From Effusibacillus dendaii (lineage in GTDB: Bacteria > Bacillota > Bacilli > Tumebacillales > Effusibacillaceae): a stretch of DNA of 64,000 nt. Shown in pieces: positions 1 through 64,000 of this stretch (its first letter is position 1; the number at the start of each line of letters is the position of its first letter). The DNA lies in NCBI RefSeq assembly GCF_015097055.1, contig NZ_AP023366.1, positions 2,374,001 through 2,438,000 on the forward strand, in the 5' to 3' direction. The position numbers and the translations under genes are program-made. The notes beneath the pieces are model-generated. The model saw nothing but the letters and a program-made list of their open reading frames with translations. It made no database searches and had not been told where the DNA came from.

Positions 1-306
1 AATCAAAATGCTACAGAAATTAATGCAAAACAATGGACCGAACAAATATTCACCTATGCTCCGTTTACCAACCTTTTCAACACCACCGGCCAGCCCGCCA
101 TCTCCCTACCTTTGGGATGGAGCAGCGACGGCTTGCCAATTGGAATGCAGTTCGCTGGACGCTTCGCCGACGAGGCGACGCTTCTCAGATTGGCCGGTCA
201 ACTTGAAAACGCCAGCCGGTGGTCTTTCCTTTTCTGTAATGAGAGAATTCGTTATGCGTTGAAGTCGAGCCGATTGATTCCAATCCGTGCTAAGCTTATG
301 ATGTGA
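1..306 (+). CDS. Amidase (amidase-signature family), C-terminal fragment cut by the window edge
   Basis: The frame is open from base 1 and ends in TGA. The text includes PFTNLFNTTGQPAISLPLG, then GLPIGMQFAGRFADEATLLRLAGQLE, which is the conserved C-terminal end of amidase-signature enzymes (glutamyl-tRNA amidotransferase A-like and 6-aminohexanoate cyclic-dimer hydrolase-like amidases). These enzymes hydrolyse amides with a Ser-cisSer-Lys triad, which lies upstream of the window. After ASRW the last ~27 residues do not resemble the usual RRPP-type ending, so the extreme C-terminus may be altered by a frameshift. The substrate cannot be inferred from this fragment. Confidence 0.75.
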   Translation, partial: NQNATEINAKQWTEQIFTYAPFTNLFNTTGQPAISLPLGWSSDGLPIGMQFAGRFADEATLLRLAGQLENASRWSFLFCNERIRYALKSSRLIPIRAKLMM

Positions 307-337
307 CACTCCTTATAAGCTAAGGGGTGTTTTTTTG
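306..337 (+). terminator. Rho-independent terminator of the amidase gene
   Basis: Ten-base arms ACACTCCTTA (306-315) and TAAGGGGTGT (321-330) pair with one G-T, around a 5-base loop, and are followed by six T. The hairpin starts at the amidase stop codon. Confidence 0.85.
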
Positions 338-492
338 TTACAATTTTCCGGATAGGAGGTGGTACCGATTAGAGACTTTACTTACTACAAATGCCCAGCC
401 CCCCTCCTACTCGATTTTCATTTGGATAAAAATTCGTCAACCCATATTTACCCCTGAAAACAAAATTTTTGTGAACTATTTATGGATTTTTT

Positions 493-521
493 GTGACGTT
501 TTTGAAAAGTTCTGTTAAAAT
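493..521 (+). promoter_or_regulatory. Possible SigA promoter of the small membrane protein
   Basis: GTGACG (493-498), a 17-base spacer and TAAAAT (516-521). If used, transcription starts near 528, which excludes the ATG codons at 493-525 and supports the ATG at 556 as the start of the next gene. The -35 match is only moderate. Confidence 0.35.
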
Positions 522-555
522 GATGGTAAGTAACAGAAGAAATGGGGCGACAATA

Positions 556-801
556 ATGGGCAAGTTTCTGACAACTATGTACTTAGTTATTGCATTTTAT
601 TGTATCGTAAGCGCTTTTCTTGCCGCTCAGGTGCACGAATATCAACACACCATGTTATCCTTCTTTCTGGCAGTGTTTAATCTGGCGATATTTGCAATTT
701 TTCGTAAAGATTCAAAACGCCCTAAATTAAAATTGATACTGGGTAGTAAACAGAAAGAAGTATTGAGCATTAAACAAAAACAGGCGATAACCCGAGGGTA
801 A
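556..801 (+). CDS. Small hypothetical membrane protein (81 aa)
   Basis: Function not recognised. The frame is open from 493, but the predicted transcription start and the hydrophobic N-terminus favour the ATG at 556 (MGKFLTTMYLVIAFY). Two hydrophobic segments, roughly residues 4-24 and 33-50, are followed by a strongly basic lysine-rich tail, so a two-pass membrane protein with a cytoplasmic basic tail is likely. The ribosome site is weak (GAAGAAATGGGG). The gene stands alone between two terminators and converges on the qox operon; its last codons form part of the downstream terminator stem. Confidence 0.5.
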   Translation: MGKFLTTMYLVIAFYCIVSAFLAAQVHEYQHTMLSFFLAVFNLAIFAIFRKDSKRPKLKLILGSKQKEVLSIKQKQAITRG

Positions 802-815
802 GCCGCCTGTTTTTG
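776..815. terminator. Bidirectional terminator between the small gene and qoxD
   Basis: AAAACAGGCG and CGCCTGTTTTT are inverted around an ~16-base loop. There is a T-run on the plus side and an A-run on the other, so it can end both the plus-strand gene and the minus-strand qox operon. Confidence 0.8.
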
Positions 816-855
816 TTGGAACGATTTAATAGTTGTTATGCTGTGCATCCACGTA

Positions 856-1140
856 TTAAATGTAACCCCAGATCATGCTTAGTAATGTACCGAAAACGGT
901 AACTAAAGCTATTAACAATCCATAGTATACGTTTGTATAGATTGCCCCTTTATCCTCAGTTTCACCAGCGTGCATAAACACAACCAGCTGAAGGCCTGCT
1001 TGTACGAATGCCGTTACAAGAAGAACCGTCATGCCTACTGGAAATGACATGTCCAGAAAGTAAACCAAAAGAGCAACTGCAGTCAGGATCAGTGAGAATA
1101 CAAAACCCATTACTTGTTTGAGTGGAAATAACTCTTTCAT
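856..1140 (-). CDS. qoxD: Quinol oxidase subunit IV
   Basis: Small subunit (94 aa) of the cytochrome aa3 menaquinol oxidase in the plasma membrane. It has three predicted membrane helices, as expected for the COX4/CyoD family; it is thought to help CuB/haem assembly and has no redox centre. The start at MKELFPLKQVMGF is chosen because AAAGGAATG lies about 10 bases upstream; a longer frame from 1188 overlaps qoxC. Last gene of the qoxABCD operon, directly after the qoxC stop, and followed by the terminator at 776-815. Confidence 0.9.
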   Translation of the reverse strand: MKELFPLKQVMGFVFSLILTAVALLVYFLDMSFPVGMTVLLVTAFVQAGLQLVVFMHAGETEDKGAIYTNVYYGLLIALVTVFGTLLSMIWGYI

Positions 1141-1142
1141 GT

Positions 1143-1739
1143 TTACATCATTCCTTTCAGGTAGATGAAGCTGAAGATGAAGATCCATACTACGTCCAGG
1201 AAATGCCAGTAAAGAGAGAAGATGAACGATTTATTGGCTGTTTCAGGAGTCAATCCGCGCTTAGCAACCTGCAGCATGATGGATAATCCCCAGAAAAAAC
1301 CTAAGGTAACGTGCGCCCCATGTGTTCCTAATGTTGTTAACAGGATCGATGTAAATGCACTGGTTTGGATCCCTGCTCCAATGTGAACATAATGAACGAA
1401 TTCAGAAATTTCAACCGCTAAGAATCCAGCACCAAGAAGCAGTGTGACAGCAAAAAATGACAACATCGCTTTCTTATTGCCGAGACGCATCGCGTGAACT
1501 GCAAGACCGATGGTAAAACTACTTGTTAAAAGCACGACAGTTTCAATCAGTACGGGAGTGATTTCGAAAATCTCTGCTCCAGAAGGGCCGTTGCCCGTAC
1601 GATCAACTAATGTGAAATAGGACGCGAAAAGCGTTGCAAAAAGCATGATTTCGGCACCCAGGAAAATCCAAAAACCTAACACTTTTAGGCGATTTTCTTC
1701 CGTACTGTATTCAAGTGGCAGCGAGTGATCAATTTTCAT
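1143..1739 (-). CDS. qoxC: Quinol oxidase subunit III
   Basis: Subunit III (198 aa) of the haem-copper quinol oxidase, with five predicted membrane helices. Family hallmarks visible are GFWIFLGAEIMLFATLFASY near residues 22-41 and the ending FYWHF-like SLYWHFLDVVWIFIFSFIY. It stabilises subunit I and lines the proton-uptake side. Its ATG overlaps the qoxB stop by one base (TAATG), so translation is probably coupled. The length matches Bacillus QoxC. Confidence 0.95.
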   Translation of the reverse strand: MKIDHSLPLEYSTEENRLKVLGFWIFLGAEIMLFATLFASYFTLVDRTGNGPSGAEIFEITPVLIETVVLLTSSFTIGLAVHAMRLGNKKAMLSFFAVTLLLGAGFLAVEISEFVHYVHIGAGIQTSAFTSILLTTLGTHGAHVTLGFFWGLSIMLQVAKRGLTPETANKSFIFSLYWHFLDVVWIFIFSFIYLKGMM

Positions 1740-3694
1740 TAGTTAGCACCTCGCAATTTTGTTTCTGTCCCTTCAATTTCTTCAATTTGTTCAACGGAAA
1801 TGTAATGGCCGTGATCTTTCTCGAATGAACGGTGAGCCATACAAGCAAAAATACCGATTGTCGAAAGGATTACCAGAGGCCATATAGCGAATACAAACGC
1901 AAAGCCCCAGATGAAGAAGATAACACCCATGATAAACGGGACGCCACTGCTATTTGGCATATGGATCTTTTCATACTTGCCTTTGAATAATACATGACCT
2001 TTTTTCTTGGCATCCCACAATGCTTCAATTGAATTAACTTGCGGCACAACAGCAAAGTTATATGCGGGTACCGGAGTATGAGTAGCCCACTCGAGAGTAC
2101 GCGCATCCCACGGATCGGAACTGATATCTCTTGAAGCATAACGAGTGCTGTAGTAGATGTTGTATACGATCAAAACAAAACCTGCTGCAAGCCCAAGTGC
2201 TCCGACAAGCGCAACCATGTTCCAAGGTCCAAATCCAGTTGCTTCAGAGTAGGTATACATCCGTCGAGCCTGACCATCTAAACCGGAGAAGAACATGGGC
2301 ATGAATGCCAAAAGAGTGCTGACTGCGATAATCCATGCCGCCAATTTTCCGATTTTCTCATTGAGCATGAAACCGAACATTTTTGGCCAATAGTAAGTGA
2401 GACCGGCCAGCATCGCAAATACAACACCAGGAATAATAACCATGTGGAAGTGAGCTACCAAGAACATAGTATTATGGTATTGGTAGTCAGCAGCTGACAT
2501 TCCAAGCATGACCCCGGTAACCCCGCCGATTGTGAAAAGCGGGATGAAAAGCAATGCATAAAGCATTGGAGTGGTAATTTCAATTTTCCCTTTCCAAAGC
2601 GTGAACAGCCAGTTAAAGATCTTAACCCCAGTCGGAACGGCAATTGCCATCGTTGTAATCGAGAAGATACTGTTAGCTACTGCTCCCTGACCCATAGTAA
2701 AGAAATGGTGCGCCCATACTAAAAATGAAAGTAGGGAGATGATAACCATTGAGGCAACCATAGACTTATAGCCATACAGGTTACGGCGTGCAAAGGTTGA
2801 AATAACCTCACTATAAATACCGAATGCCGGCAGAATCAAGATATACACTTCAGGATGTCCCCAAACCCAGAACAAGTTTGCCCAAAGCATATCCATACCG
2901 CCATTATTTGTTGTAAAGAAGTGTGTTCCAAACAGGCGATCCATTGTCCCCATTGCAAGCGCCACTGTTAATACAGGGAAAGCGAAAACAATGATGACGT
3001 TAGCGATTAAAGCAGACCATGTAAACATTGGCATTTTCATCAATGTCATGCCAGGTGCTCTCATTTTAAGGATGGTAGTCATAAAGTTGATACCAGTCAT
3101 TAATGTACCAATACCGGCAATCTGAATAGAAATCATATAATAATTTGTTCCTACAGATTGGCTGAATTCATTACCTGCAAGCGGGAAATAAGAGGTCCAA
3201 CCTGCATCAGGAGAACCGCCAACTACGAAAGAGATATTGAATAGCATCGCACCCATGAAGAACAACCAAAAACTTAGTGCATTCAAACGTGGGAACGCTA
3301 CGTCACGAGCTCCGATTTGCAATGGAACAACGAAGTTCATTAAAGCCATAATGAATGGCATAGCCATAAAGAGGATCATAACCACGCCGTGGGTTGTGAA
3401 AATTTCATTATAGTGCTGAGCATCCAGCAGCGTGTTTTCAGGGACAGCAAGCTGGGCACGCATCATTAAAGCATCTGCGCCACCACGGAATAGCATGAGC
3501 AAGGCAGATATCAGATACATAATACCGATCCGTTTATGGTCTACTGTTGTTAACCATTCACGCCATAGATAGCCCCATTTTTTAAAATAGGTTAAGCCGG
3601 CAACTATTGCGATAACAGTAAGACCGATGGCAACCATGGATGCGTAAATCGCAGGGTTTGGATGCGGTACGGCAAATCGATGGAAGAAATCCAT
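1739..3694 (-). CDS. qoxB: Quinol oxidase subunit I (haem-copper oxidase catalytic subunit)
   Basis: Catalytic subunit (651 aa) that reduces O2 to water and pumps protons, holding haem a, haem a3 and CuB. Visible motifs are WGHPEVYILILPAFG (CuB histidine cross-linked to tyrosine), WAHHFFTMG (two further CuB histidines) and VAHFHMVI (haem ligands). An extended N-terminus before TTVDHKRIGIMYL matches QoxB/CyoB rather than CoxA. The start lies just downstream of a clear AAAGGAG ribosome site, and the gene follows qoxA by 32 bases. Confidence 0.96.
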   Translation of the reverse strand: MDFFHRFAVPHPNPAIYASMVAIGLTVIAIVAGLTYFKKWGYLWREWLTTVDHKRIGIMYLISALLMLFRGGADALMMRAQLAVPENTLLDAQHYNEIFTTHGVVMILFMAMPFIMALMNFVVPLQIGARDVAFPRLNALSFWLFFMGAMLFNISFVVGGSPDAGWTSYFPLAGNEFSQSVGTNYYMISIQIAGIGTLMTGINFMTTILKMRAPGMTLMKMPMFTWSALIANVIIVFAFPVLTVALAMGTMDRLFGTHFFTTNNGGMDMLWANLFWVWGHPEVYILILPAFGIYSEVISTFARRNLYGYKSMVASMVIISLLSFLVWAHHFFTMGQGAVANSIFSITTMAIAVPTGVKIFNWLFTLWKGKIEITTPMLYALLFIPLFTIGGVTGVMLGMSAADYQYHNTMFLVAHFHMVIIPGVVFAMLAGLTYYWPKMFGFMLNEKIGKLAAWIIAVSTLLAFMPMFFSGLDGQARRMYTYSEATGFGPWNMVALVGALGLAAGFVLIVYNIYYSTRYASRDISSDPWDARTLEWATHTPVPAYNFAVVPQVNSIEALWDAKKKGHVLFKGKYEKIHMPNSSGVPFIMGVIFFIWGFAFVFAIWPLVILSTIGIFACMAHRSFEKDHGHYISVEQIEEIEGTETKLRGAN

Positions 3695-3726
3695 ACTTTT
3701 TCGACTCCTTTCGGGAACTGGATTCG

Positions 3727-4623
3727 TTACTGATTATGGTGTTCTGAATGTTCATTAGAATTGCTTGATCCATGATTATGTCCGCCATTTTCAGCAGTTG
3801 GGGGCGGGCTGAAATCCAAATGAGTTCCAGTGAATGTTGCTTTTCCAAGGTGACCAGGTTCTAATAACTGATCGAATTTTTCTTTGGTAAGAGGTTGAGC
3901 GGTGGCTTTCACTTCTTTTACCCAATCGTCAAATTTGGATTGAGGCATTGCTTCGACGTCAAACGTATTTTCAGCGAATCCTTTCCCGCTGAAGTTTGCA
4001 TTTCGACCCATGTATTCACCTGGAACGTCAGCCGCCAAGTGTAATGTGTTGACCATGTCGCTCATAGCGTATTTTTGTCCACCAAGTTGTGGAATCCAGA
4101 AACTGGTGATCGGGCCGTATGAATAAAGTTTAAATTCAAGCGGTCGGTCTGTTGGAATATACAAATAATTAACTGTTTCGATACCTTGTTCAGGATAACT
4201 GAAATGCCATTTCCAGTTAGATGATGAAGCATAAATGACTAATGGTGCTTTACCTTCGTATCCTTGCGGTGTTGCCTCGACTTTATTGTTGCTTTGAACA
4301 GAAACAATTGAAAGAAAAATGACAATTAAAACTGGAATCCCCACACAAATCGCTTCCACAATCGGATTCCCTTCAATGTGAGGTGGTTCATAATCTTTAC
4401 TTTGTTTAGAGGCACGGTATTTTAGTAACATAAATACCAAAAGTGCGAAGACAGCAATGACAATAAACGACATTATCCAAATAGATAACATTATGTCATC
4501 GGCTTGCGTTTGAGCTTGAGGCCCTTTAGGATCCAAGACCGTTAATCGGTTTCCGCAACCGCTTACCAATAAGGCTGGTATACCGACTAATAGTGAAACC
4601 AAAATGCCTTTTTTTGATCTCAT
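3727..4623 (-). CDS. qoxA: Quinol oxidase subunit II, lipoprotein
   Basis: Subunit II (298 aa). The start at MRSKKGILV is set by AAGGAG about 9 bases upstream. A lipoprotein signal ends in LLVSGC (Cys23), followed by two membrane helices (about 43-66 and 87-107) and an extracellular cupredoxin domain. The CuA loop of cytochrome c oxidases is absent: no cysteine occurs in the mature domain around GGQKYAMSDMVN, so the complex takes electrons from menaquinol rather than cytochrome c. The C-terminus carries a histidine/asparagine-rich tail (GGHNHG...EHSEHHNQ), which could bind metal; that is inference. First gene of the operon. Confidence 0.95.
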   Translation of the reverse strand: MRSKKGILVSLLVGIPALLVSGCGNRLTVLDPKGPQAQTQADDIMLSIWIMSFIVIAVFALLVFMLLKYRASKQSKDYEPPHIEGNPIVEAICVGIPVLIVIFLSIVSVQSNNKVEATPQGYEGKAPLVIYASSSNWKWHFSYPEQGIETVNYLYIPTDRPLEFKLYSYGPITSFWIPQLGGQKYAMSDMVNTLHLAADVPGEYMGRNANFSGKGFAENTFDVEAMPQSKFDDWVKEVKATAQPLTKEKFDQLLEPGHLGKATFTGTHLDFSPPPTAENGGHNHGSSNSNEHSEHHNQ

Positions 4624-4895
4624 TTTTTCTTCTCCTTTCATCTGGACAGGGATAGTACGAGGATAGTTTGTGTCGTTTTTCACAGACTGGACAAAAAATA
4701 AAATAATGTGCAACAAGTAATGACTATTTTCTTTACCGATAGTAACATAGGTTCCTTCAAAGATTTAGCGCCAATACTCCATGGTTTGTGACAATACCTC
4801 AAAGATTTTGTGAAAAGATTTAGAAGGAAAAACATGTAAGTCATTTTGTTATTTTTTTGGCTGGGGGAGCAGAAATCGGGGGAACGTGTATTCTG
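4624..4895. other. Upstream region of qoxA, no gene seen
   Basis: AT-rich spacer before the qox operon on the minus strand. Open frames here are short, rich in Cys/Ser/Phe and lack ribosome sites. I could not pick a convincing -35/-10 pair for qoxA. Confidence 0.4.
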
Positions 4896-4973
4896 ATGTA
4901 TCCCCCTAAAGTCAGACAGATTGTCCGTCAACAGCAGACAACTTATACCGGCTATCATTTCGGATTCTGGTGA
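4896..4973 (+). CDS. Possible 25-residue small protein between qoxA and the MazG-like gene
   Basis: ATG followed by 24 sense codons and TGA: starts MYPPKVRQIV and ends TGYHFGFW. GGGGGA lies about 10-15 bases upstream, and a T-tailed hairpin follows within 25 bases (4998-5019). The terminator has no other obvious plus-strand gene to serve. Not recognised, and so short that chance occurrence cannot be excluded. Confidence 0.25.
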   Translation: MYPPKVRQIVRQQQTTYTGYHFGFW

Positions 4974-4997
4974 GAAACGAATTGGACAGTTAAACGA

Positions 4998-5019
4998 GGA
5001 GGCCACAGGGCCTCTTTTT
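4998..5019 (+). terminator. Rho-independent terminator upstream of the MazG-like gene
   Basis: GAGGCC (4999-5004), loop ACAG, GGCCTC (5009-5014), then five T. It stands about 115 bases before the next plus-strand gene and just after the 25-codon frame, so it ends either that small transcript or a leader RNA. Confidence 0.65.
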
Positions 5020-5133
5020 AATCTCTTAGGGCATATAAATGTGATACTCTGCTTTTGCGAAATGTGATTCAAAAATCGGTAGCAGGAGAAACGGAAACCC
5101 ATGTGGAAGGTAAACGGGTAGCAGGTGGAGGGG

Positions 5134-5454
5134 ATGACTGTGCGTGATACCCAGAAGGAACTGGATATTGCGAAAAATATTAAGATGATCGAATGGTTGA
5201 AAACGGAAGTCGTGGAGACGGTGGCCGTCTTGTTTCGCGGCTTTCAGCAAGGCAGCGAAACGTTGTTAAAGGGCGGATTAGCGAACCTGGTCGTGCTAAG
5301 TTATCTGATGGCCCGGCGGCTGGGAATGCGGTATTCGCAATTTGACTCGCAAATACGGGAGCAGATCCGACAAAATCTTGAAATGGATGATGCGTTTTTT
5401 GACTGGAGAGAAGATCTAAGCATACTTGAAGAGCATTTTCAAAACAAGAAGTAA
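5134..5454 (+). CDS. MazG-like family protein
   Basis: 106-residue soluble, mostly helical protein. The N-terminus (QKELDIAKNIKMIEWLKTEVVE) and the run LANLVVLSYLMARRLGMRYSQFD resemble MazG-like proteins found near rplI in spore formers. It lacks a full MazG EExxE-12-28-ExxD metal site that I can see, so nucleotide pyrophosphatase activity is uncertain. Start: ATG at 5134 with AGGTGG five bases upstream; a GTG at 5125 lies inside the ribosome site. It precedes rplI by about 110 bases in the same direction. Confidence 0.6.
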   Translation: MTVRDTQKELDIAKNIKMIEWLKTEVVETVAVLFRGFQQGSETLLKGGLANLVVLSYLMARRLGMRYSQFDSQIREQIRQNLEMDDAFFDWREDLSILEEHFQNKK

Positions 5455-5562
5455 TCGATTTAAATAGATTTCCAATCTGCGTAGATTTTGCTTGAATACG
5501 AAACGATGGCTTTCATGGTATAAATAATGTAGAAGTTTTGTAGGTTGTTAGGGGGTCTTGTT

Positions 5563-6006
5563 ATGAAGGTGATTTTTCTTAAAGATGTAAAAGGACAAGG
5601 AACCAAAGGGGAAATCAAAGAAGTGGCTGACGCTTACGCAAGAAACGTCTTGATTCGTCAAGGGTTGGCTGAGGAAGCTACAGCCGGGAACTTGAAGAAA
5701 CTGGATGCGCAAATCAAAGCAATGGAAAAAAGAGCGCAGGAAGAGTTGGAAGAAGCGAAACGGCTGAAGGCCGTTTTGGAAAACACGACAGTCAGTCTAA
5801 AAACAAAGGCAGGCGAAGGTGGACGCGTGTTTGGGTCGGTCACGGCCAAACAGATTGCGGAAGCTTTAGATACGATGAAACTAAAAGTGGACAAACGCAA
5901 AATCGTCTTGGATGAACCGATTAAATCTTTGGGTACGACGATTGTTCCGGTCAAACTCCATCCGGAAGTATCTGCTGAACTGCGGGTCCATGTACAGGCG
6001 GAGTAA
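5563..6006 (+). CDS. rplI: Ribosomal protein bL9
   Basis: 147-residue large-subunit protein that binds 23S rRNA near L1. It has the usual layout: an N-terminal RNA-binding domain ([18 protein letters not shown]), a long connecting helix (about 45-78, charged [20 protein letters not shown]) and a C-terminal domain with [13 protein letters not shown]. The start is the ATG at 5563 behind GGGGG; an upstream in-frame codon at 5545 would add six unconserved residues. Its last codons provide the ribosome site for lonC. Confidence 0.97.
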
Positions 6007-6012
6007 AAAAAT

Positions 6013-7950
6013 ATGAAAAAGCTGCTTGAAAAATTACATCTGATTCCAAACAGTACACTTCACCAAAAGCTTGAAAATGAGGAAGCGTATCGGCGGCAGG
6101 TAACGGCGCTTTTTGGAATACTGAGCAATCTTTACGGTGCGGATAAATTGGTGCTTCGCGCGGGGAAGCTGGAAGCGTTGCATTTGATGCGCTCATCTGA
6201 TCTTGGTGAACGCGTATTGGGGTTGCAGCGGATCGTGTTTGAAAATCCAAATCTGTCTGATATTCCGCGGAAAGACCAAATCCCGGTTGTTTTGCAGGAG
6301 ATTGAGGATGCGTTGGCAGATATGCTTGCGAGGCGATCTGTCGAGCAAGAAATTGAAGCGAAAGTAAGTGACAAAATGCAGGAGCGCCACGAGGAATACC
6401 TGCAAGAAATCAGAACGCAGCTGATTAAAGAAAAATCCGGCCCGGAAAATGCGCAGACGCTAAAGAAGTATGCCAAATTGGAAAAGCTGGAGCATATTCA
6501 CTTGTCCCGTTCCACGCTGGAATTGATCCGACCAAAGGCGCTCTCCGAAATCGTGGGTCAGGAAAAAGGAATTCGTTCGTTGATTTCCAAATTGGCTTCT
6601 CCGTTCCCTCAGCATGTGATCATTTACGGACCGCCAGGCGTCGGGAAGACGACGGCTGCAAGGATCGTGCTGCAGGAAGCGGCTCGCTTGGCGAACACGC
6701 CGTTTGCTTCCGATGCTCCGTTTGTGGAGGTAGATGGCACTACGTTGCGATGGGATCCGCGCGACATTACCAACCCGCTGCTTGGATCGGTGCATGATCC
6801 GATTTACCAAGGGGCGCGTCGCGATTTGGCCGATACGGCGATTCCTGAACCCAAGTTGGGGCTTGTCACAGAAGCGCATGGCGGTGTTCTGTTTATTGAT
6901 GAAATTGGGGAACTGGATCCGATTTTGCAAAACAAGCTGTTAAAAGTGCTGGAGGACAAACGGGTGCAGTTTGATTCGCCCTATTATGATCCGGACGACA
7001 AAAACGTGCCGAAATATATCAAGAAGCTGTTTGAAGAAGGGGCGCCGGCAGACTTTATTTTGATTGGGGCTACGACCCGTGATCCTTCCGAAATCAATCC
7101 GGCGCTTCGTTCTCGCTGTACGGAAGTGTTCTTTGAACCGTTGGTGCCGAACCAGGTCGAGGAAATTATTCGGGGAGCGGGGGAACGGCTTGGCGTATCG
7201 GTGGAAGCAGGCGTGCCCGAGTTGATTGCCCGCTACACGATAGAAGGACGGAAAGCGGTCAATGTGCTGGTTGATGCATACGGTTTGATGAAATATAGGG
7301 AAAGTAAAACGGGAGAAGAAACCGATTTGATCTGTCTCCAAGATGTCGAAGATGTGCTGCAGATGAGTCGGCTGCATCCGTATATCCGTGAGAAAAAGCA
7401 GGCGCGATGGGAAGTGGGGCGCGTCAATGGATTGGGAGTAGCCGGGTTCCTGGGATCTGTGATTGAAATTGAAGCGGTGGCGTTCCCTGCTCCAGAGAGA
7501 GGGAAAGGGCGGCTTCGTTTCAATGATACAGCCGGTTCTATGGCGAAAGACTCTGTGTTTAACGCGGCAGCCGTATTTCGGCGTGTGACCGGTCAGGACC
7601 TGTCCGATTTTGATGTGCATATTAATGCGGTAGGCGGCGGTCGAATTGACGGTCCGTCTGCCGGTGTAGCGATTTTTCTGGCTGCTTTCTCGGCAGTAAC
7701 GGGTAAACCCATTCCTCAAACACTGGCAGTCACAGGTGAAATTTCCATTCAAGGACGTGTGAAGCCGGTGGGCGGGATCGTGGAAAAGATTTTTGGCGCC
7801 AGACAGGCGGGAATGACACATGTGTTGGTGCCGGAGGAAAATGCGTCGGACGTGCCGAATGATACGATAGGCATTCAAGTCACAACGGTCAGTACGATTG
7901 AAGAGGTTTTGGCGATCGCATTTCAGCAAGAGCCTTTGAAAGTTTGCTAG
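6013..7950 (+). CDS. lonC: Lon-family ATP-dependent protease of the sporulation-linked LonC type
   Basis: 645 residues. The N-terminal ~180 residues are helical and replace the substrate-binding domain of LonA. The AAA+ domain shows Walker A GPPGVGKTT (about 206) and Walker B GGVLFIDEIGEL; the sensor region is in IGATTRDPSEINPALRSRC. The C-terminal Lon protease domain has the catalytic Ser in GPSAGVAIF (about 549) and Lys about 43 residues later in GGIVEKIFGA. Length and domain order fit the LonB/LonC group of spore formers; LonC is inferred from the family description and the rplI-dnaB location. It starts 6 bases after rplI and uses GGAG in the end of that gene. Confidence 0.85.
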   Translation: MKKLLEKLHLIPNSTLHQKLENEEAYRRQVTALFGILSNLYGADKLVLRAGKLEALHLMRSSDLGERVLGLQRIVFENPNLSDIPRKDQIPVVLQEIEDALADMLARRSVEQEIEAKVSDKMQERHEEYLQEIRTQLIKEKSGPENAQTLKKYAKLEKLEHIHLSRSTLELIRPKALSEIVGQEKGIRSLISKLASPFPQHVIIYGPPGVGKTTAARIVLQEAARLANTPFASDAPFVEVDGTTLRWDPRDITNPLLGSVHDPIYQGARRDLADTAIPEPKLGLVTEAHGGVLFIDEIGELDPILQNKLLKVLEDKRVQFDSPYYDPDDKNVPKYIKKLFEEGAPADFILIGATTRDPSEINPALRSRCTEVFFEPLVPNQVEEIIRGAGERLGVSVEAGVPELIARYTIEGRKAVNVLVDAYGLMKYRESKTGEETDLICLQDVEDVLQMSRLHPYIREKKQARWEVGRVNGLGVAGFLGSVIEIEAVAFPAPERGKGRLRFNDTAGSMAKDSVFNAAAVFRRVTGQDLSDFDVHINAVGGGRIDGPSAGVAIFLAAFSAVTGKPIPQTLAVTGEISIQGRVKPVGGIVEKIFGARQAGMTHVLVPEENASDVPNDTIGIQVTTVSTIEEVLAIAFQQEPLKVC

Positions 7951-7974
7951 TATCTGCAAAAGGAGGATGCTGCA

Positions 7975-9315
7975 TTGGACGAACAACTGATTGAGCGGAT
8001 ACCTCCTCAAAATACGGAAGCGGAACAGGCCGTTTTAGGGGCTGTTCTGTTGCAGCCTGACGTATTGACTACCGTAACCGAATTATTGAAACCGGAAGAC
8101 TTTTACCGTGCCAGCCACCAGAAGATTTTCGCCGGGATGGTGGAAGTTGCGGAGCGGGGAGAGCCGGTCGATATTGTTACGTTAACGGCTCATTTGCAAA
8201 ATTTGGCGCAGATTGAAGAGGTCGGCGGCGTTTCTTATTTGGCCACCTTGGCCAATGTGGTTCCGACAGCGTCTAACGCCGATTACTATGCAAACATTGT
8301 CAAGGAAAAAGCGGTTTTGCGCCGTCTGATCCGGACGGCCACACAGATTGCCACATCTGGCTATGAGGGTACGGATGATGTGGTGGCATTGATTGACGAT
8401 GCGGAACGGCGCATTATGGATCTGTCGAATGAACGGGTCGGCCGGGGATTTACGCCAATTAAAGATGTGCTGCTGTCTACGTTCGAACGGATCGAATTTC
8501 TGTTTGCCAACAAGGGTGGCGTTACAGGAGTACCGACAGGCTACCCGGATTTGGACCGAATGACGTCTGGATTTCAACGATCCGATTTGATTATTGTGGC
8601 AGCCCGTCCTTCGGTGGGCAAAACCGCGTTTTCCTTGAATATCGCGCAGAATGTAGCGGCCCGCGCCGGTGTTCCAGTCGCGATTTTCTCATTGGAAATG
8701 TCGAAGGAACAATTGGTGCAGCGGATTTTGTGCGCGGAAGCCATGCTAGATGCAGGCAAATTGCGGACCGGATTTATGGAAGACGATGATTGGCCGAAAT
8801 TAACGATGGCGGTCAGCACGTTGGCGGAAGCGCCGATTTTTATTGATGATTCGCCGGGTGTTACGGTGTCTGACATACGTTCCAAGTGCAGGCGGCTGAA
8901 ACAAGAGCATGGGCTTGGCATGATATTGATCGACTATTTGCAGTTGATTCAAGGTCGAGGGCGAAGTGATAACCGGCAGCAGGAAATTTCCGAAATTTCC
9001 CGAACGCTGAAAATGATCGCAAGGGAACTGGATGTGCCTGTGGTGGCGTTGTCTCAGTTAAGCCGTTCGGTAGAACAGCGGCAGGATAAACGCCCGATGT
9101 TGTCCGACCTGCGGGAATCGGGGAGTATTGAGCAGGACGCTGACATTGTCGCGTTTTTGTATCGGGATGATTATTACAATCCTGAATCGGAAAAGAAAAA
9201 TATCATTGAAATCATTATTGCCAAACAACGGAACGGCCCAACCGGCAAAGTGGAGTTGGTATTCCTTAAAAACTTCAACAAGTTCGTCTCTTTGGAAAGA
9301 GAGGCGGTCAGTTAA
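7975..9315 (+). CDS. dnaB: Replicative DNA helicase
   Basis: 446-residue hexameric helicase that unwinds DNA at the fork and recruits primase (called DnaC in B. subtilis). It starts with TTG at 7975, eight bases after an AAGGAGG site. The N-terminal domain (IPPQNTEAEQAVLGAV) is followed by a RecA-type motor: Walker A ARPSVGKTAF (about 205), Walker B MILIDYLQLI, then QEISEISRTLK and the arginine-finger region ALSQLSRSVEQR. No intein is present. Co-directional with lonC and followed by its own terminator. Confidence 0.97.
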   Translation: MDEQLIERIPPQNTEAEQAVLGAVLLQPDVLTTVTELLKPEDFYRASHQKIFAGMVEVAERGEPVDIVTLTAHLQNLAQIEEVGGVSYLATLANVVPTASNADYYANIVKEKAVLRRLIRTATQIATSGYEGTDDVVALIDDAERRIMDLSNERVGRGFTPIKDVLLSTFERIEFLFANKGGVTGVPTGYPDLDRMTSGFQRSDLIIVAARPSVGKTAFSLNIAQNVAARAGVPVAIFSLEMSKEQLVQRILCAEAMLDAGKLRTGFMEDDDWPKLTMAVSTLAEAPIFIDDSPGVTVSDIRSKCRRLKQEHGLGMILIDYLQLIQGRGRSDNRQQEISEISRTLKMIARELDVPVVALSQLSRSVEQRQDKRPMLSDLRESGSIEQDADIVAFLYRDDYYNPESEKKNIIEIIIAKQRNGPTGKVELVFLKNFNKFVSLEREAVS

Positions 9316-9317
9316 CC

Positions 9318-9350
9318 GATCGGCTTTGCCACGTGCAGGCCGATTTTTTC
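9318..9350 (+). terminator. dnaB terminator
   Basis: ATCGGC (9319-9324) and GCCGAT (9339-9344) flank a 14-base loop, followed by TTTTTT. Confidence 0.8.
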
Positions 9351-9385
9351 TTGTAAGCAACGCGCGCAAAATTTTACTTGTACGC

Positions 9386-9411
9386 AAAAAAAAAAATCGC
9401 CTATTCGGCGA
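9386..9411 (-). terminator. Terminator of the 37-residue minus-strand gene
   Basis: Read on the minus strand: TCGCC, loop GAATA, GGCGA, then eleven T (the A-run at 9386-9396). It begins only four bases after the small gene's stop. Confidence 0.75.
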
Positions 9412-9415
9412 GGTG

Positions 9416-9529
9416 TTACATAATATCTGTAAAGTAGTTGACGACTTGCTGGATCGACAGGAATGGAAATACGAATACCATTCCGAATGAGAGGGCAAAC
9501 CCTTTAAGAAAAGCTGTGATATTTCGCAT
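9416..9529 (-). CDS. 37-residue hydrophobic small protein between dnaB and purA
   Basis: ATG at 9529 reads MRNITAFLKGFALSF..., a mostly hydrophobic helix with aromatic residues, ending VVNYFTDIM. It has a complete expression unit on the minus strand: TTCACA-17-TACAAT promoter (9587-9615), AAAGGAGG about 8 bases before the ATG, and a terminator directly after the stop. A single membrane-spanning or membrane-surface helix is likely. No family recognised. The overlapping longer frames on both strands have no such signals. Confidence 0.7.
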   Translation of the reverse strand: MRNITAFLKGFALSFGMVFVFPFLSIQQVVNYFTDIM

Positions 9530-9586
9530 AAAACATACCTCCTTTAATTGAGTTGACAAGTTAGTTTGTATACGAAATGTAAATTG

Positions 9587-9615
9587 ATTGTATCACTTTT
9601 TGAACAATTTGTGAA
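9587..9615 (-). promoter_or_regulatory. SigA promoter of the 37-residue gene
   Basis: Minus strand TTCACA, 17-base spacer, TACAAT. It lies about 58 bases upstream of the start codon and back-to-back with the purA control region. Confidence 0.65.
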
Positions 9616-9660
9616 CATTTCTTTTGAAGCGAAACAAGCTGATCTTTTCCGGACAATCAG

Positions 9661-9704
9661 TGATACGAACAAATTTATAATTTAATGTATAATTGTTCGT
9701 GTTT
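9661..9704. promoter_or_regulatory. Inverted PurBox pair (PurR operator) upstream of purA
   Basis: Two copies of a CGAAC-centred 13-mer face each other: TGATACGAACAAA (9661-9673) and, on the minus strand, AAACACGAACAAT (9692-9704), separated by 18 bases. The second matches the known PurR PurBox (AWWWCCGAACWWT) at 11 of 13 positions. Known sites have two inverted boxes 16-17 bases apart upstream of the promoter, as here. Expected effect: repression by PurR relieved by PRPP. Confidence 0.7.
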
Positions 9705-9708
9705 TTGC

Positions 9709-9737
9709 TTGACGATCGTTGCGTTTCTTGCTACACT
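9709..9737 (+). promoter_or_regulatory. SigA promoter of purA
   Basis: TTGACG, 17-base spacer, TACACT; about 60 bases before the ribosome site and immediately downstream of the second PurBox. Confidence 0.8.
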
Positions 9738-9783
9738 CACAAAGGGTATTTCTGTATGAATTTACTCCGTTAGGTGATTGTAA

Positions 9784-11109
<1,326 letters not shown>

Positions 11110-11147
11110 CACGGTGGATTTTATCCAAGAATTCCAGCAAAAAAGGG

Positions 11148-11177
11148 TTGCACTGCGAACAGCCTTCGTGATAATAT
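11148..11177 (+). promoter_or_regulatory. Promoter of the tRNA operon
   Basis: TTGCAC, 18-base spacer, TAATAT (a GATAAT at spacing 16 overlaps it). It starts a tight tRNA cluster about 45 bases downstream. Confidence 0.55.
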
Positions 11178-11228
11178 ACATCTTGTCGTCGCGATCACAT
11201 GTCAATCGCACAGATGAGGACGACAAAA

Positions 11229-11304
11229 GAGCCATTAGCTCAGTCGGTAGAGCACCTGACTTTTAATCAGGGTGTCGCTGGTTCGAGTCCAGCATGGCTC
11301 ACCA
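11229..11304 (+). tRNA. tRNA-Lys (TTT)
   Basis: Acceptor GAGCCAT pairs perfectly with ATGGCTC, followed by A and an encoded CCA. The anticodon loop CTTTTAA carries TTT. D arm GCTC...GAGC and T arm GCTGG-TTCGAGT-CCAGC are complete. Confidence 0.97.
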
Positions 11305-11309
11305 TTTTT

Positions 11310-11384
11310 GGCCCCATGGTCAAGCGGTTAAGACACCGCCCTTTCACGGCGGTAACAGGGGTTCGAATCCCCTTGGGGTCACCA
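11310..11384 (+). tRNA. tRNA-Glu (TTC)
   Basis: Acceptor GGCCCCA pairs with TGGGGTC (one G-U), then A and encoded CCA. The anticodon stem CCGCC/GGCGG presents TTC; the T arm is AGGGG-TTCGAAT-CCCCT. Five bases after tRNA-Lys. Confidence 0.97.
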
Positions 11385-11399
11385 AACAACTATATAGTT

Positions 11400-11475
<76 letters not shown>

Positions 11476-11481
11476 TTCAGG

Positions 11482-11517
11482 AAGGGGGCTAGCCCATTTT
11501 TGGGAAGCCCCCTTTTT
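11482..11517 (+). terminator. Terminator of the tRNA operon
   Basis: AAGGGGGCT and AGCCCCCTT inverted around a 15-base loop that itself can pair (CCCA/TGGG), then a T-run. It may also end the convergent minus-strand operon. Confidence 0.8.
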
Positions 11518-11537
11518 GATGTGATGTGATTGTTACG

Positions 11538-11756
11538 TTACGTGAGTTGATTCAACTCTTGATCCAGCATCTCTTTTTGCTTGTTCATTAATGTAATCGC
11601 CTGTTCCGAAACGGAACTGAGTTTCTGATACAAACTGCGGGAACTAATGGCGTCTCCTTCCCGCACTTCGTTGAAGATTTCCTCCGCCAGTTCACGGCGG
11701 CGGTGACCCAGGTCGCGAAGCTGATTGCCGAGGTGTTCAAATTGATTGCGATCCAT
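11538..11756 (-). CDS. Small charged helical protein, third gene of a three-gene operon
   Basis: 72 residues, rich in Glu/Arg/Gln, predicted as helices or a coiled coil (EHLGNQLRDLGHRRRELAEE; KQKEMLDQELNQ). Not recognised. The ATG overlaps the upstream gene's stop (TGATG), so it is translationally coupled; GGAGGG lies about 9 bases upstream. Soluble, with no signal peptide. Its job must be linked to the two upstream hypothetical genes. Confidence 0.65.
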   Translation of the reverse strand: MDRNQFEHLGNQLRDLGHRRRELAEEIFNEVREGDAISSRSLYQKLSSVSEQAITLMNKQKEMLDQELNQLT

Positions 11757-12187
11757 CAGGTATTCCCTCCATTTGATCGGATTGTTTGTACTGCTTGTTC
11801 CACCTTATTTTTCGCGCAAACGACAGTGAGCAGAACGCTTTCCCCTGTTACATGCTCGCCTGCCATGCCGCTTGCGGCCGGATCGGCTGCCAATAAAATT
11901 CGGGGGGTACGCCCGGAAGGTTGGGTACCTAATGACAATTCAGCCAGACTGGGAATATTGCCGGTAATCGGATTCTCCAGTTGTTCTGTAGGTTCCCCAG
12001 GGTATGGCGATACGCGATCAATCTGAATGGTTTCGATGCCCATTTTGTTTAATTGTTTCTTTGTCTGCTCGGCTCTTTCCCATTCAGAAAACGAGGCCAA
12101 AATTAACTGTTCCTTATCCGGATCAAATCGCGTGAGTGGTTGTCTGGTCGGATACGGTTGCACACTTTGATTTTGATTCTCGTTCAT
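11756..12187 (-). CDS. Hypothetical protein, second gene of the operon
   Basis: 143 residues starting MNENQNQSVQ, at an ATGA overlap with the preceding gene. After a proline-rich N-terminus, DKEQLILASFSEWERAEQTKKQLNKMGI and the end LLTVVCAKNKVEQAVQTIRSNGG read as two beta-alpha-beta units, as in small ferredoxin-like folds of general stress proteins; that fold is inference from pattern only. The middle is Gly/Ala-rich. No catalytic motif seen. Start chosen over the longer frame to 12424 because of AAAGGA and the overlap. Confidence 0.65.
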   Translation of the reverse strand: MNENQNQSVQPYPTRQPLTRFDPDKEQLILASFSEWERAEQTKKQLNKMGIETIQIDRVSPYPGEPTEQLENPITGNIPSLAELSLGTQPSGRTPRILLAADPAASGMAGEHVTGESVLLTVVCAKNKVEQAVQTIRSNGGNT

Positions 12188-12387
12188 TCGCCTGATTCCT
12201 TTCTGTATTCCGCATTCTGCCCGCGTAGCGTAGCGAAGTATTCCAGACCGTTCATTTGTGTTTCGACGCCTGTTATCGAATCTGCAGCCGCGTTTGCCTC
12301 CGCTTGAAGGTTCAGTTCGGCCTCTGAAGTCAATTGAGCCTGTTCGGGTTGTAATCGTTTTGGAAGTTTGTCTGTAGGTTGGTCCAA
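12184..12387 (-). CDS. Hypothetical hydrophilic protein, first gene of the operon
   Basis: 67 residues, Gln/Glu/Ala-rich. The start is probably TTG at 12387: the AGGAGG site sits seven bases before it, whereas the in-frame ATG at 12393 is only one base from AGGAGG. Not recognised. Divergent from walR; about 130 bases separate the two start codons. Confidence 0.55.
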   Translation of the reverse strand: MDQPTDKLPKRLQPEQAQLTSEAELNLQAEANAAADSITGVETQMNGLEYFATLRGQNAEYRKESGE

Positions 12388-12520
12388 TTTCATCCCTCCT
12401 CGCAGTGTTTCTATTGTTCGCCAAGCGGATGCAGGCTATTCTCAGACCGTGTAGGGGAGGAATTTTAACAGCGCAATGGAAGTAAATAAAGAGACAGAGG
12501 GGAGAGAGGGAGGCGGTCGT

Positions 12521-13207
12521 ATGAGTTCGAAAATTTTAGTGGTCGAAGACGAGCATCCGATTGCTGACATTCTGAAATATTCACTTGAAAAAGAAGGGTA
12601 TCTGGTGACTATCGCCCATGATGGAGAAGAGGCGGTGGAAAAGGTGTTCCAGGAACAGCCGGATTTGATTTTGCTTGATCTGATGCTTCCCAAAAAGGAT
12701 GGATTTCAGGTTTGTCAGGAAATCCGTTCAGCTTATGCTGTTCCCATTATCATGCTAACGGCTCGCGATGAAGAGATTGATAAAGTCCTGGGTCTTGAAA
12801 TCGGGGCAGACGACTATGTGACAAAGCCTTTTTCCAACCGTGAATTGTTAGCCAGAATTAAAGCAAATTTGCGTCGGTTGCCGACCGGCCCCTTTCCAAT
12901 CACAAAACCGAAATACGAAATCGGGGAATTGTTGATTGATACAGCAACCTATACGGTGAACAGGCAGGAACAGCCGGTAGAACTGACGCATCGGGAATTT
13001 GAACTGCTGGTTTATCTGGCGCGTCACCGGGGTAAAGTTTTGACGCGGGAACATTTGCTGGAACAAGTGTGGGGCTATAATTATATCGGCGATATCCGGA
13101 CGGTTGATGTCGCTGTAAGACGCCTTCGTGAAAAAATTGAGTCAGATCCCGGAGAACCGCAGTATATTCTGACAAAGCGCGGGGTCGGATATCTGCTGAG
13201 GGGGTAG
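12521..13207 (+). CDS. walR: Response regulator of cell-wall homeostasis
   Basis: 228-residue OmpR/PhoB-type regulator. The receiver has VVEDE, phospho-acceptor Asp53 in LLDLMLPKKDG, the Thr of MLTARDE and the Lys of TKPFSNREL; the winged-helix domain ends TVDVAVRRLREKIE. WalR controls autolysins and is usually essential. The start at MSSKILVVED is set by GGGAGG; an upstream in-frame ATG at 12476 has no ribosome site. First gene of the conserved walRKHIJ operon. Confidence 0.96.
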   Translation: MSSKILVVEDEHPIADILKYSLEKEGYLVTIAHDGEEAVEKVFQEQPDLILLDLMLPKKDGFQVCQEIRSAYAVPIIMLTARDEEIDKVLGLEIGADDYVTKPFSNRELLARIKANLRRLPTGPFPITKPKYEIGELLIDTATYTVNRQEQPVELTHREFELLVYLARHRGKVLTREHLLEQVWGYNYIGDIRTVDVAVRRLREKIESDPGEPQYILTKRGVGYLLRG

Positions 13208-13211
13208 GCCC

Positions 13212-14972
13212 ATGTTTCGCAGCATCCGCAGCAAACTGGTGCTGATTTACCTTCTGCTCATTTTGTTCGCCATGCAGTTAATCGGCGTGTACTTTGTGAG
13301 GTCGGTCAACTCGTATTTCCTTGGAAATTTTTCGACAACAATCAACACACAGGCACGGTTTCTTTCCGCCCAATTGCAACAATACATGGGTAAGGAAATT
13401 ACAAATGATCTTGCGCAGGATATAAACAATCTAATCGGTGCGTTTGCTTCAGAATCGGAAATTTACGTTATTAACAAAAACGGGACAATAGTGGCTACCA
13501 CAGCCAATCGTTCCTACATAGGACAGAAACGGTTGCGGCCGGAGGTGACCCATGCATTGTCCGGTACAAAAGACGAGGTGATTCGTGAGGATGCCGGGTC
13601 GGGGCAGCGTTATACGTTTTTGTCGGTTCCCGTTAAAAACGGTTCGGAAGTGATTGGGGCGGTCTACATGGTTGCTCCCATGACGCAAATTTATAAAACG
13701 GTGAAAGAGATAAACATGATGTTTTATACCGGATTGGTAATCGCACTTGTTCTCACTGCGGTGTTGGGTGTCGCTTTGGCACAAACCATCACCAATCCGA
13801 TTGTTGAGATTACCAGGAAAGCGAATGCGATGGCCAAAGGGGATTACCACCAAACGGTAGTCATAAGAAGCGATGATGAGATCGGTCAGTTGGGAGAAGC
13901 GTTTAATTTTCTCGTCGAACGGTTGCGCAGCGCGCTTTTTGAAAATGAGCAAGAGCGCCAGAAACTGGAGGCTATTTTAACTCATTTGAGTGATGGAGTG
14001 ATCGCTGTCGATTCGCAACGGATCGTATTGTTGGTCAATCCAACAGCCAAATATCTGTTGGGCTGTGAGGAAGATCCGGTTGGCCAGCCGCTGTCCAGTA
14101 TTTTGAAGAGCGAAACGGATGGAGACAGCCGATTGCTGTCTGGTCGGGAACTGCAGTTTGCCGGGCCAAATGGACGGATTTTGCAGGCGTACGGATCGGC
14201 GCTGCGGGGGGATCAGGGGCAGGCGGGATTTGCGATTGTGATTCGGGATGTGACGGAAACGGAACGGGAGGAACAGAGCCGTCGCGATTTTATTGCGAAT
14301 GTATCGCACGAAATTCGAACGCCGCTGACGACCATTAAAAGTTATGTGGAAGCGCTCAACAGTGGGGCAGATGAGGACCCGTCGCTGCGCAAAAGGTTTC
14401 TGCAGGTAATTGGGAACGAAACGGACCGAATTGTCCGCATGGTCAGTGAACTGCTCCATTTATCCCGAATGGATGCGGGAAAAGCGCAATGGTCGTATCA
14501 GTCGACCGATCTGGTGCGTCTATTGGACGATGTGGCGGACCGGTTTGCGATTCAGTGCAGGGAAAGAGAAATTTCGTTGTATGTGGAAGCAGGCCCCAAT
14601 CTGCCGCAGGTCTGGGCCGATCCGGACAAGCTGGACCAAGTCTTGGACAATCTGGTATCCAATGCAATCATGCATACGTCAGCAAGGGGCAGTATTCATC
14701 TGGCTGCCAAGGTGAAAGACGATCAGTTGGAAATCATGGTCAAGGACACGGGGATGGGGATACCAGCCGCTCATCTCCCCCGCATTTTCGAACGATTCTA
14801 CCGCGTGGATAAAGCACGTTCGCGAAGTTTGGGCGGAAGTGGACTGGGATTGTCGATTGCCAAACAGATTATCCAGGCGCATGGCGGCAAAATTTGGTTG
14901 GAAAGCGCTCTGCAGAAAGGGACGACCGTGTTCTTCACGCTGCCTCTTGCGAAACAGGAGGCGGTCGGATGA
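13212..14972 (+). CDS. walK: Sensor histidine kinase of cell-wall homeostasis
   Basis: 586 residues: membrane helix (about 7-29), extracellular sensing domain, second helix (about 173-195), HAMP, PAS, then DHp with phospho-acceptor His366 in NVSHEIRTPL, and an ATPase domain with N box (DNLVSNAIMHT), G1 (VKDTGMGIP), F box and G2 (GGSGLGLSIA). Partner of WalR. Four bases follow the walR stop; its own stop overlaps the walH start (ATGA). Confidence 0.96.
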   Translation: MFRSIRSKLVLIYLLLILFAMQLIGVYFVRSVNSYFLGNFSTTINTQARFLSAQLQQYMGKEITNDLAQDINNLIGAFASESEIYVINKNGTIVATTANRSYIGQKRLRPEVTHALSGTKDEVIREDAGSGQRYTFLSVPVKNGSEVIGAVYMVAPMTQIYKTVKEINMMFYTGLVIALVLTAVLGVALAQTITNPIVEITRKANAMAKGDYHQTVVIRSDDEIGQLGEAFNFLVERLRSALFENEQERQKLEAILTHLSDGVIAVDSQRIVLLVNPTAKYLLGCEEDPVGQPLSSILKSETDGDSRLLSGRELQFAGPNGRILQAYGSALRGDQGQAGFAIVIRDVTETEREEQSRRDFIANVSHEIRTPLTTIKSYVEALNSGADEDPSLRKRFLQVIGNETDRIVRMVSELLHLSRMDAGKAQWSYQSTDLVRLLDDVADRFAIQCREREISLYVEAGPNLPQVWADPDKLDQVLDNLVSNAIMHTSARGSIHLAAKVKDDQLEIMVKDTGMGIPAAHLPRIFERFYRVDKARSRSLGGSGLGLSIAKQIIQAHGGKIWLESALQKGTTVFFTLPLAKQEAVG

Positions 14973-16240
14973 ATCAAATGGGGGAACGGATCAAAGATGC
15001 TGCTTTGGTTTTGCTGGTCGCGCTGTCGTTAGTATTGACATTTGGACTATGGAACACGGCTCCGCCAGCCGAATGGGTCGACGCGGGAGGTTTCGTGCCA
15101 AACCCGGCATTTGGCTTTACCAAGAGCGTTGAGGAATTGCTGCGTCCGGATCAGGTCGAAGTGCGGCTGCCAGACCAATCGCTTACGTTGCTGACACCTT
15201 TCAGCGTTCCTTATGAAAAGGCTTGGGAGGCGCTGCGTAAGACAACCGCGGGTGAATGGGAACCGGTTCAGGAGGCAGCGGCGTTCCAGCAAAAAGTGGA
15301 CATGCTGCCGCACATTCACTTTCATTTTGGATTGGCGCTCACCGGCGAACAGCTTTCCAAAATCGTCAAAATGCCGGACCGAACTTCCACCCACGTGCAA
15401 GTCCGCTCGATCGTCATGTTTCAGGATACGGATGGATTCCACCTGTGGCTGACTGATGGGGGAACCACTGCCTGGCAGGCGACAATCGGGGGGCAATCCC
15501 CGCTTTTTGAGCAAATGGCACAGTGGGAGGCATTGCCTAAATATGAAAAAGAGGCCGGGAGCAGCGGGCCGATTTTTGTTCCGAAAGAAAATCTGCAGGT
15601 TCCTCTGGTGACATATGAAGTGATGAACCTACCGAGTGACTGGCTGGCGAGATCCTTTTTCGTCGATCCTACGCTGCCTCGCCGAATTCAGGAGCGGGAT
15701 GGTTCCGTATTGGTGACGGACGGCAATCGAACCGTGCAAATCGGTGCAGACGGGCAAGAGATCCGATACACATTTTCACTGCCGATGGAAGCGGAGTCGC
15801 CTGATTCTCTACCAGATGTGAAACTGCAGAGAGCGGTCTCGTTCGTGAATGATCATGGCGGCCTGCAAAACGCCTTTCTCGTGCAATCGGAAGAGTTTCC
15901 GGAAGGCAATCGCATATACCGATTTCGTTCGTATCGCAACGGATTGCCGATTGAGAGCGAACTGACAACGGTGGATGTTGCTTTGTCCGGCAATGAAGTG
16001 GTGGAGATGAAGCGGAATACGGTCTATTTGGGGGCGCAGTTGCAATCGGAGATGGCGGAAGTGAAGCCGCCGCCCGTGAAAGATTGGAAACAGGTCGGCA
16101 AAATGGAGCTGGTTTACGGTGCTATCCTGGCAAATGGCGAACTCCGTCTAAGGCCGGTTTGGAAGATCTCACATGTAGACCACTCACTCGCCGTATTTGA
16201 TGCAATAACGGGAGCAACCTGGCCAGGGCGGGAGGAATGA
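14969..16240 (+). CDS. walH: WalK regulator WalH (YycH family)
   Basis: 423 residues with one N-terminal membrane helix (ALVLLVALSLVLTFGLW) and a large extracellular domain. It begins at MNQMGERIKD within the walK stop, preceded by GGAGG. Sequence identity of YycH proteins is low; the assignment rests on topology, length and position. In Bacillus, WalH and WalI form a complex with WalK and restrain it. GC is slightly higher than in the neighbours but nothing suggests transfer. Confidence 0.9.
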   Translation: MNQMGERIKDAALVLLVALSLVLTFGLWNTAPPAEWVDAGGFVPNPAFGFTKSVEELLRPDQVEVRLPDQSLTLLTPFSVPYEKAWEALRKTTAGEWEPVQEAAAFQQKVDMLPHIHFHFGLALTGEQLSKIVKMPDRTSTHVQVRSIVMFQDTDGFHLWLTDGGTTAWQATIGGQSPLFEQMAQWEALPKYEKEAGSSGPIFVPKENLQVPLVTYEVMNLPSDWLARSFFVDPTLPRRIQERDGSVLVTDGNRTVQIGADGQEIRYTFSLPMEAESPDSLPDVKLQRAVSFVNDHGGLQNAFLVQSEEFPEGNRIYRFRSYRNGLPIESELTTVDVALSGNEVVEMKRNTVYLGAQLQSEMAEVKPPPVKDWKQVGKMELVYGAILANGELRLRPVWKISHVDHSLAVFDAITGATWPGREE

Positions 16241-16243
16241 CAG

Positions 16244-17047
16244 ATGGACTGGAGCCGGGCTAAATCGTATCTGATCTTGACCTTTCTCCTGCTCGACATC
16301 GTGATGGGGTATCAGTATTGGCGAATTCGGTCGGAACAGGCTGGGTATGTGCAGTCGTATTCGGAGCAGTTGGCGGAAGTAAAGCAACTGTTTGCTTCCC
16401 AAAATTGGAAACTGCAGACCGAGGTGCCGAAGGATACGCCGGAATTGGGCTTGCTGCATGTGAAGCGTCAGTCAGTCGACACGGAAGCAGGGAAAGAGCC
16501 AACTCAGGCAGGCGGAACTGTTCTGTACAAGGATGAGGCAGAAATCAGGGTTTCCTTGAACAACCCGGTTTCGCTGGATTTCGAAGAAGCGGCGGCAGGA
16601 GACAAGGTAGGAAGTCTTATGGCCGCCAAAATCAGGTCAGACGCTGACTACCGGTTTGACCGCAAGACCCCGTACGGGAAAGGAAGCGGATTTTTGCGAT
16701 ATCTCCCGTGGTATGAGGGCTATCCGATTTTTTCCGCGCCGCTTGATGTGTATGTGCAGGACAACCAGGTGACGCAATATCGGCAAACGCTGCTGGCTGT
16801 CATTGGGGAAGGCGGGACGAAGAAACAGGTACTATCGTCTGTTCACGCCTTGCGATCCTTGTCCGAGTCGATAGACAAATTTGGCAGGAGGTCCGATAAT
16901 AGAGTTATACGAGATATTCGGTTGGGTTATTACAGCAAGCCGTTTCATACCGAAGAATGGTTTTTGGCTCCGGTCTGGCGGATCGAAAGCGATCAGGAAA
17001 TTTTCTATGTGAATGCCTTGACTGGTGAAGTGGAAATGGAGCATTGA
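16244..17047 (+). CDS. walI: WalK regulator WalI (YycI family)
   Basis: 267 residues, single N-terminal membrane anchor (MDWSRAKSYLILTFLLLDIVMGYQYW) and extracellular domain. MDWxxAKxxLI is the typical YycI beginning. GGAGG lies about 8 bases before the ATG, and the gene starts three bases after walH. Works with WalH on WalK. Confidence 0.92.
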   Translation: MDWSRAKSYLILTFLLLDIVMGYQYWRIRSEQAGYVQSYSEQLAEVKQLFASQNWKLQTEVPKDTPELGLLHVKRQSVDTEAGKEPTQAGGTVLYKDEAEIRVSLNNPVSLDFEEAAAGDKVGSLMAAKIRSDADYRFDRKTPYGKGSGFLRYLPWYEGYPIFSAPLDVYVQDNQVTQYRQTLLAVIGEGGTKKQVLSSVHALRSLSESIDKFGRRSDNRVIRDIRLGYYSKPFHTEEWFLAPVWRIESDQEIFYVNALTGEVEMEH

Positions 17048-17072
17048 CGGATAGTTGGCAGGAGGTCATGGA

Positions 17073-17897
17073 ATGTTGCGGTTTAGTGTGCTTGCAAGCG
17101 GGAGTTCGGGGAATGCGGTTTATGTGGAAACGGACAAAACCCGAATCCTGATCGATGCGGGCGTGACTTGCAAGCAGATTGAAGCGGCGATGAATGAAGT
17201 TGCCGTTTCTTTGGACAAGCTGGATGCCGTCCTGGTGACGCATGAGCATTCGGATCATATCAAAGGGGTCGGTGTGGTGGCCCGCAAAGTAATGAGCGAG
17301 AGGCGGAAAAAATCGGATTCGTGCCCGGAGATCCCCATATACGCTACAGAAGGATCGTGGCATGATTTGCATGGGCTGATGAAAGATTATGATGTGGCAT
17401 TCCGGAAGATCGTGCAGGTGGGTGAACCGCTTGAATTCGAGGATTTGCTGGTCGTGCCGTTTCCCCTTTCGCACGATGCCCGTGAACCGGTCGGTTACAT
17501 AATGTATCATGGTTCCAGCAAACTCACGCTGGCTACAGATCTGGGGTATATGAGTTCGCGCGTGAAAGAAATGATTGCCGATTCGGACGCCTATATTTTA
17601 GAAAGCAATCATGATGTCAATATGTTGCGGGTTGGCCCATATCCCTGGTATCTCAAAAAAAGGATTCTCAGCGATAAAGGCCATCTGTCAAATGAAGCAG
17701 CCGGTGAGGCGCTGATCGATATTATGTCGGAGCAGACGAAAGATGTGTGGCTGGCTCACCTGTCGCAGGAAAACAATTTTCCGGATTTGGCGGAAGTTAC
17801 CGTTCAGGAAATTCTCGACAAAAACAGCAAAGCTGTGCGCTTACACCGGACTCACCCGGATAAACCGACGCCGTTGTACGAAGTAAAACCCCGGTAA
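17073..17897 (+). CDS. walJ: MBL-fold metallohydrolase WalJ (YycJ)
   Basis: 274-residue metallo-beta-lactamase fold nuclease-type protein: FSVLASGSSGNAVYVET at the N-terminus and the metal site THEHSDHIKGV, with further ligands in PFPLSHDA and ATDLGY. YycJ proteins are 5'-3' DNA exonuclease-like and linked to mismatch repair and coordination of division. The ATG at 17073 is preferred: AGGAGG is seven bases before it, while the TTG at 17055 lies upstream of that site. Ends the wal operon before a terminator. Confidence 0.93.
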   Translation: MLRFSVLASGSSGNAVYVETDKTRILIDAGVTCKQIEAAMNEVAVSLDKLDAVLVTHEHSDHIKGVGVVARKVMSERRKKSDSCPEIPIYATEGSWHDLHGLMKDYDVAFRKIVQVGEPLEFEDLLVVPFPLSHDAREPVGYIMYHGSSKLTLATDLGYMSSRVKEMIADSDAYILESNHDVNMLRVGPYPWYLKKRILSDKGHLSNEAAGEALIDIMSEQTKDVWLAHLSQENNFPDLAEVTVQEILDKNSKAVRLHRTHPDKPTPLYEVKPR

Positions 17898-17927
17898 TCG
17901 AACGAGTTCACACAAGTGGTTAAATTT

Positions 17928-17953
17928 GGCTCTTTAAGTAAAAGAGCCTTTTT
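17928..17953 (+). terminator. wal operon terminator
   Basis: GGCTCTTT (17928-17935), loop AAGTA, AAAGAGCC (17941-17948), TTTTT. Confidence 0.9.
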
Positions 17954-17990
17954 AATTTAATGAAGATTTAAAGCAACCGGGTTAGAATGG

Positions 17991-18019
17991 TTTAAGAACC
18001 GAACCCGTTTCGGTATAAT
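17991..18019 (+). promoter_or_regulatory. Promoter of the HtrA-type protease
   Basis: TATAAT at 18014-18019 with a poor -35 (TTTAAG, 17 bases upstream). A 6-bp inverted repeat, ACCGAA and TTCGGT with 5-base spacer (about 17998-18014), covers the spacer and touches the -10 box, a possible operator. Confidence 0.45.
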
Positions 18020-18072
18020 GGGATTGTGTGGCTGTATATACTAAAGATCTAGGTATTGGAAGGAGGATTCAC

Positions 18073-19233
18073 ATGTCCTTTGACGATTTCGATAAAAAAC
18101 CGAAGTCCCGATTCAGCGGCTCTTGGCTCGCGTCGGTTGTGATTGCCGCATTGGTAGGGTCGGGAACAACGGTGGTTTTGGTGCCTGAATTAATTAAATC
18201 GAATATAATCAAATTGCCGCAGGTAACCCAAACCTGGTCAAACAGTGGCAATCCCGTATCTGTTACGCCGGTGTCGGTAAATACAGATATTGTAAAAGCG
18301 GTTAACAAGGTGAAGCCGGCTGTTTTGACAGTTGTGAACCTGCAAAAAGTGAGAGGCTTTTTCGGCAGCCCGGAACAGGAAGCGGGTAAAGGGTCAGGTG
18401 TTCTGCTCGATAATCAGGGCCATATCGTGACGAACAATCACGTAGTGAACGGGGCGTCCGATGTGCAGGTCGTGATCAACAACGAAAACGTTCCGGCGAA
18501 AGTCCTGGGGGTCGATGCATTTACCGATCTGGCCGTCCTGCAGGTTCCTGCTGATAAAGTGAAAGATATACAACCGGTTCAACTTGGCGATTCGAATGCG
18601 CTGCAAACCGGCGAGCCGGCTATTGCGATCGGCAACCCGTTAGGCGAATTTGATCAGACGGTGACGGTTGGCGTCATATCTGCCAAAAACCGTACGATTC
18701 CTTTGCAAGACAGCAAAGGGCAAGTGATTTATGAACAAACGGTGCTGCAAACAGACGCTGCCATTAACCCTGGCAACTCTGGCGGTGCATTAATCAATAT
18801 TGCAGGCCAGTTGGTTGGCATCAACTCGGCCAAAATCGCTACGCAAGGAGTGGAAGGTTTGGGATTTGCCATCCCGATCGACGAAGCGAAACCGATTATT
18901 GACCAATTGATTACGAACCATAAGGTGACACGTCCCGCGCTTGGGGTCAGCATCCAAGGCGAGGTAGCTTCCATACCCGCCTCCTATAAAGCGGGCTTGC
19001 CGATTAATTACGGGGTAGTGGTAGGCGATGTGGCATCGGGCAGTTCGGCTGCCAAGGCAGGCATTAAATCGGGTGACATTCTTGCAAAAATCGATGACAC
19101 GCAAATCAATACGTTCCTCGATCTGCGTAAGTATCTGTTCAGCAAAAAACCGGGCGATACGGTTCAAATGACGCTGTATCGCGACAACAAACCGCAAACG
19201 GTCAAGGTTCAACTGGGAGAATTACAAAACTGA
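18073..19233 (+). CDS. htrC: Membrane-anchored HtrA/DegP-type serine protease
   Basis: 386 residues: short cytoplasmic tail, membrane helix (about 17-40), trypsin-like domain and one C-terminal PDZ domain. The catalytic triad is visible: His in IVTNNHVVNGA, Asp in FTDLAVLQV, Ser in NPGNSGGAL. The PDZ domain starts near RPALGVSIQG. Degrades misfolded exported proteins. The ATG at 18073 has AAGGAGG about 7 bases upstream; the frame to 18028 lies over the promoter. Its place between walJ and rlmH corresponds to HtrC (YyxA) of B. subtilis. Confidence 0.93.
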   Translation: MSFDDFDKKPKSRFSGSWLASVVIAALVGSGTTVVLVPELIKSNIIKLPQVTQTWSNSGNPVSVTPVSVNTDIVKAVNKVKPAVLTVVNLQKVRGFFGSPEQEAGKGSGVLLDNQGHIVTNNHVVNGASDVQVVINNENVPAKVLGVDAFTDLAVLQVPADKVKDIQPVQLGDSNALQTGEPAIAIGNPLGEFDQTVTVGVISAKNRTIPLQDSKGQVIYEQTVLQTDAAINPGNSGGALINIAGQLVGINSAKIATQGVEGLGFAIPIDEAKPIIDQLITNHKVTRPALGVSIQGEVASIPASYKAGLPINYGVVVGDVASGSSAAKAGIKSGDILAKIDDTQINTFLDLRKYLFSKKPGDTVQMTLYRDNKPQTVKVQLGELQN

Positions 19234-19340
19234 TTTACAAAACTGATTTGCAGGTACGGTAAACCGCATAGTCGGATCGCAGGTTTAACAAAGCCGGTAT
19301 ATTCAAAGTACGGGCGTAGTTGAAGTGTGGTTCCTAACAG

Positions 19341-19382
19341 GAGGGTGTCCCAAAAGCCTGGCTTAGGGACACCCTCTTTTTT
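19341..19382 (+). terminator. Terminator in the left end of the IS remnant
   Basis: Eleven-base perfect stem GAGGGTGTCCC (19341-19351) and GGGACACCCTC (19366-19376) followed by six T. It is part of the insertion sequence and now follows htrC, where no other terminator is seen. Confidence 0.8.
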
Positions 19383-19510
19383 GGAAAAAATAAAAAGAAA
19401 ACCGTTCTCTTTGGTATAATTTAGTCACCACAACCAACTAACCAAAGAAAGGAACGGTTTTCTTATGTATGTTTAGTATAACATGGATCCATTAATTCTT
19501 CCAATGGATC

Positions 19511-19822
19511 TTGAAATCCTCATTCCCAATCAACATCAAGGAACAGGTCGGTCGTGTGGAAAACATGACCTATGACGAGGAGCTAGATGAGTGGATTTGT
19601 GCCAACCAAAAACGACTCACGTTCCAATATGAAAAATACAAGCAAAGAAAGATAGACGTGGAACCTGTCTTTGGCCAAATCAAATACAATCGCGGGTTTG
19701 ACCGTTTTTCCCTAAGAGGCCTATCCAAAAACACCACGGATTGGGGTCTTATTTGCATTGCCCATAATCTGAAAAAATGGGAAGGACATACCCAAAAGAA
19801 ACTCAAAAAGTGTAAAGAATAG
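19511..19822 (+). pseudogene. IS1182-type transposase, C-terminal remnant
   Basis: About 90 residues of the C-terminal DDE transposase domain (DVEPVFGQIKYNRGFDRFSLRGL holds the last acidic residue of the DDE triad, then WGLICIAHNLKKW). The junction with the N-terminal stub lies near 19530-19560, and the stub is in another frame. Not functional. Confidence 0.75.
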
Positions 19823-19968
19823 AGTCAAAAACCTTCATAACATCCACTTAACCCCATTTTTATCCAACGAATTAAGAGAAAAGAAAAAGGCTGCTCCCAA
19901 GAAATCCGTTTTTACCGACCTTTTGGGACAGCCTCCTTTTTATAGAGTATCCTTCTGACGTTGAATGG

Positions 19969-20325
19969 CTACCGGTCTTCTATGGTAGGATATGATTTCT
20001 GGGTTTCATCAAGGGAGCGTTCGCGTTTTGCGGGATATACATCTTCTGGTTGGATTGGTGTGAGCCGCAGCGAAAGTTCTGCTGGTTGTGAGTGGAATCG
20101 GCGCTCCAAACGGTCCAGGCGGGCGTTTGTCACCAATTGCTCTCTTTCGATATGGGCCACCGACAGCTTGATGTCGACGATGTCATGTCTGACAGCCCGG
20201 GTATCTGAATTGAAAGTTTCGTGTTGAAGTTGTAAGCTGCTGATCTTTTTCTCCAAATTATGGATGGCGTTCAGTAAGTCGTGAATTGTTTCGGTCAGTT
20301 TCGTAAGCATATCGTTTACAGGCAA
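19969..20325 (-). CDS. Hypothetical coiled-coil protein
   Basis: 118 residues. The probable start is TTG at 20325, eight bases after AAGGAGG; the ATG at 20358 lies upstream of that site and inside the promoter. Residues ~5-85 show heptad-like helices (LTETIHDLLNAIHNLEKKISSL; VAHIEREQLVTNARLDRLERRF), then a proline/arginine-rich tail. Not recognised. It is a single gene with its own promoter overlapped by a palindrome, divergent from the CxxH/CxxC gene. Confidence 0.65.
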   Translation of the reverse strand: MPVNDMLTKLTETIHDLLNAIHNLEKKISSLQLQHETFNSDTRAVRHDIVDIKLSVAHIEREQLVTNARLDRLERRFHSQPAELSLRLTPIQPEDVYPAKRERSLDETQKSYPTIEDR

Positions 20326-20340
20326 TCGATTCACCTCCTT

Positions 20341-20357
20341 TGATACGTATTGTATCA
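20341..20357. promoter_or_regulatory. Perfect palindrome, likely operator of the coiled-coil gene
   Basis: TGATAC-GTATT-GTATCA. It contains the minus-strand -10 box and abuts the AAGGAGG site, the position of a repressor site. Confidence 0.45.
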
Positions 20358-20378
20358 TCGGGTTCGGGATTTGCTCAA
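20349..20378 (-). promoter_or_regulatory. Promoter of the coiled-coil gene
   Basis: Minus strand TTGAGC, 18-base spacer, TACAAT. The leader would be only about 15-20 bases. Confidence 0.5.
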
Positions 20379-20385
20379 CCCATTT

Positions 20386-20415
20386 TTGAAAAGCAGACGG
20401 TTGGAATGATATAAT
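20386..20415 (+). promoter_or_regulatory. Promoter of the CxxH/CxxC-rlmH pair
   Basis: TTGAAA, 18-base spacer, TATAAT; 23 bases before the start codon at 20438. Confidence 0.7.
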
Positions 20416-20437
20416 ACGTCAACACGGAGGTGTACGG

Positions 20438-20614
20438 ATGTTCACTGCTTGCGAGGAACATATTGATATGGCAATTGATGAATTTATTTTTACGTATGAG
20501 GAACCGCCCGAACTGCGATTGATCGAAGAACTGTCCGTAGCGGATGACTTGCATTCCAAGTGCCAGTTCTGCGGGGCGCCAACCAAGTATATTGTGACGA
20601 AAGAAGTCGAGTAG
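20438..20614 (+). CDS. CxxH/CxxC small protein (BA_5709 family)
   Basis: 58 residues with two metal-binding pairs, CEEH (residues 5-8) and CQFC (42-45), plus acidic residues between; a zinc-binding fold is likely. This small family typically sits next to rlmH in Bacilli, as here. GGAGG lies about 9 bases before the ATG. Function unknown. Confidence 0.8.
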
Positions 20615-20706
20615 GTAAGTGGGAACCTGCTGGCGTGGAGTACTCAGAGCTCCGCATTTCGGATGAACCGTTCGTCATTACTCAAATTCCGCGATGGAGT
20701 GACAGG

Positions 20707-21186
20707 ATGAACCTTACGATCGTGGCAGTTGGCAAAATGAAAGAAAAGTATTGGCTGCAGGCCGTGGCCGAATATGAAAAACGGCTGTCTGCCTACGCAA
20801 AAGTCCGCATCATCGAAGTGGCGGACGAACCGACACCGGACAGCGCTTCGGCCGCACAGGAAGAAGCGGTGAGGGAGAAGGAAGCGGGGCGGATTTTGGC
20901 GCAGTTGAAAGAGCGGGATTATGTGATCGCGTTGGCGATCGACGGGCAGACGTTTTCATCGGAGGAGTGGGCGGCGCAGATGGACCGCTTGGCAGGGCAG
21001 GGGAACAGTTCATTTGTGTTTGTGATCGGCGGGTCGCTCGGGCTGCATGCGTCCGTGTTGAGCCGCGCGAATCTGAAGCTGTCATTCTCAAAGTTTACAT
21101 TCCCGCATCAGATGATGCGGGTGATTTTGTTGGAGCAGGTGTACCGGGCGTTTCGGATTTTGAGGGGTGGACCGTATCACAAGTGA
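20707..21186 (+). CDS. rlmH: 23S rRNA pseudouridine-1915 N3-methyltransferase
   Basis: 159 residues, the usual family length. SPOUT-type methyltransferase acting on assembled 70S ribosomes. It begins [16 protein letters not shown] and has the SAM-binding knot motifs [10 protein letters not shown] and the ending [26 protein letters not shown], all hallmarks. Start at 20707 with GGAG about 13 bases upstream; the frame open from 20560 is unconserved. Confidence 0.97.
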
Positions 21187-21219
21187 TGGTAAAACAAAGG
21201 ATTGAAATTATAATTAGTT

Positions 21220-21630
21220 CCCCCTGAATAAGTCTAGGTTTTTGAAGCAAAACAAAAAGGAATTCAATGCCTCAACATGGAACTTGTTACTGTCCATATA
21301 ACATTCCGTTCCGAGGGGCAAGAATTCCTTTTGAATTAGAGAATTCCACGTTGTCCCTCAAAAATCCTTTCGCGGTTTCGGCAGCAAAAAGAATGAAACG
21401 GAACTCACCGACCGTGGGGTAGTCCGCGTCAGCACTCCTTGGGCCGCAGCAGGTATCGGGCCTTGCTGGCTCAAAAAGCTGGGTTGGGTTTGGAATTTTG
21501 GCACATAACCTCAACAGAGCGGCAATCATACTCAAAAAGGAAGCGAAATAAGGAATAATTTAGGAAAACAAACACTCCGGGAAAGTCGCGAGAGAACACA
21601 TTCCCTCAAATATCGACTTTTTCAGGAGTA
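21220..21630 (+). mobile_element. Degenerate insertion-sequence remnant
   Basis: Imperfect terminal repeats CCTGAAtAAGTCtA (left, about 21223-21236) and CCTGAAaAAGTCgA (complement of the right end, about 21612-21625) bound ~410 bases. Inside, FGILAHNLNRAAIILKKEAK ending at 21550 is the typical tail of a DDE transposase; the preceding sequence needs frame changes and crosses a TAG. Family not assigned. Confidence 0.55.
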
Positions 21631-21694
21631 ATGAATTAGGTATTTATGGGGAGAGATTTACGGCCAAATTTGAGTGGGGAAAATCATAAATCAG

Positions 21695-21723
21695 GAAAAA
21701 AATGTGTGCGTCAACGGGCACAC
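21695..21723 (-). terminator. Terminator of the minus-strand gene at 21774
   Basis: Minus strand GTGTGC, 8-base loop, GCACAC, then A and a T-run (A-run 21696-21702). Confidence 0.6.
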
Positions 21724-21773
21724 GTGATGATTAACGGAATAATCAGTTATTTGTATGGGAAGTCACAGTTTCG

Positions 21774-22142
21774 TTAAAAAACCAAGATAACGCCCTGTAC
21801 TGTTACCGAACCTGCTCCTACGTTTCTGATTTGAAGTCTGTCGGTGCCTGCAGGAACAATGAAAGGGAGCACAGCCGTACGGGTTCCTGTCACCGTCACA
21901 CTGTTAGTGATCGGACGGCCAGTTGCAGCATCCACAATCTGGTACCTGACGACAGGAGTTGCGGTACTGCTGGATGCGGGGCGCTGGGAAACAATCACTT
22001 CACCGGTATTTACGATGTTTCTGAGTCGGAAAGACTCCGTGACGACGGATTCGCCCGGAGCAATCCTGGGGAATCGGAACACGACGAATTGACGAATGTG
22101 TGCTGCAGATCGTTTGCGAGACATTTTTAAGGAAGGCTTCAC
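21774..22142 (-). CDS. Hypothetical beta-rich protein
   Basis: 122 residues from a GTG at 22142, eight bases after GGAGG; longer in-frame starts lie before this site. The text is rich in Val/Thr/Arg with alternating hydrophobic residues (YQIVDAATGRPITNSVTVTG; DRLQIRNVGAGSVTVQGVILVF), suggesting a beta-sandwich. No signal peptide, cysteines or known motif. Not recognised. It lies between an IS remnant and a pseudogene and has its own terminator. Confidence 0.5.
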   Translation of the reverse strand: MKPSLKMSRKRSAAHIRQFVVFRFPRIAPGESVVTESFRLRNIVNTGEVIVSQRPASSSTATPVVRYQIVDAATGRPITNSVTVTGTRTAVLPFIVPAGTDRLQIRNVGAGSVTVQGVILVF

Positions 22143-22399
22143 GAATTTCACCTCCATATCCTTCGATATAGAATACAAGATATGCGGGTATTCCATTTCG
22201 GTTCTCCCCAGAGAGAAAGATGGGGTGTTGCCTGAATAATAACAGGAGACCATATCCCTACTTACAGCATCCCTTACCTGTCCCCCTACCCAAAGCCCCC
22301 TTATCAACAGCCCTTTACCCAACAGAAACCCGGTAAAATCGGCCGTTATCATATCGTGTTCCATGGAACCATTTAAACTGGAATTTTCCTGACGCAAGG

Positions 22400-22836
22400 A
22401 TGAAGCAGGAATTTGAAGCCAACCGTATTGTAATAAAAAACGGAAATCCGCTGTTGGAAGGTTTTCCGAGTTGGGAATGGAATCAGCCAGGAAACGTGGA
22501 AGTACTCCAATCTGTGCTGGGATACGAAATTGACGCGACAGGGCCGTTCAAGTGATCGGCAGCAAAGGTACAGCCACCGATGGGATGCACGCGGACAATA
22601 AAGGAAATGTTTTTTACACGAGCTGGAGGGGAAAGGAGCGGGCTTTTATACTCCACGGAGCAATAGATTTCAGCCATTTGTGTCTGTCGATCGGATGTTA
22701 TGGGTAGACGGGGCAGTGAAAAGGAATACTTTCTAAGAACCTTGGTTCCGTATCGACTGGACTGAGGTTGTTCTGTGTGGAGTAAAGCGTGTAAAAACAA
22801 TATGATTGGCAATAATATGAAGTAAACCATAAGGGA
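22400..22836 (+). pseudogene. Royal-jelly/Yellow (MRJP) family protein, decayed
   Basis: Three blocks in different frames give pieces of one family in the right order: IVIKNGNPLLEGFPSWEW and LQSVLGYEIDATG (22400-22555); GSKGTATDGMHADNKGNVFYTS (from about 22557); and DRMLWVDGAV (about 22690). In intact bacterial MRJP-like proteins these are the N-terminal, central (calcium/blade) and C-terminal blade motifs of a six-bladed propeller, so long internal segments and reading frame are lost. Family call from remembered motifs only. Confidence 0.5.
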
Positions 22837-22887
22837 TTCCAGCATTTAAAAACAATTGGGCAATATAAAAAACAAAGGAGAATGAAA

Positions 22888-23457
22888 TTGACAACCGAAC
22901 AACAACAATATTTGGACAGATTAAACCATATTCAAAACGATCTTACAAATGCGTGGATGGACTATTGGAAACACTTTTCACATGTGGGAACATGGCAATT
23001 TTGGGTGAATGTGATTATACTCGTTTTACCTTTAATTGTTTTGTATTTTTTAATTGACCGGAAGAAAGCATTTCATATAGGTTTTTTTGGGTTCAATGTT
23101 CATGTTTGGTTTAATTATATCGATACTTTTGGGGTATGGTACGGGCTGTGGAATTACCCGTATAGAGCAATCCCGTTTTTACCTATAAGTTTCGCTTTAG
23201 ATGCATCTTTAGTGCCGGTTGTTTTTATGTTGGTGTATCAATGGACATTAAACCATAATAAAAACTATTATCTATATTTGACAGGTCTTTGCCTCTTTTT
23301 TGCATTTGTACTTAAACCCGTAATGGTAGCTCTTGATTTATTTCAAATGCACAAGGGGATGAATTATTTTAACCTTTTCCTTGGGTATCTGGTTATCATG
23401 TTATTGTCCAAATGGATCACTACTGCTTTCGTGCACCTCCAGAAAAGTACGAAATAA
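22888..23457 (+). CDS. CBO0543-family membrane protein
   Basis: 189 residues, five or so membrane helices after an amphipathic N-terminus (QQQYLDRLNHIQNDLTNAWMDYWKHFS, then WQFWVNVIILVLPLIVLYFLIDR). This beginning is typical of the CBO0543 family of unknown function common in spore formers. The TTG at 22888 is seven bases after AAAGGAG; the ATG at 22882 is only one base from it, so TTG is the likelier start. Low GC relative to the neighbours. Ends before a clear terminator. Confidence 0.75.
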   Translation: MTTEQQQYLDRLNHIQNDLTNAWMDYWKHFSHVGTWQFWVNVIILVLPLIVLYFLIDRKKAFHIGFFGFNVHVWFNYIDTFGVWYGLWNYPYRAIPFLPISFALDASLVPVVFMLVYQWTLNHNKNYYLYLTGLCLFFAFVLKPVMVALDLFQMHKGMNYFNLFLGYLVIMLLSKWITTAFVHLQKSTK

Positions 23458-23493
23458 ACAAACTTATAGCTGCTGCGGACAGGCAGCACCTAA

Positions 23494-23529
23494 AAAGCGA
23501 CTCCGTCACGGATAGTCGCTTTGTTTTTA
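23494..23529 (+). terminator. Terminator of the CBO0543 gene
   Basis: AAAGCGACT and AGTCGCTTT inverted around an ~11-base loop, followed by GTTTTT. Confidence 0.85.
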
Positions 23530-23710
23530 CATAAAACTGTAGATCATCGTGCTACAAGTAACGACAAATTTCTCAGCGGGTGAGATGGAAGTCACGAAAA
23601 ATCCGATCCAAATCCCTAAGTTCACATGTCAAACTGTAAAGTTTAAAATTAAAGTTCGCCAGCTAAACTTCAAACTTTAAAATTTCACTATCAAGATTTA
23701 ACGCGTATTT

Positions 23711-24519
23711 TTGAATTCTAAAGTCGCTCTGTCCATTGATAACGGCAGCAGTCATATCAAAGGTATCTTTGACGATCCGGACCACACGTTTATTTTCCCC
23801 AATGTAGTGGCACAACCTGTTGGAGAACGCATCCTTCTGACTGAACAGGGAGACCCCCTTGATTTTCTGGACGTACATATTACATCACCGGCGATCGAGA
23901 GCGATCAGTACCGCCATGTCTACGTTGGGAATCTGGCCATTGGCGACGAAGGTGTCGTTCATGAGATTGTTGGGGACAAAGCAGCGCAAAAAAGGCGCAA
24001 CGACCCGAGACGATGGTTACACCCCTTACAGGGGCGGCATATGCTGTCGCAAGAAAACATGAGGAAGCCATCAGGCACGGGGTGAAACGTATTAAGGCCG
24101 AAGTCCGGCTGGGGACGGGGGTGCCTATCAGCGAGTTTGCAAAATTTCGTTCCGAATTTGCTGCGAAAATAACGGGCGGCATTGATTTGGATATCGCATT
24201 TTTCAAACCTGGAGTGTGTTTGACATGACCCACCTCGTGAATCGACATATGCGCATTCTGGCAGAGAAGGCGCTAAAATACGCCCGTAACGCGTCGAAGC
24301 ATGTCCGCTATGCCAACGAATTCTGGTTTATTGGAGGCGGGGCGATTGTGTTGCAGCCTTGGATCGAGAAACTCGACGCGGAACTCGGTCTGCCCATTTG
24401 CTTTGATGTACAGGAATACAGCCAATTCCGCAATGCGGGTGGAACCTTTCTTCTGCTCGATCACCCACTGAAACACAAGGGCGAGGTGGCGGCCGGACCT
24501 CTATTCAGGTACAGAATTG
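23711..24519 (+). pseudogene. ParM/Alp-type actin-like protein, frameshifted
   Basis: Three consecutive frames give one actin-like protein: SKVALSIDNGSSHIKGIFDD (phosphate-1 loop) to VVHEIVGDKAAQ; then TPLTGAAYAVARKHEEAIRHG and LGTGVPISEFAKFRSEFAAKITGG from 24013; then MFDMTHLVNRHMR...FWFIGGGAIVLQPWIEKL (phosphate-2 region) from 24216. Frame changes fall near 24005 (a base missing in the NDPET codons) and 24210. The end runs into the next pseudogene near 24510. Such proteins segregate plasmids or phage DNA, so this is probably a remnant of an integrated plasmid. Confidence 0.7.
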
Positions 24520-25130
24520 ACGAGATTTTTTTCACTTTTGATGCTGGTCAATGGTGTGGCTCCGATTCTTGCCCCGATTGCAGGCGGGCAGCTATTGCGG
24601 CTAACCTCTTGGCAGGGGGTATTCATTGTACTGAGTATGATCGGCGTAGTCATGTTGCTTGCTGTCCTTTTTGGCTTGCCCGAGACACTGCCGATTCAAA
24701 GCCGTTCTAAGGGCGGCATCAAAAACACACTGGCCACGGTTCGCAATCTTGTTACGGATCGTGTCTTTATGGGATATGCGTTCTCACAAGGGCTTGTGGT
24801 TGCCGCTATGTTTGCGTATATATCCGGTTCACCGTTTGTTCTTCAGGACATCTACGGTGTTTCTCCGCAGATGTTCAGCTTGCTGTTCGCCATTCACGGG
24901 CTCGGCATTATTATCGCCAGCCAAGTGACCGGTAGACTTGCAGGGCGAATTGACGAGACCAAATTGCTCGTCGGGGCAGGACTGTTTGCCATCTTGCCAC
25001 CCCTGTTCGTGGTCGTATCAAGTGTCGGGATCGTAACCACTGCCGGATTTTCATTAGCTATGCAAATCAAGGAAAGTCAGCAGGGACGTTGGCGCCATCC
25101 TGTGCTGTACGCTCCTCATACGGCGGCCAA
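24517..25130 (+). pseudogene. Bcr/CflA-type MFS drug efflux protein, truncated both ends
   Basis: Text such as FFSLLMLVNGVAPILAPIAGGQLLRLTSWQGVF starts in the fourth or fifth helix of a Bcr/CflA transporter, so the first ~120 residues are gone. The sequence stays in frame through LFGLPETL and ILPPLFVVVSS to GFSLAMQ near 25068, where one base is missing (expected QNQGKSAG continues in another frame) and then homology stops. It is fused directly to the ParM remnant. Not functional. Confidence 0.75.
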
Positions 25131-25132
25131 GT

Positions 25133-25312
25133 TCAATGTTCAAGTAAGCTGTCTACAGGCACTTCTTGTTCATTTTCTGTTTGGCCGAGGGGATAAATCC
25201 GCGCCGTTTCATTTTTTTCATCCACTTGTTGGATATAGATGGGAACCCCATTATAAGTAACATTGGCCATAACAGGTGAAGCCGCGATCTCTTTAGCTCT
25301 TTGTGTGTTCAT
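25133..25312 (-). CDS. sspH: Small acid-soluble spore protein, H type
   Basis: 59 residues starting MNTQRAKEIAASPVMANVTYNG and containing VPIYIQQVDEKNETARIYPLG, the standard SspH pattern and length. Minor SASP packed in the spore core. AAGGAGGG is about 8 bases before the ATG; the frame extension to 25426 is spurious. Expected to be forespore expressed (SigG), although I did not define the promoter. Its end abuts the Bcr/CflA remnant. Confidence 0.92.
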   Translation of the reverse strand: MNTQRAKEIAASPVMANVTYNGVPIYIQQVDEKNETARIYPLGQTENEQEVPVDSLLEH

Positions 25313-25478
25313 TACGATGCCCTCCTTGAAATCAACTACAGTAAATGATACCCATATCACAAGATTCGTATTCGGCAGCGGAAATGGGTGTGACATACAG
25401 GTATAACTTGAAAAAGCGCAATACATTCTAACAGCATGGCCTGATCACAAATTGCCCATTTCAAAGGGGGGAATATGG

Positions 25479-25814
25479 ATGGACAACAATGAAAAAGTAT
25501 TGGAACGAACATTGGAAAGTTATGAACTGGCTAACGAGGCGCTACTGAACGTGTGGAATTACTTAAATGATCGCGAGATTGACATGATCTTAGAAAAACA
25601 GCAAAATCGGCTGGAACAAATCGCACAGCGGGCGTACCACGAAGAAAAAACAGATAATGAAAACGAATTGTTTCTGAACACGCTGGAACGGTATGAATTG
25701 GCTAATCGCCATTTATATGAACATTGGGACACCATTCCGTTCGGCGAACGGATCAACCTTTTGCAAAAACAGTGGAACCGTCTGCAGGAAATGAGAAGTC
25801 GCATTACCCGCTAA
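25479..25814 (+). CDS. Hypothetical protein with a tandem-duplicated helical unit
   Basis: 111 residues made of two similar halves: LERTLESYELANEALLNVWN...LEKQQNRLEQI and LNTLERYELANRHLYEHWD...LQKQWNRLQEM. Each half is probably a helical hairpin. Not recognised. ATG at 25479 with AAAGGGGGG seven bases upstream. Acidic, no membrane segment. Confidence 0.65.
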   Translation: MDNNEKVLERTLESYELANEALLNVWNYLNDREIDMILEKQQNRLEQIAQRAYHEEKTDNENELFLNTLERYELANRHLYEHWDTIPFGERINLLQKQWNRLQEMRSRITR

Positions 25815-25834
25815 CCGCTTCTTCTTGAGTCACA

Positions 25835-25877
25835 AGGGGCTGTCTCTCAGTCATTCGCATGACTTTGGACAGCCCCT
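25835..25877. terminator. Long bidirectional hairpin between convergent genes
   Basis: AGGGGCTGTC and GACAGCCCCT form the outer stem and AGTCAT/ATGACT an inner stem. It lies between the stops of the tandem-repeat gene and the DJ-1/PfpI gene. Confidence 0.7.
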
Positions 25878-25894
25878 GTACTATTTTGAATAAG

Positions 25895-26569
25895 TTACGC
25901 TTGATTCTCCAACGCTTCCACAACTTTTTGGGCGGTGCTTTTGCTCGATGCCGGATTTTGCCCCGTCACCAAATTCCCGTCACGCACCGAGAAGTCTGCC
26001 CAATTCTCACCGGAGACGAATTTGCCACCTTTTTCACGAAGTTTCGATTCAAGCAAAAACGGCATATGCATATCCAACTTCACTTCCCGTTCTTCACTAT
26101 CTGTGAAGGAAGTGATGGTTTTGCCTTTAACCAGCGGCGTACCGTCCTTGTACGTTACATTTACCAGACCGGCTGGTCCATGGCAAACAGCGCCGATCAC
26201 TTTGCCATCTTCCGCATGCTGCTGTAACACATACTGCAAGGTTTCACTATCGGGGAAATCAAACATGGTGCCATGTCCTCCCGGCAGGAAAACTGCATCA
26301 AATCCTGTTGCATCCTCCTTGCTCAATTTCGCGGTGTTTTTTAGTTCTTCTTCTGCAGCTGCCCATTCCGCATTCTTTTCCGCCGGAATGCTGTTTGGGT
26401 CCAGTGACACCTCGCCGCCCAGAATGCTGGTCACTTTTACACGGTATCCTTTTTCTTTAAAAACATTATAAGGTACGGCAAACTCTTCCAGCCAAAGTCC
26501 GGTTTTGTGATCGTCGGTGATTGTGGTGTGATTGGTTACTACCATCAGAATGCGTTTTGTGTCGGACAT
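25895..26569 (-). CDS. DJ-1/PfpI superfamily protein (Hsp31-like)
   Basis: 224 residues with the nucleophile elbow GAVCHGPAGLV (catalytic Cys) and an N-terminal Glu in TGLWLEEFAVPY that would support it. FLPGGHGTMFDFPDS completes the class I glutamine-amidotransferase-like core. Relatives act as glyoxalase III, deglycase or chaperone. AAGGAGG lies about 8 bases before the ATG. Downstream of namA by 23 bases on the same strand, so probably one stress/electrophile operon. Confidence 0.85.
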   Translation of the reverse strand: MSDTKRILMVVTNHTTITDDHKTGLWLEEFAVPYNVFKEKGYRVKVTSILGGEVSLDPNSIPAEKNAEWAAAEEELKNTAKLSKEDATGFDAVFLPGGHGTMFDFPDSETLQYVLQQHAEDGKVIGAVCHGPAGLVNVTYKDGTPLVKGKTITSFTDSEEREVKLDMHMPFLLESKLREKGGKFVSGENWADFSVRDGNLVTGQNPASSKSTAQKVVEALENQA

Positions 26570-26592
26570 AATAAATACCTCCTTGGTTATGG

Positions 26593-27612
26593 TTATATGC
26601 TATAGGCTGCCTGTAATGGTTCTGGAGTCAGGGGCTTTCCGCCGAGTGCTAAAGATGCATCATTGGCCCAAAACGGATTGCGGAGCATTCCTCTGCCCAC
26701 AGCAACAAGATCTGCTTTACCTTCACGGACTACTTGATCCGCTAAATGAGGATCTTCCAGTCTCCCGACGGCGATCACCGGAATGTTGAGGGATTCTTTG
26801 ATGGCTTGCGCCAAGTGAACTTGATAACCGGGCCCTGCATGGCTGGGACCAATCGGTCCTTCTCCACCGGATGATACGTGGAAAATGTCAACACCCGCTT
26901 CTTTGTAACGTTTAGCGAGCGTAAGGGCATACTCCAGATCATAACCACCCTCGTTATACTCAACCGCCGATATTCTCATGATCAAGGGCATCGATTCGGG
27001 CATAGCACGGCGGGCCGCTTGAATCACTTCTGCGCCAAAGCGGCTTTTTTCTTCGCCATAGATATCTTTTCTCCGGTTGGTTAACGGGGATTGAAACTGA
27101 TGTATCAAATAGCCGTGTGCAGCATGAATTTCAATTGCATTGACACCCGCCTCGACCGCCCGTTTAAAAGCGGCCTCAAACTTGCCTACTATGTCTTGCA
27201 CTTCTTGTGTCGTTAATTCCCGGGGAGTCTTAAATTGTTCCGAAAATGGAATGGGGGAACAGGACACAGGTTGATCCGCGTCTTCCGCTTTTCGGCCCGC
27301 ATGGGCAATTTGGATGGCGACTTTTGCACCGTAACTTTGGCAGGCCTTAATGATCCGTGCAAAAGCGGGTATATGCTCATCCGACCAAATCCCCAGATCA
27401 TAATCGGTAATTCTGCCATCAGGTTCTACATCTGTCATCTCCATGATAATCAGGCCCGCTCCGCCAATTGCGCGGCTCGTATAATGGCTGAAATGCCAGT
27501 CGTTTGGCTTGCCGTCTTTCGCCTTAACGGAATACTGGCACATGGGGGACATGACAATACGATTTTTCAGTTGTAAATCTTTCAACTGAAATGAATCTAA
27601 TAAAGTGGGCAT
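26593..27612 (-). CDS. namA: NADPH dehydrogenase, old yellow enzyme family
   Basis: 339 residues, FMN-binding TIM barrel close to B. subtilis YqjM. Cys25 and Tyr27 in SPMCQYSV match the redox-sensing Cys and Tyr of the YqjM subclass, and EIHAAHGYLIHQF contributes the substrate-binding His pair. Reduces activated C=C bonds of enals, enones and nitro compounds. GGAGATG before the ATG. First gene of the pair with the DJ-1/PfpI protein. Confidence 0.93.
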   Translation of the reverse strand: MPTLLDSFQLKDLQLKNRIVMSPMCQYSVKAKDGKPNDWHFSHYTSRAIGGAGLIIMEMTDVEPDGRITDYDLGIWSDEHIPAFARIIKACQSYGAKVAIQIAHAGRKAEDADQPVSCSPIPFSEQFKTPRELTTQEVQDIVGKFEAAFKRAVEAGVNAIEIHAAHGYLIHQFQSPLTNRRKDIYGEEKSRFGAEVIQAARRAMPESMPLIMRISAVEYNEGGYDLEYALTLAKRYKEAGVDIFHVSSGGEGPIGPSHAGPGYQVHLAQAIKESLNIPVIAVGRLEDPHLADQVVREGKADLVAVGRGMLRNPFWANDASLALGGKPLTPEPLQAAYSI

Positions 27613-27816
27613 ACATACATCTCCTTTCTATTGTTAATCACCCTAAATTATGGTGGTTCAGGGTCTTTTTTATGCAGAGAGCATTTCAATAGAATCGATA
27701 CACCGGTAATTTTAGACTAGAATCCATATGAAAAATGTAGGGAGAATCACATATGCAGTGGAACAGGGATATATGCCTATCAAAAAATCAATTCCAAACC
27801 AACTGTCTCTTCCGCC

Positions 27817-28773
27817 ATGCAGTTGGTGACTGTCAAGAGGGGAGATGTCACAGAAACGGTGACTGCTTCCGGGACCGTTCAGGCCGCTAAACAGGTATCC
27901 CTGAATTTTTCAGGATCAGGCGGGGAAATAACCGCTATAAACGTAAAGGTGGGTGATCATGTAAAGGCCGGTCAAGTGCTGGCAACATTAGATGATTCGA
28001 CTGCCAAAACACAGGTTAAGAATGCGGAAGCAAACCTTGCCGCCGAGCAAGCTCATCTGGATGAGGCCACACAAGGCTCGACGCCGGACGAAATCGCCGT
28101 TCAACAAGCGAATGTGGACAAAGCCAAAGTAGAACTGGATGCAGCCAAGAATACGTATAACATTCAGAAAAACCTCTACGCCTCGGGAGCTGTTTCAAAA
28201 TCTGATCTTGATCAAGCCAAGAACAGTCTGGATCAAGCGCAAGCGTCTTACGATTCGGCGGTGGCCCAATTGAATCAGACCAAGGCGCCACCGAAGTCCG
28301 CCACCGTTCAAGCCGCGCAAGCTGCCGTCGCACAAGCGCAAACCCAATTGCAACAGCAGCAAATCGCTTTAGACAAATTATCGCTGAAAGCGCCAATGGA
28401 TGGAGTCATTACCCAAGTGAACGGGGATGTAGGGGAAATCCCATCAAATAATCCATTTATGGTGATGGACGATTCGGATTCCGGAAATTTGGAGGTTATG
28501 GCGCAAATCAGCCAGAGTGATATTGGAAAAATTCAACCGGGCATGAATGCCACATTTACTACCAACGCATATTCCGATAAAACATTTAACGGAACCGTAA
28601 AGTTGGTGTATCCCGAAGGAACCACCACATCGAGCGTAACAACCTATAAAGTCCTTCTTACTGTTGATAACAAAGAGGGCTTATTGAAATCTGGCATGAC
28701 CGTCAATGTGACGATAGATGTCGGCACCCATAAAAATGTTCTTTATGTGCCGGCTGCTGCTTTGAAAGATTAG
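27817..28773 (+). CDS. MacA/YknX-type efflux adaptor, truncated at both ends
   Basis: 318 residues of a membrane-fusion protein: biotinyl-lipoyl half-motif (VTASGTVQAAKQVSLNFSGSGGEI), coiled-coil hairpin (about 75-180) and beta-barrel. Homology continues upstream of the ATG (GTGIYAYQKINSKPTVSSA from about 27760), but that frame has no start codon before a TAG at about 27718, so the membrane anchor is lost. At the 3' end AALKD is cut by TAG; NGKDG follows in the same frame, as in intact relatives, and then the ATPase gene begins. Probably a pseudogene. Confidence 0.7.
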   Translation: MQLVTVKRGDVTETVTASGTVQAAKQVSLNFSGSGGEITAINVKVGDHVKAGQVLATLDDSTAKTQVKNAEANLAAEQAHLDEATQGSTPDEIAVQQANVDKAKVELDAAKNTYNIQKNLYASGAVSKSDLDQAKNSLDQAQASYDSAVAQLNQTKAPPKSATVQAAQAAVAQAQTQLQQQQIALDKLSLKAPMDGVITQVNGDVGEIPSNNPFMVMDDSDSGNLEVMAQISQSDIGKIQPGMNATFTTNAYSDKTFNGTVKLVYPEGTTTSSVTTYKVLLTVDNKEGLLKSGMTVNVTIDVGTHKNVLYVPAAALKD

Positions 28774-28774
28774 A

Positions 28775-29500
28775 ATGGCAAAGATGGTTCGAATTGAGAA
28801 CATGAGAAAAACGTACCAGATTGGCGACCAGGAAATTCACGCGCTCAGGGGAGTGAATTTGAATATTGAAGAAGGCGATTTTGTAGCGATTATGGGGTCC
28901 TCCGGATCGGGCAAGTCAACCATGATGAATATGATCGGGGGTTTGGATAAACCTTCTTCTGGAGAGTTTTATTTGGATGGGTACCCGATATCCATGGCGC
29001 ATGGTGATGAACGGGCTATCATTCGCAACCGGAAAATCGGTTTTGTCTTTCAAAATGTCAATTTGCTGCCCCGCACGAGTGCAGTGGAAAATGTGGAACT
29101 TCCTTTGCTGTATGCCGGAATATCCGCCAAAGAGCGAAGGAAGAAAGCCGTCCGGGCTCTGGAAGGTGTCGGGCTGGGTGAGCATTTGAACAATAAACCG
29201 AATGAGTTGTCGGGCGGACAGCAACAACGTGTATCGATCGCCCGGGCTTTAGTAAACAATCCGGTCATTCTGCTGGCGGATGAGCCGACAGGCGCGTTGG
29301 ATACAAAAACAAGCATAGAGATTATGAGCATCTTTCAGCAATTAAACGATGCGGGGAAAACGGTCATTTTGGTCACGCACGAACCGGATATTGCGGAATA
29401 TGCCAAACGGATTGTACGTTTTCGGGATGGGGAAGTCATTTCAAATGAGGTAGTTTCGCAAAGAAGAATGGCGAAACTGGAAGAGGAAGTGATTTCATGA
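28775..29500 (+). CDS. MacB/YknY-type ABC transporter ATPase
   Basis: 241 residues, intact: Walker A GSSGSGKST, Q loop VFQNVNLLP, signature LSGGQQQR, Walker B VILLADEPTGALD, H loop VTHEPD. This is the LolD/MacB ATPase type that works with a FtsX-like permease and an adaptor. The start may be ATG 28775 or 28784 (MVRIENM). Its partners on both sides are broken, so it is probably orphaned. Ends in an ATGA overlap with the permease remnant. Confidence 0.85.
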   Translation: MAKMVRIENMRKTYQIGDQEIHALRGVNLNIEEGDFVAIMGSSGSGKSTMMNMIGGLDKPSSGEFYLDGYPISMAHGDERAIIRNRKIGFVFQNVNLLPRTSAVENVELPLLYAGISAKERRKKAVRALEGVGLGEHLNNKPNELSGGQQQRVSIARALVNNPVILLADEPTGALDTKTSIEIMSIFQQLNDAGKTVILVTHEPDIAEYAKRIVRFRDGEVISNEVVSQRRMAKLEEEVIS

Positions 29501-30427
29501 GTTTTTTGGAAAGCCTTCGCATATCTCTGCGAAGCATACAAGCGTGGAAGAATCAAGGCTATACGACCCTAATTGAGGGAGCAACGGAAGATTATCTGCA
29601 GGTCCGCAATGTGGGCGTACAATGGGGAAGGTTTTTTAACCGGTTTGAAGTTCAGGGGCAGGCAAATGTTGCTGTGGTAGGCACAGCAGTGATCAACAAT
29701 TTATTCGGTACGGACGCAAATCCGATCGGTCAAACCATGCAGATTAACCAAATTCCGTTTACGGTTATAGGCATATTGCAAAGCCAAGGCAGTAATGGGG
29801 CTACGAATAATGACGACAGAATTATGATTCCTATTACCACGGCGATGAATCGGCTGTTTGACCAGACGAAAGTAAGAACCATTTATGTATCAGCCAAAAC
29901 ATCTGATCTCATGGATCAGGCGCAATTTGACATTCAACAAACCCTTCGCGTGCAGCACCATCTGTCTCCAAGAGATCAGGACGATTTCCAGATTAGTTCG
30001 CAATCGCAAATTCTTAGTACCGCACAAGGCGTAACGAATGTGATGACGAACCTGTTATCCGAAATCGCTGCCATTTCTCTCGTCGTCGGAGGCATTGGAA
30101 TTATGAATATCATGCTTGTTTCCGTTACCGAGCGTACGCGTGAAATTGGTATACGGAAAGCAATAGAAGCTACACGAGGGGATATTCTTCAGCAGTTTTT
30201 GATCGAATCCATAACTCTTAGCTTATTGGGGGGGGGTTATTGGAATTCTGATGGGCGTTGGCGCGGCAACCCTAGTTAGCAAAATAACGGGTATGACTAC
30301 TACGGTCAGTTTGACGCGGATCCTGTACGCATTTTTCTCTTCCATGCTTGTTGGGGTCATTTTTGGAGTGTATCCGGCTCGCAAAGCAGCCCAATTAAAA
30401 CCGATAGATGCGTTGCGATTTGAATGA
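29497..30427 (+). pseudogene. MacB/YknZ-type permease with internal deletion and poly-G frameshift
   Basis: It starts normally (MSFLESLRISLRSI), then jumps at residue ~16 to text from the periplasmic domain (GYTTLIEGATEDYLQVRN), missing the first membrane helix and neighbouring region. It continues to SLLG at 30228, where a run of nine G shifts the frame. With eight G the normal ending follows ([19 protein letters not shown] ... [19 protein letters not shown], stop at 30427). FtsX-type C-terminal helices are in this second frame. Confidence 0.85.
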
Positions 30428-30436
30428 TTTTGTCCT

Positions 30437-30477
30437 AAGACCGACGGTACGATGAAACTCGCCGACGGTCTTTTTAT
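30437..30477 (+). terminator. Terminator after the permease remnant
   Basis: AGACCGACGG and CCGACGGTCT (one mismatch) inverted around a 14-base loop, then TTTT. Confidence 0.7.
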
Positions 30478-30495
30478 GTTATATCCGAAAACGGC

Positions 30496-30524
30496 TTGCA
30501 TTTCACCTGTATAAACGATATAAT
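30496..30524 (+). promoter_or_regulatory. Promoter of the cold-shock gene
   Basis: TTGCAT, 17-base spacer, TATAAT. Transcription would begin near 30531, leaving a leader of about 138 bases. Confidence 0.8.
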
Positions 30525-30552
30525 GAAAATCAGCCAAATAGATGGAGTTCAT

Positions 30553-30620
30553 AATTCACATATTAGAAAGGGTTATCACTTCAGTCTGGTTGATGCTCTT
30601 TCTAATATGTGAATTTTTTT
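30553..30620 (+). promoter_or_regulatory. Perfect 18-bp hairpin with T-tail in the csp leader
   Basis: AATTCACATATTAGAAAG (30553-30570) and its exact complement (30598-30615) enclose a 27-base loop and are followed by a T-run to 30620. The stem begins about 22 bases after the predicted transcript start and ends about 50 bases before the csp ATG. It has the form of a terminator within the leader, so attenuation or a temperature-dependent switch is possible. Confidence 0.6.
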
Positions 30621-30668
30621 GACCCGTCAAAAGAAACATATTAAAAATTTTGTTGGAGGTTTTACAAG

Positions 30669-30869
30669 ATGCAAACAGGAACAGTAAAATGGTTTAACGC
30701 GGAAAAAGGATTCGGATTTATCGAAGTGGAAGGCGGCAGTGACGTATTTGTTCACTTCTCGGCTATCACGGGCGAAGGATTCAAATCGTTGGATGAAGGA
30801 CAGCGCGTTCAATTCAACGTTGTGCAAGGAAACCGCGGACCGCAAGCAGAAAACGTAGTAAAACTGTAA
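30669..30869 (+). CDS. cspB: Cold-shock protein
   Basis: 66-residue single OB-fold RNA/DNA chaperone. RNP1-type KGFGFIEV and RNP2-type VFVHFSAI motifs are complete ([16 protein letters not shown]). TTGGAGG lies about 10 bases before the ATG. Monocistronic, with the long structured leader described at 30553-30620 and a terminator after the stop. Cannot be assigned to CspB, C or D with confidence. Confidence 0.9.
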
Positions 30870-30882
30870 GGTAACGATGAAC

Positions 30883-30914
30883 AAAAAAGCTGCCCTGTGC
30901 TGGGCAGTTTTTTT
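30883..30914 (+). terminator. Cold-shock gene terminator
   Basis: CTGCCC (30890-30895) and GGGCAG (30902-30907) with flanking A-run and seven T. Confidence 0.85.
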
Positions 30915-30930
30915 GATTGGCTATCCCCTG

Positions 30931-31650
30931 TTAAAGCGGGATACCGTACGCTGCAGTTTTTCCAGGGTTTCGCATGAGATACAAGGATTGGATGCGGCTT
31001 TCCTGAATCTGAAAAGCAACAATTGTGAAAGGTTGCCCGTCAACAGTAATCACGGCACCCGATTCGCCATTTATGGGAATGCGATCGATTTGAACGGATG
31101 CGGATAAAGCAGCCGTTTTTTGGTAAAGTCCAGTAATAAATTGTGCAATATGGTTGCGGCTATGGATCGGGCGTACAGCCGAACGCACCTTGCCGCCGCC
31201 GTCTGAGTACAATACTGCATCTTCTGCAAGCAGATTGACAAACTCGTGAAATTGCCCAGTGTGGGCTGCTTTTAGAAACGATTGAACGTATTTTTCCGAT
31301 TGTTCCGGTTCATGGAGCGGTATCTGTTCGTCAGGGTGCAGTTTCGATTTGGCACGGCTGTGAATTTTTCGGCAATTGGTCTCCCCTTTGCCAATCATCT
31401 CCCCAATCTCCGCATATTCGAAGGCAAACACTTCTCGCAAAAGAAGTACGGCTCGTTCTACAGGATTCAATTGCTGCAGCAAGGTCAAAAGGCAAAGGAG
31501 ACCGTTTCGTCCCCGAGCAGGGTTTGCTGCGGATCTTCCGAGAGAGAATCTGATAAAATCGGTTCCGGCAGCCAAGGACCTACATACAGCTCTCGTTTCT
31601 TTTTCGCCGATTTTAGATAATCCAGGCACCGGTTCTGTTCCGAGTGCCCA
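30931..31650 (-). pseudogene. SigJ-type ECF sigma factor, truncated and frameshifted
   Basis: The C-terminal part reads LLTLLQQLNPVERAVLLLREVFAFEYAEIGEMIGKGETNCRKIHSRAK (sigma region 4) followed by a SnoaL-like domain to VLYSDGGGKVR...LYLMRNPGKTAAYG, the architecture of SigJ/ECF41 factors. The preceding linker (RCLDYLKSAKKKRELYVGPWLPEP...DETVSFA) lies in another frame; one base is missing near 31489. Region 2 is gone: the text stops before RCLDYL and joins a flavoprotein remnant. Confidence 0.75.
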
Positions 31651-32126
31651 TATACAAATGGAGGCGGGAAATGTCTGGTTGTTGTCTAAGCTGCTTGAAA
31701 TGGGCCAGTCTGTTTTTGAATTTCGTCTCGCAGCGACTCAATTCCTGCCGCATCTTTCAGAACGAAACCGGCACAGCTCGTTTCGGGTTCTCGTACTATA
31801 CTGCCAAGCGCAAGAATCAGACGATCAAATTCTAACGTCTGTATTTGTCCAGCCGGGTCTAAATATCCGATGCGGCTTTGATCCGGTTGAACCTCCGTCA
31901 GTGAGCCTTGTATCAGTTCAACGTGGTCCCAATCAAACGCGGTGAACGGAATTTGAATTCTGTATCCCGGGCAAAAGCATTGACCAATAGCACTTTCTTA
32001 AAATGATACGGCTGTTTATCCAGTAAAATCAGTCGCACCTGATCTTTGCTGTCGGCGAATTCTTTACGAAGGGATTCGATTGCATGAAGCCCCGCATACC
32101 CGCCCCCGACCAGTTGTTCGATTCAT
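31651..32126 (-). pseudogene. NDH-2-like FAD oxidoreductase, N-terminal remnant
   Basis: LVGGGYAGLHAIESLRKEFADSKDQVRLILLDKQPYHFKKVLLV is the FAD-binding start of NADH dehydrogenase-like flavoproteins. After a frame change near 31920, VELIQGSLTEVQPD and FDRLILALGSIVREPETS (second GG/NAD motif region) follow. The C-terminal half is absent; the text ends at GPFQAA and joins the sigma factor remnant. Such flavoproteins are often paired with SigJ-type genes, so one deletion probably joined the two. Confidence 0.7.
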
Positions 32127-32352
32127 TGTAATCACGCCTTTCGTCAACTTTACTCCCATGACGAGTCAGGGGATTGATTTGTGACAGTTTGCGTTCGGCC
32201 CATGATCATGGCTGCTGCTTGTACGGATGTCCGGACGGTGTGGAAAATCCTCATCTGCAAGTGTATAGAATGGGAGGAGGGGGAGGAATATTGGGGCCTG
32301 AATCGAACATAAACTTATTGATTATTTCACGAATTTAAAGGGGGAAGAAACG

Positions 32353-33234
32353 GTGCGTTTGGCTGCGATACAAAATGGCGGGAAAGAAGAGGCTGCAGTC
32401 GTTACAACGTTTGGCGTGTTTCCGATTCAACAAATCAATGATCGATTGGGGAAGAGGTGGTCGACCGATTTATTTCAACTGATTGGGGCAGGCCAGCTTG
32501 GACACATAGTCGATTGGTTTACGAAAGGCGGAGAATCCGAGTTGTTATCCATGCAAGCAGAAGCGCTTGAACTGTCAAAAGTTTCATACGGTCCTTTATA
32601 TCGACATCCCCGAAAAATATGGGGTATTGGTCTCAATTACGTGGAGCATGCCAGCGATCTGCATGAAAAAGCACCTTCCACCGAACCGGCGTCTTTTATG
32701 AAACCGGATACGACAATCATCGGTCCGCAGGACACCATCCTGATTCCAACTCAATCGGACCGGACTACGGCTGAGGCGGAGTTGGGCATTATCATCGGGA
32801 AAACCTGCAAGAACGTTTTGGAGGAAGAAGCACCCGATTATGTAGCGGGATTCACAACCATTATCGATATGACAGCGGAAGACATACTGCAAAAAAATCC
32901 GAGATACCTGACGCGCTCCAAAAGTTTTGACACATTTTTCAGTTTCGGTCCACACTTGGTGACCCTCGATGAGGTGCCGGACGTTTTAAAACTGGAAGTG
33001 GCCACAGTGATCAACGGACAGGTTCACCGCAAAAATACAGTTTTGAATATGACCTTCCGTCCCTGGTTTCTGGTGGCGTTTCATTCGCAGGTGATGCCGC
33101 TTTTGCCGGGAGACATCATTTCGACGGGGACGCCGGGCGCCGTCGTCATTAGAGACGGTGATGTGGTGGAGTGTCAGATCGACGGGTTTGAAAGGTTAAT
33201 CAATCCGGTCAAAGACTTAAAGGCAAGCCGTTAA
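32353..33234 (+). CDS. Fumarylacetoacetate hydrolase (FAH) family protein
   Basis: 293 residues. N-terminal ~75-residue domain, then the FAH fold: IWGIGLNYVEHASDL, metal-binding Glu pair in AEAELGIIIGK, Asp in TTIIDMTAED, and the end LLPGDIISTGTPGAVV. FAH enzymes hydrolyse or tautomerise beta-diketo or 2-keto acids with Mg/Mn; the length and N-terminal domain resemble the sugar-acid (2,4-diketo-3-deoxy acid) hydrolases. Start GTG at 32353 behind AAAGGGGGAAG. First gene of the catabolic cluster, 154 bases before the TRAP genes. Confidence 0.88.
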   Translation: MRLAAIQNGGKEEAAVVTTFGVFPIQQINDRLGKRWSTDLFQLIGAGQLGHIVDWFTKGGESELLSMQAEALELSKVSYGPLYRHPRKIWGIGLNYVEHASDLHEKAPSTEPASFMKPDTTIIGPQDTILIPTQSDRTTAEAELGIIIGKTCKNVLEEEAPDYVAGFTTIIDMTAEDILQKNPRYLTRSKSFDTFFSFGPHLVTLDEVPDVLKLEVATVINGQVHRKNTVLNMTFRPWFLVAFHSQVMPLLPGDIISTGTPGAVVIRDGDVVECQIDGFERLINPVKDLKASR

Positions 33235-33257
33235 TATATAATTCTGAATATTTGATG

Positions 33258-33287
33258 TTGACGATCTAAAAAGTCAATTTATATAAT
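33258..33287 (+). promoter_or_regulatory. Strong SigA promoter ahead of the TRAP transporter genes
   Basis: TTGACG, 18-base spacer, TATAAT. It gives the transport and later enzyme genes a start independent of the first FAH gene. A 7-bp inverted repeat (TTGACCC 33296-33302 and GGGTCAA 33321-33327) lies at the start of the transcript. Confidence 0.75.
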
Positions 33288-33355
33288 TTAATCAATTGAC
33301 CCTGCTTACAAAAACAATCGGGGTCAAAAAAAGAAAAGGCAAATGGGTCGGATTG

Positions 33356-33369
33356 TGAAAGCGCATACA
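33356..33369 (+). promoter_or_regulatory. cre-like CcpA site
   Basis: TGAAAGCGCATACA fits the catabolite-responsive element consensus TGWAANCGNTNWCA at all but one fixed position. It lies about 60 bases downstream of the predicted transcript start and 20 bases before the TAXI gene, where CcpA would block elongation. Confidence 0.6.
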
Positions 33370-33388
33370 AAGAGAAGGGGGACAAAAC

Positions 33389-34399
33389 ATGAAAAAAGCA
33401 TTTGCGCTAGTTACGGCTGCTGCGCTGGCATTGACAGCGGTAGTAGGATGCGGTTCGAGTACGCCGACAGCCAAAGACGGGGCTGCTCCAACTGCCAAGA
33501 CGCCTGACCGTATTACGATTGCGACGGCAACGACCGGTGGCGTGTACTATCCGGTAGGAAATGCGCTGGCGAAACTTTGGACGACCAAGAATAATGTGCA
33601 GGCGGTCGCTCAAACCTCAGCTGGCGGCGTGGCCAACTTGCAAATGTTTGCCAAAAAGGAGGCAGAGATTGCTTTCGTAGAGAGCGGCATCGCAGACTAT
33701 GCGGTTAAGGGAACCGAGATGTTTGACGGCAAGAAAATCGATAATATCCGGGGATTGACAAGCCTTTATCCGAATGTAGTCCATATTATTGTAAAAGCGG
33801 ACTCCGGAATCAATTCACTGAAAGACATCAAAGGGAAACGGATTATCCCGGGAAGCCACGGCTCTTCTTCGGAGGTAAATACCCGTAAAATTCTGGAAGC
33901 TTACGGATTGGATTATGTGAAGCGGCAAGATGTAAAAGCCGATTTTATCGGATTTAACGAATCGGCGGAAGCGCTGAAAAACGGACAGGTAGACCTGATT
34001 TCGATGACAGGCGGAACCCCGCTGGCCGCGACGCTTGACGTTGCCTCAAGCATTCCTGTGAAACTGCTTTCGATTGATAAGGATATGATAGATAAACTTG
34101 TTAAAGACAATCCTTACTTCGTCCCCTATACGATTCCGAAAGGAACCTATAAAGGCCAGGATGAAGACGTGAACACAGTGGCAGTGACCAATTTGCTGGT
34201 GGTGCGTGCGGATTTACCAACCGATTTTGTTTACAATCTCACCAAGACGATGTTCGAAAACCTGCCTACTCTGATTGAGACACACAAAGCTCTGAAGGAC
34301 TTGACGAAAGATAACGCTCTCACCGGGATGAATGTGCCTTTGCATGAAGGTTCGAAAAAATACTTCAAAGAAATCGGGCTAAATGTAGACGGCAAGTAA
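33389..34399 (+). CDS. TAXI-type TRAP transporter substrate-binding lipoprotein
   Basis: 336 residues. Signal peptide with lipobox AVVGC (Cys21), then a TAXI-family periplasmic-binding fold: ITIATATTGGVYYPVGNALA, QTSAGGVANLQMFAKKEAEIAFVES, and KGKRIIPGSHGSSSEVNTRKILEAYG. TAXI proteins deliver organic acids to sodium-dependent TRAP permeases. GAAGGGGG about 8 bases before the ATG. The following leaky-type terminator would keep the binding protein in excess over the permease. Confidence 0.93.
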   Translation: MKKAFALVTAAALALTAVVGCGSSTPTAKDGAAPTAKTPDRITIATATTGGVYYPVGNALAKLWTTKNNVQAVAQTSAGGVANLQMFAKKEAEIAFVESGIADYAVKGTEMFDGKKIDNIRGLTSLYPNVVHIIVKADSGINSLKDIKGKRIIPGSHGSSSEVNTRKILEAYGLDYVKRQDVKADFIGFNESAEALKNGQVDLISMTGGTPLAATLDVASSIPVKLLSIDKDMIDKLVKDNPYFVPYTIPKGTYKGQDEDVNTVAVTNLLVVRADLPTDFVYNLTKTMFENLPTLIETHKALKDLTKDNALTGMNVPLHEGSKKYFKEIGLNVDGK

Positions 34400-34414
34400 A
34401 AGAGGAAATGTAAC

Positions 34415-34447
34415 AAAAAAAGATAGACTTCGTGTCTATCTTTTTTT
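34415..34447 (+). terminator. Intercistronic terminator after the binding-protein gene
   Basis: AAAAAAAGATAGAC, loop TTCGT, GTCTATCTTTTTTT. It sits between the binding protein and permease genes and probably lowers downstream expression. Confidence 0.8.
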
Positions 34448-34465
34448 CAAGAACGGAGGACGAAT

Positions 34466-36451
34466 ATGCAAGATATACGAAATGAACGTGATAATCAGAC
34501 GCAGCAGGATGCCGTAGATATTGATAAGCTTTTGGAAGAGGTGGACCATGAATCAAGGTTCCGCAAATATGCTGGACCGATGGCTATGGTCATTACGGTG
34601 ATTGCGATTGCGATGAGCGTTTTCCAACTGTATACGGCTGGATTCGGTTTGTTGGAATCTATAAAGCAGCGCTCCATCCACCTGTTTTTCTTAACCGTTC
34701 TTGTATTTCTGCTTTATCCCTCCGGAAGAAAAACAAGTGGCCGCAAAATGCCGACAGTCTTCGATTTTCTGTTTATGATTCTGGGAGCGGTGCCTCCCTT
34801 GTATCTATTCTTTCGGATTGATCAAATCAACCTGGGAGGCGGGCTGCTCGATACGGCCGACTACGCGATCGGCGCGATTGGAATTATTGTATTGTTCGAA
34901 GCGGCACGCCGCGTACTGGGAATGGGATTGACTACGATCGCCTTTGTGTTCCTGATCTATATCCTGTTTGGCCACTATATCCCGGGTACGTTTGGGCACC
35001 GGGAGTTCAGTTTGGAGCGTATCATTGAACATCTGTACTTTACGCCGGAGGGGATTTTCGGTATTCCACTCGGTGTATCGGCCACTTACATCTTCCTGTT
35101 TGTGCTGTTTGGGGCCGTTTTAAATGCCACCAAAATGACGCAGTTTATCAATGACTTTGCGCTTTCTCTGGCAGGGGGCACACCTGGTGGACCTGCCAAG
35201 GTGGCAGTCATTGCGTCTGGATTCATGGGCATGATTACAGGAAGTTCGGTCGCAAACGCCGCATCGATTGGTTCTTTTACGATTCCGTTGATGAAAAAAT
35301 ACGGTTATCGCCCCCATTTTGCCGGTGCGGTAGAAGCGGTTGCCTCAACTGGCGGTCAGATCATGCCTCCCATTATGGGAGCGGCCGCATTCATTATGGC
35401 AGAGTTTCTGAATATCCCGTACAGCCGGGTGATGATGGCAGCTATCATACCTGCTTTTCTGTATTACTTTGCATGCTGGGTGATTATCCATCTGGAAGCG
35501 AAAAAGAACGGGTTAAAAGGGTTATCCCGTAACGAACTTCCGAATTTGAAAAAGGTAATTGTCGATGGCGGTCATCTGATCATCCCTGTGGTGATTCTCG
35601 TCTATTTATTGGTCAGCGGTGTGACTCCGCTGTATGCAGCGGTATGGGGGATTTTCTCCGCTGTGATTATCAGTTTCCTTCGAAAACGAACGGCGATCGG
35701 TTTGAAAGGAATTTTGAATGCGTTGGAGATGGGGGCCCGAGGTGCTATTTCCGTTGGAATTGCCTGTGCGATCGTAGGTGTGGTTATCGGTTCGATCTCC
35801 CTTTCTTCGTTAGGTTTGGTTGTTGGCAACAGCATTATTAGTCTCGGCGGCAACAGTCTGATCCTGACCATGTTCCTGACAATGATCACCTGTCTGGTCA
35901 TGGGCATGGGGGTTCCCACCACTCCCATGTATATCATTGTGGCCACAGTAGCGGCCCCGATTTTGTCGCACAACTTTAACGTGATTCCGCTTGCGGCCCA
36001 TATGTTCGTGTTTTATTACGGGGCGCTTGCGGAAATTACACCACCGGTGGCGCTGGCCGCATTTACGGCAGCCGGTATTGCCCGCGCGAAACCGTTTAAT
36101 GTGGCGCTTACCGCTTGTCGTCTGGCGTTGGCCGGGTTTATCATTCCGTATTTTTATGTGTACAATCCCATTCTTTTATTGGAAGGACATAATTATTTAG
36201 AGATGATCTGGGCAGCTCTTACTGCAACATTGGGTGTAGTCTGTCTGAGTGTGGGGCTGCAGAACTGGATGTTCGGAAAAACAAATCTGATTCAGCGTAT
36301 CGCTATGTTTGTGGCAGCCATTCTTCTGATCACGCCCGGTCTGACAACTGATATTATGGGTGGAATACTGTTGATTGCTGTTGTGGTGTGGCAGAAAATG
36401 TCGCAAAAAACAAACAATAATCTTCCGAATAACAGTCAAATGGCTCAGTAA
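34466..36451 (+). CDS. TRAP transporter permease, fused 4TM/12TM subunits
   Basis: 661 residues, many membrane helices. The N-terminal part corresponds to the small DctQ-like subunit and the rest to the DctM transport subunit, fused as usual in TAXI systems. Motifs include GGTPGGPAKVAVIASGFMGMITGSSVANAASIGSFTIP, STGGQIMPPIMGAAAFIMAEF and MGMGVPTTPMYIIVATVAAP. Imports a carboxylate with Na+. GGAGGACG before the ATG. Confidence 0.94.
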   Translation: MQDIRNERDNQTQQDAVDIDKLLEEVDHESRFRKYAGPMAMVITVIAIAMSVFQLYTAGFGLLESIKQRSIHLFFLTVLVFLLYPSGRKTSGRKMPTVFDFLFMILGAVPPLYLFFRIDQINLGGGLLDTADYAIGAIGIIVLFEAARRVLGMGLTTIAFVFLIYILFGHYIPGTFGHREFSLERIIEHLYFTPEGIFGIPLGVSATYIFLFVLFGAVLNATKMTQFINDFALSLAGGTPGGPAKVAVIASGFMGMITGSSVANAASIGSFTIPLMKKYGYRPHFAGAVEAVASTGGQIMPPIMGAAAFIMAEFLNIPYSRVMMAAIIPAFLYYFACWVIIHLEAKKNGLKGLSRNELPNLKKVIVDGGHLIIPVVILVYLLVSGVTPLYAAVWGIFSAVIISFLRKRTAIGLKGILNALEMGARGAISVGIACAIVGVVIGSISLSSLGLVVGNSIISLGGNSLILTMFLTMITCLVMGMGVPTTPMYIIVATVAAPILSHNFNVIPLAAHMFVFYYGALAEITPPVALAAFTAAGIARAKPFNVALTACRLALAGFIIPYFYVYNPILLLEGHNYLEMIWAALTATLGVVCLSVGLQNWMFGKTNLIQRIAMFVAAILLITPGLTTDIMGGILLIAVVVWQKMSQKTNNNLPNNSQMAQ

Positions 36452-36461
36452 GGGGGACCCC

Positions 36462-37358
36462 ATGAAAGAGATACAAGGTATATCGGTCATTTCGTTGACG
36501 CCGTTTACGGAGTCAGGAGAGGTGGATACGGACAGCCTGCGTCGTCTGACCGAATTTTATTTAAAATCGGCTGTACACGGCATCACGATTCTTGGCATAA
36601 TGGGAGAAGCAAACAAATTGACGGAAGCGGAACGGCAATTGGTCACCGAGACTGTCATTCAGCAGGTGAATGGCCGAGTGCCGGTTATCGTAGGGTGTTC
36701 GGCAACGGGGACACACCAGTCTGTGCATTTTGCCAAGCAAGCGGCCAAAGCGGGCGCCGATGCCATTATGCTGGCACCACCGACCAATCTGAAAAATCTC
36801 GATTTGGTGCTCGATCATTACCGCCACGTAGCGAAGGCAACCGATCTTCCGTTGGTGGTGCAGGACGAACCGACGACGACAGGTGTCATTTTGCCGCCGC
36901 CGTTTTTTGGCCGGGTGGCGAAGGAAATCGGTACGGCCCGTTACGTGAAGTTGGAAGAGGCGCCGACAACTGTTAAGATCAGCCGCATTCTTGAGGAATC
37001 GAATGGAAAGTTTGGATTGTTCGGCGGTTTGGGCGGCATGTATTTTTATGAGGAATTGGATCGCGGGGCTGTTGGAATTATGACCGGGTTCGCGTATCCG
37101 GAAATTTTGGTGGAAGTATACCGTCTTTTCCAATCGGGCGATAAGCAGGCGGCCCGTGAATATTTCAATCGTTATCTGCCGTTGATCCGCTTTGAGGCAC
37201 AGTTGGGTGTGGGAGGCATGGCGATTCGCAAGCAGATTTACAAGCTGAGAGGTGCGATTCAATCGGCCTATGTCCGCCCGCCCGCCCCCGGTGTCGATCA
37301 AAGAACATTGGAAGAACTGGAAGAACTGATGCAGTTTCTGGGATTGGGGAGGAAATAG
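36462..37358 (+). CDS. DapA-superfamily enzyme with altered active-site motifs
   Basis: 298-residue class I aldolase-type TIM barrel. The Schiff-base Lys is present (Lys163 in YVKLEEAP). Two motifs differ from the DHDPS/KDG-aldolase norm: GTTGE is GIMGE (45-49), so the carboxylate-binding Thr pair is lost, and the YN(I/V)P motif with the catalytic Tyr reads QDEP (134-137). The enzyme therefore probably does not do standard pyruvate aldol chemistry. AAGGGGG before ATG 36462, ten bases after the permease stop. Likely acts on the imported acid. Confidence 0.85.
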
Positions 37359-37360
37359 AA

Positions 37361-37987
37361 TTGGATATGATTCGTAATATTTATTGCGTAGGAAGAAACT
37401 ATCGGTTGCATGCCGAAGAATTGGGGAATGAAGTGCCGAAAAGTCCGTTTCTCTTTTCCAAACCGACTCACGCGCTGGTGCAGGCAAATGGCCAGGAAAT
37501 CCGGTTGCCGGGTGATCGGGGAGAAGTGCATTTTGAAACGGAGTTTGTCGTTCATATTGGAAAACCCCACCAACCGGGGATGAAGGTGGCGGAACTTGTC
37601 GACCGGATGGCGTTGGGCATCGATTTTACCCTGCGGGATGTACAAAGCGAGTTGAAGAAAAAGGGCCATCCGTGGCTGCTGGCGAAAGGATTCCCGAATT
37701 CAGCTGTGATTACCGAATTCCGGCCGTTTCCTGGTGAGGATGTTTGCAAAACGATTGATTTCTCATTGCGCAAAAATGGGGAACAGGTGCAGCGCGGCAA
37801 TATCCGTGACATGCTGTTCGACTTGCAAACGATTGTTGATTTTGCATCGGTTCATTTCGGTCTTGGCGTGGGAGATTTGATTTATACCGGCACGCCGGCG
37901 GGAGTTGGACCTGTGGCGGACGGCGACTTGCTGGAACTGCTTTGGGGCGATGAGGTGATCGGTTCCTGCCGGGTCAAACTGGTGTAA
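37361..37987 (+). CDS. Short FAH-family enzyme (acylpyruvase/oxaloacetate tautomerase type)
   Basis: 208 residues with no N-terminal domain: [33 protein letters not shown], Glu pair in [12 protein letters not shown], Asp in [10 protein letters not shown], then [20 protein letters not shown]. Size and motifs match YcgM/FAHD1-like enzymes. TTG at 37361 is eight bases after GGGAGG; the ATG at 37367 is less well spaced. It starts directly after the DapA-family stop. Confidence 0.88.
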
Positions 37988-38007
37988 GGGAAAGGCGGAG
38001 TTGGGGT

Positions 38008-38400
38008 ATGGTAATTCGCAAGGCGGAGCATATCGCATTGATCGTTACCGACATGGATCGTTCGATTGCCTTTTATTCGGAACTGTTCGGGTACCAATTG
38101 CGGGCCAGAGGCGAAAGCAAGACACGGGAAATGGCGTTCTTGCATCATGCGGAACAACCCGGCTTTGAAATTGAATTGATTCGTGACCTTGTACCGCAAG
38201 GACCGTATGGAGAAAAAGGTATTGTCAATCATCTGGCATTTACGGTCGATGATATGGAAGAAGCGATGTCCTATTTTCGAAAGAAAGGAATTCAATTTCA
38301 TACGGAAACGCCGAATATTGCGATTGATGGGGCAAAAACGGCTTTTTTTAACGGGCCGGACAAAGAGCTGCTGCAGCTTGTGGAACCGGCACGCAGATGA
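38008..38400 (+). CDS. Glyoxalase/VOC-fold protein
   Basis: 130 residues, two beta-alpha-beta-beta-beta modules: HIALIVTDMDRSIAFYSELFGY with metal His, and VNHLAFTVDDMEEAMSYFRKKG with the second His, ending ELLQLVEP with a metal Glu. The family includes glyoxalase I, dioxygenases and epimerases; which reaction applies is unknown. Last gene of the catabolic cluster, before a terminator. Confidence 0.88.
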   Translation: MVIRKAEHIALIVTDMDRSIAFYSELFGYQLRARGESKTREMAFLHHAEQPGFEIELIRDLVPQGPYGEKGIVNHLAFTVDDMEEAMSYFRKKGIQFHTETPNIAIDGAKTAFFNGPDKELLQLVEPARR

Positions 38401-38410
38401 TCCTGTATGC

Positions 38411-38431
38411 GGGGCCGAACGGCCCCTTTTT
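38411..38431 (+). terminator. Terminator of the TRAP/FAH operon
   Basis: GGGGCC, loop GAAC, GGCCCC, TTTTT. Confidence 0.85.
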
Positions 38432-38433
38432 CA

Positions 38434-39210
38434 TTAATTGGTAATTCGTTTGAACAAACGCGTATTCAAAAAGAGTATCAGTCCGCAAGCGCCTATCAGA
38501 ACTCCCCAATCCAATAACAGTTGGCTGGAAACGGTTCCAACCAGCAAAATCCGCAAGCTGTCGACCAGATAACTCATCGGATTCATCATGGCCACCACTT
38601 TCAGCCAGGCAGGCATAATCGACAACGGATACAAGGCGTTGGAGGAAAAGAACAGGGGCATCGTAATCAGCTGCCCAATTCCCATCATCCGTTCGCGTGT
38701 TCGCATGAGCGAAGCCAAAACCATCGAGAGCCCGGAGAAGAAAGAGGCCCCCACGATAACTGAGAAACAAACCCCCAAAATGTTGCCGATCCCCCAATGA
38801 AGCCGTACTCCCAGCAGCAAGGCCAGCAGTATAATCACGATCAACTGACTTATCGATCGGAGCGAAGCGGAAAACATTTTGCCGAGCACGAGAGAAGAAA
38901 TTCGAATCGGTGTTGTCAAGACTTTCTGCAGCAGCCCCATATCTTTTTCCCATATAATCGCAATGCCAAAGAAAATCGAGATAAACGTGATTGATTGAGC
39001 CAAAATACCCGGTGTCAGGAAGGCCATATAGCTGATTCCGTCTGTCGGAATGCCGCGGATACGGCTAAACGCCTGACCAAAAATCAACAGCCAAAGGGCC
39101 GGCTGGACGCCCCGCATCAGCAGCTCCGTCGGGTCTTGCCGCAATTTCCTTGCTTCCAGTTCGACAATCGTGAATACACGGGTCCAATAAAGCAGGAACG
39201 AATTTTTCAT
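38434..39210 (-). CDS. ABC-2 type export permease (DrrB-like)
   Basis: 258 residues, six membrane helices, with RGVQPALWLLIFGQAFSRIRGI and MNPMSYLVDSLRILLVG typical of daunorubicin/antibiotic ABC-2 permeases. The start MKNSFLLYWTR at 39210 is preferred to the longer frame from 39252, but no good ribosome site is seen, which fits a deletion just upstream. The cognate ATPase gene next to it is frameshifted, so export activity is doubtful. Confidence 0.8.
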   Translation of the reverse strand: MKNSFLLYWTRVFTIVELEARKLRQDPTELLMRGVQPALWLLIFGQAFSRIRGIPTDGISYMAFLTPGILAQSITFISIFFGIAIIWEKDMGLLQKVLTTPIRISSLVLGKMFSASLRSISQLIVIILLALLLGVRLHWGIGNILGVCFSVIVGASFFSGLSMVLASLMRTRERMMGIGQLITMPLFFSSNALYPLSIMPAWLKVVAMMNPMSYLVDSLRILLVGTVSSQLLLDWGVLIGACGLILFLNTRLFKRITN

Positions 39211-39281
39211 ATTATCCGAGTCTTCTAGCGGTTTTACGGCTGCGTGTAACATCCCTCAATCCCCCTTGCTGCTGTTCAAAA

Positions 39282-39921
39282 TCACCGGCAAAATGAGCGA
39301 AAATTTTGGAGCAAAGCATCTCCGCTTCTTCCATGTAATGAGTGGTCAAAAGCACGGTCATTCGGAATCGGACCGAAGCTGCTCAATGTGATTCCAAACT
39401 GCTTTTCGGGCGACCGGGTCGAGACCGACAGTCGGTTCATCAAGAAACAGAACCTGCGGGCGGTGAAGAATCTCCTGCCCAATCTCAAGGCGGCGAATCA
39501 TACCACCGGAGTACGTTTTGACAGGTCGCTCCGCTACATCGTCCAAATGGAGCATTTGCAGGGTTTCCGGAATCCGTTCGGCCCTTTCCTTTTTGCTGAG
39601 TCCGTACAATTTTGCGAAAATCAGCAGATTCTCATAACCGGTCAAATTGCCGTCCACTGACAGCGCCTGGGGGACGTAGCCGATCATTTCACGGATCCGA
39701 AAGGGATTTTGGGTTAAGGAATAGCCAGCGATTTCGATTTCCCCTTGTTGAACGGGCAGCAAAGTAGTCATCATTTTTATTGTGGTGGATTTGCCGGCTC
39801 CGTTCGGGCCCAGCAGACCAAAACATGTACCCCGTCCCACCTCAAAATTGACATCCTGAACGGCCGGAATTTCACCGAATGTTTTATATAGATTCTTTAC
39901 ACGTATGGCGATTTCACTCAT
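39282..39921 (-). pseudogene. DrrA-type ABC ATPase, frameshifted near its C-terminus
   Basis: Intact through Walker A GPNGAGKST, signature YSGGMIRRLEI and Walker B LFLDEPTVGLDP to LRSDS near 39362, where one G is missing relative to the expected DSGMTVLLTTH. The H loop (TTHYMEEAEMLCSKI) follows in the next frame and then the C-terminal ~90 residues are absent. Without the H-loop His the ATPase should be inactive. Overlaps the MarR gene stop (ATGA). Confidence 0.75.
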
Positions 39922-40370
39922 TGATTTTCACCCCGCTTCGGAATTGCGTCTGACAGTTTACGCATGAGCTGCACCAAATGGGTCCGCTCTTCCCTGCTGA
40001 GTTTTTCAAATGGCTCCACCAGAGCGGAAAGCCACATCGATTCCACATGACGAATCGTTTCGTTTCCTTTGTCGGTTAACCGTATAATTTTGATGCGTGT
40101 ATCGGCGGTGTCTGTCGAACGGTAAACAAGACCGCTTTTTTCGAGACGGTCGATCATTTGGGACATCGTACTCGAACGGACGTTCAAGTGGGAGGCCAAC
40201 TCGCCGATTGTACGTTTCCGGCTGCGCCAGATATGGCGAAGGATCAGCCATTGAACACGAGTGATGGGGAAAGATTCCTGTCCGTCGAGCATTCCGGACC
40301 GCAAATAGCGGTTGACCGATTGCAAGCTGATCAAAAATTGTTCAAGCGGCTCTGTGTTCTTATCGGGCAA
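39918..40370 (-). CDS. MarR-family transcriptional regulator
   Basis: 150 residues, winged helix: VQWLILRHIWRSRKRTIGELASHLNVRSSTMSQMIDRLEKSGLVYRS with the wing in DTADTRIKIIRLTDKG. It heads the operon with the DrrA/DrrB-type transporter and probably represses it. TTG at 40370 is eight bases after AGAGGAG; GTG at 40379 overlaps that site. A palindrome lies in its promoter (40403-40425). Confidence 0.88.
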   Translation of the reverse strand: MPDKNTEPLEQFLISLQSVNRYLRSGMLDGQESFPITRVQWLILRHIWRSRKRTIGELASHLNVRSSTMSQMIDRLEKSGLVYRSTDTADTRIKIIRLTDKGNETIRHVESMWLSALVEPFEKLSREERTHLVQLMRKLSDAIPKRGENQ

Positions 40371-40402
40371 CAGAATCACTCCTCTTATATATATTATATA
40401 GC

Positions 40403-40425
40403 GAAACTACATAAATGACAGTTTC
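40403..40425. promoter_or_regulatory. Palindromic operator of the MarR operon
   Basis: GAAACT and AGTTTC separated by 11 bases, lying between a CTGTCA -35 and a TATAAT -10 (minus strand, -10 at about 40395-40400). Position fits autorepression by MarR. Confidence 0.5.
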
Positions 40426-40458
40426 AGTCTATCACAAATTTAAAAATCAAACCGGCCA

Positions 40459-41501
40459 TCATCTGCCGGTACGTTCAGATGGACTGCGCAGGAAAGAAGC
40501 GGCTAATGCGAATAGCGTAGTGATCAACATGACCGTAAACGCCATATGGTAGCCGTTGATCACAAGGCCAATATCGTTCGGTTGAAGGTTCGCGATTTGC
40601 TCCTTTGAAAAAACAATGCAATCAGCAGAACGACGGAGGCGCGGGCCAGAGAATTTAAAAATGCGGTCAAATTTGCCATCGCATAAGCACGGTCTCGGAA
40701 CAAACCAAAATCGATCAAGGGGTCTTTCGCATGCCATTCGACCCAAATAAAACAGGGAGTAAATACGCAAAACAGGACAAACCCCAGGATGACAGGCCAA
40801 CTGTTCCATCCCAAAACGCCTTCTTCCGAGAAGGCAAGGATGAGTCCGCCAAGCAGCAGGAAGACCACCGCAATTCCCCGTAAGTCCACTTTTTCGGTAT
40901 GTGATCTTTGAGGGACAGGCCGCAGCGTAACAATCCCCCAAATGACGCCGGTCACTCCAACCGGCACATTAAACCAGAACACCCACTGCCAACCGAAGGA
41001 AGCAGCCAGCCAACCTCCGATGGAGGGCCCGAGCAATTGTCCGATCGAACTGATCAATACGTTGATGCCCAATCCGGTTCCCAACAAACGTTCCGGAAAC
41101 GCATCTGTGATCAAGGCAGTCGTGTTGCTGATGATGAGCGCACCACCTGCCGCCTGCAAGGCGCGTAGTCCAATCAAGACCCAAACATTCGGTGAAAATC
41201 CGATTAAGAAACTGACGACGGTGAAGCCGACAAACCCGGTCAAATATAAATTGCGGTGCCCATAAATGTCAGCAAGACGTCCGAATACCAGAATTAAAAT
41301 CGTGCTGAACAACATATAGGAGAGCAGAATCCAACTGGCAGTTACGGCAGTTGCATGAAAATGCTGCGCTACCTCCGGAAGAGCTACATTCAGTGTACCG
41401 TTGTGAAGAGCTGTCAGTATCACCCCTAAACTGGTAACGGACAGCAGCAGCCAGGGATAAAGCCGGTCGGATGCACTGGAATGATGTGCAAGAACTCTCA
41501 T
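40459..41501 (-). pseudogene. DHA2-type (14-helix) MFS drug transporter with internal deletion
   Basis: The first ~300 residues are normal (SVTSLGVILTALHNGTLNVALPEV, motif A GRLADIYGHRNLY, motif C GPSIGGWLAASFGWQWVFWFNVPVG). In the ninth or tenth helix, LLIALFFQ is followed by unrelated residues and a stop at 40560. The normal C-terminus (DIGLVINGYHMAFTVMLITTLFALAASFL) appears in another frame up to 40459. About 100 residues are missing. Multidrug efflux is presumed lost. Confidence 0.75.
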
Positions 41502-41641
41502 GTGTGTGCTTCCTTCCTTGTCATTTTACCCCAATACATCTTGTCAATTGGAACTGCCAAAAAAGAAAAAAGGCGACTGCCCCCCGTTCGGGATTCGGGA
41601 GACACCTGCCCGCTTTTAAGAGAAGCCGTTTTAGAAAAATG

Positions 41642-42415
41642 TTATCTGGCTGTTGACCCTCCATCCACAGCCAATACTTGACCGGTCGTAAAATCGGATG
41701 CAGCAGAAGCGAAATAAAGTGCCGCCCCCTGCAGATCGCGATCACCGCCGACTTTCCTTAACGGTGTTCTTTCGATCACACGGTCCATTCCCTTTTCCAA
41801 TGTAGCTTTCGTCATTTTGGTCGGGAACATGCCGGGTGCGATGGCGTTTACATAAATGTTGTAACGAGCCCATTTGACTGCTAAATCTTTGGTTAGAATT
41901 ATAACTCCGCCTTTGCTGGCGTTATAACCGACCGTATCCATAGCTTCCGGATCGCTTCCGCGCAGACCGGCCACAGACGCGATGTTGACGATTTTACCGC
42001 CGCCTGCTTCTTTCATGTGACGACCTACCGCCTGTGACATCAGAAACGTTCCGGTCAGATTTGTCTGTATAACTTTCTGCCAGGCGTCAAACGGCATTTC
42101 TAACGCAGGAGCTCCCCAGGTGGCGCCCGAGTTGTTGACGAGAATATCGATTCGGCCAAATTCTTTCAATGCGCTTTCTACCGCTTTCGCAATTGAATCC
42201 GGATCCGTTACATCCAATCCAAGGGCCAGCGCCTTGCCGCCTTTTGCCTCCAATTCAGCTTTTACCTGTTCGCAGTTCTCCACCCGCCGTGAACAAAGTA
42301 TCACGCTGGCGCCCGCTTCCACATATGCTTCCGCAATCTGTTGCCCTAATCCGCGTCCGCCACCTGTGATCAGTGCGACTTTTCCGTCTAATCGAAACAA
42401 GTCCAATACATTCAT
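41642..42415 (-). CDS. Short-chain dehydrogenase/reductase
   Basis: 257 residues, complete SDR: TGGGRGLG cofactor loop (about 17-24), DVTD, NNSGATWG, catalytic Ser in NIASVAG, and YNASKGG with Tyr and Lys. The pattern resembles gluconate 5-dehydrogenase/RhlG-like SDRs. The Arg in CSRR after the second strand suggests NADP(H). Substrate unknown. ATG at 42415 with GGGGTGAT upstream. Confidence 0.85.
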   Translation of the reverse strand: MNVLDLFRLDGKVALITGGGRGLGQQIAEAYVEAGASVILCSRRVENCEQVKAELEAKGGKALALGLDVTDPDSIAKAVESALKEFGRIDILVNNSGATWGAPALEMPFDAWQKVIQTNLTGTFLMSQAVGRHMKEAGGGKIVNIASVAGLRGSDPEAMDTVGYNASKGGVIILTKDLAVKWARYNIYVNAIAPGMFPTKMTKATLEKGMDRVIERTPLRKVGGDRDLQGAALYFASAASDFTTGQVLAVDGGSTAR

Positions 42416-42608
42416 TTGATCACCCCATCCGTTTCACAAAATCGTTTACGTTCCAGCTGTTTGTTGGAATCTATGACAGAATTCTAGGTTCGTGTACAGA
42501 ATCCTTTTAATTGTGAAAAAAATTCCGTACTCATTCCATAAATATTCCACAATCACCTGGTACATTCAACTTGTGGGGCAGACAACAAATCACAAAGAGG
42601 TGTTGAAC

Positions 42609-42994
42609 ATGAAGTGGAACTCGTACTTGCAACTGTGGGAACAATCGCTATTGTTGGATCGGGCAGCGCATTCGCTGCAGGATCAGGTGAAAGCACAACT
42701 GGCTCCGATTCAGGATGATTTGGCGAAAATCAAACAGGCGCGCCAGGCAAATAAGCCGCTGCTTGATCAAATCAAACCGATCCGCGAGCAGAAAAAGGCT
42801 CTTTGGAGTCAAATCAAACAGCTCGAACAAGACAAAAATCCCTGCGACAAGAAGCGGCTGCAGATCGAAAACAGAAGAACGAAGCGGACCTTTCTAACGT
42901 GCTCGATAAGTTGATTCAGGACGAGCAGCAGATTCTTTCGTTGAAAGGGGAAGTGCTGCAGGACGAACAACAAGTGGGCAGTCTGTTGCAGTAA
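42609..42994 (+). pseudogene. Coiled-coil protein gene split by a frameshift
   Basis: ATG at 42609 (MKWNSYLQLWEQSLLLDRAAHSL) behind AAGAGGTG. The helical, Gln/Lys-rich text continues to KQLEQDKNP near 42840. The same character resumes in another frame (ADRKQKNEADLSNVLDKLIQDEQQIL...DEQQVGSLLQ, stop 42994), whereas the original frame ends at 42914 with unrelated residues. The length with one correction would be about 128 residues. It stands before two coat genes and has its own terminator. Real decay and sequencing error cannot be told apart here. Confidence 0.6.
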
Positions 42995-43015
42995 TTCCAT
43001 TCGAATCATGACCGA

Positions 43016-43057
43016 CAGAGGATGCAACCGTTACTTGATGCGGTTGTATCCTCTTTT
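43016..43057 (+). terminator. Terminator after the coiled-coil gene
   Basis: AGAGGATGCAACCG and CGGTTGTATCCTCT inverted (one mismatch), then T-run. Confidence 0.85.
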
Positions 43058-43127
43058 TGCAGCTTTTCATTTGTCCAGCATAAACCTATCTCTCACGGGG
43101 AAGATACAAACGGGAGGTGGTAAAAAC

Positions 43128-43337
43128 ATGGCAACGCAAGGGTTGGCATTACATGAAACGCTGGAAATGCACGAAATTCTCAATTTTAAAACCGTCTGCA
43201 TGACCAAATCGAAAACGATGCAAGCGTTAGTTACCGATGAAGAACTGAAAGCCATCATGCAGAAAGATGTGGAACAATCCACCAGAGCCATTAGCGACCT
43301 GCAAGATCTTTTATCAAGAGCCGCTCAAATACAATAA
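43128..43337 (+). CDS. Small spore coat-associated protein
   Basis: 69 residues, MATQGLALHETLEMHEILNFKT; helical. The LHETLEMHEILNFK... pattern with a partner gene of CotF type downstream is common in spore formers and is the basis of the call. GGGAGGTGG about 9 bases before the ATG. The two genes are 21 bases apart. Confidence 0.7.
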   Translation: MATQGLALHETLEMHEILNFKTVCMTKSKTMQALVTDEELKAIMQKDVEQSTRAISDLQDLLSRAAQIQ

Positions 43338-43358
43338 TTGGATGGAGGTGAAAAACGG

Positions 43359-43649
43359 ATGAATACCATTATTGAAAACTTGATCGGAATGAACACCCTG
43401 ACCGATCAAGTGATTGCGACCGATTTATTGATCGCGGCAAAAACCGGGGTAAGAAATTGCGCTGCGGCAGTAACGGAAGCCGCAACCCCCGAAGTCAGAT
43501 CGGTTCTGCGCAATCAGTTAAAAGAAGCCATTGAGTTGCATGAGGAGATCACCCAATTCATGATGAGCAGGGGCTGGTACCATCCCTACAATCCAAATGA
43601 ACAAATTCAATTGGATTTGACCAATGCGGAGACGGCGCTCAACGTTTAA
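43359..43649 (+). CDS. CotF-family spore coat protein
   Basis: 96 residues, four-helix-like domain: TDQVIATDLLIAAKTGVRNCAAAVTEAATPEVRSVLRNQL...EITQFMMSRGWYHPYNPNEQ. The MxxRGWYHPYNxNEQ ending is the CotF signature. GGAGGTG upstream of ATG 43359. Expected to be expressed late in the mother cell; promoter not defined. Followed by a terminator. Confidence 0.85.
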   Translation: MNTIIENLIGMNTLTDQVIATDLLIAAKTGVRNCAAAVTEAATPEVRSVLRNQLKEAIELHEEITQFMMSRGWYHPYNPNEQIQLDLTNAETALNV

Positions 43650-43707
43650 GAAAGATTAACGACATTTTATACCGTCCATGCAAGACGCTCTTCCACCAAA
43701 ACGAACG

Positions 43708-43735
43708 AAGAGGCCCGGAGAAGGCCTCTTATTTA
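43708..43735 (+). terminator. Terminator of the cot genes
   Basis: AAGAGGCC, loop CGGAGAA, GGCCTCTT, ATTTA. Confidence 0.7.
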
Positions 43736-43966
43736 GTCGATTGGAATTTATAAATTTTCTTTACCTCCGAGAGGTTAACCCCCATTCGTTATAGTCAACC
43801 CATCCACATTTATTCCACATTTGTTTGGTAACTTTAATAGATCATAGATAGAGAGGTTCTGGGAGTGCCGTTTGGGACTTTACAAGGGATTTACATGAAA
43901 TTGGCGAATGCCAGATAAGAAGTTCACAGGTCCAGGGATTTAGCAATGCGGAGTGAGGAGAGCCGA

Positions 43967-44386
43967 ATGGAACACGACAAACGTTTAATTTTTATTGTTG
44001 ACGACGATTCGAACGTGCGTGAAATTATGCAGGCGTATTTGCAGGCGGAAGGATATGAGGTACATACATTTGAACGTGCTGAATCCGTATGGGAAGTCTG
44101 GTCCGACCTTCCTCCTGATCTCGTTATATTGGATATCATGATGCCCGGAATGGATGGATATGAGATGTGTCGGACGATACAGGCTAAAAGTATGGTTCCC
44201 ATCATCATGGTGTCAGCCAAAGACAATGAAGTAGACAAAATCGTGGGTCTTGAACTCGGTTCCGATGACTATCTGTCAAAGCCGTTTTCGCCTCGGGAAT
44301 TGGTGGCACAGGTGAAAACGCTGTTTCGCAGAATTGATGTAATGGCTGGCGATGCGGGAAACGGAACCGGTCGGCAGGAAATGTAG
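43967..44386 (+). pseudogene. Response regulator without output domain
   Basis: A complete receiver: FIVDDDSN, phospho-Asp in VILDIMMPGMDGYEMC, MVSAKDNE, SKPFSPRELVAQVKTLFRR. OmpR-type regulators continue with a winged helix, but here the text ends 13 residues later (VMAGDAGNGTGRQEM). The next frame is a histidine kinase fragment that has lost its start. A single deletion removing the DNA-binding domain and the kinase N-terminus explains both. Could still act as a stand-alone receiver. Confidence 0.65.
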
Positions 44387-44407
44387 CGGACTATACGAAC
44401 AGGTGAT

Positions 44408-44782
44408 TTGTTTGTCAATCTGGATGAAAAACAGGTAGAGGGAAAACAGGAGTTGGCTGGCAGGGACGTTGTTTATGTTGTCATACCCGTTAATTTTGGA
44501 GGGGGTGTGCAGGCACCCGATGCGCTTGTCCTTTTTACGGGGCTGCAAAATTTGCGCGATGCGACGGGTTATCTGCTGGTGGTTTTGCTGCAGGGATTTG
44601 TGATTACAGCAGTAATCATGCTGTTTATCGCATATGGAATGATGCGGTCGGTAACAAGACCTCTGAAGATTTTGCAGGATGCGGAAAAACGGTTGGAAAG
44701 TCTCGTTCTGCAATCATCCGGGACGATGGGGGAGCCCGGTTTGTCATCAGGTTACCGATTGTTCAGAACGAAAACAGACCAA
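44408..44782 (+). pseudogene. Sensor histidine kinase with both N-terminus and catalytic core deleted
   Basis: It retains the end of an extracellular domain (AGRDVVYVVIPVNFGGG), one membrane helix (LVVLLQGFVITAVIMLFIAYG), and a HAMP start (MMRSVTRPLKILQDAEKRL). It then jumps at about 44715 to the last residues of a kinase ATPase domain in another frame (GGARFVIRLPIVQNENRPT, stop about 44782). The phospho-acceptor His and ATP-binding boxes are missing. Confidence 0.7.
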
Positions 44783-44797
44783 CATAATGTAAAAAAA

Positions 44798-44869
44798 ATA
44801 CATGGAAACCTCCTTTTTTGCAAAAAGTAACAACAGATTGAAATTGTGCTTGAGGGAGGTTTCTTGTAT
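44798..44869 (+). promoter_or_regulatory. Leader hairpin that hides the ribosome site of the 55-residue gene
   Basis: GAAACCTCC (44805-44813) is the exact complement of GGAGGTTTC (44855-44863), which contains the ribosome site. ATACA (44798-44802) can extend the stem with TGTAT (44865-44869), covering the first bases of the start codon. The 41-base loop is AT-rich. The fold would block translation until opened. Confidence 0.6.
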
Positions 44870-45035
44870 GAAGGACCAACAGAACCGAATAAACAAACAA
44901 AAGCAGCAGAAAAAGCATGGAGATAACGGCAACAAAGAGGAGTTTGAAAGAGATAACGTGAGCGCCACAGTGTCACCGTTTGCACTGGATACGGATGCCG
45001 AATCGGCTGGCTCCATATCACCAGTCGACCGATAA
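44868..45035 (+). CDS. Small hydrophilic protein upstream of the amino-acid permease
   Basis: 55 residues: a Gln/Lys-rich first half (KDQQNRINKQKQQKKHGDNG) and an acidic/Ser-rich second half. Likely disordered; no family recognised. GGGAGG is about 9 bases before ATG 44868 but lies in a hairpin. The stop is two bases before the permease start, so it may serve as a leader peptide coupling permease translation. Confidence 0.5.
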   Translation: MKDQQNRINKQKQQKKHGDNGNKEEFERDNVSATVSPFALDTDAESAGSISPVDR

Positions 45036-45037
45036 CG

Positions 45038-46486
45038 ATGCCGATGTTTGATCAAAAATCAGCTAAACGGGGAGCGCTTGGCTGTTCGGCCAAAGTTCCC
45101 CGGATTCAGATTGGGCAGGTAGCGGACCAGGGCGCAGGACAAAAACCAAAAGGTAATTTAAAGGCGAGTACACTGGCGATGATCGGGGTGGGAGGAATCG
45201 TGGGGGCCGGGTACTTTCTCGGTTCCGGATTGTCTATTTCAGTCGCTGGCCCGGGAGTTTTATTGGCCTACATTTTAGGGGCGTTTATCATGTCACAAGT
45301 ACTCGGGGCGATGGTGTCGATCAGCGCGGCACATCCGGTTCAGGGTTCTTTCCGCGTGTACGCGGAGCAGACAATGGGTCCCTACATTGGGTATGTACTC
45401 GGATGGCTGTTTTGGATGAGTGGCATTCTTGGAATCGGCAGTGAAGCGGTGGCTATGGGTATATTTTCGCGGGTATGGTGGCCTCATATTCCGCTTTGGA
45501 TATTGTCGGCCGCCTATGCAGCGATTATTTTTCTGTTAAACGCGTTTGGCGTGAAGAATTTCGGACGGATCGAGAGTCTGATGTCGATCATTAAGATTTC
45601 CGCTTTGGTTGGATTTATAATAGCGGTGGTCCTGGCGGTTACGGGACTTTTGCCCGCGCCAGGGATGGTCGGATGGCGGGGAATCACCGCATACGGAGGA
45701 TTTCTTCCGCATGGCTGGAACGGAGTCTTTCAGTCGATGCTGTGGGTGATTTTTTCTTACAGCGGCATTGGTGCGGTCGCTATGGCCAGTTCGGAAGTGG
45801 AGCGTCCTGAGAAAACGATAAATCAAGCGGCTGTGGCCGTGGTAACGATCATTTTAGGGTTGTATCTGCTAGCGACGATCGGGTTATTTCTGCTGAAACC
45901 ATGGCAAAGTTACAACGCGGACGTCAGCCCGTTTGTGGCGGCGCTTTCAGCCATTCAAATTCCGTTTGCTGGGCCGATTTTAAACGTAGTAATCTTAATC
46001 AGCGCGTTTTCGGTGATGGCAAGTTCCGTATTTTCAGTAACGGTGATGCTGCAAAGTCTGGGGTCATCCGGGTATGCACCTTCTTTTTTGACCCAATTAG
46101 ACAGGCGCGGCGTCCCTATTCGGGCGCTGCTTGTTTCAGCGACTGGCGTGGCGCTGACGATCGTGCTGTCCTATTTGCTGCCCTCCCGAGTGTATTCGTA
46201 TTTGGCGAGTGTATGCGGATTTATCACGTTTTTTAACTGGACCGTCAACCTCCTGACGCTCGTGAAATGGATCAAGGAGAAAGAACCCTCTCTGCCAAAA
46301 TCGGTTCTCGCCTGGGGGGCGCCTTACACGTCATGGCTGGTAATGGTGCTGATTGTGGTACTCACTGTGTACTCTTTGGAAATTCGAGATCAGCGAATGG
46401 GATTTTACTTTGCGTTACTTTTTTATTGCATTGTCAGTTTCTCTTATGTGCTTGTGCGGAAAAGAAGAAAACAGCAAGCGGGGTAA
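45038..46486 (+). CDS. Amino-acid permease (APC family)
   Basis: 482 residues, twelve membrane helices after a ~40-residue polar N-terminus. Helix I carries TLAMIGVGGIVGAGYFLGSG, the substrate/ion motif of amino-acid/H+ symporters of the AAT group (YbxG/AapA/GabP-like), and AYGGFLPHGWNGVFQSM plus YSGIGAVAMASSEVERPEKTI follow. Substrate not determinable. No ribosome site of its own is seen before ATG 45038 (or 45044), so translation probably depends on the 55-residue upstream gene. Confidence 0.88.
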   Translation: MPMFDQKSAKRGALGCSAKVPRIQIGQVADQGAGQKPKGNLKASTLAMIGVGGIVGAGYFLGSGLSISVAGPGVLLAYILGAFIMSQVLGAMVSISAAHPVQGSFRVYAEQTMGPYIGYVLGWLFWMSGILGIGSEAVAMGIFSRVWWPHIPLWILSAAYAAIIFLLNAFGVKNFGRIESLMSIIKISALVGFIIAVVLAVTGLLPAPGMVGWRGITAYGGFLPHGWNGVFQSMLWVIFSYSGIGAVAMASSEVERPEKTINQAAVAVVTIILGLYLLATIGLFLLKPWQSYNADVSPFVAALSAIQIPFAGPILNVVILISAFSVMASSVFSVTVMLQSLGSSGYAPSFLTQLDRRGVPIRALLVSATGVALTIVLSYLLPSRVYSYLASVCGFITFFNWTVNLLTLVKWIKEKEPSLPKSVLAWGAPYTSWLVMVLIVVLTVYSLEIRDQRMGFYFALLFYCIVSFSYVLVRKRRKQQAG

Positions 46487-46508
46487 TCATCTTCTGGATA
46501 CCCCGCTT
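46476..46508 (+). terminator. Hairpin at the end of the permease gene
   Basis: AAGCGGGGTA and TACCCCGCTT, 13-base loop; only a short T tract follows, so a weak terminator. Confidence 0.55.
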
Positions 46509-46713
46509 TGCCTGGGGTCCGGGTTATGATCGTCATGCATTAAGATGTTGGCCCCGCTGTACATCTGTAAACCCCATTGGGCAGTCGTATATACCTAGGT
46601 TTTTCACCCGTAATCTAAAAATCGACATTTTAGGAAGTTACGCTTTCCGTACAGCAATTTTTGAAAAAGTGCGCCATTCTACAAGATTTTTAGTTTTATA
46701 AAATGTAAGCACA
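46509..46713. other. Non-coding spacer
   Basis: No frame with a ribosome site and no structured element noticed between the permease and cotD terminators. Confidence 0.4.
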
Positions 46714-46742
46714 AAAAAGACAGCCGATTGAATCGACTGTCC
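46714..46742 (-). terminator. cotD terminator
   Basis: Minus strand GACAGTCGATT and AATCGGCTGTC (one mismatch) with a one-base loop, then six T. Confidence 0.8.
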
Positions 46743-46770
46743 TTTGCACAATTTGTATAGGAATACGGAT

Positions 46771-47205
46771 TTAGCAGGGATTGCTTGGCGGTGGACAGCA
46801 GTGGTCAATGCAATGTTCGCAGCACTCGTTGCTCGCTGTGTGCGGATATTCGCAGTAATATTCATAAATATTATGATGCACGTTTTTCGTATGGGTCGGA
46901 TATACGTTGATGACCGGGAAGCGGGTGGTTGTATGCCTTTCGATAATGCGGGTCGGGTGTACGATGCGGCGGACGGGGGCAACCGTGACCGGCATACCCA
47001 TTGGAAAACCAGGCAGAGCAGCGGCTGGGGCCATTCCCACTGGCGGAACAGCAGGAACTCCCGCAGCAACAGGGGCTGTTGGAACAGCAGGGGTAACGCC
47101 GGGAGTTGCCCACGGTTGAACGGGCGCGCCGGGAACTGCCCATGGCTGAACCTGACCAGGGACACCTGGATAACCGGCTATTTGACGAGTCGAATCTTTT
47201 TTCAA
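46771..47205 (-). CDS. CotD-type spore coat protein with a Pro/Ala/Val-rich N-terminal extension
   Basis: 144 residues. The C-terminal part, VRRIVHPTRIIERHTTTRFPVINVYPTHTKNVHHNIYEYYCEYPHT, follows the CotD pattern (VHPT...xxPxHTxxVxHxxY...PHT) and ends in a Cys-rich ECCEHCIDHCCPPP tail. The N-terminal ~75 residues are PWAVPG/PWATPG and APVAAGVPAVPPVG low-complexity units not found in B. subtilis CotD. Start TTG at 47205, six bases after GGAGGAG; the ATG at 47301 has no site. Monocistronic. Confidence 0.75.
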   Translation of the reverse strand: MKKDSTRQIAGYPGVPGQVQPWAVPGAPVQPWATPGVTPAVPTAPVAAGVPAVPPVGMAPAAALPGFPMGMPVTVAPVRRIVHPTRIIERHTTTRFPVINVYPTHTKNVHHNIYEYYCEYPHTASNECCEHCIDHCCPPPSNPC

Positions 47206-47325
47206 CAGAATCTCCTCCTTCTGTGCGTATACACTATAGTTGTATGAGTACCCATCCGCATTTGCCGTAGTCAAAGGTCTATTTTGCAGGAAGATAGACA
47301 TTTATCCATTCTGATTCGGTTCAAG

Positions 47326-47354
47326 TTGAACTTTCTTGGCGGAGTCAGTATGAT
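47326..47354 (+). promoter_or_regulatory. Promoter of glnS
   Basis: TTGAAC, 17-base spacer, TATGAT; 45 bases of leader before the ribosome site. No T-box-like structure fits in this short leader. Confidence 0.65.
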
Positions 47355-47405
47355 AAGACAAAGGAAGGAAATCGTTCTACTTCTATAGGAAGAAAGGTTG
47401 CGCGC

Positions 47406-49058
47406 ATGGAAAACAAGTCGTCAAATTTTATACGCAATATTATAATGGAAGACTTGAAGGCGGGAACCGTAAGTCAGATTGTCACCCGGTTTCCCCCGGA
47501 ACCGAATGGGTATCTTCATATTGGACATGCCAAATCGATCTGCCTCAATTTTGAACTGGCCGATGAATTTAAGGGGAAAACGAACCTTCGTTTTGACGAT
47601 ACAAACCCGGTTAAAGAAGACGCAGAATATGTCGAGGCGATCAAAGAAGACGTCAAATGGTTGGGATTCGAATGGGACGGGCTGTTTTTTGCGTCCGAGT
47701 ATTTCGATGAGATGTATCGTCGGGCAGTATTGTTGATTCGTAAAGGCAAAGCGTACGTCGACGACCTCTCCGCCGAAGAAATTCGGGAGATGCGCGGTAC
47801 ATTGACGGAGCCGGGCAAAGAGAGTCCTTACCGAAATCGCTCAGTGGAAGAAAATCTGGATTTGTTCGAGCGGATGCGAAAAGGGGAATTTGCGGACGGG
47901 GCAAAAGTCCTGCGAGCCAAAATTGACATGGCTTCCCCGAATATCAATCTGCGTGATCCGGTGCTGTATCGAATCTCTCACGCGACGCACCACAATACGG
48001 GGAATGCATGGTGCATCTATCCGATGTACGACTATGCCCACCCGCTGGAAGATGCAATTGAAGGGGTCACCCATTCGCTTTGCACATTGGAGTTTGAGGA
48101 TCATCGTCCGCTGTACGACTGGGTGATCCGGGAATGTGAAATGGAGCATGTTTCCCGCCAGTACGAGTTTGGCCGCTTGAACCTGACGAACACGGTAATG
48201 AGCAAACGGTTTTTGAAACAGTTAGTGGATGAAAAAGTGGTTGACGGTTGGGATGATCCGCGTATGCCGACCATTTCCGGACTGCGCCGGAGGGGGTATA
48301 CACCCGAATCGATCCGCAACTTTGTGAGAGAAGTCGGCGTTTCGAAAACGAGCGGCACGGTGGACGCCCGCATGCTCGAGCATTTTGTGCGGGAAGATTT
48401 GAAGCTGAAAGCGCCTCGAACGATGGCGGTGCTGCGTCCCTTGAAGGTGGTCATCACCAACTACCCGGAAGATCAGGTGGAAATGCTGGATGCAGAAGTC
48501 AATCCGGAGAACCTCGAAATGGGAATCCGTCAGATTCCGTTCTCACGGGAAATTTATATTGAGCAGGACGATTTTATGGAAAATCCTCCGAGCAAATATT
48601 TCCGGTTGTTCCCCGGCAATGAAGTGCGTCTCAAACACGCGTATTTTATAACATGCAACGATGTGATTAAGGATGAACAAGGCCGCGTGAAGGAACTGCA
48701 CTGTACGTATGATCCGGAGACAAAGAGCGGTTCCGGCTTCACCGGCCGCAAAGTAAAAGGCACGATCCACTGGGTGGATGCGAAACAGGCGCTGCCTGTC
48801 GAGTTCAGGCTGTACGATTCGCTGCTGCTAGAGGACAAAGACGAAGAAAAATCGCTGCTCGATTCGCTTAACCCGAATTCTCTTGAGATTTTGCAAGGGT
48901 TTGTCGAACCCAACATGAAAGACGCCAAACCGCTGGATAAATTTCAATTTTTCCGGCATGGTTATTTTAGCGTGGATCCTAAATATACGACGCCCGAACG
49001 GATCGTATTCAATCAAATCGTATCGCTGAAAAGTTCGTTTGAATTACCCAAATCATAG
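47406..49058 (+). CDS. glnS: Glutaminyl-tRNA synthetase
   Basis: 550-residue class I synthetase. The HIGH motif is in [15 protein letters not shown] and the KMSKS-type motif is [35 protein letters not shown] is typical of GlnRS rather than GluRS. The C-terminal anticodon-binding beta-barrels end at LPKS. Most Bacillota lack GlnRS and form Gln-tRNA by amidation, so this gene is notable. Start ATG 47406 after GAAAGG. Monocistronic. Confidence 0.96.
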
Positions 49059-49070
49059 GACAGAAAAATG

Positions 49071-49120
49071 AAACCGGCTGCGCAGGTGGAAACAGAACTT
49101 TCACCGGCAGCCGGTTTTTT
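49071..49120 (+). terminator. glnS terminator
   Basis: AAACCGGCTG and CAGCCGGTTT flank a long loop that also pairs (CAGGTGGAAA/TTTCACC), followed by TTTTTT. Confidence 0.85.
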
Positions 49121-49144
49121 GCTAGTCCACAGGAATTTGGTTTT

Positions 49145-49168
49145 ATATGTTATAACGTTAGAACATAT
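49145..49168. promoter_or_regulatory. Inverted repeat upstream of the toxin-antitoxin remnant
   Basis: ATATGTT, 10 bases, AACATAT. Position suggests the old autoregulatory operator of the module. Confidence 0.35.
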
Positions 49169-49177
49169 TATGTAGAA

Positions 49178-49228
49178 ATGAGACATGGAGAATATAATGA
49201 TGTGTTGAGGACGTTAAAGGACAAATGA
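49178..49228 (+). pseudogene. Antitoxin C-terminal remnant
   Basis: Sixteen codons (MRHGEYNDVLRTLKDK) ending in TGA that overlaps the toxin ATG (ATGA), the usual antitoxin-toxin coupling. The DNA-binding N-terminal part is missing. Call rests on position and overlap. Confidence 0.4.
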
Positions 49229-49530
49229 CACAATATCTAACGGTTGAGGAAATTATTCTTTTAAACGCAACCATTATTAAACATATTAGTCCGAAAGAAC
49301 AAGTCGGAGTGAAAGATTTAGGGTTGTTAGAATCTGCGGTAGCCCGACCGCAATCTACTTTTGATGGAAACAGTCTGTATCCCACAATCTTTTTAAATGC
49401 TGCCGCTCTGATGGAGTCACTGGCGCAAAATCATCCAATCATAACGCAAATAAGAGAACCGCATTTTCCGCAACTGTCGTCTTCCTGAAGCTTAACGGCT
49501 ATAATCTTAAAATGTCACATGATAGTGCCG
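49225..49530 (+). pseudogene. Doc (death-on-curing) Fic-fold toxin, frameshifted
   Basis: The N-terminal part TQYLTVEEIILLNATIIKHIS...VKDLGLLESAVARPQSTFDG and LNAAALMESLAQNHP is Doc-like. The Fic motif HxFxDGNKRT should follow, but the frame changes at about 49445; NANKRTAFSATVVFLKLNGYNLKMS continues in the next frame. Doc kinases inactivate EF-Tu; this copy should be inactive. The 3' end runs into the enoyl-CoA hydratase remnant. Confidence 0.7.
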
Positions 49531-49775
49531 TCCAATATGCACGGGGTCATATCGGCGATCGAACGGCTTTCCATTTCCATTTGCGAAGCCAAAGTTTCCA
49601 GCCAACCAGTATGCAGCAGTCGTTTCGCCGTTGACGGCTGCGATGACCGGTGCATTCATACGGGTGAGCCTTGATACGGCCGCGTGCAGATAGGTAGTCA
49701 CTTCTTTCAAATGGGAAGGCAATTGATCGCCTTGGGCGGCGAAGTTTTTTAAATCGCCTCCCGAACAAAAAGTCG
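49514..49775 (-). pseudogene. Enoyl-CoA hydratase/isomerase with internal deletion
   Basis: GGDLKNFAAQGDQLPSHLKEVTTYLHAAVSRLTRMNAPVIAAVNG is the oxyanion-hole half of a crotonase-fold enzyme. It joins, with a frame change near 49630, to the family C-terminus (LETLASQMEMESRSIADM, stop at 49514). Roughly 100 central residues and the N-terminal ~65 are lost. Confidence 0.7.
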
Positions 49776-49798
49776 AATCTTGTCATTATAAAACAGGA

Positions 49799-49827
49799 TT
49801 GAAAATTGAAATCTGTTATAGTACAAT
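49799..49827 (+). promoter_or_regulatory. Promoter of the CRIC/CC small protein
   Basis: TTGAAA, 17-base spacer, TACAAT; about 25 bases before the ribosome site. Confidence 0.65.
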
Positions 49828-49865
49828 AAAACAAACATAAACCATTTGAAAAAGGTGAGAATCGT

Positions 49866-50141
49866 ATGACTACCGGATTGGAACTGGTGAATAAGTGGAT
49901 CGAGAGAAACAAAGGGATCCTGTCGGAAGAGGAAATGAACGGAACAAATTTCGTATTTGGCGACTCCTTATACACAATCAAACGATCAGGCAACCGGCTG
50001 GATGTGGAGCAGTCAACCGGAAAACTGGTGATTTTTCGCGATCTGAAACAGTTTTCGGATGATCTCACCTGTCGGATCTGCGGTACGGAATACAACAACA
50101 AGATTGATACGATTCGCTGCTGCACAAACGGCGATGAGTAA
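49866..50141 (+). CDS. Hypothetical small protein with possible zinc site
   Basis: 91 residues. N-terminal helix, a beta-rich middle (NFVFGDSLYTIKRSGNRLDVEQSTGKLVIFRDL) and a C-terminal CRICG...RCC pair (Cys69, Cys72, Cys85, Cys86) that could bind zinc. Not recognised. AAGGTGAG about 8 bases before the ATG. Monocistronic with its own promoter and terminator. Confidence 0.65.
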   Translation: MTTGLELVNKWIERNKGILSEEEMNGTNFVFGDSLYTIKRSGNRLDVEQSTGKLVIFRDLKQFSDDLTCRICGTEYNNKIDTIRCCTNGDE

Positions 50142-50170
50142 TCGGGAAAACAGCTGCGAATAAACAGAGG

Positions 50171-50203
50171 GGCGCAACCTTGCGGAAACAGGGTTGCGCC
50201 TTT
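50171..50203 (+). terminator. Terminator after the CRIC/CC gene
   Basis: GGCGCAACC and GGTTGCGCC inverted, 12-base loop, TTT. May also end the convergent ABC operon. Confidence 0.75.
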
Positions 50204-50226
50204 GCACTAAAAACAGAAGATACCTG

Positions 50227-50979
50227 TTACAGTTCGATTTTTCTCTTCAGCAAATACACACTGCCTAACCAGAATAAAATGGCAAACATCAGTTTAACGC
50301 CCGATTGGATGAGAGCGTCGGTTACGTGCCCTGTGATGGCAATGGGGAGAACGAAAACGCGTCCGTTTGCTTTATCCGCCAAAAGCCAGTTATCAATTTT
50401 GTTGGTCAGGATAAATAGAGCGATAATCGATATGCCTGTTATAAAGGTGGAGTGTTTCCTGAACGCTTTACCCGCCAGCACCGACATGAAAATCAACGGA
50501 ATAAAACTGGCCAGTGAAACAGGCAGGCTCACCATTTGTGAAATGAAAACCGGATCACTCAATCTTTTCATTATTTCATCAACGGGCAACTCCGGAAACC
50601 GGCCGGAAAACAGTACCTGGCCGCACATAAGGATCAGGAAAGCGGCTCCGAGCAACAGATATTCGCTCAAAATAACGATAAACTTCGACCAGAAAATCGA
50701 ATTTTTCGAAACGGGCAGGGCAAGCAGCAGATAGATGCTGTTCTGTTTCCATTCGTTATGCCAGATCGTATACGCGTGGATGGGAGGAATAAACATAACG
50801 ATTGCCATCGATAAACTCATCGTAAGGGCAAGCCCCATTTTTCCGGGAAGAGTCGTCGCTGTTTGGAGTGAGATAAAAGCGATCAGCTGCAGGAGCAGCA
50901 GTGCTGTGAGCGCAACAACCAGTTGTGTCCGGACGTTGCGAAAATCGGTTGCCAGCAAACGTTTAAACGTGATGGACAC
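50227..50979 (-). CDS. ABC transporter permease (YtrC/D-like)
   Basis: 250 residues, about six membrane helices (LVVALTALLLLQLIAFISL; MALTMSLSMAIVMFIPP...). It ends the GntR-ATPase-permease operon. The start is probably GTG 50979, nine bases after AAGGAGG; TTG 50985 is only three bases away. Overlaps the ATPase stop. Function likely export or envelope stress, as for Ytr systems. Confidence 0.8.
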   Translation of the reverse strand: MSITFKRLLATDFRNVRTQLVVALTALLLLQLIAFISLQTATTLPGKMGLALTMSLSMAIVMFIPPIHAYTIWHNEWKQNSIYLLLALPVSKNSIFWSKFIVILSEYLLLGAAFLILMCGQVLFSGRFPELPVDEIMKRLSDPVFISQMVSLPVSLASFIPLIFMSVLAGKAFRKHSTFITGISIIALFILTNKIDNWLLADKANGRVFVLPIAITGHVTDALIQSGVKLMFAILFWLGSVYLLKRKIEL

Positions 50980-51667
50980 CGCCAAACACCTCCTTCATGA
51001 TTTCAACCAGAGACAGATTCTTCGCTGCTTTCAGTTGTTCCAGGTTCCCTTGCAGGGCGATTTTACCGGCCCGAATGAACAGGACATCGTCAAGAATCGG
51101 TTCCACTTCTTTCACTTCATGTGTCGTAATCAGAATGGATTGCCCTTCTTCCAGAAAGTCATCGACGAGTGCCTGGATCAAATCCTCTCTTGCCAGCACG
51201 TCAATTCCGGACAGCGGTTCATCAAGCAGCAGGTACTTGGCGCGGCGGCTGAGAGCCAGCAGCAGTTTCACTTTCGCCCGACTGCCTTTTGACAAATCGC
51301 GTATTTTCCGGGCAGGCGATAGCTGGAAATATTCGACCAGACGGGCTGCTTTTTGATCGTCCCAATCGGCGTAGAAATCTTTCATATAAGTCACCGCGTC
51401 CGACACAGTCATCCACGGATACAACACATCGATTTCCGGCAAATAGGCGATCTTCTGTTTGCTGCTGATCGATGGCGGTTCTCCATCTATCCGGATTTCT
51501 CCCTGATCCAAATGGAGCAATCCGGCAATTACCTTGAGGGTAGTCGATTTGCCTGACCCGTTTAAACCCAACAGTCCGGTAATTCTCCCTTCTTCCACCT
51601 GCAGCGACAATCCGTCAAGCGCCTGGATGCTGCCAAATCGTTTGCTTCCTTGATCAATCGTGATCAA
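50963..51667 (-). CDS. ABC transporter ATPase (YtrB-like)
   Basis: 234 residues: Walker A GLNGSGKST, Q loop region YLPEIDVLYPWMTV, signature LSKGSRAKVKLLLAL (degenerate LSKGS as in Ytr/export ATPases), Walker B YLLLDEPLSGID, H loop TTHEVKE. TTG at 51667 is about nine bases after AAGGAA; the GTG at 51676 adjoins that site. Overlaps the GntR stop. Confidence 0.88.
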   Translation of the reverse strand: MITIDQGSKRFGSIQALDGLSLQVEEGRITGLLGLNGSGKSTTLKVIAGLLHLDQGEIRIDGEPPSISSKQKIAYLPEIDVLYPWMTVSDAVTYMKDFYADWDDQKAARLVEYFQLSPARKIRDLSKGSRAKVKLLLALSRRAKYLLLDEPLSGIDVLAREDLIQALVDDFLEEGQSILITTHEVKEVEPILDDVLFIRAGKIALQGNLEQLKAAKNLSLVEIMKEVFGGVHHV

Positions 51668-52037
51668 CAGGATCACTTCCTTTCGAATCCAGATAGAGTT
51701 TCAAATCAGACAAAATGTCGGCAGCAGATCGACCCAGGGCGGACATCTTCCGGACAAAATCGGAGACCAGCCGGTTCACCATTTCTTCCCGGATGGTACG
51801 GGCCACAGATGCATCATCTGTCAGGAAACTGCCCTGCCCGCGAAGCGTCTTGATCAGGTTCATCTCCTCCATTTCGCGATATGCCCGCTGCACGGTGTTG
51901 GGGTTTACCCGCAGCTGTGCAGCCAAGTCCCGGCGCGACGGAATCTCCTGACCGGGTTGATAGGTGCCGTTTGCAAATTTCTGTTTGAAATCATCGATAA
52001 TCTGCAAATAGATGGGTTCCCTCTCGTTAAATTCCAT
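51654..52037 (-). CDS. GntR-family regulator (YtrA subfamily)
   Basis: 127 residues. N-terminal winged helix (EPIYLQIIDDFKQKFANGTYQPGQEIPSRRDLAAQLRVNPNTVQRAYREMEEMNLIKTLRGQGSFL) with only a short C-terminal helical region, as in YtrA. Start MEFNEREPIYLQ at 52037 with GGAGGTG upstream. Represses the following ABC genes; a perfect-looking operator lies in front (52075-52094). Confidence 0.92.
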   Translation of the reverse strand: MEFNEREPIYLQIIDDFKQKFANGTYQPGQEIPSRRDLAAQLRVNPNTVQRAYREMEEMNLIKTLRGQGSFLTDDASVARTIREEMVNRLVSDFVRKMSALGRSAADILSDLKLYLDSKGSDPVDHD

Positions 52038-52074
52038 AAGCACCTCCAAAAGCGTGACACGCAAACTGTAATAC

Positions 52075-52094
52075 TGTATTAATTGATTAATACA
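52075..52094. promoter_or_regulatory. Palindromic operator of the GntR/ABC operon
   Basis: TGTATTAA-TTGA-TTAATACA: 8-bp inverted arms, 4-base centre, 38 bases upstream of the GntR start. Typical of a dimeric winged-helix repressor. Confidence 0.65.
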
Positions 52095-52170
52095 ATAGAA
52101 CAATAACACGATATGATTGGAATGTCAAGAAGACCCCGGTTTCCACTTTTACGCAAATCGGATTTTCATT

Positions 52171-52224
52171 TTAACCGTTTTTTTACAGAACAAATACCAA
52201 GGGTTAACAATGAATGTCTAAAAT
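52171..52224 (+). promoter_or_regulatory. PhoP-like direct repeats and -10 box upstream of phoX
   Basis: TTAACC (52171), TTTACA (52182), a weak AATACC (52193) and TTAACA (52204) lie exactly 11 bases apart on the plus strand. A TAAAAT -10 is at 52219-52224, placing the repeats at about -60 to -22. This matches the known PhoP core site in Bacillus (TTAACA-like repeats spaced by ~5 bases) in both sequence and position. Confidence 0.6.
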
Positions 52225-52277
52225 CTGATGTGTAAAAGCAACTCATCATTTTTACAACTATTGTGGGGGGGATTCAA

Positions 52278-54191
52278 TTGAAAAGTAAGAAACGATTGCT
52301 TGCACTTGCGGGTTTGGCCATTTCGATGACGACCGTATCGCCTGTTTTTGCGGCGACTGACAAACCGTCCAGCGTTCAATCAATTGAATTTGTTGGCATG
52401 GATGCACCGCAAACAGCGGAAGAAATGGCAAAAGCCTATTCGACAGCAAGCGTTAAAGTTACGTTTCATGACGGTTCGTCCAAACTGTACCCGTTGTCCT
52501 ACAACACCCTGTTTAAGTCGACCGACAAGGTTGGCGGGGTTACGGCCGGAGTGGCAGTTGACGTATACGGAAAACCGATTATGGATACCAGTGTGCCTGG
52601 TCAACCGACTCCATTCGTGTCGGACGATCCGGACGCGAACGGTCTGATTCAGTTTAAAGACGGGAAAGATCGCAACTCGCTTTATCTGCTGACAAACTAT
52701 GAATATATTACCCGTGACAATTCGGGAAAAAGCGCATATGGAATGATTCCAGCTTCGATCAGTCTGACCACGCTGAAACAGGATGAGAAAACGGGACAGT
52801 TGAGCCCGGTGGAGTTGAAAAAAGTTGATTTTTCAGGTGTGAATGGTCTCTGGATTCCCTGCAACGGATCTGTAACTCCCTGGAATACAGAGTTGACCAG
52901 CGAGGAGTATGAGCCGGATGCGCGCGCTTTTGAAGCGAATCCAAGCAACACCTACGTAGCTTATTTCACGAAAAACTACTTCCAGGACGCGAGCAAACAA
53001 GGAAATCCTTACATGTACGGATTTATTCCGGAAATCTCCGTAACGAAAGACGGCAAAACGACCGTTGTGAAACACTACAGTATGGGACGTTTTTCACATG
53101 AATTGGCAAAGGTAATGCCGGACAACAAAACGGTTTACTTCGGCGATGACGGTTCGAACACGATGCTGTTCATGTATGTGGCGGATAAGCCGAAAGATTT
53201 GTCGAGTGGTACGTTATACGCGGCGAAATGGCAGCAGACGAGCGATCAAAACGGAGGATCAGCGAATCTGAAGTGGATCAAGCTTGGTCATGCAACCGAT
53301 AACGAAATTGCAACTTATATCAACCGCAACATAAAATTCAGCGACATCTTTGAAACGGCGGAGATGGATACGCCTGGCTTTACGAAAATCAAAACGTACC
53401 CAAGCGGCAATGTCGAATGGTTGAAAGTAAAACCTGGCATGGAGAAAGCAGCCGCATTTTTGGAGCCGCGCCGATACGGTGCCATGCTTGGCGCGACTTA
53501 CGAATTCAACAAAATGGAAGGCGTAACGCTGAACGCGAAAGACAAGAAACTCTATGTGGCTATGTCTTATGTAGAGAAAGACATGTTGAAAAGCACGGCG
53601 CAGGACGGGCTGCAAGACGACATTCAATTGCCAAAAATCAGTTCCGGCGTCACATATGCACTTTCCCTGGCGGGCGGACAGAAAGACAATAAGCAGGACA
53701 AGATCGACAGCCAATATGTGGCCACCGACATGAGCGGATTCGTTGTCGGGGAAGATATGGCGGCGGCTGATGATAAAGGAAATACGGCGGCAGTCGACAA
53801 GGTGGCAAATCCGGATAATCTGTCGTACTCGGAAGAACTGCGTACATTGTTCATTGGGGAAGACAGTGGCAAACACACAAACAATTTCGTTTGGGCCTAC
53901 AATGTAGATACGAAAAAACTGTCTCGCATCTTGTCATTGCCGGCGGGGTCGGAAGCAACCGGATTACAGTTTAACGGGGATGTCAACGGATTTACTTATA
54001 TCCTGAGCAATTTGCAACACCCGGGCGATTTTGAAACGAAAATTCCGGATCCACTGAAACAGGAAATTGAAAAACGGATCAACCAAAACTTTGACAACAA
54101 GCGTTCCGGGGTGGTCGGCTACATCAGCGGTCTGCCAAGTATGCAAGATCTTATGCAGGGCAATAAAACAGGCAAGGATGACAACAAGTAA
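52278..54191 (+). CDS. phoX: PhoX-family (DUF839) secreted phosphatase
   Basis: 637 residues from TTG 52278 (six bases after a G7 ribosome site). Signal peptide with positive start (KSKKRLLALAGLAISM...SPVFA) and probable cleavage before ATDKPS. The mature protein matches PhoX/DUF839: NSLYLLTNYEYI, GVNGLWIPCNGSVTPWNTELTSEEYEPDARAFE, MGRFSHELAKVMPDNKTVYFGDDG, and late SYSEELRTLFIGEDSGKHTNNFVWAYN. PhoX enzymes are Ca/Fe-dependent alkaline phosphatases, usually Tat-exported; no clear RR motif is seen here (KK instead). Probably PhoP-regulated. Confidence 0.82.
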   Translation: MKSKKRLLALAGLAISMTTVSPVFAATDKPSSVQSIEFVGMDAPQTAEEMAKAYSTASVKVTFHDGSSKLYPLSYNTLFKSTDKVGGVTAGVAVDVYGKPIMDTSVPGQPTPFVSDDPDANGLIQFKDGKDRNSLYLLTNYEYITRDNSGKSAYGMIPASISLTTLKQDEKTGQLSPVELKKVDFSGVNGLWIPCNGSVTPWNTELTSEEYEPDARAFEANPSNTYVAYFTKNYFQDASKQGNPYMYGFIPEISVTKDGKTTVVKHYSMGRFSHELAKVMPDNKTVYFGDDGSNTMLFMYVADKPKDLSSGTLYAAKWQQTSDQNGGSANLKWIKLGHATDNEIATYINRNIKFSDIFETAEMDTPGFTKIKTYPSGNVEWLKVKPGMEKAAAFLEPRRYGAMLGATYEFNKMEGVTLNAKDKKLYVAMSYVEKDMLKSTAQDGLQDDIQLPKISSGVTYALSLAGGQKDNKQDKIDSQYVATDMSGFVVGEDMAAADDKGNTAAVDKVANPDNLSYSEELRTLFIGEDSGKHTNNFVWAYNVDTKKLSRILSLPAGSEATGLQFNGDVNGFTYILSNLQHPGDFETKIPDPLKQEIEKRINQNFDNKRSGVVGYISGLPSMQDLMQGNKTGKDDNK

Positions 54192-54231
54192 AAATCTTGC
54201 CATGCAGGCACAGGGCGCAGGTCATAGGTTT

Positions 54232-54266
54232 GAAGATCCCCGCGGATTACCGTTGGGATCTTCTTT
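54232..54266 (+). terminator. phoX terminator
   Basis: GAAGATCCC and GGGATCTTC inverted, 14-base loop, TTT. Confidence 0.7.
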
Positions 54267-54354
54267 ACATTGGACGACTCTCACCGGATTGGACGGGTTC
54301 CACCAATAACTGCTAAAATATGGATAGCATACATTCCAGAGGTGTAGGATTCGG

Positions 54355-55029
54355 ATGACAATTTTAAAAAACGATTGGGCGCCTCTGCTCGACACGGAGT
54401 TTCAGCAGCCTTACTATCTGCGGCTGCGTGAATTTTTGAAAAATGAATATCGCACGAAGACGGTGTACCCGGACATGCACGACATCTACAATTCGCTGCA
54501 TCTTACCACATTTTCCGCTACCAAGGTGGTCATACTCGGACAAGATCCTTACCACGGACCGGGGCAGGCACATGGGTTAAGTTTTTCTGTCAAACCGGGC
54601 GTAGACATCCCCCCGTCCCTGCAAAACATCTTCAAGGAACTGCAAAGCGATTTGGGTTGCACGATTCCAAATAACGGCTATCTGACCCGGTGGGCGGAGC
54701 AGGGTGTGCTTTTGTTAAATGCAGTGTTGACCGTTCGGGCGGGGGTTCCCAACTCGCACCGGGGGATTGGCTGGGAGACATTTACCGATCAGGTGATTCG
54801 TACATTAAATAGGCGGGAACAACCGGCAGTCTTCCTGCTGTGGGGCAAAAACGCGCAGGAAAAACGGCAATGGATCACGGAACCGCATCATTTGGTGATT
54901 GAGTCGCCTCATCCAAGCCCTTTTTCGGCCAATCGGGGTTTTTTCGGCAGCCGGCCGTTTTCCCGCACAAACCAATTCCTCAAGAAGCACGGACTGACAG
55001 AGATTGATTGGCAAATTCCAAATTTGTAG
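54355..55029 (+). CDS. ung: Uracil-DNA glycosylase
   Basis: 224 residues, family 1. Catalytic Asp and water-activating loop [18 protein letters not shown], uracil-binding [11 protein letters not shown], and the leucine loop [21 protein letters not shown] are complete. Removes uracil from DNA. ATG 54355 with GAGGTG about 11 bases upstream. Confidence 0.97.
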
Positions 55030-55040
55030 GAGGGGATTCT

Positions 55041-55874
55041 GTGATTACAAGCATTGCGGAAGCAGCCGTGTTGAGCAACGGCGTAAAAATGCCCTGGCTC
55101 GGGCTCGGCGTTTATAAGGCGCAGGATGGCGACGAGGTGGAGCGGGCGGTCAAAACGGCCATTCAGGTCGGATACCGCAGCATCGATACGGCTGCCATGT
55201 ACCAGAACGAAACGGGTGTCGGAAAGGCAGTAAAAGAATCTGGTGTACCGCGTGACCAGATTTTTATCACGACGAAAGTATGGAACTCGGATCAGGGATA
55301 TGATTCGACACTGCGGGCGTTTGAAACGAGCCGTAAAAAACTGGGCCTCGACTATCTGGATTTGTATTTAATTCACTGGCCTGTCAAAGGCAAATACAAG
55401 GAAACCTGGAGAGCGATCGAGAAAATCTGCAAAGACGGATTGGCACGCGCTATCGGAGTGTGCAATTTCCATGTGCATCATTTACAGGATCTGATCAGCG
55501 ATTGCGAGATCAAACCGATGGTCAACCAAGTGGAACTGCATCCGATGCTGACACAGAAAGAACTGCTCCAGTTCTGCAAATCGGAAGGGATTCAGATGGA
55601 AGCTTGGGCTCCGCTGATGCGGGGAGGTGACATGCTGCAGCAGCCGATTTTTGTGGAATTGGCGAAGAAATATAACAAAACTCCGGCGCAAATTATACTT
55701 CGTTGGGATCTGCAAAATGGGGTGGTCACAATCCCGAAATCGGTGACGGAACATCGGATCCGGGAAAACGCGGATATTTTCGACTTCGCACTGTCGGCGG
55801 AAGACATGGCAAAGATCGATGCGATGAACCAAAACAAACGGCTGGGACCTGACCCGGATCATTTTAACTTCTAG
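55041..55874 (+). CDS. Aldo/keto reductase
   Basis: 277-residue TIM-barrel oxidoreductase: SIDTAAMYQNETGVGKAVKESG contains catalytic Asp and Tyr, ITTKVWN the Lys, LIHWPVKG the His. The NADPH-binding end IPKSVTEHRIRENADIFDFALS follows. Close to B. subtilis YvgN/YtbE, which reduce methylglyoxal and other aldehydes. GTG 55041 with AGGAGGGG about 8 bases upstream, 11 bases after ung. Confidence 0.9.
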   Translation: MITSIAEAAVLSNGVKMPWLGLGVYKAQDGDEVERAVKTAIQVGYRSIDTAAMYQNETGVGKAVKESGVPRDQIFITTKVWNSDQGYDSTLRAFETSRKKLGLDYLDLYLIHWPVKGKYKETWRAIEKICKDGLARAIGVCNFHVHHLQDLISDCEIKPMVNQVELHPMLTQKELLQFCKSEGIQMEAWAPLMRGGDMLQQPIFVELAKKYNKTPAQIILRWDLQNGVVTIPKSVTEHRIRENADIFDFALSAEDMAKIDAMNQNKRLGPDPDHFNF

Positions 55875-55939
55875 GGTGCTTTGCTTACGTTTTTGCATTA
55901 CAACATATTCCACTTCATGCGTGGCGGGGAGGAATCGAA

Positions 55940-56692
55940 ATGAAACCATTGCAAGGAAGAGTAGTATTGATAACTGGCGCGAGCCGGGGAATTGGAGCGG
56001 CGACTGCGGTTTTGATGGCCAAAGCGGGTGCTGATGTAGCGGTCAACTTTTTCAGTTCGGAATCGGAAGCGGCGAAAGTGGTCGCCCAAATCGAGCAGCA
56101 GGGGCAAAAGGCGATTGCCGTTCAGGCCGATGTTCGAAATGCAGAGGATGTCAAACGTCTGGTTGAAACGACTGTCAACCAGTTCGGCAGATTGGATGTG
56201 CTGGTCAGCAACGCCAACATTAATTTTGCATATAAACCGTTTATGGAGATGAGTTGGGACGAGTTTTCCGAAAAACTGAATGGCGAGATGGCGACCGCAT
56301 TCCGGTTATGCCAAGCGGTCGTGCCGCACATGGAGAAACAGGGCGGCGGTAAAATCATTACGATTGCGAGCGGTTTGGCACGCACTCCGTCCCCCAACTT
56401 TATCGCACATGGTTCTGCCAAAGCTGCGCTCGTAACATTCACCAAGTATCTGGCACAGGAGCTTGGACCGAAAAATATTACGGCAAACGTCGTGTCGCCG
56501 GGATTGGTTTTGACTGATGCTACGAAACATCAACCGAAAGAAATGCATGAAATGATGGCGAACTTGACGCCGCTGCACCGTCTGGCACAACCGGAAGACA
56601 TTGCGGGTGCCGTGTTAAGTCTGGCAGCCGATTGGAACAGCTTTGCGACAGGCGTATATCTGCCGGTCAATGGCGGAATGGATTTGTCGTAA
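55940..56692 (+). CDS. SDR-family protein with His in place of the catalytic Tyr
   Basis: 250 residues, Rossmann cofactor loop TGASRGIGAAT. Ser144 is present in TIASG, and Lys161 in SAKAAL, but the expected YxxxK reads H157GSAK; the NNAG motif reads SNAN. Overall similarity is to FabG-like reductases. Whether it is active with His is unknown; some SDRs of this type occur in biosynthetic clusters. GGGGAGG upstream of ATG 55940. Confidence 0.85.
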   Translation: MKPLQGRVVLITGASRGIGAATAVLMAKAGADVAVNFFSSESEAAKVVAQIEQQGQKAIAVQADVRNAEDVKRLVETTVNQFGRLDVLVSNANINFAYKPFMEMSWDEFSEKLNGEMATAFRLCQAVVPHMEKQGGGKIITIASGLARTPSPNFIAHGSAKAALVTFTKYLAQELGPKNITANVVSPGLVLTDATKHQPKEMHEMMANLTPLHRLAQPEDIAGAVLSLAADWNSFATGVYLPVNGGMDLS

Positions 56693-56732
56693 TACGAAAT
56701 ATTGCAGTAGAGCAAACGATTGCAGTAGAACA

Positions 56733-56761
56733 AACGCTTCCCTCAGCAGGGAGGCGTTTTT
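56733..56761 (+). terminator. Terminator after the SDR gene
   Basis: AACGCTTCCCT and AGGGAGGCGTT (one G-T) with loop CAGC, then TTTT. Directly upstream lies a tandem 18-base repeat (56702-56737, one or two mismatches). Confidence 0.8.
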
Positions 56762-56915
56762 GCGTATCGGAATATGCCAAAAGTCATGCCTGAATATAGA
56801 TCGCGTTACACTGGTGAGGAATGCCGCTTTTCGCAAAAATAAAGGAGAAATGGGGCACATCTTGAGGAACTGCGTACATGGGGGAGACAACTTCATTGCA
56901 AAAGGGGAAGATCGG

Positions 56916-57389
56916 ATGCTCTTGTTTAAAATTTTTCTGGTGCTTCATATACTGGCCGGATTTCTGGCACTTTGTATTTTCTGGATACCGATCGTGACCA
57001 AAAAAGGAGGCAAGCTCCACAATCGAATTGGCTGGATATATGTGGCCGCGATGTCCGCAGTTTCCTTATCTGCCTTGTATTTGGCCGTTTATCGCATCTT
57101 TTTCGATGTCACAAGTGACGCAAACCGGGTGGCGTTTTCCTGGTTTCTGATCTTTATTGCGATTCTCAGTTCAGCCACCGCCTGGTACGGGCTGCGCGTA
57201 CTCCGCTTTAAAAACAGGAAGCAGGCGCACCGGAATCCGGTTGACCTGTTGTTCCCGGCTCTGTTGACTCTATCTGGCATTGCGATCAGCGCTTATGGCT
57301 TTGTGATCAGCTTTCCGCTGTTAAAATGGTTCCCGATTATCATCAACAGACCCGTTAAACACTTTCAGGCAAAAATCCGGTCTGGCTGA
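56916..57389 (+). CDS. Membrane protein, DUF2306-like, probably truncated
   Basis: 157 residues from ATG 56916 behind AAGGGGAAG. Helices near 5-23, 38-60, 75-95 and 110-135; LHILAGFLALCIFWIPIVTKKGGKLHNRIGWIYV is typical of the DUF2306 family. The family usually continues with further helices; here the last residues (NRPVKHFQAKIRSG) overlap the end of the convergent radical SAM gene by 35 bases, suggesting loss of the 3' part. Confidence 0.65.
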   Translation: MLLFKIFLVLHILAGFLALCIFWIPIVTKKGGKLHNRIGWIYVAAMSAVSLSALYLAVYRIFFDVTSDANRVAFSWFLIFIAILSSATAWYGLRVLRFKNRKQAHRNPVDLLFPALLTLSGIAISAYGFVISFPLLKWFPIIINRPVKHFQAKIRSG

Positions 57390-58179
57390 GATAAATTTGC
57401 CCTTTGAAATCGCGTTGAAAATCGGCTATGAGGCGAGTGTACGCTTCTTTGTCATACCATTCATCCCAACCGTTTTGATGAAAAATCTGCCGGATGCCAA
57501 GCTGCTCCGTCCGTTTGCCGCCACTGCCGTCTCCTCTGAAAAAATCATCGATGCAGACGCGGGATGTAACGGCAGACAATGTTTTGGGAAACGCAGGTGT
57601 ACAAGGCAAAAGTGGCGAAACCGCCGCCTGGGTCGGCACTCCGGCTGCGGTCAGCCTTTTCAGGGCAGACAGCCGGGCTGGTATGGAGGGAGACAACGGC
57701 GCAAACGCGCGGCGTACGTCGTCCCGGTCCGTTTCAATTGTCAGGCTGATCCGAATGCGGTTTTTCAGCTGGCAGAACAGATCGATATCGCGCACAACCA
57801 ACGGACTGCGGGTTTGGACGAATAGAAACGCAGGCGGATTTTCCGCCAAAACTTCCAAGAAGGATCGGGTAATTTTCTCACGATATTCAACAGGCTGGTA
57901 GGGGTCGGTGCTGGAGGAGAGGAAAATCGTGACCGGCCCTTTTTGATTTGCACGTTTTAATTCAGTCCGCAAATGATCGGCCGCGTTCTGCTTTACATCC
58001 ACCCACGATCCCCACGGGCTGCCGCGAAACAGGGCCACTGGCATACGCCGCACATAGCAGTAGGAACAGGCGAAAGTACAGCCGACATACGGATTCAACG
58101 TGTGGCTGTATTCCGTCAGATAGCCGCTGGCAGGTGTCAGAACGCGGGTTGGGATTTTGTGTTCGATCGTTATTTTCAT
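57355..58179 (-). CDS. Radical SAM protein, spore photoproduct lyase-like (Rv2578c type)
   Basis: 274 residues. NPYVGCTFACSYCYVR carries a C-x3-C-x2-C cluster motif (Cys34, 38, 41) for 4Fe-4S and SAM; then FLSSSTDPYQPVEY and LTIETDRDDVRRAFAP. This group is annotated as SPL-family radical SAM but lacks the DNA-lesion-specific C-terminal Cys region of true SplB, so its substrate is unknown. Downstream of the NAD-binding protein gene by 18 bases. Confidence 0.85.
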   Translation of the reverse strand: MKITIEHKIPTRVLTPASGYLTEYSHTLNPYVGCTFACSYCYVRRMPVALFRGSPWGSWVDVKQNAADHLRTELKRANQKGPVTIFLSSSTDPYQPVEYREKITRSFLEVLAENPPAFLFVQTRSPLVVRDIDLFCQLKNRIRISLTIETDRDDVRRAFAPLSPSIPARLSALKRLTAAGVPTQAAVSPLLPCTPAFPKTLSAVTSRVCIDDFFRGDGSGGKRTEQLGIRQIFHQNGWDEWYDKEAYTRLIADFQRDFKGQIYLSQTGFLPESV

Positions 58180-58197
58180 TGCGGTTCTCCCGTAGGT

Positions 58198-59157
58198 TTA
58201 TCGGTTCGCTTCTTGCAGGCTCCGTATCGTCATCCGAATTCCTTCTGCATAAGGAGTTTTCGGAACCGGTCCAATCTGCCGTTCATATTTTTCCCCGCTG
58301 AGGACGAGAGGCTGCTCGTTTAAATACATCATTTCCACCGCTTCCCGCACTATAGGGTTGAACAGCCCGACGAAAGCCATCATGTTTTTGCCGATCGAAC
58401 GCACGGGTTTGTTCGTACCTGCCGCGTCTTTGGCAATCTGAATAATTTCTCTGCCTGTGATGGTGCCGGGGCCTGGTATGTTCCAATTTTGACCGTATGC
58501 ATCCGCGTGCTTGGAAAGTTCCGCCACCGCTTTGGCGCCATCGGGTGTATAGATAAACTCGCGGGGAAGGTCCTGACTGCCGATAAAAATACCCGATTTT
58601 CCTTTGACAATTGCCTGAAATGTCACATCAAGCAGGGTGTTTCGCGCTTCCGGCCCGTAAAAATCAGGCAGTCTGGCAATCAGTGCAGGAAGGCCCGTCT
58701 GATGGGCGGCAAAGATCAGCCGTTCCATCTCAAGCCGCAGTTTGCCTTTCTTCGTGTGAGGTTCCTTTGGGTGATTCTCTGTTACTCGATCCATTTGCGG
58801 TCGGCCGTAGGGATATACGTTGTCGACTACAACCAGCTTCGACCGGTTCATTTTAGCCGCTTGCACTACATGATTCGCCAGCGTTAAAAGTTTTGCTTCC
58901 CACTCTGGATAGGGAATGTTCACGCTGTGAATAATTAGGTCTGCGCCGCGTGTAGCATTCACAAGATCCTCAAGGTTAAACACATCCCCAGCGTAATAAC
59001 TCATGAGGTACTTCCTGTCACCGCATTTATTCCGCAGGGCAGCCAATTTTGATTTGGTTCTGGCAAACGCAACCGTCTCAAATCCTTGCCCAACCAATTC
59101 CTTCACCAGTGCGCTCCCCATGCCGCCTGTTGCTCCGAGTACAACCACTTTTTCCAT
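58198..59157 (-). CDS. NAD-dependent epimerase-like (extended SDR) protein
   Basis: 319 residues: VVVLGATGGMGSALVKEL nucleotide-binding loop, SVNIPYPEW, VVVDNVYPYGRP with a YxxxK-like site further on (KKGKLRLEMERL), and LPREFIYTPDGAKAVAEL. Resembles NAD(P)-binding NmrA/epimerase-like proteins; substrate unknown. GGAG upstream of the ATG. Leads the two-gene minus-strand unit with the radical SAM gene. Confidence 0.85.
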   Translation of the reverse strand: MEKVVVLGATGGMGSALVKELVGQGFETVAFARTKSKLAALRNKCGDRKYLMSYYAGDVFNLEDLVNATRGADLIIHSVNIPYPEWEAKLLTLANHVVQAAKMNRSKLVVVDNVYPYGRPQMDRVTENHPKEPHTKKGKLRLEMERLIFAAHQTGLPALIARLPDFYGPEARNTLLDVTFQAIVKGKSGIFIGSQDLPREFIYTPDGAKAVAELSKHADAYGQNWNIPGPGTITGREIIQIAKDAAGTNKPVRSIGKNMMAFVGLFNPIVREAVEMMYLNEQPLVLSGEKYERQIGPVPKTPYAEGIRMTIRSLQEANR

Positions 59158-59386
59158 TTGAGGAATCTCCTTCTATCCGAGATGATATGTCAATTATAAA
59201 GTATTTTCTACCGTCAATGCGGTTGTGTGTTGTCAATGCGGTTATGTCCAGGGTGCAGGAACACAGGCCGATCATGACGTATATTAGTTTAGCCGTGGGG
59301 ATTGCGAGTATTTGACGTGCTGCCGTTGCCAGAGCAGGATCGGCAGAAATTTATTTTAAAACGATCAAGTGAAAGGGAGATTCAGC

Positions 59387-61090
59387 ATGAGATTAGGCTT
59401 CAAGTTTAAACTTCTTGTGTATTTGCTGCTTATTATTGTCATCGGAACCGGGTTGTTAGGTATGTATCTTGTCAATCAGGCAAACGACAATGTGCTGGCA
59501 GGTGCACAATCAAAGTTAAAATCCGATTTGGCATTGGGAAGAACCGTATTGGAAGAAAAATTTCCGGGCGATTGGTCCGTACAAAACAATCAGCTTTATA
59601 AAGGTGATGTTCTGATCAACGGTAACTTTTCGGTTGTTGATGAAATCGGCGGACTTACGGGCGATACGGTTACCATTTTCATGGGAGACACGCGGGTTGC
59701 CACAAACGTGAAAAAGCCGGATGGCAGCCGGGCTGTCGGTACAAAAGTATCGGATGCTGTCGCACAGGCGGTTTTGAAAGAAGGGAAAGTTTATATCGGA
59801 ACAGCCGACGTGGTGGGCACGATCAACCAGACAGCATATGAACCGATCAAAAATCAAAGCGGTCAGATTATCGGCATCTGGTATGTGGGAGTTCCAAATT
59901 CCCCCTACGAAGCAATGGCCAACAGTTTTAAGAATCAAGTGATTTTATTCGTCGTGGTTGAGGTTGTTGTCGTGTCTGCTCTTTTATGGATTTACCTAAG
60001 TATTCGAATCAAGCCGCTTACCCAACTGACAAAGGTAGCGGAGCAAGTGGCGGAAGGAAATTTGCAGGTGGAAGTCGTGAAAAATTCAGCCAAAGACGAG
60101 ATCGGACGTCTGTCTGTAGCTGTCAATACGATGGTCGACAGCCTGCGCGATCTTTTGAAAAATATAAACAACCAGGTCTATGCGGCTGCCCAGCAGGTGG
60201 CAGAGTCGACTGAATCGATGGCCAAGTCGGTGGAACAGATTTCGCTGACTTTTTCGGAGATCTCCGCAAGTTCGGCAGAAGTATCGTCTGAGGCGGCACA
60301 AGGCAGCCATTCTGTTGCAGAAGCGTCGAAAGTCTTAATGGAACTGTCGTCTCTCATACAAGTAGCCCATTCGAAGGCGAATGAAGCGGCAGAAAGTTCA
60401 AAGATCACATTGCAGGCTGCATCGCAAGGGAAGAAAACGACGGCCGAAACGATCGAACGTATGGAAACGATCAGAAGTAAGACAGCAGAAACGGGACATC
60501 TGATGGAAGTTCTCGACGAATATTCAAAGAAAATCGGTTTGATGACCAACACCATCACCGACATCGCCAATCAGACCAACCTGCTGGCGTTGAACGCCGG
60601 AATTGAAGCCGCTAGAGCAGGCGAAGCGGGCAGGGGATTTGCCGTCGTAGCGGAAGAGGTCCGTAAGCTGGCGGAACAATCGAACCGAGGAGCATCCGAG
60701 GTGGCTGATCTGGTTCGGAAAATTTCCGAGAGCATTGAAATGGCCGTTTCGGCAACTGAACAAAGCCGGTTAGAAGTGGAACAAGGCGTGACAGCCGCTA
60801 AAACGGCGGGCGAGGCGCTGCAAAATATTTTGGGGGCGGTCAACGGTACCGTCAAAAATATAGAGGAGATCACAAATGTGACCAACGAAGAGGTTTCCAC
60901 TTCTGAAAAGATCGTATCATTGATTCAATCGGTTGCCACCATCATCGATCATTCGATGGCCGGCTCACAGGAAGTGACCCAGTCAATTGAACGCCTTTCC
61001 GCGGAAGTGGAAGAGATTGCGGCAAGTTCGGAGGAAATATCCGCCATGACAAACGATTTGAAACAGACCGTGGAAAGGCTCAAAGTATAA
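59387..61090 (+). CDS. Methyl-accepting chemotaxis protein
   Basis: 567 residues: helix (about 7-28), extracellular single-Cache domain with [20 protein letters not shown]...[13 protein letters not shown], second helix (about 184-208), HAMP ([21 protein letters not shown]), and a long cytoplasmic coiled coil with the hairpin tip [35 protein letters not shown]. The Cache type resembles small-ligand (organic acid) sensors. ATG 59387 with AAAGGGAG about 9 bases upstream. Confidence 0.95.
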
Positions 61091-61131
61091 AGTGGAATTG
61101 GATAGCGTCATAAAAAGCGACTGGGGGCCGA

Positions 61132-62496
61132 TTAACGGCTTCCTGCTTTTTGTCTGGCGACCGCATTTGGCATACGAATGGTCAGCATCAGTACGATTGC
61201 CGCAATTACGGCACAAACGACCGCAATTTCATGAAAATGAGCGGTCGTAATCTGTTTCCCGAATAAAACACCCAGCAAGCTGGATGACAAAATTGTTCCG
61301 ATATAACGGGATGTCATGAACAAACCGGAAGCAGTTCCCGTTTCGGATGGTTCTACATGTGCGTACAGAGCGCTTTGCATCGATAAATTGTTAAATCCGT
61401 TGCTGATGCCCAGCACGGAAAAGATAAGGAACATCCAGACGGCAGATGTCTGATCATGAACCGACAGCATGAGTAAAACACCAATCGTTAAAACAGCAGC
61501 GCCAACCGTTAGCGCCGGTTTCGCGCCGCTGCGGTCAATCCAGCGTCCGACCAGCGGCGTGATAATGACACCAAAACCGGCAATGGAAAGCATCATCAAA
61601 CCGCTGTTTTTGGCGTCAAAATGATGCACATTCTGCAAATAGGAAGGGACGCCGAAAAACACCGAATAAAAAATCGTGTTTACCAAAATAAATTGCGCAT
61701 AGATCAGCGTGACATTTACATTCTTGCGAAGAGATTTTACATCAATAAACGGATCTTCCCGAGTCGATTCAAGTTTATAAAAGAAACCGGCAAGCAAAAT
61801 GCCTGCGATAAGCATCCACCAATTGACCGTTTGTTCGAGCGAGAGCAAAAACAGCAGCCAACTGATGATCATGGCGGAAAAAAGGGCAACGCCAGCCAGG
61901 TCAATTCTCGCTTTTTGCTTCGGCATGCCGGAATCCTTCGGCAAAATCCGAATTGCCAAGATAAATGAGGAAAGAATAAATGGCAAATTAATTAAAAAAA
62001 CGGCAGGCCAGTCTCCGAAATGTAAAAGGAAGCCCCCGACAGACGGTCCGAACGCGGCAGATGTTGAGGAAAAGATCGATAGAACCCCCAGCGCCTTTGC
62101 CTGATTGGTGGTGATTATGCGGCGGACAATGCCCATCCCGGCTGGAAATAGAGTGGAACTGCCGATTGCCTGCACAATCCGAAACACAAGCAGCCAACCG
62201 AAGTTGGGTGAAAGAGGAGCCAGCAGGGACGCAGCCGCAATCAGAAACAAGCCCCATAAAAAAAGCCGCTTTTGGCCGTATATGTCGCTCAGTTTCCCCA
62301 TTACGGGCTGCCCGATTCCGCTTGCCAGATAATAGGTCGAGATCAGCCAGGAGGCATCCGAAAAAGTGAGGTGAAACTCTTCCTGCAGGCGAGCCAGGGC
62401 AATCGCAATCATGGAGGAGTTAAGCGGATTGAGCATGGTACCAAGTGCAACGGTGGTGAGCAGCAGTAGATATCGTTTCTCTCCCGAATTTTTCAT
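61132..62496 (-). CDS. MFS transporter (DHA2/EmrB-like)
   Basis: 454 residues, about 12-14 helices, complete. TVALGTMLNPLNSSMIAIALARLQ, motif A GKLSDIYGQKRLF, motif C SAAFGPSVGGFL, and the late FGVPSYLQNVHHFDAKNSGLMMLSIAGFGVIITPLVGRWIDR. Drug/proton antiporter is likely. ATG 62496; the GTG at 62511 lies in the AGAGGTGATC ribosome site. Confidence 0.88.
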   Translation of the reverse strand: MKNSGEKRYLLLLTTVALGTMLNPLNSSMIAIALARLQEEFHLTFSDASWLISTYYLASGIGQPVMGKLSDIYGQKRLFLWGLFLIAAASLLAPLSPNFGWLLVFRIVQAIGSSTLFPAGMGIVRRIITTNQAKALGVLSIFSSTSAAFGPSVGGFLLHFGDWPAVFLINLPFILSSFILAIRILPKDSGMPKQKARIDLAGVALFSAMIISWLLFLLSLEQTVNWWMLIAGILLAGFFYKLESTREDPFIDVKSLRKNVNVTLIYAQFILVNTIFYSVFFGVPSYLQNVHHFDAKNSGLMMLSIAGFGVIITPLVGRWIDRSGAKPALTVGAAVLTIGVLLMLSVHDQTSAVWMFLIFSVLGISNGFNNLSMQSALYAHVEPSETGTASGLFMTSRYIGTILSSSLLGVLFGKQITTAHFHEIAVVCAVIAAIVLMLTIRMPNAVARQKAGSR

Positions 62497-62606
62497 AAGC
62501 TGGACGATCACCTCTGTTTATGGGAATGAATGAGTTTATTCTAACATGCGGAATTTGTTTATTTCCATTCAAAACCATTAGAATAAATACGGGGGAGGGA
62601 ATTAGA

Positions 62607-62761
62607 ATGGATAAATCGTTAAAATCGGGCAAATTAATCTGAAATTTGACGCGGAAGGCAAACTGACAGACGAAACAACCCGCGAATTTTTGCTGCAGTT
62701 GATGAATAATCTGCTGGAGTTGACAGATACCTTGCAACGGAACAAGCAGACCAATAAATAG
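62607..62761 (+). pseudogene. Small (about 51 aa) protein gene with a one-base deletion
   Basis: GGGGGAGGG precedes ATG 62607, but the frame stops after 11 codons. If one A is restored after the second codon, the frame reads MDKIVKIGQINLKFDAEGKL and on to NLLELTDTLQRNKQTNK, stopping at 62761. A convincing small helical protein, so the lesion is recent or an error in the sequence. Not recognised. Confidence 0.55.
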
Positions 62762-62874
62762 GGTGAAGTTTGGCAGGTTCTCTTCACAAGCTGCAAGGGA
62801 ATGTGCTATATTATTATTTCAGTATAAGACCACGACAATAATCACAGATGGGGATTACGGAGGTGACGGTCATC

Positions 62875-63768
62875 GTGAGTGAAGGAGCAAAACCCTATCG
62901 GGTTCTTTTGTATTACAAGTATGTTCCGATTGAAAATCCGGAGGAATTTGCGGCGCAACATCTGGCATTTTGCAAGGAGCTTGGTTTAAAAGGACGCATT
63001 CTTGTCGCGCCGGAAGGGATTAATGGCACCGTTTCGGGAACAGTTGAACAAACGGACCGTTATATAGAGGAAATGCGGAAGGATTCCCGCTTTGCCGATA
63101 TGGTATTCAAAATCGACGATGCGGATAAACCTGCTTTTAAGAAAATGTTCGTCCGCCCCAAGAAAGAGTTAGTGACGTTCCGACTGGAAGAGGATATTGA
63201 TCCGAACCAGTTAACGGGGAAACATTTGACCCCCAAGGAATTTTATGAGGCGATGCAGCAGGACGATGTGGTTATTCTGGATGGGCGAAACGACTATGAA
63301 TATGATATCGGACACTTTCGAAACGCGATCCGTCCGGAAGTAAAATCATTCCGCGAATTTCCGAAGTGGATTCGTGAAAATATGAGTCAATATAAAGACA
63401 AGAAAATTTTGACTTACTGCACAGGCGGAATCCGCTGTGAAAAGCTGTCCGGCTTCTTGTTGCGGGAAGGGTTCAAAGATGTGTCCCAACTCGAAGGCGG
63501 CATCGTCACATACGGGAAAGATCCCGAAGTGAAAGGGCAACTTTTCGATGGGAAATGTTACGTATTTGACGAAAGAATTTCCGTCCCGGTCAATCAGGTC
63601 GAAGATGTGATCGTCGGAAGGTGCCATCATTGCGGCAAACCGGAGGATCGTTACATTAATTGCGCGAACGACTTGTGTCATCTGCAGCACATTTGCTGCG
63701 AGGAATGCGAAGAAAAACATCAGGGTTTCTGCTCCGAAGAATGTTTGTCCCAGTTGGTTCAGTCATGA
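62875..63768 (+). CDS. trhO: Oxygen-dependent tRNA uridine(34) hydroxylase (rhodanese-like)
   Basis: 297 residues, formerly UPF0176/YceA-YbfQ. N-terminal [42 protein letters not shown], rhodanese domain with [21 protein letters not shown], and active-site Cys in [17 protein letters not shown]-terminal Cys-rich region ([17 protein letters not shown]...CCEECEEKH) may bind zinc. Makes 5-hydroxyuridine in tRNA. GTG 62875 with GGAGGTGA about 8 bases upstream. Confidence 0.93.
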
Positions 63769-63783
63769 CAACTGGGCTTTTAT
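63749..63783 (+). terminator. trhO terminator
   Basis: CCCAGTTG and CAACTGGG inverted around 12 bases, then CTTTTATTT. Confidence 0.75.
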
Positions 63784-63800
63784 TTGATTGACATTTATAT

Positions 63801-63847
63801 GAATCATTTTGATTCAAATTGATATAAATTTCTGAGAGTGGTATGAT
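63801..63847 (+). promoter_or_regulatory. Promoter and possible operator of the glutamate synthase gene
   Basis: TTGATA (63819-63824), 17-base spacer, TATGAT (63842-63847). GAATC-ATTTT-GATTC (63801-63815) is an inverted repeat just upstream of the -35, a usual activator position. The binding protein cannot be named. Confidence 0.6.
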
Positions 63848-63943
63848 GTAGAAACATTGAATTTTCGAAAAACCCCAGAAATACCCGCGTTTTCTAGCAA
63901 ATAACAAAAAGAAAAACAGATTAATAGAAAGGTTGAAAGTAAA

Positions 63944-64000
63944 ATGAACAATCACGGACTTCCTGCCAAACAGGGGCTATACGACCCAAAGTTCGAACAT
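63944..64000 (+). CDS. gltB: Glutamate synthase large subunit, N-terminal fragment cut by the window edge
   Basis: Nineteen codons, MNNHGLPAKQGLYDPKFEH. The QGLYDPxFEHD beginning is characteristic of the large (glutaminase/FMN) subunit of glutamate synthase in Bacilli. GAAAGG lies about 13 bases before the ATG, with a good promoter about 95 bases upstream. Confidence 0.75.
   Translation, partial: MNNHGLPAKQGLYDPKFEH

Follow-up and report, generated by a model that had tools for sequence, protein, structure and literature searches.

A hairpin predicted to mask the Shine-Dalgarno sequence of a small gene ahead of an amino-acid permease in Effusibacillus dendaii

Architecture of the locus

The locus lies in a 64,000-nucleotide stretch of the Effusibacillus dendaii genome (contig NZ_AP023366.1, positions 2,374,001 to 2,438,000), which we refer to as the window and from whose first base all coordinates are counted unless another contig is named. 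The genome comprises 3.45 Mb in one contig, and the G+C content of the window is 47.7%, against a published value of 48.2% for the species (PMC8502169). The features are as follows.

43946-44787, plus strand: decayed two-component system, comprising the receiver of a response regulator, a kinase TM2-HAMP piece and the C-terminal end of the kinase
44783-44791, plus strand: weak sigma-K-like -10 resemblance, CATAATGTA, from which a transcript would start near 44795-44798, at the 5' arm
44798-44813, plus strand: 5' arm (anti-SD strand) of the hairpin, from sequence and folding, with ATACA at 44798-44802, a TG bulge and GAAACCTCC at 44805-44813
44814-44854, plus strand: hairpin loop, 41 nt, with no known RNA motif
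44854-44859, plus strand: Shine-Dalgarno (SD) sequence of the small gene, GGGAGG, more than 99.9% paired in prediction
44855-44869, plus strand: 3' arm, with GGAGGTTTC at 44855-44863, a T and TGTAT at 44865-44869, containing the SD core and reaching two bases into the start codon
44868-45035, plus strand: 55-codon gene for a hydrophilic protein with the C-terminal motif SPFALDxDAES, with a homologue in the genome G009, a motif in which most changes are silent, and coding-like codon use
45038-46486, plus strand: amino-acid permease (PF00324) without an SD, starting 2 nt after the small-gene stop (TAA CG ATG)

The small gene and the permease are flanked by spore-coat genes, with a Coat_F-domain gene upstream (43338-43649, plus strand) and a CotD-like gene downstream (46771-47301, minus strand). 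The two-component system has been reduced by two internal deletions: the response regulator has lost its DNA-binding domain but retains the receiver, and what is left of the kinase is a middle piece with TM2 and HAMP plus the last residues, in a frame ending at 44787. Intact versions were found in two genomes of the same genus (G001 and G002) and in G007, where other genes come next, neither the small gene nor the permease among them. Because this neighbouring operon has decayed, the region may be under weak selection. The E. dendaii assembly is PacBio-only (PMC8502169), so single-base frameshifts nearby need caution, a caveat of which the large two-component deletions are independent. An MFS-type transporter at 40459-41501 on the minus strand appears to be split over two overlapping frames by a frameshift or an assembly error.

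The small gene and the probably coupled permease

The 55-codon gene begins with ATG at 44868-44870, 8 nt past its SD, and ends with TAA at 45033-45035. Its own frame has a codon-use log-odds of 1.7, against -12.9 and -19.0 for the other forward frames. We found one distant homologue, a 60-residue protein in a genome of the same order (G009; E 9e-5). Over the 20 codons between the start of SPFALD and the stop, the two sequences can be aligned gap-free (4 codons identical, 9 silently changed and 7 replaced) and their stops coincide; these mostly silent changes and aligned stops indicate a genuine gene under selection as a protein. No family model matches the small protein, and no homologue beyond G009 was found in phages, plasmids, viral contigs or the 398-genome class and phylum samples; weak matches in L044-L046 were discarded, as they are located in unrelated frames.

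The family, which can be written SPFALDxDAESxxSxSP, was thus seen in just two genomes of the order, the G009 copy lying on the reverse strand of L038 at about 1447-1629. Both members sit 70-80 nt past the end of a histidine kinase gene, and the two kinases are unrelated. We rejected a tie between the small gene and one kinase: that of G009 is of another type, and its homologues elsewhere have no such gene after them.

The permease matches PF00324 with 261.8 bits (gathering score 24.6), and its best NCBIfam model is that of a GABA permease, for which it scores far under the cut-off. Its closest relatives among 41 genomes share at most 48% identity, and in none of those read is the small gene found ahead of the permease; a genome-collection scan with the permease returned only distant relatives, from other phyla. 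The first-pass annotation had described a permease without a ribosome site that starts two bases past the small-gene stop, and the coordinates agree. Unlike the permease here, its relatives in L003-L007 are preceded by an SD. A downstream start near an upstream stop and the lack of a separate SD are the hallmarks of translational coupling, and from the missing SD and the adjacent stop we consider the permease probably coupled to the small gene.

A predicted hairpin over the ribosome-binding site

The hairpin sits in the 80-nt gap between the end of the kinase remnant (44787) and the small gene. Its inner stem pairs GAAACCTCC (44805-44813) exactly with GGAGGTTTC (44855-44863), and its outer stem pairs ATACA (44798-44802) with TGTAT (44865-44869). 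In folding, which was computed throughout on isolated RNA, the inner stem reaches 13 continuous pairs by way of G-U and A-U pairs, and the leader has a predicted minimum free energy of -24.2 kcal/mol (z -2.6), with the SD wholly within the stem. The nine-nucleotide arms, the ATACA/TGTAT stem running into the start codon and the 41-base loop are all placed as the first-pass annotation had them, and its masked SD is borne out by the sequence and by predicted folding. With its SD predicted to pair with an upstream segment, the leader would be of the RBS-occluding kind.

The symmetry of the repeat also produces, on the minus strand (44747-44820), AAAAAAGGAGG-TTTCC-ATG, which opens an 18-codon hydrophobic frame, MYFFYIMLVCFRSEQSVT; this frame is probably fortuitous.

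The same sequence can be read at the DNA level, as an inverted repeat (14 pairs, interrupted by a small internal loop) whose arms are the half-sites of a regulator, the overlap with the SD being incidental. Half-sites about 50 bp apart would be unusual, the SD and start codon overlap one of the arms, and in compact form the pattern recurs at just one other place in the genome, all of which make this reading very improbable.

E. dendaii is a thermophile that grows at 35-55 °C and best at 44-55 °C (PMC8502169), which raises the idea of an RNA thermometer whose stem is melted by heat. We folded the leader at 25-65 °C, and the probability of an unpaired SD rose from 0.001 at 37 °C to 0.006 at 55 °C and just 0.012 at 65 °C. 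Since the SD is predicted to stay shut beyond the growth range, a simple thermosensor is rejected, and we regard any thermometer as scarcely credible.

How exceptional the predicted masking is

For comparison we collected 954 SD-bearing genes from 1.26 Mb sampled from the same genome, using simple ORF and SD rules. The SD of the small gene ranks last of all in unpaired probability (0.0005), and its opening energy of 13.65 kcal/mol is exceeded by that of just one gene. A 9-bp Watson-Crick helix on the SD occurs in one other gene of the set, whose site is predicted to be fairly open (0.20). When the leader alone was shuffled with dinucleotides preserved, the SD and the coding side being held fixed, none of 3000 shuffled leaders gave an SD opening energy as high as the real one (z 5.6).

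The sixth least accessible SD of the 954 belongs to the sigG gene of this genome (L148, 10105-10884, minus strand), over which a ten-pair stem is predicted. Its high rank is an unplanned positive control and agrees with the RBS hairpin reported for Bacilli. Strongly masked SDs were also seen for an L147 gene (15288-16286, minus strand), which has the top SD opening energy (16.9 kcal/mol), and for the window gene at 14969-16240.

For any one gene, masking of this order is very unlikely to arise by chance, as these two controls indicate. About one equal case could nonetheless turn up in a genome with a few thousand genes, and we therefore retain chance complementarity as a rival, in which the pyrimidine-rich stretch past the dead kinase gene happens to fit the SD and has no role. 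GGAGG is common to most SDs, helices of 7-8 bp cover the SDs of about 2% of genes in this sample, the adjoining operon is decaying, and the leader is in none of 61 related genomes. Against these points stand the lowest accessibility among 954 genes and the failure of all 3000 shuffles, and on balance we think the pairing unlikely to be accidental.

Transcript starts and promoters

The predicted state of the SD depends on where the RNA begins. For starts between 44600 and 44808 its unpaired probability is 0.001-0.002, whereas for starts at or after 44814, where the 5' arm is absent, it is about 0.55 and the site is open. No terminator-like site was found on the plus strand between the two-component remnant and the small gene with its hairpin.

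We scored promoter resemblances to the consensus sequences of nine sigma types, with 400 shuffles for comparison. The best was the sigma-K-like CATAATGTA, equalled by 11 of 400 shuffles before correction and not significant after nine trials; RNA starting from it would carry the 5' arm, with the SD still masked. We found no convincing promoter starting in the loop, where ECF-like and sigma-F-like resemblances were matched by 64 and 184 of the 400 shuffles, respectively.

Among the closest known cases is sigG (spoIIIG) of B. subtilis. Its RBS hairpin, which is predicted in many Bacilli and has been tested by experiment, reduces translation 2-4-fold; a second, larger hairpin is suggested to prevent the translation of RNA reading through from the operon upstream (PMC5942855). 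As there, the organism is a spore-former, the hairpin pairs with the SD and a co-directional operon lies upstream (PMC5942855). In B. subtilis a sigma factor is the target, its promoter has been mapped and the small hairpin is widespread in Bacilli, whereas here the target would be a small gene that matches no family model, together with a permease.

This precedent bears on two more specific readings. In one, a special case of the explanation we prefer, the hairpin would keep RNAs from the upstream operon untranslated while transcripts from a dedicated promoter start inside the loop, an arrangement like that of T4 gene e and of the large hairpin suggested for B. subtilis sigG. The predicted loss of the mask in RNAs starting at or after 44814, the co-directional operon with no terminator-like site in between and the same upstream layout in B. 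subtilis sigG (PMC5942855) all speak for it. The loop-start promoter resemblances are weak, as the shuffles indicate, and the upstream operon is now broken, so that we rate this reading as possible, if doubtful. Folding predicts the free SD that it needs once the 5' arm is gone; for its own promoter, starting between the arms, only weak resemblances no better than shuffled sequence were found, and the subtype is unproven. A transcript start downstream of 44813 would make the hairpin such a shield, since RNAs from 44814 on have an open SD.

In the other, a general form of the idea in the first-pass annotation, the gene pair would have a transcript of its own that begins near 44795 and in every case includes the hairpin, which would either dampen translation constantly or yield to a protein, small RNA or ligand able to open it. 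In its favour, transcription from the best promoter resemblance would begin at the 5' arm, the locus is flanked by spore-coat genes, and in B. subtilis sigG the small hairpin dampens translation within its own RNA (PMC5942855). The stem here is far stronger than the sigG dampeners (-6 to -9 kcal/mol), so that translation would be nearly blocked, no ligand motif was found, and the promoter match is not significant after nine trials. We judge this arrangement rather unlikely.

Ligand control and conservation

The leader has no Rfam match at the gathering score or up to E 5, such as a known riboswitch would give, and no known ligand-responsive motif, for which the first-pass annotation suggested searching the loop, was found. 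A search with the leader DNA in 61 related genomes found no relative that carries it and none usable for covariation. The G009 homologue has a different upstream hairpin and an SD of ordinary accessibility, and was discarded as a case of structural conservation. The translational control proposed at first pass consequently divides: the masked SD and the dependence of the SD-less permease on the small gene hold up on sequence and folding, whereas a response to amino acids finds no Rfam match to E 5 and no conserved leader. Amino-acid-responsive control is unsupported.

A model for control of the gene pair

With moderate confidence, we propose that in RNA that includes the 5' arm the hairpin silences or dampens the small gene by occluding its ribosome-binding site and, through coupling, the permease. 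In such RNA, arising by read-through from the old two-component operon or from a start at about 44795, the SD would be paired and initiation strongly reduced. The permease would be translated mainly by ribosomes finishing the small gene and, because it lacks an SD and starts 2 nt past the small-gene stop, would be turned down together with it. Full translation would require that the transcript begin inside the loop or that some factor open the stem. We infer folding of this kind in the cell, translational coupling of the two genes and the existence of either a second transcript start or an opening factor.

The rank of the SD, the 0/3000 shuffles, the selection on the small gene, the SD-less permease, the lack of an upstream terminator-like site and the sixth place of sigG argue for this mechanism. 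The ordinary SD of the single homologue, the lack of a significant loop promoter, the decayed neighbouring operon and the absence of the leader from the 61 related genomes argue against it. In a bolder version, this spore-former would hold an undescribed small protein and a coupled permease behind a hairpin that opens solely in a single cell type or on binding of some ligand, so that translational control would link amino-acid uptake to sporulation; this seems to us improbable.

Comparison with other systems

Control of this kind is already known; we found no earlier description of this gene pair in the literature. In phage T4, the long RNAs of gene e, soc, 49 and I-TevI form a stable helix over the SD and/or the start codon (PMC3014915, PMC2988022), and there, as is predicted here, taking away the 5' strand frees the SD. 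The T4 late promoters are mapped inside the 5' strand, where none was found in our leader, and the present locus is chromosomal rather than phage-borne. Salmonella mgtQ-mgtB likewise has a short ORF just ahead of a transporter gene, with RNA structure setting transporter translation (PMC8092293). That system differs in needing translation-aborting acidic codons in the short ORF and in having alternative stem-loops that overlap the ORF (PMC8092293), whereas here the SD of the short ORF itself is masked and the transporter is apparently coupled via the adjacent stop codon.

If the model is true, a small-protein/transporter pair joins the small set of chromosomal genes in bacteria that an RBS hairpin guards. 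The model would also suggest that a genome-wide ranking of SD accessibility can pick out such genes, since the ranking placed sigG, proven in B. subtilis, near the top.
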